A stretch of DNA of 20,519 bases, taken from a virus. Position numbers and translations under genes: made by a program. The notes beneath the pieces are model-generated. The model made no database searches. It was given only the letters and a program-made list of their open reading frames with translations, and was not told the DNA's origin. The stretch spans positions 1 through 20,519 of IMG/VR virus record IMGVR_UViG_3300025327_000176. One strand, 5' to 3'. Positions 1-20,519 of the stretch are shown here, in pieces. How positions within the stretch are numbered: the first letter of the stretch is position 1; each line of letters opens with the position of its first letter.

Positions 1-1717
1 GCGCGCCGGTGCCGGAGGCGCATACCAGTTGATTCAACTTGCCGAGCGCGAACGGGTCTGGCAGACCGGTGTTCGGCGTGCTGTCCGCCGTGACCGCATC
101 GGCCTCGTCCCAGATCGAGGCGGCGTCTTCCTTGAGGGTGAGTTCGACCATTTGCTCTGGGCCGAAGCGTTTATCGGTGACGCGGAACACCTTGGCGCTC
201 CAGCCGAACACCGCGCTGGTCAGCGTGACACGGTTGAACGGCTTGAGCGCCCAGGTCTTCAGCGAGAACGCCGCCTTGACCGTAAGGCCGTTGCGCTGGT
301 CCTCGCAGAAGATGCGCGCCAGGTTGTGGATGTGCTGCACATCGTCGGTGAACGGAAACTCGATGTTGGTCCACAGCTCGCTGCCGTCGGCGGTGACATA
401 GGCGGCGTTCTGGAACGGCTTGAAATCGGTCGCGACATATTGGTTCTCGGGCCCGATATACTGGCCGCGCACGCCGTTGTAGAGGTCGGCCGCCGGCGTG
501 CCACGGATGATCGTCAGCGCGCCGACGATATCGCTCTGCTCCAGCGCCATCACCGGTGCGACATACTTGCCCGCGCTGCATCCCCAGGTGGTGGCGACGA
601 TGCTGCCCGCCATGCACTGCGCCAGCGTCTCCAGCACCCGGCGCGGGTCCTGGTCGGCATTCACCGTGCCGTTGCAGACGTAGCGTTTAACGCCGCCGCC
701 GATGTCCTCGTCGCACACGTTGGCTGCGGCGATGTAGTCGGCCGCTGGCAGGTCGGCGGCGTCCACGCCGCAGATGTCGCCGGTCAGGTAATCGTAGGTC
801 GCCAGCGCCGGATTTGAGCTCCATGCGGTGGTGGTATCCCGCAGGTCGTAGAGCTTCTTGCCGCGCGCCAGCACCTCGATGGACGGCAACCCGCCCTGTA
901 ATTCCGGATGATTCAGATCCAGCCGCACCACGGTATATAAATAGCCGCGCAGCACCGAGGTGGCGAACCACTTGGCCGGCACGGCAGCCATCAGCCCGGC
1001 GTCGGCGGCATCGCTCGGCGCGCCGAGGTGCTTGGTCACGCGCACGCGCGGCAGATTGACGATGTGCTGGTACGAACAGGTCACCTGCCCGTAATCCTGC
1101 GTCAGCGTGACCGCCGCGCCGGCCAGCGTATAGGGCACGGTTTCGTAACCGTCGCCGGCGGGCTTAACGATGCTCAGCGTGCCGGGCACCGGGGTATACA
1201 GCAGGCTGAAACTGGCGCCGGTCTTGATCTCGCTTTGCTGGTCGGTGCGCGTCGAGAAATAGTCCCCGCCGGTCACATCGCCATTACCATCCAGCGTGCC
1301 CAGCGCCTTGCCGTTGATGTAGATTTCTTCGATAGCGTCGCACTCGTGCGCGGCATGCACGCACACCAGCCACTTGTATTCGTCGCGCGCGCCGCTGGCG
1401 AACATCGCCACGATATCCGACCCGACCCGCGCGCGGCCGTAGATAGTGCGGTGCGGCGCGTCGCTCGCGACGCGGGTGAGAGTACGGTCCTGCAACGCGG
1501 CGTTGCGCGCACGCCGCGCCGCGTCGCGCTGCTCGGCGGCTTTTTTGCGGGCTTGGTCCGCGCCGTAGACGCCGCCGGCCACGATCAACGCATAGCCCCA
1601 CCCGGCTAAGGCTGGGGCGAAATAAATTATTGCGTACCCAACAATCTGCATCACCGTCCCCTCATCGGCGAACGCAATGGCCGGAGTCAGTAGCAGTATC
1701 AGTAGAACCAGGCGCAC
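1..1717 (-). CDS. gpJ-like central tail fibre / host specificity protein, N-terminal part (runs off left edge)
   Basis: At least 572 residues are open to the left edge, so the C-terminus is missing. The product resembles the N-terminal half of lambda gpJ-type tail-tip proteins, which close the tail tip and contact the receptor. I place the start at GTG 1717 because GGAGG lies 4 bases upstream. A second possible start is ATG 1651, preceded by AGGGG. The GTG start adds a signal-peptide-like N-terminus: M-R, a Leu/Ile-rich core, and an A-F-A site near residue 17. A second hydrophobic stretch follows (about residues 24-51), then a basic/Ala-rich coiled segment (KKAAEQRDAARRARN). The gene overlaps the upstream DUF6950-like gene by 19 bases. 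Family assignment rests on general pattern and position after the tail-tip genes; I am confident it is a tail-tip protein, less so of the exact subfamily. Confidence 0.8.
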   Translation of the reverse strand, partial: MRLVLLILLLTPAIAFADEGTVMQIVGYAIIYFAPALAGWGYALIVAGGVYGADQARKKAAEQRDAARRARNAALQDRTLTRVASDAPHRTIYGRARVGSDIVAMFASGARDEYKWLVCVHAAHECDAIEEIYINGKALGTLDGNGDVTGGDYFSTRTDQQSEIKTGASFSLLYTPVPGTLSIVKPAGDGYETVPYTLAGAAVTLTQDYGQVTCSYQHIVNLPRVRVTKHLGAPSDAADAGLMAAVPAKWFATSVLRGYLYTVVRLDLNHPELQGGLPSIEVLARGKKLYDLRDTTTAWSSNPALATYDYLTGDICGVDAADLPAADYIAAANVCDEDIGGGVKRYVCNGTVNADQDPRRVLETLAQCMAGSIVATTWGCSAGKYVAPVMALEQSDIVGALTIIRGTPAADLYNGVRGQYIGPENQYVATDFKPFQNAAYVTADGSELWTNIEFPFTDDVQHIHNLARIFCEDQRNGLTVKAAFSLKTWALKPFNRVTLTSAVFGWSAKVFRVTDKRFGPEQMVELTLKEDAASIWDEADAVTADSTPNTGLPDPFALGKLNQLVCASGTGA

Positions 1718-2139
1718 GTTGCCTCCAGTCTGCTCTTGAATACCAGCCCATCCTTGCCGGGGCAGCAGATGTGCGCGCCGCTGAACAGGTAGGCGATACC
1801 GCCCGCAATCGCCAGACCGCCGTCGCGCGCAAAGTTTGGGTTGATGCGTGTTAAGTTCCGGTCGAATGCCGCTTCCAGACCACCCATGTCAGCGATGGCG
1901 CGGTGCGCCTCAGCCTTGTTTGTCCAGGTCACTTTGGGCATATATTTTTTGCCGCTGGCCAGCTCCGCCCAGCGCACCGCGAACAGCACGCAATCGTTGA
2001 CGCCGTATTTAAACGGCGTTTTTAGGTGCGCGGTGAGATAGTCGGCAAAGGCAACCCCTCCATATCCCCTTGTCAGGGGAGAGCCGGTTCGCTCCTCCCC
2101 TGACAAGGGGAGGCCGGGAGGGGTTTGAGTTTTTTTCAT
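1699..2139 (-). CDS. DUF6950 / NlpC-P60-like tail tip assembly protein with in-frame palindrome insertion
   Basis: A 146-aa product. The conserved part starts near residue 31 (FADYLTAHLKTPFKYG) and carries KYGVNDC with Cys50 followed by VLFAVRWAE. This is the signature of the DUF6950 phage family, which looks like a reduced NlpC/P60 cysteine-peptidase fold. It occupies the place of lambda gpK, between an L-like protein and J. ATG 2139 overlaps the TGA of the upstream gene (ATGA). Residues 6-29 are encoded by a perfect palindromic repeat (2053-2125) and are absent from the family as I know it. There is no in-frame ATG, GTG or TTG between the repeat and the conserved Cys, so translation must cross or begin inside the repeat. 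Peptidase activity is inference; the family name is moderately sure. Confidence 0.75.
   Translation of the reverse strand: MKKTQTPPGLPLSGEERTGSPLTRGYGGVAFADYLTAHLKTPFKYGVNDCVLFAVRWAELASGKKYMPKVTWTNKAEAHRAIADMGGLEAAFDRNLTRINPNFARDGGLAIAGGIAYLFSGAHICCPGKDGLVFKSRLEATCAWFY
2053..2125. repeat. 73-bp double palindrome (REP-like), inside the DUF6950-like CDS
   Basis: Outer arms AACCCCTCC (2053-2061) and GGAGGGGTT (2117-2125) enclose a perfect 16-bp inverted repeat, 2066-2081 against 2095-2110 (core CCCCTTGTCAGGGG). The unit would fold as a long hairpin. It lies near the 5' end of the DUF6950-like gene and is translated in frame as a Pro/Gly/Ser/Thr-rich segment. Its style matches host-chromosome intergenic palindromes rather than phage DNA. 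Confidence 0.85.
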
Positions 2140-2708
2140 ATCTGTTGGAACCGTTTCGACAGCCACACCTGCGGCTGCGCGATCAGGTCGGTGAGGTAAT
2201 CGAATCCGGTGTCGGTGGGATAGCGCTGTTTCTGCTGCGCCGCGTTCAGCCGCAGCGACGGGATGCGCTTGATGCCGAAGGCGCTGGTCTCGCACTTCAG
2301 CGTGATCTGCCCCTCCTCGCCATCGACGCCAACCGACATCGTATCCATCGTGCCGCGCCAGCAGATCTCCGGCGTGTCGATCAGCACACCGTTCTCGGCC
2401 AGCGGACAGAAATACAACTTCGCGGCACGTCCCCGGTAGTTCTCCACCGTGCCCAGCGCCAGCGAGAGCAGCGAAGTTTGCGCGACATTCAGGCCGAACA
2501 TCATCGCGCTGGACGCCACCCCGGCGGATTCTTCCACCGCGCTGATCTTGCCCAGCGACCCCAGCCCGATCCAGTCGTAACCGCCCCAGGCGAACGTCTG
2601 CCCAAACGAACACACGCGCAGCGTCCCGGCAGCGAATTGCAGCTCCAGGAACCACGCGGTGCGCACCACCGGTTTTTCGAGCGCGGTCTGTTGGGCGGTG
2701 GTGGTCAT
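2136..2708 (-). CDS. Tail tip protein (lambda gpL-like / DUF2163-like)
   Basis: A 190-aa protein with a beta-rich pattern: AWFLELQFAAGTLRVCSFGQ, then WGGYDWIGLGSLGKIS and an acidic EES turn. This is the N-terminal pattern of phage tail-tip proteins of the DUF2163/BR0599 type, which sit between the distal tail protein and the hub. The end is basic and Gln-rich (KQRYPTDTGFDYL...QPQVWLSKRF), as in proteins that hand over to the NlpC-like partner encoded next. The stop overlaps the next start (ATGA). The upstream gene ends 22 bases away. I see no strong Shine-Dalgarno, so coupling may help translation. I cannot choose firmly between L-like and other tail-tip names. Confidence 0.7.
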   Translation of the reverse strand: MTTTAQQTALEKPVVRTAWFLELQFAAGTLRVCSFGQTFAWGGYDWIGLGSLGKISAVEESAGVASSAMMFGLNVAQTSLLSLALGTVENYRGRAAKLYFCPLAENGVLIDTPEICWRGTMDTMSVGVDGEEGQITLKCETSAFGIKRIPSLRLNAAQQKQRYPTDTGFDYLTDLIAQPQVWLSKRFQQI

Positions 2709-2730
2709 GCCGGTGCCGGAATATAAGTTT

Positions 2731-3360
2731 TCATGCGCGCCAATCCTCGATCAGGTCGAGCGAGAAGTTGGAGACGATAAAATCACCGGCAATGCCGCTC
2801 GGGGCGTAATCCCATTTCGCCGCCGAACTGGCACGGCGGAATAGTGCGCATGGTTTGTCCCAGGTCACCGCAGCAGCAATCGCATGGGTATTGCGCAACG
2901 GCGGCTCCACGGTGACGCTGATGACGCCTGATCCGTTCGAGGTGGCGTCAGCCGTGACCATCACCACCTGCTGCGTAATCCCGGAACCGAGTCCGAGCAG
3001 ATCGCCCTGCACCAGGGTCTTGGCATTCTCGCCGCTGGCGATAATGGAGAGTGTCGTCGCGCCCTGCACTGCTTCGGCATTCAGCGTCATCGTGCCGCGC
3101 ATGGTGCCGCGCGGCGCCGGTCGGCCAAAATCCCACAACGCGGCCTGATTGGTCTTGCCGCGCAATTGCATCAGGTAGGCTTTCCATGCGCCGCTGATGC
3201 TGTCGGCCGCAAGCGGCGCTTGCAATGTGGCCGCCCAGAGCGGGCCCGAGCCTTCGACGACTTGAGCACCGAATGGCGAACGGTATTGGATGTCATTGCG
3301 ATGCTGAGCCCAGCTCGATTTCATAACAGCGAGCGCGGCAGGGAAGGTGATGACGGACAT
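2731..3360 (-). CDS. Minor tail / distal tail protein (lambda gpM-position)
   Basis: A 209-aa protein directly after the tape measure gene and before the L-like gene, the position of the distal tail (gpM/Dit-like) protein. Seen: an N-terminal segment rich in aromatic and polar residues, the motif LWDFGRPAPRGTM around residues 74-86, then a Gly/Thr/Val-rich beta domain, and a conserved-looking C-terminus (FSLDLIEDWRA). The RPAPRGT motif recalls proteins in other lambda-like beta- and gammaproteobacterial prophages. Its start overlaps the tape measure stop as TGATG, pointing to translational coupling. Function is assigned mainly by order. Confidence 0.65.
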   Translation of the reverse strand: MSVITFPAALAVMKSSWAQHRNDIQYRSPFGAQVVEGSGPLWAATLQAPLAADSISGAWKAYLMQLRGKTNQAALWDFGRPAPRGTMRGTMTLNAEAVQGATTLSIIASGENAKTLVQGDLLGLGSGITQQVVMVTADATSNGSGVISVTVEPPLRNTHAIAAAVTWDKPCALFRRASSAAKWDYAPSGIAGDFIVSNFSLDLIEDWRA

Positions 3361-5120
3361 CAGAGCGCTCCCGCGCGTTGCAGTTTATCGACCAGCTCGG
3401 CGTTGCCCTGCTGCACGGCGCTCCTGATCAATTGCTGGTTGCGCGCCATGTCGGTCGTGCCGTCGATGTCGATGTTGATGACCTGATTGATCACCGCGCC
3501 ACCGCTCTGCCCGGCGGCGTGGTCGATCACGGTCTCGTTGGGATGCAGGATCGCCGGGAAGCCGCCGCGGCCATCGATGCCGCCGGAGCGCGAGCCGTAG
3601 CCGGTGAACCCGCCACCGGCGTATGAGCCTCCGTAGGCAACCGCCCCGGCGTCGGTGAGCCCGGTGACCGGATCCACCATGCCGCCGTTGAAACCGAGCG
3701 CGGTGGACAGCCCTGCAAAGCCGCTGAACCCGCCGAGCAGCGATTGCGTGATGTTGGCCGCCGCGGCATCCGCCGCCATGCGCAGCAGCATCTGCTTGAA
3801 CAGGTCGGCGATGTCGGTGAACTTGCCGTTCAAGTTGTCGTAGAGCACGTCGCCCAGGTTACGCTGCACGTTCTCGGTGAAGCGCTGCCAGGTCTGATCC
3901 ATCTCGGTGGCGACCTTGTTGGTCTCGTCGATCTGCTTCTGCAGCATCGCGATGTTGGCCTCGCCGACCTGCTGCGACACGCCGCCCATTTCACTCATCG
4001 AAATCTGGATGTTGCGGATCTCCTGGCGGTATTTCTCGGCCGGATCGGCCAGATCATTCCAACGCTGGATCTGCTTGTATCCTTCTTCCCTGTTTTTTTC
4101 GTAAGCCTTGACCATCGCATCGGCATCTTCGGCGGGCTTCGGCGGCTTGCCATCTCCGACACCGAGACCGGAAAGCAGTGCGCGGCCCCTGACGGAATCT
4201 TTTGCTGGCGGTGCCGGTGCGGATGTGGCGCGCAACGATTCCAACTCTATTTGCAGCGCAATCATCCGGTCATTGATCGCATTACGGCCGTGCACAGAAA
4301 TATTTTTGCCTTCCGATGCGACGCGTAATTCGCCGAGCTGCTTCATGATCTCCTGCTGCCGAGACAGCATATCGTCGGTGAACATCGCGTTCCAGGTTGA
4401 TGCGAGACCCACCATAACTGCGTTCAGCAGCCCGCCTTCTCGCGCTGCAGCAGCCATGGCGGCGGCGATCTTCGTCAATGGCTGGAGCGAATCCTTGGCG
4501 ATGGCGATACCCAATCCGGAAAACTGCGCAGAAAGTTTGGCCATGTCGTCCTTGAACTGGTCGGCCTGCCTGGCCATCTCGGTGGTGATCGGGTTGAACC
4601 GCTTGCCCTGCTCGATCCATTCACGCAGTGCGGCGCTGCCCTGGTTCATGAACGGGATCATCTCTTCGCCGTTCCTGCCCATCAGCTTGACGGCCAGCGC
4701 GGTCTTGTTCACGCCGTCCGGCATGTTGGCAAACACATCGGCGAGCTGGATCATCGCGCCGGTGGAATCTTTGGCGGTGACGCCGAAACGGGCGAATATT
4801 TCCGGCTTATCGGCCATCGAGGTGGATAGCTTCTTGGCGGCCAGTGCGACCGATTCAAGCGAGGTGCCATTCTGGTCGGCGGCGAACTTGAGTCCGGCCA
4901 GAGTCTCGACGCTGGTACCGGTCTTCTGCGCGAGATCATTCAATTGGTCGGCAGCATCGATGCTGCCCTTGATGAACGCTGCGAAGCCTGCTACAGATAG
5001 CCCTATGCCGAGTGTGCCGAGTACGCTATTCAGTCCCTGTACGCTGCGCCGTGCCGAATCGAACGCGGCGCGGGTCTGGTCTTGCGCGGTCAGGATGACG
5101 TTATATTTTTTATCAGCCAT
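3360..5120 (-). CDS. Tail tape measure protein
   Basis: A 586-aa protein that would span the tail lumen and set tail length. The N-terminus (ADKKYNVILTAQDQTRAAF) and the hydrophobic segment near residues 35-52 (LGTLGIGLSVAGFAAFIKG) are typical. The middle is alpha-helical and Gln/Lys/Glu-rich. The C-terminus holds the gpH-like GGFTGYGSRSGG...GGFPAILHPNETVIDH signature, where tape measures are often processed. I use ATG 5120 because AAGGA lies 9 bases upstream; TTG 5129 in the same frame lacks a good site. The gene follows the G/GT chaperones and overlaps the next gene. At 586 residues it is shorter than lambda gpH (about 850), so a shorter tail is expected if the usual length rule holds. Confidence 0.92.
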   Translation of the reverse strand: MADKKYNVILTAQDQTRAAFDSARRSVQGLNSVLGTLGIGLSVAGFAAFIKGSIDAADQLNDLAQKTGTSVETLAGLKFAADQNGTSLESVALAAKKLSTSMADKPEIFARFGVTAKDSTGAMIQLADVFANMPDGVNKTALAVKLMGRNGEEMIPFMNQGSAALREWIEQGKRFNPITTEMARQADQFKDDMAKLSAQFSGLGIAIAKDSLQPLTKIAAAMAAAAREGGLLNAVMVGLASTWNAMFTDDMLSRQQEIMKQLGELRVASEGKNISVHGRNAINDRMIALQIELESLRATSAPAPPAKDSVRGRALLSGLGVGDGKPPKPAEDADAMVKAYEKNREEGYKQIQRWNDLADPAEKYRQEIRNIQISMSEMGGVSQQVGEANIAMLQKQIDETNKVATEMDQTWQRFTENVQRNLGDVLYDNLNGKFTDIADLFKQMLLRMAADAAAANITQSLLGGFSGFAGLSTALGFNGGMVDPVTGLTDAGAVAYGGSYAGGGFTGYGSRSGGIDGRGGFPAILHPNETVIDHAAGQSGGAVINQVINIDIDGTTDMARNQQLIRSAVQQGNAELVDKLQRAGAL

Positions 5121-5125
5121 CTCGA

Positions 5126-5425
5126 TCAATCCTTTTTGTTGAGTATCGTGACGGCTTCCAGCTCCATCACTCTCAGCCCGTTAAACACCTCGCGGCGATC
5201 GGCCGCATCGATCTGTAACATATCCTGCACCAGCGGCACGGCTTCGTATCTGAACCCGATTACCGCGCCGCGGCCGGAGACGTACCACTGTGTTGACATC
5301 GCCGCGAACATCTCGGCCGCTTGCGCATTTTCCAGCCATAATTCCTGCCGTGCCTCTTGCAGTGGCGGGATGCCAAATTTCATCCGCCCGGCGTTGGCTG
5401 CTTTATTATCGAGGTCACCCGCCAA
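5126..5425 (-). CDS. Tail assembly chaperone, T part (DUF1799), made as a -1 frameshift G-T fusion
   Basis: The 99-aa region shows the DUF1799 pattern: a short N-terminal linker, KFGIPPL, a central MFAAMSTQWYVSGRGAVIGF block, and a C-terminal helix (REVFNGLRVMELEAVTIL). In lambda the corresponding T domain binds the tape measure and is made only as gpGT by -1 frameshifting. Here the only nearby start is a TTG (5425) without a Shine-Dalgarno site. This frame is open back to the slippery run at 5449-5458, exactly -1 relative to the G gene. I therefore read it as the C-terminal part of a 232-aa G-T fusion (5823 to 5126), not an independent gene. The tape measure gene starts just downstream. Confidence 0.85.
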   Translation of the reverse strand: MAGDLDNKAANAGRMKFGIPPLQEARQELWLENAQAAEMFAAMSTQWYVSGRGAVIGFRYEAVPLVQDMLQIDAADRREVFNGLRVMELEAVTILNKKD

Positions 5426-5458
5426 CAGGCAGCGGGTGACCTCGATCAGTTTTTTTTT
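5408..5458 (-). promoter_or_regulatory. Programmed -1 ribosomal frameshift signal: slippery A9-C plus 15-bp hairpin
   Basis: On the coding strand nine A then C (5458-5449) contain the canonical heptamer A AAA AAC in the right register (5455-5449). TGA of the G frame follows at once (5448-5446). A perfect 15-bp inverted repeat comes next: ATCGAGGTCACCCGC (5446-5432 in coding sense) pairs with 5422-5408 across a 9-nt loop. Only two bases separate heptamer and stem base, closer than usual, so the outer pairs are probably melted when the ribosome pauses. A -1 slip leads into the open DUF1799 frame. Confidence 0.9.
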
Positions 5459-5823
5459 CGCGCCTCGGCATAACCTTGGAAGTAGGCAAAAAAGATGCTG
5501 TGCATGGCATCGGGATATTTGGTCAACAGCAGACGCATGCTGTCCTTGCTGTATGGCAGGTCAAAGCCGTCCCAGCTCACCACCACCTCATCGAACAGAT
5601 CGACGATGTTGGCCACCTTCCGGGCACGGATACATAATTTCAGGAATTCCCACTGGCGGATCAGCCAGCTTGTTTTGACCGCGGACACCATCATCAGCAA
5701 AGACATTCTGCGTTTATGGTCCAGCGTACGAAAAACGAAGGTTGTCGCAGCAGGCGCTTCGGCACCAGGAACGACGATTTTCACTTCCGCCTCGAACGTC
5801 GGATCGGCAATCAGCTTGATCAT
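5446..5823 (-). CDS. Tail assembly chaperone G-like protein
   Basis: A 125-aa protein between the tail tube genes and the DUF1799/tape measure pair, the place of lambda gpG. Seen: a short beta-like N-terminus ending in VPGAEAPAATTFVFRTLDHK, then helical segments (KTSWLIRQWEFLKLCIRARK) and a C-terminal YFQGYAEARKKN. The last codons, AAA AAA AAC before TGA, form a slippery sequence, and a fraction of ribosomes should shift -1 into the T frame. Family members keep tape measure and tube subunits soluble and poised during tail assembly. Sequence similarity to gpG itself is not obvious; position and the frameshift signal carry the call. Confidence 0.85.
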   Translation of the reverse strand: MIKLIADPTFEAEVKIVVPGAEAPAATTFVFRTLDHKRRMSLLMMVSAVKTSWLIRQWEFLKLCIRARKVANIVDLFDEVVVSWDGFDLPYSKDSMRLLLTKYPDAMHSIFFAYFQGYAEARKKN

Positions 5824-5835
5824 TGGTTATCCAGA

Positions 5836-6252
5836 TTAAGCAGTCGCGCGCGTCAACGTCGGGGTCGTGCCACCCGGCTTGAGGGTGATGCTGCACGCTG
5901 CCTTGTCGCCCACTTTGCCGCCGATCGGGTTGTAGCTGGTGACGAGGCCGGTGCCGGTAAATTTCGGGTTGCTGGCGCTGACCGCACCGGCGTCCGGACG
6001 GATCTCGAAGGCGACGACGGTGCCCACCAGCGGGAACAGGATGGCGTCTGCCGCTCCGGCAGCATAGTCCTGATTCAGGTCCACCTTGAGAGACCAGTCC
6101 TTCAGCCCACCCAGGCTGGATTTGGTGTTGTCGCCAAAAGCGGTGTCATCCAGCTCGGCCGCGCTGTAGTCGATCTGCACGCTGTTGCCGCTGGATGACA
6201 ACACGTTGGCGGCGATGCTGATGTAGGCGTTGATGAGTACGATATTTGCCAT
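5836..6252 (-). CDS. Tail tube protein (shorter of two paralogues)
   Basis: A 138-aa protein just upstream of the G/GT chaperone genes, where the major tail tube protein is normally encoded. Residues 28-63 (DYSAAELDDTAFGDNTK then SSLGGLKDWSLKVDL) match the same residue positions in the larger neighbour (6282-7010), so the two are paralogues. The pattern is the N-terminal beta-sandwich type of phage tail tube subunits, with a central DAILFPLVGTVVAFEIRP strand pair and a C-terminal Thr-rich tail. AAAGGAG lies 8 bases before ATG 6252. Which of the two paralogues forms the bulk of the tube cannot be decided from sequence. Confidence 0.75.
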   Translation of the reverse strand: MANIVLINAYISIAANVLSSSGNSVQIDYSAAELDDTAFGDNTKSSLGGLKDWSLKVDLNQDYAAGAADAILFPLVGTVVAFEIRPDAGAVSASNPKFTGTGLVTSYNPIGGKVGDKAACSITLKPGGTTPTLTRATA

Positions 6253-6281
6253 TTTGCTGCTCCTTTACAAGATGAGATTGT

Positions 6282-7010
6282 TTACAAAATTCCAACGGGG
6301 ACGAGGAATTGAAACGAAGGGGTGGTACCGGTGATGGTGTAGTTGATGCGCCACCAGGTGTCAGTGATCGCACCCGCAACGGGGGCGGCCCAGACTGCAT
6401 TCGCGCCGTTCTGCGAGGCGAAGGTGATGCGGTCGGTGGGCGTGCTGAATGCCTGGGCATCATCGCTCTGCACCTTGACCACCAGCGCCGGGGTAGTGCC
6501 GGAAACCAGCAGCACGTGCAGTGCCGCATACACTTGTTGCAGCGCGCTGACTGCGCCCAACTGGATCGCCGAGGTGTTGCCGCTCACGGTACGGGTGGCA
6601 TTGTGCAGTGCGGTGCCGCGCACCAGCGGACTGTTCTGCGCACCGCCGCTCACCTGGAATTTCAGCAGCTGGCCGACAGCGGCGCCGGGCGCATATTTGG
6701 CCTGCATTGATTTGAAAAAATACGCCAGGTCGCCTTCGGCCAACGCCAGCGGTGAGATGGTGACCGGATTTTCGGCCAGCCCGATGTTGTTGAAAAATAC
6801 CTCATCCACACCGCCGACGCCCGCCTCGAACAGACCATCGTACTGAAACTGGATGCTCTTGAGCCCGCCCACGTTGCTCTGGGTGTTTTTTCCAAAACAG
6901 GTATCGTCGAGCGCATCGACGCTGTAGTTAAGATCGAGCGCATTCATTTTTGCGCTGAAGTCGTATTTTCCGACGATCAGTTTGCAATCCTGCAACATTT
7001 GCCCGGCCAT
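6282..7010 (-). CDS. Second tail tube-like protein with C-terminal extension
   Basis: A 242-aa protein. Residues 28-64 (NYSVDALDDTCFGKNTQSN then VGGLKSIQFQYDG) align without gaps to residues 28-63 of the 138-aa neighbour. About 100 residues are added at the C-terminus: a beta-rich block with ALHVLLVSGTTPALVVKVQS and WWRINYTITGTTPSFQFLV, of the sort found in exposed tail or capsid decoration domains. GGAGG is found 8 bases before ATG 7010. It follows the U-like gene by 3 bases. It may be the main tube subunit with a surface domain, or a tube-cap protein. Confidence 0.7.
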   Translation of the reverse strand: MAGQMLQDCKLIVGKYDFSAKMNALDLNYSVDALDDTCFGKNTQSNVGGLKSIQFQYDGLFEAGVGGVDEVFFNNIGLAENPVTISPLALAEGDLAYFFKSMQAKYAPGAAVGQLLKFQVSGGAQNSPLVRGTALHNATRTVSGNTSAIQLGAVSALQQVYAALHVLLVSGTTPALVVKVQSDDAQAFSTPTDRITFASQNGANAVWAAPVAGAITDTWWRINYTITGTTPSFQFLVPVGIL

Positions 7011-7013
7011 TTT

Positions 7014-7445
7014 TTATGCCTCCAGACTGGTCTTGGTCGTTTCGTAATCCACCACAAACTCGAGATCGGTATTCGCGACCGGCACCTGCAGCACGTCGCG
7101 GCTGCGGCTGGTGCCCGTCTTGCGCACATTCAGCGCCAGCCCGCCGACGGTCTTGTCTGCGATGATGCGGGCATACGCCTGCACCATCAGCGGATCGCCC
7201 GCGCCAACCGGATCAGTCCCGGCGCTGATGACCCGCACGTGCAGGGTCAGCTCGTGCTCGTTCATCGTGAATGTTGAGGGACTGGTCGTCTCATCGCCGA
7301 GGAACACTGCAACCACCGGCAGATCGGCCACGACAAAGGCGTAGTCCGGATCATTCGAGACCCCGCCGCTGCCGATGCCGGTCAGTGCAGGCGTCTGCAA
7401 TAAAGCGATCACGGCGTCGCGGATCTGGAGCGCACGGGAACTCAT
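7014..7445 (-). CDS. Tail terminator (gpU-like minor tail protein)
   Basis: A 143-aa protein starting SSRALQIRDAVIALLQ, the helix that opens many phage tail terminator proteins, then a beta-rich alpha/beta body: VVAVFLGDE, HELTLHVRVISAG and LEFVVDYETT. It lies directly before the tail tube genes, as U lies before V in lambda. Such proteins form a hexameric ring that ends tube growth and joins head to tail. ATG 7445 overlaps the TGA of the FII-like gene (ATGA). No Z-like gene stands between FII and U, where lambda has one. Confidence 0.75.
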   Translation of the reverse strand: MSSRALQIRDAVIALLQTPALTGIGSGGVSNDPDYAFVVADLPVVAVFLGDETTSPSTFTMNEHELTLHVRVISAGTDPVGAGDPLMVQAYARIIADKTVGGLALNVRKTGTSRSRDVLQVPVANTDLEFVVDYETTKTSLEA

Positions 7446-7732
7446 GCTGGCTCCAGTTCCAGCAAGCTGATTCCGGTGCCGTCAGGCTTGGCCTCGCGCA
7501 CCGTGTAAGATGTGCTGCCCACCACCAACGTCTGGCCGCGCGGATCGCTGCCTGCGTCAACCGAAAGGCAGGTAAAAGTTGGATTGGTACCGAGCATCAT
7601 TCCGGATAGTCCATTGGTAAAACCGTTGTCAAACTTTCCGGTGATCGCCGCGCCGTTCAGCGTGGCGGCATCGGTCAATAGTTTCGCTGCCACTGCGGCA
7701 TTGGTGCGCGCTTGCAGGGCAGCGAAGGTCAT
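7442..7732 (-). CDS. Head-tail connector (gpFII-like)
   Basis: A 96-aa protein with an N-terminal helix (TFAALQARTNAAVAAKLL), a middle loop, and a compact beta barrel pattern at the C-terminus (GQTLVVGSTSYTVREAKPDG then TGISLLELEP). This is the look of lambda gpFII and related connectors that sit below gpW at the capsid vertex. Its neighbours, a capsid cement protein upstream and a tail terminator downstream (ATGA overlap), fit that role. The stretch where its ribosome-binding site should lie is occupied by a host-type repeat (7736-7762), leaving only weak GGGA-like pairing before the ATG. Confidence 0.75.
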   Translation of the reverse strand: MTFAALQARTNAAVAAKLLTDAATLNGAAITGKFDNGFTNGLSGMMLGTNPTFTCLSVDAGSDPRGQTLVVGSTSYTVREAKPDGTGISLLELEPA

Positions 7733-7735
7733 GGT

Positions 7736-7762
7736 CCCGTTCGTCCTGAGCTTGTCGAAGGA
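7736..7762. repeat. REP-like host repeat fragment (CGTTCGTCCTGAGC...CGAAGGA)
   Basis: The 27 bases read CCCGTTCGTCCTGAGCTTGT then CGAAGGA. Sequences of this form (reverse sense TCCTTCGACAAGCTCAGGAC) are widespread intergenic repeats in beta- and gammaproteobacterial chromosomes. It fills exactly the gap between the DUF2190 stop and the FII-like start, so it looks like an insertion at the gene junction. Confidence 0.7.
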
Positions 7763-8107
7763 TTAAGTCGCGACCGGCACGTTGCTACCGAGCAGCATCT
7801 TAACGGTGGCCGACGGGTTGGCCGCAGCTTCCACGGCGATGCCGACACATTGCTGCGCGGTGGCGGTCTTGTTCACCACCTTGTTGGTCGCGTCCCAGAA
7901 CAACCGGTCGCCGACACTGATCGCCAGCGCACTGGTCTTGCCGATCTCGACCACGCCTTCGGTGCAGAATGGGCCGGGGGTGCTGATCACCACGTCGGAT
8001 ACCGCCACGCCGAACAGCGCGGTGCCAAACAGATATCCGACACCGGAGGCCACGGCGGCTGCCGGGGTCAGGGTGAGGATGTCGCCTTCTTGAATATAAG
8101 TTTTCAT
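7763..8107 (-). CDS. Capsid cement/decoration protein (DUF2190 family)
   Basis: A 114-aa protein with the DUF2190 pattern: KTYIQEGDILTLTP at the N-terminus, a GVGYLFGTALFGVAVSD turn, GKTSALAISVGDRLFWD in the middle, and ATAQQCVGIAVEAA...ATVKMLLG at the end. Members bind the outside of capsids at threefold or quasi-threefold sites, in the way of lambda gpD. It lies straight after the major capsid gene, as expected. AGGAG is found 8 bases before ATG 8107. Confidence 0.88.
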   Translation of the reverse strand: MKTYIQEGDILTLTPAAAVASGVGYLFGTALFGVAVSDVVISTPGPFCTEGVVEIGKTSALAISVGDRLFWDATNKVVNKTATAQQCVGIAVEAAANPSATVKMLLGSNVPVAT

Positions 8108-8130
8108 TGCATGTTCTCCTGTGTTTCCCT

Positions 8131-8167
8131 CACCCTAACCCTCTCCCGCAAGCGGGCGAGGGGATGA
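8131..8167. repeat. REP-like palindrome between capsid and cement genes
   Basis: CCCTC-T-CCCGC-AA-GCGGG-C-GAGGG forms an imperfect hairpin (8139-8162) preceded by CACCCTAA. It is a typical host intergenic palindrome. It shares its CTCCCGC-AA-GCGGG core with the copy at 16812-16850, which is in the opposite orientation. No T-run follows on the coding strand, so it is not an obvious terminator for the operon. Confidence 0.8.
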
Positions 8168-8178
8168 AGGTTGGGTTT

Positions 8179-9519
8179 TTAAGCGCCTGGGTTTTTTTGA
8201 AGCGAGCGGTAGTCCAGCGGTGCCACACCTGCATCGATGCGCACCTTGAATTCCACGCCATCCACTTCCCAGCCGCCTTGCTGCTCCAGCGTCGGGGTAT
8301 GGTTGCCGTCGAGATAGCTGACTTCGATGGTGTCGGTGACACCGGCATCGGCAGCGCCGTACCAGGCCGTCGCAGAAGCGGTATCCAGACGCGCATCGGA
8401 GATCACGTCGAACAGGCCGCGCATGGTGTTGGGCACGGTGTTGTTCTTGGTGGATGCGCCGACTTCGAATTCGGAATTAGCCACCACGCGCGCCGCGCCT
8501 TCCAGCCCGACCGGGGTGATGATATGCGCGAGGCGGATGTTAAGCGGGCCGCCGCCGGTAGCTTGCCGAGCCATCGCGACGCGCACGTTATCCGTGCTGG
8601 CGGTGCTGAGCACCGTGCCGGTGCCGACCAGGTTGCCGTGGGTGGCGGTGTGGAACAGCGCCACGCCGTCCGCCATGTTCGGGTTGCCGGTCAATACCGC
8701 ATAGACCAGATCGCCGATGGTGCGGATCGCGGCGCGGCCCATGCGCATCGGGATCTTGCTGAAGGCGTCCAGATCGTCGTTGATGATGGTCTGGCGGGTC
8801 AGCGCGAACAGCTTGCCGTAGGTGGCGAGCTGCACGGTCTCGCCGCGTTCGCCGACGGTGGCGTATTTGTATTCCGCGCCATCCAGCACCTTGTCCAGCG
8901 CAGGGAAGGAATTGAGATCGAGACGCTTGCCGACCTTGAAGTCGCCGAGCGTGCCGACCGAGCACCATTTCTGGAAGGTCTCTTCGGATTCCTCAAAGCC
9001 TTTCAGCATGGCTTTTTCGGCGATATTGGACAGCAGCAGCGGGAAGTCGCTGGTGGAGGTGAAGGCGGCGGCCACTACATCCATCTTGCTCTTGCCGCGC
9101 ACGTCGATGCGCGCCTGGGCCAGACATTCGCGCGCCATGTCCATCAGCGAGTAGCCGCGATAGTGATTGCTGCGGTCGTCTTTTTCCATACCGGCGCGGG
9201 CCAGGATGGCCGACATCGCCAGGGTGCGGAACTTGTCGCGGCTGTCTTCCAGCGAGACGACATAACCGCCCGCGATCGGGGCAGACCCCTTGCCCAGGAG
9301 TGCCAGCAATTGGGTGTTGGCGCTCTGCGCAGTACAGGTCACGTCGTTGCTGCACGTGGCCAGCAAAGCGGGCACGCCCTCGACGCCGCTGAACTTGGCA
9401 AAAGCGGTTTGAATATCGCTGCGGCGCAGGGCTTCTCCGGCCAGCGTGGCGGCCTGGATTTCAGCTTCGGTTCTGGCGGCAGAGGTTGCGATTGCCGCCG
9501 TTTGGATTACATCAGGCAT
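8179..9519 (-). CDS. Major capsid protein, free form from an internal start (nested, same frame)
   Basis: Inside the fusion, ATG 9519 (Met239, MPDVIQTAAIATS) is preceded by AAGGAG with a 6-base spacer (9526-9531). That is a better ribosome-binding site than the one before the full-length start. The 446-aa product begins exactly at the change from the Ala-rich linker to the capsid domain. A capsid needs hundreds of capsid subunits but few proteases, so a separate, stronger start is reasonable. That both products are made is inference, comparable to the nested C/Nu3 genes of lambda. Confidence 0.6.
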   Translation of the reverse strand: MPDVIQTAAIATSAARTEAEIQAATLAGEALRRSDIQTAFAKFSGVEGVPALLATCSNDVTCTAQSANTQLLALLGKGSAPIAGGYVVSLEDSRDKFRTLAMSAILARAGMEKDDRSNHYRGYSLMDMARECLAQARIDVRGKSKMDVVAAAFTSTSDFPLLLSNIAEKAMLKGFEESEETFQKWCSVGTLGDFKVGKRLDLNSFPALDKVLDGAEYKYATVGERGETVQLATYGKLFALTRQTIINDDLDAFSKIPMRMGRAAIRTIGDLVYAVLTGNPNMADGVALFHTATHGNLVGTGTVLSTASTDNVRVAMARQATGGGPLNIRLAHIITPVGLEGAARVVANSEFEVGASTKNNTVPNTMRGLFDVISDARLDTASATAWYGAADAGVTDTIEVSYLDGNHTPTLEQQGGWEVDGVEFKVRIDAGVAPLDYRSLQKNPGA

Positions 9520-10233
9520 GTTGATCTCCTTGGAGGTTGCTGCGGCGGCTGCCGCATTGATTGCCCCGCCGGAACCCGGCAAGGATTTGAACCGCGCGGC
9601 AAGTGCCGTGCGATCAAAACTGGCGGCCAAGGGCATGGCCGTGACGATAGAATTAACGAAGTTTCCGGCCAGCGCCTCATCGGCGGTGTACCAGTGGTCT
9701 TCACCGTCGGTGAGCAGCGCGAGCATGTCTTCCGGAGTGCCGCCGGTCTTGGCAGCGTAGCTGGTGGACATCGCGCTGGCCCAGGTGTCGAGATAGTCGG
9801 CGAAGTCGCGCATGTCGGCGCTGTTGCCCATCGACATGCCCCAGGGCGCATGAATCATCAGCAGCGCGTTCTCGGCCATCTCCACGGTGTCGCCCGCCAT
9901 CGCGATCAGGCTGGCGATGCTGGCGGCGACGCCGTCGATCACCACGGTCGTGGCCGCCTTGTGGCGCTTGATGGCGTTATAAATTGCGATGCCGTCCGAG
10001 ACCGAACCGCCGAACGAGTTGATGCGCACCGTGATCTCGTCGGCATCCAGCGCCATCAGTTCCTGTACGAAATCTTTAGCCAGCACCGAATCGCCATACC
10101 AGCTTTCGCCGATGTCGCCGTAGATCAGGATCTCGGCGGATTTGGCTCCCTGCGCAACAGGTGCGCGGGCACGGATGCTGTACCACTTCAAAGAGGATTG
10201 AGGATTGAGGACTGAGGACCGGGTTGCTGGCAT
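8179..10233 (-). CDS. ClpP-type prohead protease fused to major capsid protein
   Basis: A 684-aa fusion. Residues about 33-200 form a ClpP-like serine protease: ILIYGDIG, INSFGGSVSDG, Ser105 in GVAASIASLIAMAG, His128 in LLMIHAPWG, and Asp176 or Asp179 before the YTADEAL helix. An Ala-rich linker (about 222-238) leads into a Mu gpT-like major capsid domain (about 239-684; e.g. GAEYKYATVGERGETVQLAT and ALTRQTIINDD). The protease would cut scaffold and capsid proteins during maturation. I use ATG 10233 (GGAG 8 bases upstream) rather than GTG 10242. Residues 5-17 come from a heptamer repeat (10193-10220). Protease-capsid fusions are known in lambda-like prophages; here internal initiation may also release the capsid part. 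Confidence 0.92.
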   Translation of the reverse strand: MPATRSSVLNPQSSLKWYSIRARAPVAQGAKSAEILIYGDIGESWYGDSVLAKDFVQELMALDADEITVRINSFGGSVSDGIAIYNAIKRHKAATTVVIDGVAASIASLIAMAGDTVEMAENALLMIHAPWGMSMGNSADMRDFADYLDTWASAMSTSYAAKTGGTPEDMLALLTDGEDHWYTADEALAGNFVNSIVTAMPLAASFDRTALAARFKSLPGSGGAINAAAAAATSKEINMPDVIQTAAIATSAARTEAEIQAATLAGEALRRSDIQTAFAKFSGVEGVPALLATCSNDVTCTAQSANTQLLALLGKGSAPIAGGYVVSLEDSRDKFRTLAMSAILARAGMEKDDRSNHYRGYSLMDMARECLAQARIDVRGKSKMDVVAAAFTSTSDFPLLLSNIAEKAMLKGFEESEETFQKWCSVGTLGDFKVGKRLDLNSFPALDKVLDGAEYKYATVGERGETVQLATYGKLFALTRQTIINDDLDAFSKIPMRMGRAAIRTIGDLVYAVLTGNPNMADGVALFHTATHGNLVGTGTVLSTASTDNVRVAMARQATGGGPLNIRLAHIITPVGLEGAARVVANSEFEVGASTKNNTVPNTMRGLFDVISDARLDTASATAWYGAADAGVTDTIEVSYLDGNHTPTLEQQGGWEVDGVEFKVRIDAGVAPLDYRSLQKNPGA
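9517..9531 (-). promoter_or_regulatory. Internal ribosome-binding site for free major capsid protein
   Basis: AAGGAG, six bases, then ATG, all within the coding sequence at the protease-capsid domain boundary. The residues encoded there (SKEIN) are in a linker where coding constraint is low, so the motif may be kept for translation. Confidence 0.65.
10193..10220. repeat. Four tandem 7-bp repeats at the 5' end of the protease-capsid gene
   Basis: GAGGATT, GAGGATT, GAGGACT, GAGGACC follow one another without gaps. They are translated on the minus strand as the Ser/Leu/Asn/Gln-rich start of the fusion protein. A second heptamer pair (GCAGGAT twice) lies at 10318-10331. Such 7-bp repeats look like host intergenic repeats. 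Confidence 0.75.
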
Positions 10234-10235
10234 GA

Positions 10236-10261
10236 CGCACACTCCACATGTTGAGTGTGCG
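10236..10261 (-). promoter_or_regulatory. 9-bp hairpin covering the Shine-Dalgarno of the protease-capsid fusion
   Basis: CGCACACTC and GAGTGTGCG pair perfectly across an 8-nt loop. On the mRNA the GGAG that serves ATG 10233 lies at the loop-stem junction, and the stem ends two bases before the ATG. Folding would hide the ribosome-binding site and lower translation of the full-length fusion. Regulation is inferred from structure only. Confidence 0.6.
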
Positions 10262-10272
10262 CAGTGTCGCGG

Positions 10273-10316
10273 GGCGGCTGTCTCATTTACAGGGGGAAGA
10301 TGAGACTATTTTTTAA
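10273..10316. repeat. 44-bp direct repeat with dyad, copy A (upstream of protease-capsid gene)
   Basis: Identical to 16877-16920 except for one base (A for G). It contains the dyad GTCTCAT-N13-ATGAGAC (10280-10286 and 10300-10306) with a C5/G5 tract in the loop, and an A/T run at one end. On the coding strand the A-run comes first and the dyad then sits about 40-50 bases before the protease-capsid start. I do not recognise the element; a regulator binding site is possible. Confidence 0.85.
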
Positions 10317-10343
10317 GGCAGGATGCAGGATGAAAATGCGCCG

Positions 10344-10532
10344 CTATCGATAAAGCTCGTTCCATTTCGGGTGATGGCGGCGATCACGCCGGGTGATGAC
10401 GACGCCACTGGTTGTGGTTGACGGCGCGATCGGTGGAGTAACAACGATATCTAAAATAAAACCGGCAGTCGCCACGGCCAGCGCGCCATACCCAAACCCC
10501 CGTACCGCGATCGATCTTGCATTCAGGCTCAT
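10344..10532 (-). CDS. Small hydrophobic protein of the tail-fibre cassette
   Basis: A 62-aa protein. The N-terminus (SLNARSIAVRGFGYGALAVATAGFILD) is hydrophobic and Gly/Ala-rich, enough for one membrane or hydrophobic core segment (about residues 12-32). The rest is Thr/Pro-rich and then basic (TRRDRRHHPKW). Its ATG overlaps the TGA of the 591-aa gene (ATGA), so it belongs to the same operon. Small proteins with a similar AVxGFGxGxxAV start accompany tail-fibre genes in other prophages, as I recall; the function is unknown to me. Confidence 0.65.
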   Translation of the reverse strand: MSLNARSIAVRGFGYGALAVATAGFILDIVVTPPIAPSTTTSGVVITRRDRRHHPKWNELYR

Positions 10533-12304
10533 GTGCGCGTCACCGTGACGGTTCCGCCCACCTCAGAGATTGTCTGCGACACATCCCCGGCGGTGCGCGA
10601 GGTCGGCGTGATTACCACCGGCGTGCCGGCGACAACCCCATCCTGCTTGGCCATGTCCATCAGGCGGGCGAGTTCAGTGGTGAGTTCGGTGCGCACGGCC
10701 TGGGCGTTCTGCGGCGCACTCGGCAACGCCTCCACGGTTGCTTCAATGGTATCTGTTGCCAGTTCTATTGCAGCTAGGCTAGCAGCCTGCCCCGCCGTAA
10801 GCCCGGACAGCAACTCAACTCCTGCGTTGTAATAAGCCCGCGACCAAACGTGCCGCCGTATCGAGCCGCGCCCATCCTCTGCATCGTAATCCCAATAGAT
10901 ATGCAGCACCATCCAGGTGTTGAAAGCGCCGATGGTCGTTGCGGCAGCGTATCTGCCGTTATGTCTCCCGCTGATATCTTCCAGTAGCGCCAGCGGTGTT
11001 GGCTGTGCTGCTTGCAGTGCGCCGGTTGCTGGGTTGAACCACTCCACCGTGCTTTCCTGATACGCCTCGAACTTGACCACGTTATTTCCCAATCCGGTCA
11101 GCGCCAGTCCGGTAGTAGGATGTTCGAGATTGATCGACCACGTTTCCGTGACTCCGAATACCACGGTAATCGCTCTGGCAATATCCGTCTCGCTTACCTG
11201 CCCCAGCGAGATTGTCCTTGTTGCGTAGAGCGTGACTGCCAGCGACAAATCTATCTCGGACGCTTGCGCCAGCGCAATTGTGATCGGAGTGGGCGATGAG
11301 ATTGTTTGTGCGGCATCTGTCTCGGTCACTTGCCCTACGCCGAGCGGCTGATTGGAGTACGCTTCCAGGATAACCTGCGCAACATCCAACTCTGTGACCT
11401 GACCAATCGCGATGGTCGTGGCGCTATACACGGCAATGGACTGCGCCAAGTCTGATTCTGCAACCTGCCCGATAACAAGGGTGACGCCCTGCAACGCTGC
11501 AATCGGGCGCGCAAGGTCTGTTTCGGTTGTTTGCCCGACTGCGATAGTTAGCGCGCCGAGAACCGTGGTGATAACTTGCGCGGTGTCTGCTTCACTGGCT
11601 TGCGCGACATCGCGGATAGCGTTTTCGCTTAGGGTGATGACTTGCGCGGTGTCGGTTTCTGTTGCTTGTCCTAGCGGCGGCGCACCATCGTTAAAAGTAA
11701 TGGTGGTTGAAAGCTCAACCCACGGGCACTCGGTGCCAGAACCACCCCCTGATGTTAACGGTAGATCGGTATAGTCCTGATTGTCTATCGCTAAATCAGC
11801 ACTAGCGCCTGCCGCCGGCGTTACGAATCGGTGCCCTAGCTCAATTACAACTCTGTCACCGGCCAGCGCGTTAACTGTGGTATGAGCAACGTTATTGACG
11901 ATGCGCGTTGCCCCAGTGGTAGTTGCCTCGATGTCAGCAACTAGCGGAATACGTAAGACACCTCTAACCGTGTCTGTGTCGCCTACCATGACACGTACAC
12001 CAACCGCAAGATACGCATCGGCGAGCGTGGAACTTTCTCTGACTATAATCGCAGCCGCTACTGTGCCCGATATGGTCTGGTTAACATCCAGTGGCGGTGA
12101 CACCCACTGGCGCAGGCACTGGTAGCCGATGTCATCAGTGGTACCCTGCCAGACCTGATTAACAAGAGCGACGCCGCCTGATCCAGTTTTAGTAAATGCG
12201 CTTGGATAACGTGCGAATGCAGGGGCGCTATACGCCCACCCCGTGCTAACGGTAGGTGCGGAAGGCGCTGAGCCAGCAACCGGCAGATAAAATCTAGTTG
12301 TCAT
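10529..12304 (-). CDS. Tail-fibre-associated protein with eight 22-23-residue repeats
   Basis: A 591-aa protein. Residues 1-200 form a beta-rich N-terminal domain (TTRFYLPVAGSAPSAP...). Residues 212-389 hold eight repeats of the form GQxxExDxAQxI followed by 9-11 mostly hydrophobic residues. Residues about 390-470 are a compact domain (ETWSINLEHPTTGLALTGLG), and the C-terminal part is helical (ELLSGLTAGQAASLAAIELA) with a Thr/Val-rich end. The repeats could form a stalk or beta-solenoid. ATG 12304 overlaps the tailspike stop by 11 bases, so the two are made together. A virion surface role is likely from context; no enzymatic motif is seen. Confidence 0.75.
   Translation of the reverse strand: MTTRFYLPVAGSAPSAPTVSTGWAYSAPAFARYPSAFTKTGSGGVALVNQVWQGTTDDIGYQCLRQWVSPPLDVNQTISGTVAAAIIVRESSTLADAYLAVGVRVMVGDTDTVRGVLRIPLVADIEATTTGATRIVNNVAHTTVNALAGDRVVIELGHRFVTPAAGASADLAIDNQDYTDLPLTSGGGSGTECPWVELSTTITFNDGAPPLGQATETDTAQVITLSENAIRDVAQASEADTAQVITTVLGALTIAVGQTTETDLARPIAALQGVTLVIGQVAESDLAQSIAVYSATTIAIGQVTELDVAQVILEAYSNQPLGVGQVTETDAAQTISSPTPITIALAQASEIDLSLAVTLYATRTISLGQVSETDIARAITVVFGVTETWSINLEHPTTGLALTGLGNNVVKFEAYQESTVEWFNPATGALQAAQPTPLALLEDISGRHNGRYAAATTIGAFNTWMVLHIYWDYDAEDGRGSIRRHVWSRAYYNAGVELLSGLTAGQAASLAAIELATDTIEATVEALPSAPQNAQAVRTELTTELARLMDMAKQDGVVAGTPVVITPTSRTAGDVSQTISEVGGTVTVTRT
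11138..11671 (-). repeat. Coding repeat array: eight GQxxExDxAQ units
   Basis: Units begin at residues 212, 234, 257, 279, 301, 324, 346 and 368 of the 591-aa protein. The core Gln-x-x-Glu-x-Asp is invariant in all eight; the first Gly is Ala in units 2 and 7. The DNA copies have diverged, so the array is not a recent duplication. Confidence 0.85.
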
Positions 12305-13832
12305 AATACGGTATCCACTTGGTCACGCCGCCAACGGAGATTTTGATCTTCCCTGCATAAGCGCCAAGCGCGGCAGTGCTTAATATCCCGTCTGCGGTTT
12401 CGGTAAGCATGAAATAATCGCCTACCACTTTCAACGCGGGAACTCGGTCATGAGGTATTGCCCCGCCAAGGGCTGACCCAAGATAATCGTAGAACAAGTC
12501 GGCACCGCTGGTAACAGATACGTTGATTGGATTGTCTGTTCCACTCAACCCATAAATCCTGCACCCGATAACTTTGCTACCATTGGCAACAATACCTGCC
12601 CCGCCTGCTGTCCCTTGTACCAGTAAGCCATAGAATGTACACGTCTCTACTGGCTTCCCTGCTGCACCTTTCTTGGCGCTGTCAAAGGTAACGCTACCGC
12701 CAATAGAAAAACAGCCAAAGAATTGATTGTCGTCTGCCGCCCAAATTTCCAAATTTGACCAAGAGCAGCTATAAAAGGTGCAGAAGCATGTATTAGTCCC
12801 TCCGTAGCTTGCGCTTGCGCCACTTAGCAACCACGTGCCAACCACTCTGCAACGGGTATACCTATTGGCATAAACGCAGTTGATTCGCGAGAAACCAGGA
12901 TTAGGGTAATCAGCTGAATTAGGGGTCAGTGATTCACAATGCCAGGCAAATCTGATGTCGCTGACATCTTTAGCCTGCACGACTATATTTTTATAATCGC
13001 AGGTAACTGTCGCGGCCTCGTAAATTACCGAACCTGCTCTGAATCGTCCATCAACGCATAGGTTATGTAGAAAGGCACCCCAGATGTCCTGCGTAGTATT
13101 TCCGATTACAGAGATGAACCGAATCGACTGCGGCGCACCAACATACACCAGCATCGTTCCTGTGGCGTGGTTGTCCGCAATGACGCTAGGTGCGTAATAG
13201 TATGGATAATATCCCCACAGGCTACCTACCCCAATATCCGCACCCGCCAGCCCTTTGTAGGATGTGGTCAGACTGATTGTCAGAGTGGAGAGATAAATTC
13301 TATTATCAAAATCAACGCGCGTAATACCTGGAGATGCGTTCATTGCAGCAACCGCCGCAATAATAGCTGCCCCATCGTCAGTGCCAAATACGAACTGCGC
13401 AGTAGTATCACTAATCGTTGACGATATAGCCATCTGCACGTGAGCACTATCAACGAACGCTACAATGGTCGTGTTGAACGAGGCATCTTTACTCAACCCG
13501 CCGGGTGCGGTGCTGTGATAAGCGACGTTTAATATCTTGCCAACATCGCCGACAGCAAAGGTGCCTGACGGAGCGGTGGCAATATCGCTGCCACTGGTAA
13601 CGGAGCAATCAAAAAACCATTTGCCATCACCAACTGCGCCGTAAGCTGATACGTTGATTGAGAATGTAGTTGAGCCACTACCACTGCCCTCTCCTGGCGG
13701 GCCTGGCGGGCCAACAGGGCCAACAGCGCCATCCGCTCCGGTAGCTCCTGTGGCTCCAGTAGCACCTGGAGCACCCGCAGCCCCAGGTAAACCATTCAGC
13801 CCAGCAAGAGCCGCTCTTAGCGACATATCCAT
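12294..13832 (-). CDS. Tailspike/tail fibre with collagen-like stalk and pectate-lyase-like beta-helix
   Basis: A 512-aa protein. Residues 11-49 are thirteen uninterrupted Gly-X-Y triplets (GLPGAAGAPGATGATG...), a collagen-like trimeric stalk. A Gly/Ser linker leads to FSINVSAYGAVGDGK (about 57-71), the opening motif of pectate-lyase-3 superfamily beta-helices found in tailspikes that bind or cut surface polysaccharide. Many short beta strands with Cys, Asn and Gly turns follow, and the C-terminus ends GKIKISVGGVTKWIPYYDN. No catalytic pair can be assigned, so depolymerase activity is open. The gene is more AT-rich than its neighbours, a sign of recent acquisition. Its place between portal and capsid genes is unusual. 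Confidence 0.85.
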   Translation of the reverse strand: MDMSLRAALAGLNGLPGAAGAPGATGATGATGADGAVGPVGPPGPPGEGSGSGSTTFSINVSAYGAVGDGKWFFDCSVTSGSDIATAPSGTFAVGDVGKILNVAYHSTAPGGLSKDASFNTTIVAFVDSAHVQMAISSTISDTTAQFVFGTDDGAAIIAAVAAMNASPGITRVDFDNRIYLSTLTISLTTSYKGLAGADIGVGSLWGYYPYYYAPSVIADNHATGTMLVYVGAPQSIRFISVIGNTTQDIWGAFLHNLCVDGRFRAGSVIYEAATVTCDYKNIVVQAKDVSDIRFAWHCESLTPNSADYPNPGFSRINCVYANRYTRCRVVGTWLLSGASASYGGTNTCFCTFYSCSWSNLEIWAADDNQFFGCFSIGGSVTFDSAKKGAAGKPVETCTFYGLLVQGTAGGAGIVANGSKVIGCRIYGLSGTDNPINVSVTSGADLFYDYLGSALGGAIPHDRVPALKVVGDYFMLTETADGILSTAALGAYAGKIKISVGGVTKWIPYYDN

Positions 13833-13864
13833 TAAGAGTTCCCCCCCGCGTTAGTCACCGAACC

Positions 13865-14335
13865 TTAGCTTGCGCGGAAGAAGCCTGCTGCCGCGATCTG
13901 TGCGGTTATATCGCCGCCGTTCGGGGTAACAACGAAATCGTGCTGCGTGCAGGGAACAATATTCGCGTCCGTGCCAGCAGTAGAATCGCTGTCATAGCTG
14001 ATGGTCAGGTCGGTCCAGTTGCTCCCCGCAGATACCGCAGTCCAGGTCTGGTCTGGAATATCCAGGTCAACGCGGTCGTTGGTGTCGTCCGGCGCGAAAG
14101 CCACGATGTCGGCATCGGTCAGCACCTTGCGCGCATAGCCGCTGTTGGTGGCTTCGGCGACGTTGGCAATGGTTTCAAGCGCGGCGTGGTCGTCAGCGTC
14201 AATACAGGCCGCGTCCGTAGCCGAAATTACCCACGCTGTAACTACCAGCACGGCGTTAGTCGGGTCGCTCAAGTCCACGCGATTGTAGAGTTCCGCCACA
14301 CGTCCCTTGGCAATGTTGAATACGAGATCAGCCAT
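13865..14335 (-). CDS. Conserved virion-type protein of unknown function (156 aa)
   Basis: It begins ADLVFNIAKGRVAELYNRVDL, a pattern I associate with a family of small phage proteins encoded beside tail-fibre genes. A mixed alpha/beta body (VLVVTAWVISATDAACIDAD) and an Asp/Thr-rich C-terminus (DSDSTAGTDANIVPCTQHDF) follow. The strong site GGAGGTG lies just before ATG 14335, and the gene overlaps the upstream one by 8 bases. Position suggests a tail-fibre attachment or decoration role; I cannot assign it further. Confidence 0.7.
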   Translation of the reverse strand: MADLVFNIAKGRVAELYNRVDLSDPTNAVLVVTAWVISATDAACIDADDHAALETIANVAEATNSGYARKVLTDADIVAFAPDDTNDRVDLDIPDQTWTAVSAGSNWTDLTISYDSDSTAGTDANIVPCTQHDFVVTPNGGDITAQIAAAGFFRAS

Positions 14336-14876
14336 GATTCACCTCCAGCGCACAGTTGTAGTAGTTCTGCATAACGTAGCCAGAAGGATTTTCCGCATCG
14401 GGGGATGTCTTCCCCACGTGCTTCTCGGTCACATGCTTGCGAGCAGCCTTGCCGTCACCGTCGTCCACCAACTTTTCGCCACAGTGTCGGCAATACCGGC
14501 CTGGTTCCTGTTTGATAGCAAACACAACATCGCCGTCAAGACCGTGAATTGTTATCTTCACGCCCTTGCGTACCAGCCAGCCTTCGGCTTCTCCGCCAGT
14601 CAGGAAGTTCTCTGTGAACTTCTGCTCCTCGTCCTGCGCAACCAGCTTGCTAAGCTGCACCTTCGCGCGCGGCTTGAGACTGGAGATGATCTTGCGCCTG
14701 ATAAGCTCGTCAAAGATCATCGCGGCAGAGATTGCGCCCTGCGGTAAAGTTCCCTGCTTTTGCTTCAGCTCGAAGAATGCAATCACCATCAAGGCATCGT
14801 CCGAGTTAAGCACGGCCTCCCGTGCGAGCACCTCGCCAGAAGGTGATATTGGGTCGTGGAATACTTTTATTTGCAT
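14328..14876 (-). CDS. Unknown phage protein with CxxC...H...H zinc-binding motif
   Basis: A 182-aa protein. It starts MQIKVFHDPISPSGEVLARE. Residues 25-80 look helical (DDALMVIAFFELKQKQ), and a small beta region around 95-122 includes VKITIHGLDGDVVFAI. Cys129-x2-Cys132 and His148-x4-His153 (CRHCGEKL...ARKHVTEKH) form a zinc-finger-like site. AAAGGAG is 7 bases before ATG 14876. It sits between the portal-coupled 36-aa ORF and the tail-fibre genes. It could be a moron or a regulator carried by the cassette. I do not recognise a family. Confidence 0.7.
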   Translation of the reverse strand: MQIKVFHDPISPSGEVLAREAVLNSDDALMVIAFFELKQKQGTLPQGAISAAMIFDELIRRKIISSLKPRAKVQLSKLVAQDEEQKFTENFLTGGEAEGWLVRKGVKITIHGLDGDVVFAIKQEPGRYCRHCGEKLVDDGDGKAARKHVTEKHVGKTSPDAENPSGYVMQNYYNCALEVNHG

Positions 14877-14891
14877 TTTGATTCTCCTTTA

Positions 14892-15002
14892 TTAAATGGT
14901 TGTTGATTCATTGACGGGCAAGGGCGAGGCGCGCAGAGATATGCAGTAGTCCACGTATTGCCGGTAGGTGCGGCCTGCTTTAGGGATGATGTAGGTGTTC
15001 AT
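14892..15002 (-). CDS. 36-aa ORF coupled to the portal gene
   Basis: The product begins MNTYIIPKAGRTYRQYVDYC and ends in SPLPVNESTTI. Its ATG overlaps the portal TGA (GAATGA), and the next gene follows by 15 bases. The Pro-x-Ala-Gly-x-x-Tyr-x-x-Tyr-x-x-Tyr-Cys spacing looks protein-like rather than random. I have seen very short ORFs of this style near phage structural genes but can give no function. Confidence 0.5.
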   Translation of the reverse strand: MNTYIIPKAGRTYRQYVDYCISLRASPLPVNESTTI

Positions 15003-16543
15003 TCGACAGCATCTTGTGCAGACGTATCCACCGGCAAGGGCGCGGCGGGCGGCGCCTGTTCGTTGGCCAGGTCGGAACCGAACACCAGCTCTTTCGCTTT
15101 GGCTTCGCTGCGAAATGCGGCGATCTGTTCGATGACATCGCGCGGATTCCCACCGCGTTTACGGATGACTTCGACTTCGGACGCGAAGCCATCCTGCACC
15201 AATTGATGCCAGGCGTTGGCTTCTTTGAGCGGGTCGATCCACGGCATGGATTGCCCGACGTACAGGCAATCGTCCTCGCTGTATTGCTCCAGGTCCCTGG
15301 GCATGGTCACCTGACCGGAAAGGTGCGCGGCCAGCACGAATTGCTGCCACACCGGCTGCACAAATTGGCCGACAAATTCGTCGGTGAGCACGGCGTAGTG
15401 GATCCACTGCTCGACCAGCTCCTGACGCTGAGCGGAGTAGGTGCCGTTGTAGTCGCGCGCCAGGCTGGAATAGCTGGCGCCGAGACCGGCGGCAATAGCG
15501 CGCAACTGCCCCTGGCGGAAGGTGACGACGTTCGGGTTAGGGCGGTTCGAATCGATCAGGCCGATCTCTTCGCCCATGCCGAGATTTTCGATGATGGTGC
15601 CGGGCGACAGGCTGAGTTCGCGCGGCAATGCGTTGCCTTCCGCGTCGCGGTCGGTGATGGTGGCCGGGTCGTACATATCCGGCGAGCCCTTGCGCACGTA
15701 GGCGGTGAGCGCGGCGGCGATCTTGGCGGCGATGCGCTCGCTTTCTTCGTAGTCCTTGATGTCTTCCAGCCGGGTGATGACGCTGGCGAATCCGGATACG
15801 CCGCGCATCTGGCCGATGCGGTCCACCGAAGCGAGTTGCAGCATGCGCGACGAGTCGATGTATTTGAGATCGTTGGAGCGGGTGAGCGTCAAGCTGCCAT
15901 TTGGGAAGGTCTTCCATACCCAGAAGCCGGTGGGCTTACCCCAGCTATTGCGCTGCACGCCCTGCTGGATGCCTTTGCCGGGATCGTGATAATCCATCGG
16001 CACCATGTCCGCCTCGAACATCTCCAGCGAGAACGGCACGCGCGTGCCGTGGTCGAGGAACGGCACCGGCCCGGTTAATGATTGCGTGAAGACTTCGCCG
16101 TCGCGGAACCAGCTCGCGGCCATCATGCGCTGCACCTTGGCCCAGTGGTGGCGCTGCGTCACTTCCGGGCACAGGCACCAGTCGCGCCACGCATCGCGCA
16201 GCGCCTTGGCATAGTCGGTATGGATGCTCCCGTCTTTCTTGCGCGGCTGCGGCTCGATGCCGATGCCGGTGGGCCCGACCACGTTGTTGACCAAGGTGCG
16301 CAATGCGCCGCGCGCGATGTCATGGTTCTGTTCCAGGTTGCGCGCCAGTGTGCGCAATGCCACCGCGCCCTGCTGCACTTGCAGATCGGGCGAGCGCTGG
16401 TCTTTGGAGAATTTGCGCAACCGCGACGGCTTGGCTGCTTCGTACTGGCTGAGCACGCGCCGCGCGTTGATGCGGCGCAACCCGGCGGACGGGCTGAGCC
16501 AGGCGACCAGTTGATCCAGTGGGTTCAATTCGACGCGGTTCAT
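14999..16543 (-). CDS. Portal protein (lambda gpB family)
   Basis: A 514-aa protein of the lambda-type portal family (Phage_portal_2), which forms the dodecameric ring at the packaging vertex. Seen: LRTLARNLEQNHDIARGALR, then LVNNVVGPTGIGIEPQPR, WCLCPEVTQRHHWAKVQRMM, a WFRDGEVF segment, HVFE-like FEADMVPMDYHDP, QMRGVSGFASVITRLEDIKD, and LGASYSSLARDYNGTYSAQR, all hallmarks of the family. Length is near lambda gpB (533). ATG 16543 overlaps the gpW-like stop (GTATGA). It is followed by a non-standard cassette, not by the protease. Confidence 0.95.
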   Translation of the reverse strand: MNRVELNPLDQLVAWLSPSAGLRRINARRVLSQYEAAKPSRLRKFSKDQRSPDLQVQQGAVALRTLARNLEQNHDIARGALRTLVNNVVGPTGIGIEPQPRKKDGSIHTDYAKALRDAWRDWCLCPEVTQRHHWAKVQRMMAASWFRDGEVFTQSLTGPVPFLDHGTRVPFSLEMFEADMVPMDYHDPGKGIQQGVQRNSWGKPTGFWVWKTFPNGSLTLTRSNDLKYIDSSRMLQLASVDRIGQMRGVSGFASVITRLEDIKDYEESERIAAKIAAALTAYVRKGSPDMYDPATITDRDAEGNALPRELSLSPGTIIENLGMGEEIGLIDSNRPNPNVVTFRQGQLRAIAAGLGASYSSLARDYNGTYSAQRQELVEQWIHYAVLTDEFVGQFVQPVWQQFVLAAHLSGQVTMPRDLEQYSEDDCLYVGQSMPWIDPLKEANAWHQLVQDGFASEVEVIRKRGGNPRDVIEQIAAFRSEAKAKELVFGSDLANEQAPPAAPLPVDTSAQDAVE

Positions 16544-16773
16544 ACGGGATTATCGAATCTGGCCACAGACATCGTCAGCCCGCCGATGGTGGGCGCCTGG
16601 TTGGCCCGTGCGACTTCGGCAACGGCGCGCTGTTCCCATTCTTTTCGCCCGGCGATGATGGCGGGCAGATCTTCCATGCGCAGGCGCCGGTCGCCAAAGC
16701 TGACTTCCTTGCCCTCCAATAACGCGGTTTCAGCGACCAGATATTTGGCCAGCATCTCGGTAGCAGTGCTCAT
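16540..16773 (-). CDS. gpW-like head-tail joining protein
   Basis: A 77-aa protein, near the 68 residues of lambda gpW and lying between terminase and portal as W does. The pattern fits: an N-terminal helix (STATEMLAKYLVAETALLEG), the KEVSFGDRRLRMED hairpin, a second helix (LPAIIAGRKEWEQRAVAEVA) and a flexible tail. I choose ATG 16773, with AAGGG 8 bases upstream, over an upstream ATG at 16854 that lies in repeat DNA. The stop overlaps the portal start. gpW joins the portal ring to FII after packaging. Confidence 0.85.
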   Translation of the reverse strand: MSTATEMLAKYLVAETALLEGKEVSFGDRRLRMEDLPAIIAGRKEWEQRAVAEVARANQAPTIGGLTMSVARFDNPV

Positions 16774-16939
16774 CGGCGAACCCTTGTATGGTTTTATGCT
16801 TCTCTCGTTCGCCTCCCCTCCCGCTTGCGGGAGAGGATTGAGGAGAGGGCGCATTCAGGTTTGCCGAATTTACCGAGGCGGCTGTCTCATTTACAGGGGG
16901 AAGATGAGACTGTTTTTTAACCTGATACTTGCCGGCCAT
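16730..16939 (-). CDS. Possible 69-aa ORF overlapping repeats and gpW 5' end
   Basis: ATG 16939 has an excellent site (AAAAGGAG, 7-base spacer) and directly follows the Mor-like stop. The product begins MAGKYQVKKQSHLPPVNETA and then runs through the 44-bp repeat and the REP element into the gpW frame, giving low-complexity Ser/Pro/Gly residues. It may be what remains of a small gene interrupted by repeats. In the other 44-bp copy this frame has a stop, so the repeat itself is not conserved as coding sequence. Confidence 0.3.
   Translation of the reverse strand: MAGKYQVKKQSHLPPVNETAASVNSANLNAPSPQSSPASGRGGEREKHKTIQGFADEHCYRDAGQISGR
16812..16850. repeat. REP-like palindrome upstream of gpW
   Basis: CTCCCGC-TT-GCGGGAG (16818-16833) is a perfect 7-bp hairpin with AGGATTGAGGAGAGGG following. 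It is the same family as 8131-8167 but in opposite orientation. It lies in the gap between the Mor-like and gpW-like genes. Confidence 0.8.
16877..16920. repeat. 44-bp direct repeat with dyad, copy B (between Mor-like and gpW genes)
   Basis: It matches 10273-10316 at 43 of 44 positions, in the same orientation. The dyad GTCTCAT-N13-ATGAGAC lies at 16884-16890 and 16904-16910. It starts 22 bases after the Mor-like stop and lies about 100 bases before the gpW start. Confidence 0.85.
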
Positions 16940-16941
16940 TT

Positions 16942-17244
16942 TCATTCTCCTTTTAGCATCCGATAAAATTGCGCCTTGCTGATGCGATGTTTGGCGCATA
17001 CTTCTGTCCTGTTGCACCCATTAAAATCTTTCAGCACTTCTTCCTTGCGCGCCAGGCAATCTATTTTTGCAACATATACTTCACATCCTCCATCCTGTTG
17101 ACGATCAATGATGGCCCAGCGTTCAACGACCGGCCAGCGCAATTGCTGCTCGATCTGCTCGGCGCAGTTGTCACTGAATGAGTTTTCACCGATCGCATGT
17201 TGAACGGCTTTGAGGACAAATCTAAGCAACGCTTCACCGCTCAC
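16942..17244 (-). CDS. Mor-like transcription activator
   Basis: A 100-aa protein. The C-terminal half follows the Mor/C activator pattern of Mu-like phages: GGCEVYVAKIDCLARKEEVL, then KDFNGCNRTEVCAKHRISKA and QFYRMLKGE, i.e. a beta strand of the VYV(P/A)K type, an acidic F-x-G-x-N turn, and a helix-turn-helix (TEVCAKHRISKAQFYRML). The N-terminal half carries a dimerisation-like EQIEQQLRWPVVERW segment. I set the start at GTG 17244: it overlaps the terminase TGA (GTGA) and has AAGGGG 6 bases upstream. In Mu, Mor switches on the middle promoter. Here, inside the packaging operon, it may control late genes. The Pro of the usual VYVPK is Ala. Confidence 0.7.
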   Translation of the reverse strand: MSGEALLRFVLKAVQHAIGENSFSDNCAEQIEQQLRWPVVERWAIIDRQQDGGCEVYVAKIDCLARKEEVLKDFNGCNRTEVCAKHRISKAQFYRMLKGE

Positions 17245-19301
17245 TTGAATCCCCTTTGCGCCCAATCGTCCGTGGCGAAACTGCTGCGCGCTGCGCCAGG
17301 TTTGGCGGCGCGGCTGGGTACAGGCGTCTGCATTTTGCTCGGCACACCGGCGACCAGCTCGTCCAGCGTCAGTTCTTTGGGCTGACTGAACAGGTCTGCC
17401 ATCAGCGGCTGCACCTTGGCTTCCAGATCATCCCAGAATTTCGCGCTTTTTTTATGCAGATCGAAATATGTCTCCAGCCAGATGGTGTACACGCCGCAGT
17501 CCCAGGCCTCAACGCGCTTCCTGATCGCTGTCCAGGAGGACTCTTCGCCGCGCGTGGTGCGGCGGGTGGTGCGCGCTTCGCCGGTGAATTGGCGGAACCA
17601 TTCGTCGCTGAGTTCTTTACTGAAGTGGACGTAGCCGGGGCCCGGCTTGGTAATCTGCAAGCGGCCATGCAGTAGGTCTTTGGCGTGGTTTGTCCCGACC
17701 CACCACAGCACCAGGCCGTTTTTGCGCAGCCGCCCCTTCCAGTCGATATCTACTTTGCTGGCACCGTCCTTGATGTGTTTCTCGCGCCCGCTGCGCCCGC
17801 CGATGGCGAACACTTTACGGCGATTATGTTTGGCTACCCAGTTGTACACGGCGTGGGTGTTGTGGCCGCGCGTGTCGATCGCCGCGCCGGTGATGCGCAG
17901 GCGGGATCCGCTGGCGTGCATGAATTCGGTCTCGAACAGGAATTCGTCCATATCCGCCCACACCTCCTCCTCGTCCGGGTTGCCGAAAAAAATGCGGTGC
18001 GCGACGGTCCACATTTCGCAGCCGCGCCCATAACCCCACACGCCGCACTCCAGCCGGTTCGGTTGTGTGTCGATCCCAGCCAGCAGCAGCACTGCGCCGC
18101 GCGGCACGCGCTCCAGCAGGAACGGCTCGGCGCGCGCGCGCAGTTCGTTCTCGTCGGTCTTTTCGTATTCTTCGGCCCAGTAATCGCCGCGAGTGGTGTT
18201 GACGAAGGCCTGTAGCTTTTCTTTTTTGCCCTCGCCGCTTTCACGGTTGGCGGCAATGAATTCGCGCACGATGCCGGCCCATGATACGTTCGGGCTGTAG
18301 GCGCTCCAGGTGTGGAAAGCGACGCACGCCGGCGGGCGAATGATCTCGCCCTGCGGGTTGCGGAAGATGCCCTTGTTGTCCAGCGTGGTGCCATCATCGG
18401 CTTGATAGCGTCCGGCCGTGTCCAGGTCGATGCCCAGGTATTGCGCCTGCGAGATCAGCGCGCCGCAGTGCGGACACAAGTGGCGGACGGTTTCGGGATC
18501 GTCGTCATGCCACTTGAAACCGCTCATCTCTTCTTTGCCGCCCCACACCAGCGGATGGTAGCCGCCACACTCCGGACAGGGAATGCAGGGTTGCAGGAAA
18601 ATGTCCGCGTCGCGCTCGCGTTTTTCGATGTTGGAAAAACCCTTCAGCTTCGGCGTGCTGCCGAATACCATCTTGGGAAAGGTCGCGCCCTCGACGCGCT
18701 TGGCCGCCAGCGTGCCGGGATCGCCTTCCTTCTCGATGTTCGCATCGAACGCATCGTATTCGTCCAGCATCGCCACGTCCGCGCTCAGCCGCCGGTAGTT
18801 TTTCGCGGCCTTCCCGCCCTTGATGTGCGCCATGCTGCCGAGGAACTTCTTCGCCTGCAGCGTGTTGTCCTTGTCGCGTTTCAGGTAGGCAGGGAACACC
18901 ATTTCCATCACCGCCACGTCGCGCAGCATCGGGTCCAGTTCGGTCTTGACAAACTCGTCGCGGTCATCATCGGTCGGCTGCCACAACACCTGGTTGCGCC
19001 GCTTGTGTTGCGCGAAGTAGCCCATCGCCGCCAGCAGAATCTTGGTATATCCGACGCGAGCCGACTTGCGCCAGATGATCTCGCGGATATCGTCGTTGCT
19101 GATACACGCCATGATCGCGCGCTGGAACCACCACGGCGTCCACCGCTGCTCAACATAGGACGATTCGACGGACAGATAGAAATGCTCCCGCGCCCATTCG
19201 TCCAGCGTCATCGGCGGCGGCACCCCGAACGCACTCATCCCTCGCGCCAGGTGTTGCTCCAGCGTCGGGAGAATGAAACGAGTGTGCTCGGATAGATCCA
19301 T
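17241..19301 (-). CDS. Terminase large subunit (lambda gpA family)
   Basis: A 686-aa protein (lambda gpA is 641). The Walker A-type motif of this family is K79-SARVGYTK-87, followed by ILLAAMGYF. Walker B is VAMLDEYDAFD with Asp180-Glu181. A zinc-ribbon-like pair, C242-x2-C245 and C276-x2-C279, lies in the middle. The nuclease domain starts with LLAGIDTQPNRLECGVWGYG, where Asp411 matches the metal-binding Asp of gpA; a second Asp lies in ITGAAIDTRGH. The enzyme cuts concatemers and drives DNA into the prohead. ATG 19301 overlaps the small subunit stop (TGATG). The Gly-rich TTRRTTRGEESSWTAI stretch near the C-terminus is normal for the family. Confidence 0.96.
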   Translation of the reverse strand: MDLSEHTRFILPTLEQHLARGMSAFGVPPPMTLDEWAREHFYLSVESSYVEQRWTPWWFQRAIMACISNDDIREIIWRKSARVGYTKILLAAMGYFAQHKRRNQVLWQPTDDDRDEFVKTELDPMLRDVAVMEMVFPAYLKRDKDNTLQAKKFLGSMAHIKGGKAAKNYRRLSADVAMLDEYDAFDANIEKEGDPGTLAAKRVEGATFPKMVFGSTPKLKGFSNIEKRERDADIFLQPCIPCPECGGYHPLVWGGKEEMSGFKWHDDDPETVRHLCPHCGALISQAQYLGIDLDTAGRYQADDGTTLDNKGIFRNPQGEIIRPPACVAFHTWSAYSPNVSWAGIVREFIAANRESGEGKKEKLQAFVNTTRGDYWAEEYEKTDENELRARAEPFLLERVPRGAVLLLAGIDTQPNRLECGVWGYGRGCEMWTVAHRIFFGNPDEEEVWADMDEFLFETEFMHASGSRLRITGAAIDTRGHNTHAVYNWVAKHNRRKVFAIGGRSGREKHIKDGASKVDIDWKGRLRKNGLVLWWVGTNHAKDLLHGRLQITKPGPGYVHFSKELSDEWFRQFTGEARTTRRTTRGEESSWTAIRKRVEAWDCGVYTIWLETYFDLHKKSAKFWDDLEAKVQPLMADLFSQPKELTLDELVAGVPSKMQTPVPSRAAKPGAARSSFATDDWAQRGFK

Positions 19302-19810
19302 CAGGCAGCCTCACCCATTATTTGATCAACAACAACGGCATCATCCTCGACGGTCGCCTCATCATTCAGGTCTGATAACGACATCGCAGCCACCGTATTG
19401 CGCGCCTTCGCCACCTCTCCTGCGATCAGATCAATATCATCAGCCGTAAGTTGAGGAACGCGACGGCGCACCATCCCAGGTATTGCATCCAAAACGCCGG
19501 CAACCTTCGACGCCGCCTTGGTCAGTACCTCCTCGATCAGCGCAACCGGCGCCAGCTCGCCGCGCGTGACGGCGTTCTGCATCGCCACCTTGTCGGCCTG
19601 TTCACTGGCCAACCTTGCGCGCTCGGCCGCCAGTTCACCCACGTTCGCACCACCTCTGCCAGCGGCCTGCTCTCGCAAGCGGCGTATATATGCAACACGA
19701 ATATCACCCAGTTCAACAGTTTTCCAATCTAAATTGATCTGCTCCAGAAGCTCACTTACAGCTTGCTGGCTTAAATCAAGATGATCTGCAATATCCTGTT
19801 GACTCAACAC
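19301..19810 (-). CDS. Terminase small subunit (Nu1 type)
   Basis: A 169-aa protein. Residues 1-45 form a winged helix-turn-helix (LSQQDIADHLDLSQQAVSEL), as in Nu1, which binds cos-region DNA. The middle is the typical LAAERARLASEQADKVAMQN helix followed by AVTRGELAPVALIEEVL, and the C-terminal segment contacts the large subunit. I accept GTG 19810 because AAGGGG lies 8-9 bases upstream. The downstream large subunit overlaps its stop. Confidence 0.93.
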   Translation of the reverse strand: MLSQQDIADHLDLSQQAVSELLEQINLDWKTVELGDIRVAYIRRLREQAAGRGGANVGELAAERARLASEQADKVAMQNAVTRGELAPVALIEEVLTKAASKVAGVLDAIPGMVRRRVPQLTADDIDLIAGEVAKARNTVAAMSLSDLNDEATVEDDAVVVDQIMGEAA

Positions 19811-19839
19811 CTTACAACCCCCTTAGTAAAAACTCATGA

Positions 19840-19965
19840 CTAGAGCACACACAAGGTACTAATCACCCGTATCGGGAAAGCTGCGGGAGTACCTTTCGTT
19901 TCAATGGGTTGTATGCTACTTGTTGCGCAACACATAACTACTGGCGCTTCATTGGATGCGCTCAT
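19840..19965 (-). CDS. 41-aa ORF coupled to the gp10/Z-like gene
   Basis: The product begins MSASNEAPVVMCCATSSIQP and ends VISTLCVL. ATG 19965 overlaps the TGA of the upstream gene (AAATGA), the coupling seen across this operon, and the gap to the terminase start is only 30 bases. It has three Cys and no recognisable family. It covers an inverted repeat (19853-19895), so the ORF may also be a by-product of a structured packaging region. Confidence 0.4.
   Translation of the reverse strand: MSASNEAPVVMCCATSSIQPIETKGTPAAFPIRVISTLCVL
19853..19895. repeat. Inverted repeat upstream of terminase small subunit
   Basis: AAGGTACT (19853-19860) and AGTACCTT (19888-19895) pair perfectly, and inside them CCCG-TAT-CGGG (19866-19876) forms a second small stem. 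No T-run follows on the coding strand. A packaging or cos-side site is possible from position only. Confidence 0.55.
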
Positions 19966-20465
19966 TTCGCCGTCCTCATTGCGCTGGCAAACTCTCTGTC
20001 GAACTCGATGTTCCACACCCTATCAATGGTTTCGCTGGCTGTCTCGAAGTAGCGGATACGCTTGCCGTATGACGGCGTTCCGACGAACAGGATGATGGGA
20101 CGCACGAATGATTTACCTGCTTGACCGTTCGGGTAATGCCGCTCCCATATCCCATCAGGCAATCCGGTGTTACGTCCACCGCGGAAGTAGGCGAACCCCC
20201 ATTTCATTCCCTTCCCCTTGATCAACCTGGTCGTGTTCTTGCGGTTCATGCGATAGCCTTGTTCAGGGAACGCCTTGAACCACGAGAGTATCTGCACGAT
20301 CTTGGCACCTGACAGATTGCCATACTGATCGAGTGCATTGCTGCGCTTGGCAAACACACCGTACATTCCGGCGGGCATCACCCCGACTTTTTGCAGGGCT
20401 CGCTCATATCGCTTGCTCACGCGCGTACCACCATCGATCAACGCGCTCAGGTAACGGTCTGGCAT
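19962..20465 (-). CDS. HK97 gp10 / lambda gpZ-like tail completion protein (may extend past the right edge)
   Basis: A 167-aa protein from ATG 20465 (AAGGGA 7 bases upstream); the frame stays open to the right edge, so a longer start is possible. Seen: RVSKRYERALQKVG, KRSNALDQYGNLSGAKIVQI, LSWFKAFPEQGY, and a C-terminal part, FVRPIILFVGTPSYGKRIRY, followed by an ...ETIDRVWNIEFDREFASAMR helix. The P-(I/L)-x-x-F-V...Y-x-K-R-x-x-(F/Y)...F-x-x-A-(L/M) pattern is the C-terminal signature of gp10/Z-type tail completion proteins. This role would normally be encoded near FII and U, where no candidate exists. The family call is moderate; the location upstream of terminase is odd. Confidence 0.55.
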   Translation of the reverse strand: MPDRYLSALIDGGTRVSKRYERALQKVGVMPAGMYGVFAKRSNALDQYGNLSGAKIVQILSWFKAFPEQGYRMNRKNTTRLIKGKGMKWGFAYFRGGRNTGLPDGIWERHYPNGQAGKSFVRPIILFVGTPSYGKRIRYFETASETIDRVWNIEFDREFASAMRTAK

Positions 20466-20519
20466 GGTTGATCCCTTCCCTTGCGTACCTGCCAACTGCC
20501 CCAATGAATTGATCGATGG

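Follow-up and report, generated by a model that had tools for sequence, protein, structure and literature searches.

A candidate internal translation start for a nested scaffold-capsid protein in fused ClpP-like protease-capsid genes of phages

A gene for a fused ClpP-like prohead protease, scaffold and major capsid protein was analysed in the window, a stretch of 20,519 bases from a virus record. Judged from sequence comparison, this gene probably yields two in-frame proteins that end at one stop codon, namely the complete fusion and a nested scaffold-capsid protein begun at an internal ATG, and the two would co-assemble. The comparison with relatives strongly supports the view that the internal start lies far above chance and is kept as a translation-start signal.

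Initiation at the first ATG would give the protease-scaffold-capsid chain, and initiation at the AAGGAG-ATG in the linker would give a scaffold-capsid protein that corresponds to the HK97 capsid protein before processing. The two forms could co-assemble via their shared scaffold and capsid parts, so that the procapsid would hold a minority of protease copies, which would then remove the scaffold. We infer from these signals that initiation takes place in cells, that the short form outnumbers the long one, and that the two co-assemble and the scaffold is cleaved off. The single-chain fusion alone would mean one protease per capsid subunit, a paradox that a conserved internal start would remove.

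Fusion gene and internal start in the window

The coordinates of the features are given in Table 1. The fusion frame lies on the minus strand (stop codon 8179-8181) and starts at GTG 10242 or ATG 10233, with 687 codons when counted from the GTG. It belongs to a known family, as the whole protein passes the cut-off of NF045540 (NCBIfam, 'ClpP-like prohead protease/major capsid protein fusion protein') with 681.3 bits against 475 (residues 36-686). Pfam matched CLP_protease at residues 52-201 and Phage_capsid_4 at residues 368-684; the C-terminal HK97-type capsid domain is thus present (PF25209, E-value 1.2e-53). S105 and H128 (numbered from ATG 10233), which we take to be the ClpP-type catalytic serine and histidine, were invariant in 44 aligned sequences.

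An AlphaFold2 model of the window fusion, built from 44 sequences (mean pLDDT 84), shows a folded ClpP domain up to about residue 214, pLDDT below 50 at residues 219-251, and then long helices followed by more folded parts. The helical region presumably serves as scaffold. Among the 50 Foldseek matches listed for the model, those with names were ClpP-type proteases. At the N-terminus, the window fusion carries an extension with a near-tandem TCCTCAATCCTC repeat (10180-10233), and its close relatives have short MPQAN-type N termini.

Table 1 Features of the window considered in this study
Feature	Position	Strand	Basis or remark
Small terminase	19301-19810	minus	Packaging region
Large terminase	17241-19301	minus	Packaging region
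Portal, lambda-family	14999-16543	minus	Packaging region
9-bp hairpin that pairs GAG of the first GGAG	10236-10261	minus	Folding; not seen in L006, L063, L065 or L066
GGAG ahead of first ATG	10242-10245	minus	Sequence
Fusion gene: ClpP-like prohead protease, scaffold and major capsid protein	8179-10233	minus	NF045540, PF00574, PF25209, phrog_133
ClpP-like protease domain	9637-10137	minus	NF045540 match, alignment, AlphaFold2 model, Foldseek
Disordered (low-confidence) linker from protease to scaffold, holding the internal start	9469-9591	minus	AlphaFold2 pLDDT
Internal Shine-Dalgarno (SD) AAGGAG	9526-9531	minus	Sequence, SD energy; kept in relatives
Internal ATG (M242 from GTG or M239 from ATG 10233)	9517-9519	minus	Sequence, relatives
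Putative nested gene encoding scaffold plus capsid (446 aa)	8179-9519	minus	Frame and relatives
Predicted helical scaffold, delta-domain-like, limits approximate	9253-9468	minus	Model helices 256-279, 287-296, 302-313
Major capsid domain, PF25209 Phage_capsid_4	8191-9141	minus	Pfam
Decoration protein	7763-8107		After fusion gene (8179-10242) in the listed packaging region

The AAGGAG-N6-ATG that a preliminary description had reported inside this frame was confirmed at 9531-9517; it is in frame, and among the gene's 52 in-frame ATG, GTG and TTG codons it has the best SD energy, -8.5 kcal/mol. It had also been placed exactly at the domain border. The start does lie between the domains, but Met 239 sits in mid-linker, about 25 residues past the ClpP domain and 17 ahead of the first scaffold helix, in the stretch with pLDDT below 50. 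Since the internal Met lies in the linker before the scaffold helix, the nested product would consist of scaffold and capsid. As to whether the border of homology coincides with this Met, two profile approaches gave differing positions: NCBIfam matches to four S78-type fusions began 1-20 residues ahead of the internal Met, and a purpose-built profile began a median of 45 residues ahead of it.

The junction start in relatives

Relatives were collected from viral contigs, bacterial genomes and phage records. The ClpP-type set of 373 sequences was reduced to 345 two-domain ORFs, of which 334 were near-complete, and clustering at 90 % identity left 204 representatives; the counts exclude five ORFs with the protease alone and four with the capsid alone. 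The set in which a related capsid is fused to an unrelated protease of the S78/HK97 type went from 57 to 54 members, and 18 further ClpP-type ORFs met there were kept out of the ClpP counts. All four S78-type fusions tested belong to NF045541.

Relatives keep the internal SD. An in-frame junction ATG preceded by 4 nt or more of SD match was present in 192 of the 204 non-redundant ClpP-type fusions (at least 5 nt, 97) and in 48 of the 54 S78-type fusions (at least 5 nt, 30), and it was still found in 35/37 after thinning to 45 % identity. By the motif rule, the junction ATG has an absent or weak SD in 16 of 258 genes by our own reading, one of which (L381) is strong by energy. Where no site was called (18 genes), we read one GTG after AAGGAG-N6 and one TTG after AGGAG-N6 (L095 and L119), which suggests that the start-codon function is kept where the residue has changed.

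The junction SD-ATG is present in the phages F10, mEp213, mEp460, Fels-1, Hafnia yong2 and Gifsy-2. Among actinophage fusions, only ScienceWizSam and Microbacterium phage Yasuo were looked at, too few to count; the former has a strong GGGGG-type SD before M-P and the latter a weak junction SD (-5.8). None of the 10 capsid-only ORFs (four in the first set, six in the second) was usable for comparing the N-terminus with that of stand-alone capsid genes, because they were cut by a contig end, had an interrupted frame or carried a different N-terminal part. In a Microbulbifer plasmid record (L373, 1546-3524), the fusion gene has a frame change in the protease part and is annotated as two overlapping genes.

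Controls for chance and protein constraint

When the codon order of the junction was shuffled, the signal was expected in 57.3 ClpP-type genes (maximum 74 in 100 shuffles) against 192 observed, and in 14.2 S78-type genes (maximum 21) against 48. Synonymous shuffles gave 128.3 (maximum 142 in 200 shuffles) and 35.8 (maximum 44) for the same two observed counts, and the count with SD of at least 4 nt was above every synonymous shuffle in each of three subgroups. When 5 nt or more of SD were required, the 40 EFxxMP-type genes (the coliphage and Pseudomonas group with F10, mEp and Gifsy-2) exhibited no excess over synonymous shuffles (12 vs 9.5). Their SD spacing is long (9-10 nt), and the evidence in this group is thus the weaker SD, the 9-10 nt spacing and the dip in RNA structure.

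In 165 of the 258 genes (35.8 expected), the junction holds the strongest in-frame SD-ATG of the gene; in 77 of 203 ClpP-type genes it lies elsewhere. An accessible strong SD-ATG was observed at 128 of 258 fusion junctions; of 185 further long ORFs in these loci, 9 had one at any internal position. The 41-nt folding energy was -4.6 kcal/mol at the internal start codon vs about -10 elsewhere (240 genes), and with the protein fixed, the fold at the internal start was -4.81 vs -6.08 for synonymous shuffles (P = 5e-11).

These results bear on the alternative that the capsid protein arises only by ClpP self-cleavage of the full fusion, with the internal SD unused or a relic of genes that were once separate. 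The protease does retain its catalytic residues, the flexible linker beside it could be cut, and HK97 has separate protease and capsid genes (PMC8508860). A relic would decay, however, and the SD persists down to 45 % identity despite changes of frame and peptide: it occurs in all three frames (mostly two of them), and the tetrapeptide before the internal Met takes 190 distinct forms in 240 genes. On the capsid-domain tree, the SD frame changed at least 45 times, the protease type at least 11 times and SD presence or absence 15 times (45-46, 11-14 and 15, respectively, when weak nodes were collapsed). Together with the excess over synonymous shuffles and the structure dip, this makes self-cleavage alone, or a relic, quite improbable.

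The SD-like stretch could instead be a translational pause at the domain border that aids folding and starts nothing, in keeping with its place in a linker between two domains. What speaks against a pause is the start codon that accompanies the SD at start-like spacing. This ATG is replaced by GTG and TTG in two genes, and other junction codons generally show no excess; in ClpP-type genes, SD of at least 5 nt preceded 102 of 578 junction ATGs (protease ATGs, 38/1537; capsid-domain ATGs, 31/2144) vs 9/423 GTG and 2/164 TTG codons. The internal Met is moreover followed by Pro (40 %) or Thr (21 %), 61 % together, vs 2.5 % and 3.5 % (6 % together) after other Mets. We regard a pause as very improbable, and a translation start remains the preferred reading of the junction signal.

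First start, hairpin and relative strength of the two starts

The preliminary description had proposed that a first start with its GGAG locked in a 9-bp hairpin and a strong internal start together set a low protease to high capsid ratio. The hairpin is real, with arms CGCACACTC (10261-10253) and GAGTGTGCG (10244-10236), an 8-nt loop and an energy of -14.8 kcal/mol when folded in isolation. However, it covers only the GAG of the GGAG (10245-10242), the first G being in the loop. Its 101-nt context folds at -28.8 vs -21.0 +/- 3.1 for shuffles (z -2.5), and perfect 9-bp stems with loops of 3-10 nt occur just twice on the minus strand of the window.

As a designed ratio setter, this combination is supported by the relatives in its internal start and not in its hairpin. 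The unpaired probability of the window's first SD is indeed low (0.17), but this is only the 40th most sequestered among 252 first starts. No such hairpin was found before the first ATG of the four closest distinct relatives examined, which have AGGAG (L006), GGAGG (L063), AAGGA (L065) and GAGGAG (L066) there. It recurs only in L007 and L064, which are loci of the same virus and give no independent evidence because, across the part that matched, their protein shows 100 % identity. Other first starts are sequestered by folds of their own (L115, 0.02; L104, 0.11; L063, 0.22), and unpaired probabilities below 0.2 were seen for 47 of 252 first vs 25 of 240 internal starts. Across the family, first and internal SDs did not differ in unpaired probability (0.42 vs 0.41, P = 0.82, 235 pairs). 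As a matter of speculation, transcription starting downstream of the dyad at 10255-10316 might leave the 5' arm outside the mRNA.

The hairpin was therefore rejected as a conserved control element, given its absence from these four relatives and the equal accessibility in the family, and the full hairpin model is unlikely. The hairpin may lower use of the first start in the window virus; it is not the mechanism of the whole family.

The comparisons with first starts used 235 or 252 of the 258 genes and a first start chosen by best SD, a choice that favours the first start. A smaller difference between the two starts was observed: in 235 pairs, the SD energy was -6.96 at internal vs -6.09 at first starts (P = 2e-5) and the local fold -4.74 vs -6.71 (P = 6e-8). 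Internal starts resemble in this those of the next downstream gene (SD -6.50, fold -5.28, n = 226). The internal start thus appears real, and these values argue modestly for its being stronger than the first. With a slightly stronger SD and a weaker fold, a modest bias of capsid over protease is plausible even without the hairpin of the window.

Comparison with known systems

In-frame internal starts in head-protease genes are classical, the examples being lambda C/Nu3 and Mu I/Z; the nested lambda genes were reportedly described by Shaw and Murialdo in 1980. A fused protease-scaffold-capsid gene is likewise said to have been reported for Gifsy-2 by Effantin in 2010. As in lambda and Mu, the window gene has an in-frame SD start after the protease domain, which would yield a C-terminal product without the protease. 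In those phages, however, the nested product is the scaffold alone and the capsid gene is separate, whereas here the internal frame includes PF25209 and the product would be scaffold plus capsid.

For the Mu-like phage PaMx73, the scaffold is described as having its own internal start and SD (PMC4378225). In HK97 the scaffold (delta) domain is fused to the capsid protein, as in the window gene, and is taken off by the protease, and in phage MD8 protease, scaffold and capsid lie within one gene (both PMC8508860). HK97 gp4/gp5 differ from the window gene in being two separate genes with their own starts, compared with a single open frame (8179-10242). The fusions of Gifsy-2, F10, MD8 and mEp213 belong to the same NF045540 family as the window gene.

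The main text of the MD8 paper (PMC8508860) makes no mention of an internal start ('internal' and 'Shine' occur 0 times), and searches of open-licence papers, judged by titles and abstract openings, turned up none that treats such a start in fusions of this kind. Nested head-protease genes and fused protease-scaffold-capsid genes are each known; within the literature so covered, their combination, with an inner product of scaffold plus capsid, appears new.

We lean slightly towards a broader view, in which all protease-scaffold-capsid fusions of tailed phages are nested pairs, the capsid comes mostly from the conserved internal start, and the protease has been exchanged repeatedly around that start. 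The exchange is supported by the protease-type changes on the capsid tree. If all fusions are nested, the single-product annotation would be wrong across the whole family. A second, unannotated protein is predicted in the NF045540 and NF045541 fusions examined, and in a well-studied phage the candidate internal start is codon 221 of the Gifsy-2 gene. A head module may in this way swap its protease with capsid expression kept.

Other features of the window

The window carries a minus-strand packaging region of the lambda type. Between its portal and fusion genes, spike/collagen-like and unknown genes fill 10344-14876; in the relatives L006, L063, L065 and L066, by our own reading, the portal ends directly upstream of the fusion gene. 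Rfam and tRNA scans gave no match.

A 62-nt element with the dyad GTCTCAT...ATGAGAC is present in two copies that are 85 % identical, one upstream of the fusion gene (10255-10316) and the other near the start of the head operon (16859-16920). The latter adjoins an ORF (16942-17265, minus strand) with a weak PHROG match to a late transcriptional activator (E-value 0.001). The dyad was found upstream of 17 of the 251 fusion genes checked, and the element is possibly a late-gene operator. In addition, a palindromic repeat of the CCCTCTCCCGC type, which presumably resembles one known from bacterial genomes, has two matches near phage gene borders (8126-8149 and 16827-16850).

Follow-up and report, generated by a model that had tools for sequence, protein, structure and literature searches.

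The closest described counterparts of the locus reported here are the Mor- and C-dependent promoters of phage Mu. At the Mu middle promoter, Pm, a dyad bound by Mor replaces the -35 box and is accompanied by a -10 box and by an A/T-rich UP element just upstream; the activator site spans 16 bp, with 5-bp inverted repeats, and is centred at -43.5 (PMC4390567). Mu C drives several separate late promoters, including those of lys and of head genes, whose -10 and -35 boxes are both non-consensus (PMC4461284). Structures are available for Mor (PDB 1rr7, 9l0y) and for C (PDB 9l0x, 9vw8), and the cryo-EM entries for the two proteins contain four activator chains each, so that a site longer than the footprint of one dimer is not implausible. 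The lambda-like phages F10 and mEp043 offer the second comparison: their head modules follow the order terL-gpW-portal-protease/capsid, their genes overlap without gaps, and they contain neither a Mor-like gene between terL and gpW nor dyads.

The window, a virus-derived stretch of 20,519 nucleotides that makes up positions 1 to 20,519 of IMG/VR record IMGVR_UViG_3300025327_000176, contains lambda-like head genes with a GpA terminase, a phage type that differs from Mu. Gene order is that of F10 and mEp043, to whose portal and capsid proteins those of the window are 40-45% identical, but two repeats and a gene for a Mor-like protein are added, so that the minus strand reads terS, terL, Mor-like gene, copy B, gpW, portal, a fibre-like block, copy A and a protease-capsid fusion. 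Unlike in Mu, where the activator is the product of a middle gene, the regulator gene lies here inside the late block, between terL and gpW. Each repeat is very probably a late promoter with a built-in site for the adjacent Mor-family protein, which would switch it on. The features are as follows (all on the minus strand):

19810-19301, minus: terS
19301-17241, minus: terL
16942..17265, minus: Mor-family regulator; HTH helices at residues 86-93 and 97-105, specificity residues A98, Q99 and R102
16911..16920, minus: UP-element-like A-tract (TTAAAAAACA) adjoining the copy B dyad on its upstream side; this register is A/T-rich in 46 gpW and 26 capsid copies
16884..16910, minus: copy B dyad (GTCTCATCTTCCCCCTGTAAATGAGAC), predicted Mor-like binding site of promoter P-W
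16890..16895, minus: TGTAAA within the copy B dyad, a degenerate -35-like hexamer 17 bp upstream of the -10 box; TAGAAA in most relatives
16867..16872, minus: -10 box of copy B, TAAATT, at positions +12 to +17 counted from the dyad end; transcription predicted to begin near 16860
16540..16854, minus: gpW head-tail adaptor, first target gene of copy B; conserved start at 16773
14999..16543, minus: portal protein, target operon of copy B
10344..14876, minus: insert between portal and copy A, with 182-aa, 156-aa, tail-fibre-like, 591-aa and 62-aa ORFs; outside the conserved unit and absent in L028, L131 and G002
10307..10316, minus: UP-element-like A-tract (TTAAAAAATA) adjoining the copy A dyad on its upstream side
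10280..10306, minus: copy A dyad, predicted Mor-like binding site of promoter P-cap
10263..10268, minus: -10 box of copy A, GACACT, of the NA[AC]ACT type; transcription predicted to begin near 10256
8179..10242, minus: fusion of a ClpP-type protease with the major capsid protein, the target of copy A

The two 44-bp direct repeats (copy A, 10273-10316; copy B, 16877-16920) share one orientation and 43 of their 44 bases, and each carries the dyad GTCTCAT-N13-ATGAGAC with a C-rich loop and an A-run; coordinates and alignment agree in this with an earlier note on the same DNA. Read in the sense of the minus-strand genes, the repeat is TTAAAAAAYA-GTCTCATCTTCCCCCTGTAAATGAGAC-AGCCGCC, the A-run lying upstream of the dyad and the C-rich centre being carried by the gene strand itself. 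No further copy of the dyad is present elsewhere in the 20.5-kb record, in which a reversed control pattern gave no matches. The gene positions also confirm that one copy precedes gpW/portal and the other the protease-capsid gene, and that 22 bases separate copy B from the end of the Mor-like ORF (16942-17265). The same note had the repeats flank a gpW-portal-adhesin block, which is correct in that the stretch between them includes the "adhesin" genes; the repeats as such, however, go with gpW-portal and with capsid. Only gpW and portal are bracketed in L028, the closest relative (capsid 74%), with two identical 35-bp copies, in L131, also among the closest, and in the 44-kb contig G002, both with two copies.

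The distribution of the element in other genomes is that of a phage sequence. The exact repeat pattern had no match in 84,980 species genomes, and the copies sit before phage head genes, which is the outcome that the earlier note had said would favour an operator over a repeat of the host; a host repeat of the REP or MITE kind was discarded on this count. Relaxed-pattern matches (seven in species genomes; L012, an RNA-phage-like contig) had nothing in common beyond the pattern itself and were rejected. A search of the window against Rfam returned no match, and blastn of a 47-mer against phages and plasmids only partial matches at chance level. The pattern with its C-rich centre is present in nine IMG/VR stretches, five of which have flanks like those of this phage, while in the rest, whose flanks are unrelated, the element likewise sits ahead of portal or capsid-protease genes and keeps its orientation. 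When the region before gpW and that after the portal gene were compared in 80 portal relatives and 25 Mor-like relatives, all of them metagenomic or prophage contigs, with cross-genome controls, a 26-27 bp dyad of the same build was found in more than 40 other phage contigs before gpW-portal, capsid-protease or both, always in gene orientation. Its half-sites (GTCTCAT, GTCCCAT, GTCCGGT, GTCCAGT, GTCCACT, GTCGCAT, GTGACAT, GTGAAAT and others) agree between the two arms of a dyad and between the two copies that a genome carries. Among 50,697 named phages, the portal homologues are below 60% identity, so that no studied member of the group is at hand, and this arrangement of regulator and sites was not found in the open-licence literature, where the Mu papers were found.

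The search of 17 phage contigs, mostly near-complete (727 kb besides the window), gave as good copies only the two before the head genes and, in five of the phages, a third one located 13-18 kb downstream with the same -10 register and followed by holin and endolysin genes. These copies were scored with phage-specific half-sites, a single 27-letter pattern with three mismatches having missed the 26-bp forms, and the window being a 20.5-kb fragment, the lysis counts come from the 17 contigs. No extra site, even with loose scoring, was seen in five other phages whose endolysin genes lie downstream of the head block, and the lysis copy is thus patchy across phages. The predicted promoters are therefore several and separate, as in Mu-type late control, with gpW and capsid in pairs and lysis in 5 of 17.

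A scored pair of dyads was available in 27 contigs, in which arm identity is 94% within a genome and 69% between genomes. The centres, which would not be contacted, are 90% identical within a genome and 68% between genomes with the same half-site, a likeness that suggests homogenisation, by gene conversion, between the two promoters of a genome. This likeness and the direct orientation are what would be expected if the repeats served to exchange or excise the enclosed 6.6 kb, as homology arms (one of the readings offered in the earlier note) or as site-specific recombination sites, a reading to which we give hardly any credence. The interval always encloses gpW and portal, with nothing else in some genomes and with a large insert added in others, whereas the sites stay with the gpW and capsid starts; third copies occur before lysis genes; and arms would need neither a -10 box nor a matching regulator. 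Multi-kb inserts are found in the same portal-to-capsid slot in L031, G017/L056 and L085, where the dyad still adjoins the capsid gene, which supports a linkage of site and capsid gene and speaks against repeats that are the ends of a mobile 6.6-kb unit. With several relatives carrying an insert there, the slot (10344-14876 in the window, with fibre-like genes; also L031, G017/L056, L085 and L098) has the look of a cargo hot spot.

The gene between terL and gpW encodes a Mor-family protein in nearly every dyad-bearing phage. Of 23 aligned members, 21 match the PF08765 profile at E <= 0.01 (best, 5.8e-14), and a profile of the family matches Mu Mor (E 3e-11) and Mu C (E 3e-7). The protein of the window alone falls below the Pfam cut-off (E 0.031) and matches phrog_532, late transcriptional activator, at E 0.001; its assignment comes from relatives, 53-54% identical to it, that pass, such as that of L028 (E 3e-9). 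Its structural model has the C-terminal helix-turn-helix of the PF08765 family, with helices at residues 86-93 and 97-105 (pLDDT about 93-97), of which the latter is the second helix of the motif, and the first six Foldseek matches, though weak, are to Mor or C. A 12-residue stretch of this protein (WPVVERWAIIDR; gene at 16942-17265, minus strand) is missing from nearly all aligned relatives and lowers its family score.

Protein and dyad occur together. Using as threshold the 99th percentile of portal-internal windows (about 25.4), a strict dyad is present in 44 of 67 loci with a Mor-like gene and in 5 of 29 without it (p 1.5e-5), in an automatic table that errs both ways (a Mor-like HTH was missed in L113, and the match in L124 is probably a terminator). 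About a third of the 23 Mor-bearing loci without a strict-score dyad show a degraded one by eye. Furthermore, the two vary together. When 90 alignment columns from 44 non-redundant Mor-like proteins were compared with the dyad half-site, the three columns sharing most information with it were residues 102, 98 and 99, with z-scores, which ignore relatedness, of 8.5, 8.1 and 5.5 (next, 3.6). Bases 5-6 of the half-site go with residue 102, R or K being found with CA, E with GG or GC, and Q or D with AG; base 4 goes with residue 98, A or G being found with T, and S or T with C, a rule to which L057 and L058 are exceptions. On the tree of the portal proteins these states change 13-18 times, close to shuffled labels, and in independent contrasts on this tree, which are few but allow for kinship, seven of eight exchanges between T and C at base 4 are accompanied by A versus S/T at residue 98, while the residue-102 rule for bases 5-6 holds in nearly all of 13. 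Such covariation between helix and dyad is what a protein-DNA contact would predict, and it is predicted by none of the rival readings.

Covariation of the two arms could also come from an RNA hairpin in the leaders of the gpW and capsid messages, acting in processing, stability or translational control. That reading was favoured once the stems were seen to covary between genomes, and it also agrees with the C-rich centre kept on the sense strand and with the location of the dyads 11-130 bases ahead of the genes. We now regard it as very improbable, and it was given up on the helix covariation and on the -10 register described below, because the stem changes follow a DNA-binding helix and because the -10 box comes after the dyad, which leaves the dyad upstream of the transcript made there. 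Moreover, the non-Watson-Crick pairs between the arms amount, on the sense strand, to 5 G-U and 20 A-C, the reverse of what a stem in the sense RNA would allow.

When the copies are aligned by the final base of the dyad, what follows is near random except at fixed positions, with A at +13 in 68 and T at +17 in 70 of 72 copies. The 46 non-redundant gpW copies have T+12 in 37, A+13 in 43 and T+17 in 44, and the 26 capsid copies A+13 in 25, A+15 in 25, C+16 in 22 and T+17 in all 26. From their sequence, the conserved positions are taken to be -12, -11 and -7 of a sigma-70 box, which would be TANNNT in gpW copies and NA[AC]ACT in capsid copies. For this register the window copies score 3/3 and 2/3 when the gene strand is read and 0 when its complement is read. 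The layout on the gene strand is thus an A-tract, a dyad of 26-27 bp, 11 bp and the -10 box, and, if +12 after the dyad is -12, the dyad spans about -50 to -24, with its centre at about -37. Conservation within the dyad centre is asymmetric (T at -11 in 78 of 87 copies), in keeping with a directional promoter, and the right part of the centre contains the -35-like hexamer, TAGAAA (TGTAAA in the window), a poor one at 17-bp spacing to the -10 box. In the upstream A-tract, A is found at -3 and -5 in 25 of 26 capsid copies, and the gpW copies are A-rich, so that, by base composition, an A/T-rich UP-type element lies directly upstream of the putative activator site. A generic sigma-70 scan found no promoter at either window copy, as expected of promoters that need help, and a sigma-70 -10 box in the absence of a good -35 box is what characterises Mu-type Mor/C-dependent promoters. 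In about 20 gpW copies the gpW start codon lies 23-25 bases after the dyad, at the predicted transcription start, and the gpW messages of those phages are therefore likely to be leaderless.

On the opposite strand the same A-tract gives a T-run after the dyad, in both window copies and in many relatives, and the element could be read as an intrinsic terminator on the plus strand (hairpin followed by TATTTTTTAA) that acts on antisense transcripts. This is extremely improbable: the terminator scan did not report the dyads, in L006, L141, L085 and others the T-run, possibly a by-product of the A-tract, is weak or absent, and neither the -10 register nor the helix covariation would be accounted for. 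The candidate was set aside when the T-run proved not to be conserved.

Taken as promoters with a binding site, as the earlier note had proposed among its readings, the repeats agree with the helix residues that track the dyad, also in the contrasts, with the fixed register of the -10 box and with the presence of sites only before gpW-portal, capsid and sometimes lysis genes. The sign of the control is a separate matter. By position, the right half-site would fall between -35 and -10, which is unusual for an activator and compatible with a repressor, and a dyad covering the -35 box and half of the spacer is in the classic place for repression; together with a -35-like TAGAAA at 17-bp spacing, which suggests a core promoter able to work alone, this would fit a Mor-like protein that represses or tunes down constitutive gpW-portal and capsid promoters. 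We consider this unlikely, because the studied members of the family, Mu Mor and Mu C, are activators, the -10 boxes are poor (capsid copies are devoid of T-12), the -35 hexamers match at 3-4 of 6 positions, and the A-tract is conserved and recalls the UP element of Mu Pm. Activation is thus the sign that we infer, from the family and from the weak core promoters.

As in Mu Pm, a Mor-family HTH regulator is combined with a dyad in place of a good -35 box, a G/C-rich centre, a sigma-70-like -10 box and an A/T-rich element directly upstream. Unlike in Pm, the site is 26-27 bp long instead of 16, has 7-bp specificity arms instead of 5-bp repeats, and is centred near -37 instead of -43.5; because of this geometry the elements are best termed putative late promoters of a variant kind, and membership of the Mu promoter type is not claimed for them. 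Mu Mor serves a single middle promoter, in contrast to the two or three late structural and lysis promoters predicted here, which rather recall Mu C, one small member of the family serving several separate late promoters (lys, I, P, mom), head and lysis included; the sites of C are described as upstream of -35, whereas the dyad reaches here into the spacer too. In the proposed mechanism, the Mor-like protein would be made from the terminase transcript, residues 98, 99 and 102 of its recognition helix would read the 7-bp half-sites, and the bound protein would, by analogy with what Mu Mor and C do, enable sigma-70 polymerase to initiate from promoters with little activity of their own. The gpW-portal and capsid genes, and in some relatives the lysis genes, would then receive additional transcription, presumably late, beyond that of the terminase transcript.

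The regulator, its DNA sites and its target genes could in this way be connected by sequence analysis alone for dozens of phages whose named relatives, as far as found, do not exceed 60% identity, and Mu-type late control would be extended to lambda-like head modules. Promoters in these places suggest why gaps set the portal and capsid genes apart in this group, while the genes of its relatives overlap. A wider proposition, whose chances we judge to be evenly balanced, is that a large uncultured phage group possesses a Mor-family code readable from one helix (residue 98 for base 4, residue 102 for bases 5-6), with binding across the -35 box and the spacer in a geometry unlike that of Mu and a leaderless gpW start in about 20 phages, and that regulator and promoters co-evolve as an insulated late switch. 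The phages also provide a natural series of regulator-site pairs, more than 40 in number, in which the contact residues covary and which could be useful for the study of DNA reading by Mor and C and for orthogonal transcription switches.

Other elements were observed in the window. Two inverted copies of a repeat (CCCTCACCC...CTCTCCCGCAAGCGGG), 79% alike, are located at 8127-8168 and 16808-16849; the latter lies between copy B and gpW and lengthens the gpW frame at its N-terminus (start at 16854, versus the conserved MSTATEML at 16773). A hairpin (CGCACACTCAACATGTGGAGTGTGCG; 10236-10261, minus strand) lies directly before the capsid ATG (10233) and has a ribosome-binding GGAG in its 3' arm, and a CTGAGGG...CCCTCAG-like hairpin is found at the same place in L066, L067, L075, L078, L086, L100 and L106, which suggests translational control of the capsid gene. 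Finally, at 5408-5460 (minus strand), between the ORFs 5823-5446 and 5425-5126, a run of nine A is followed by a TGA stop and a 16-bp hairpin, an arrangement reminiscent of the programmed frameshift in tail assembly chaperone pairs.
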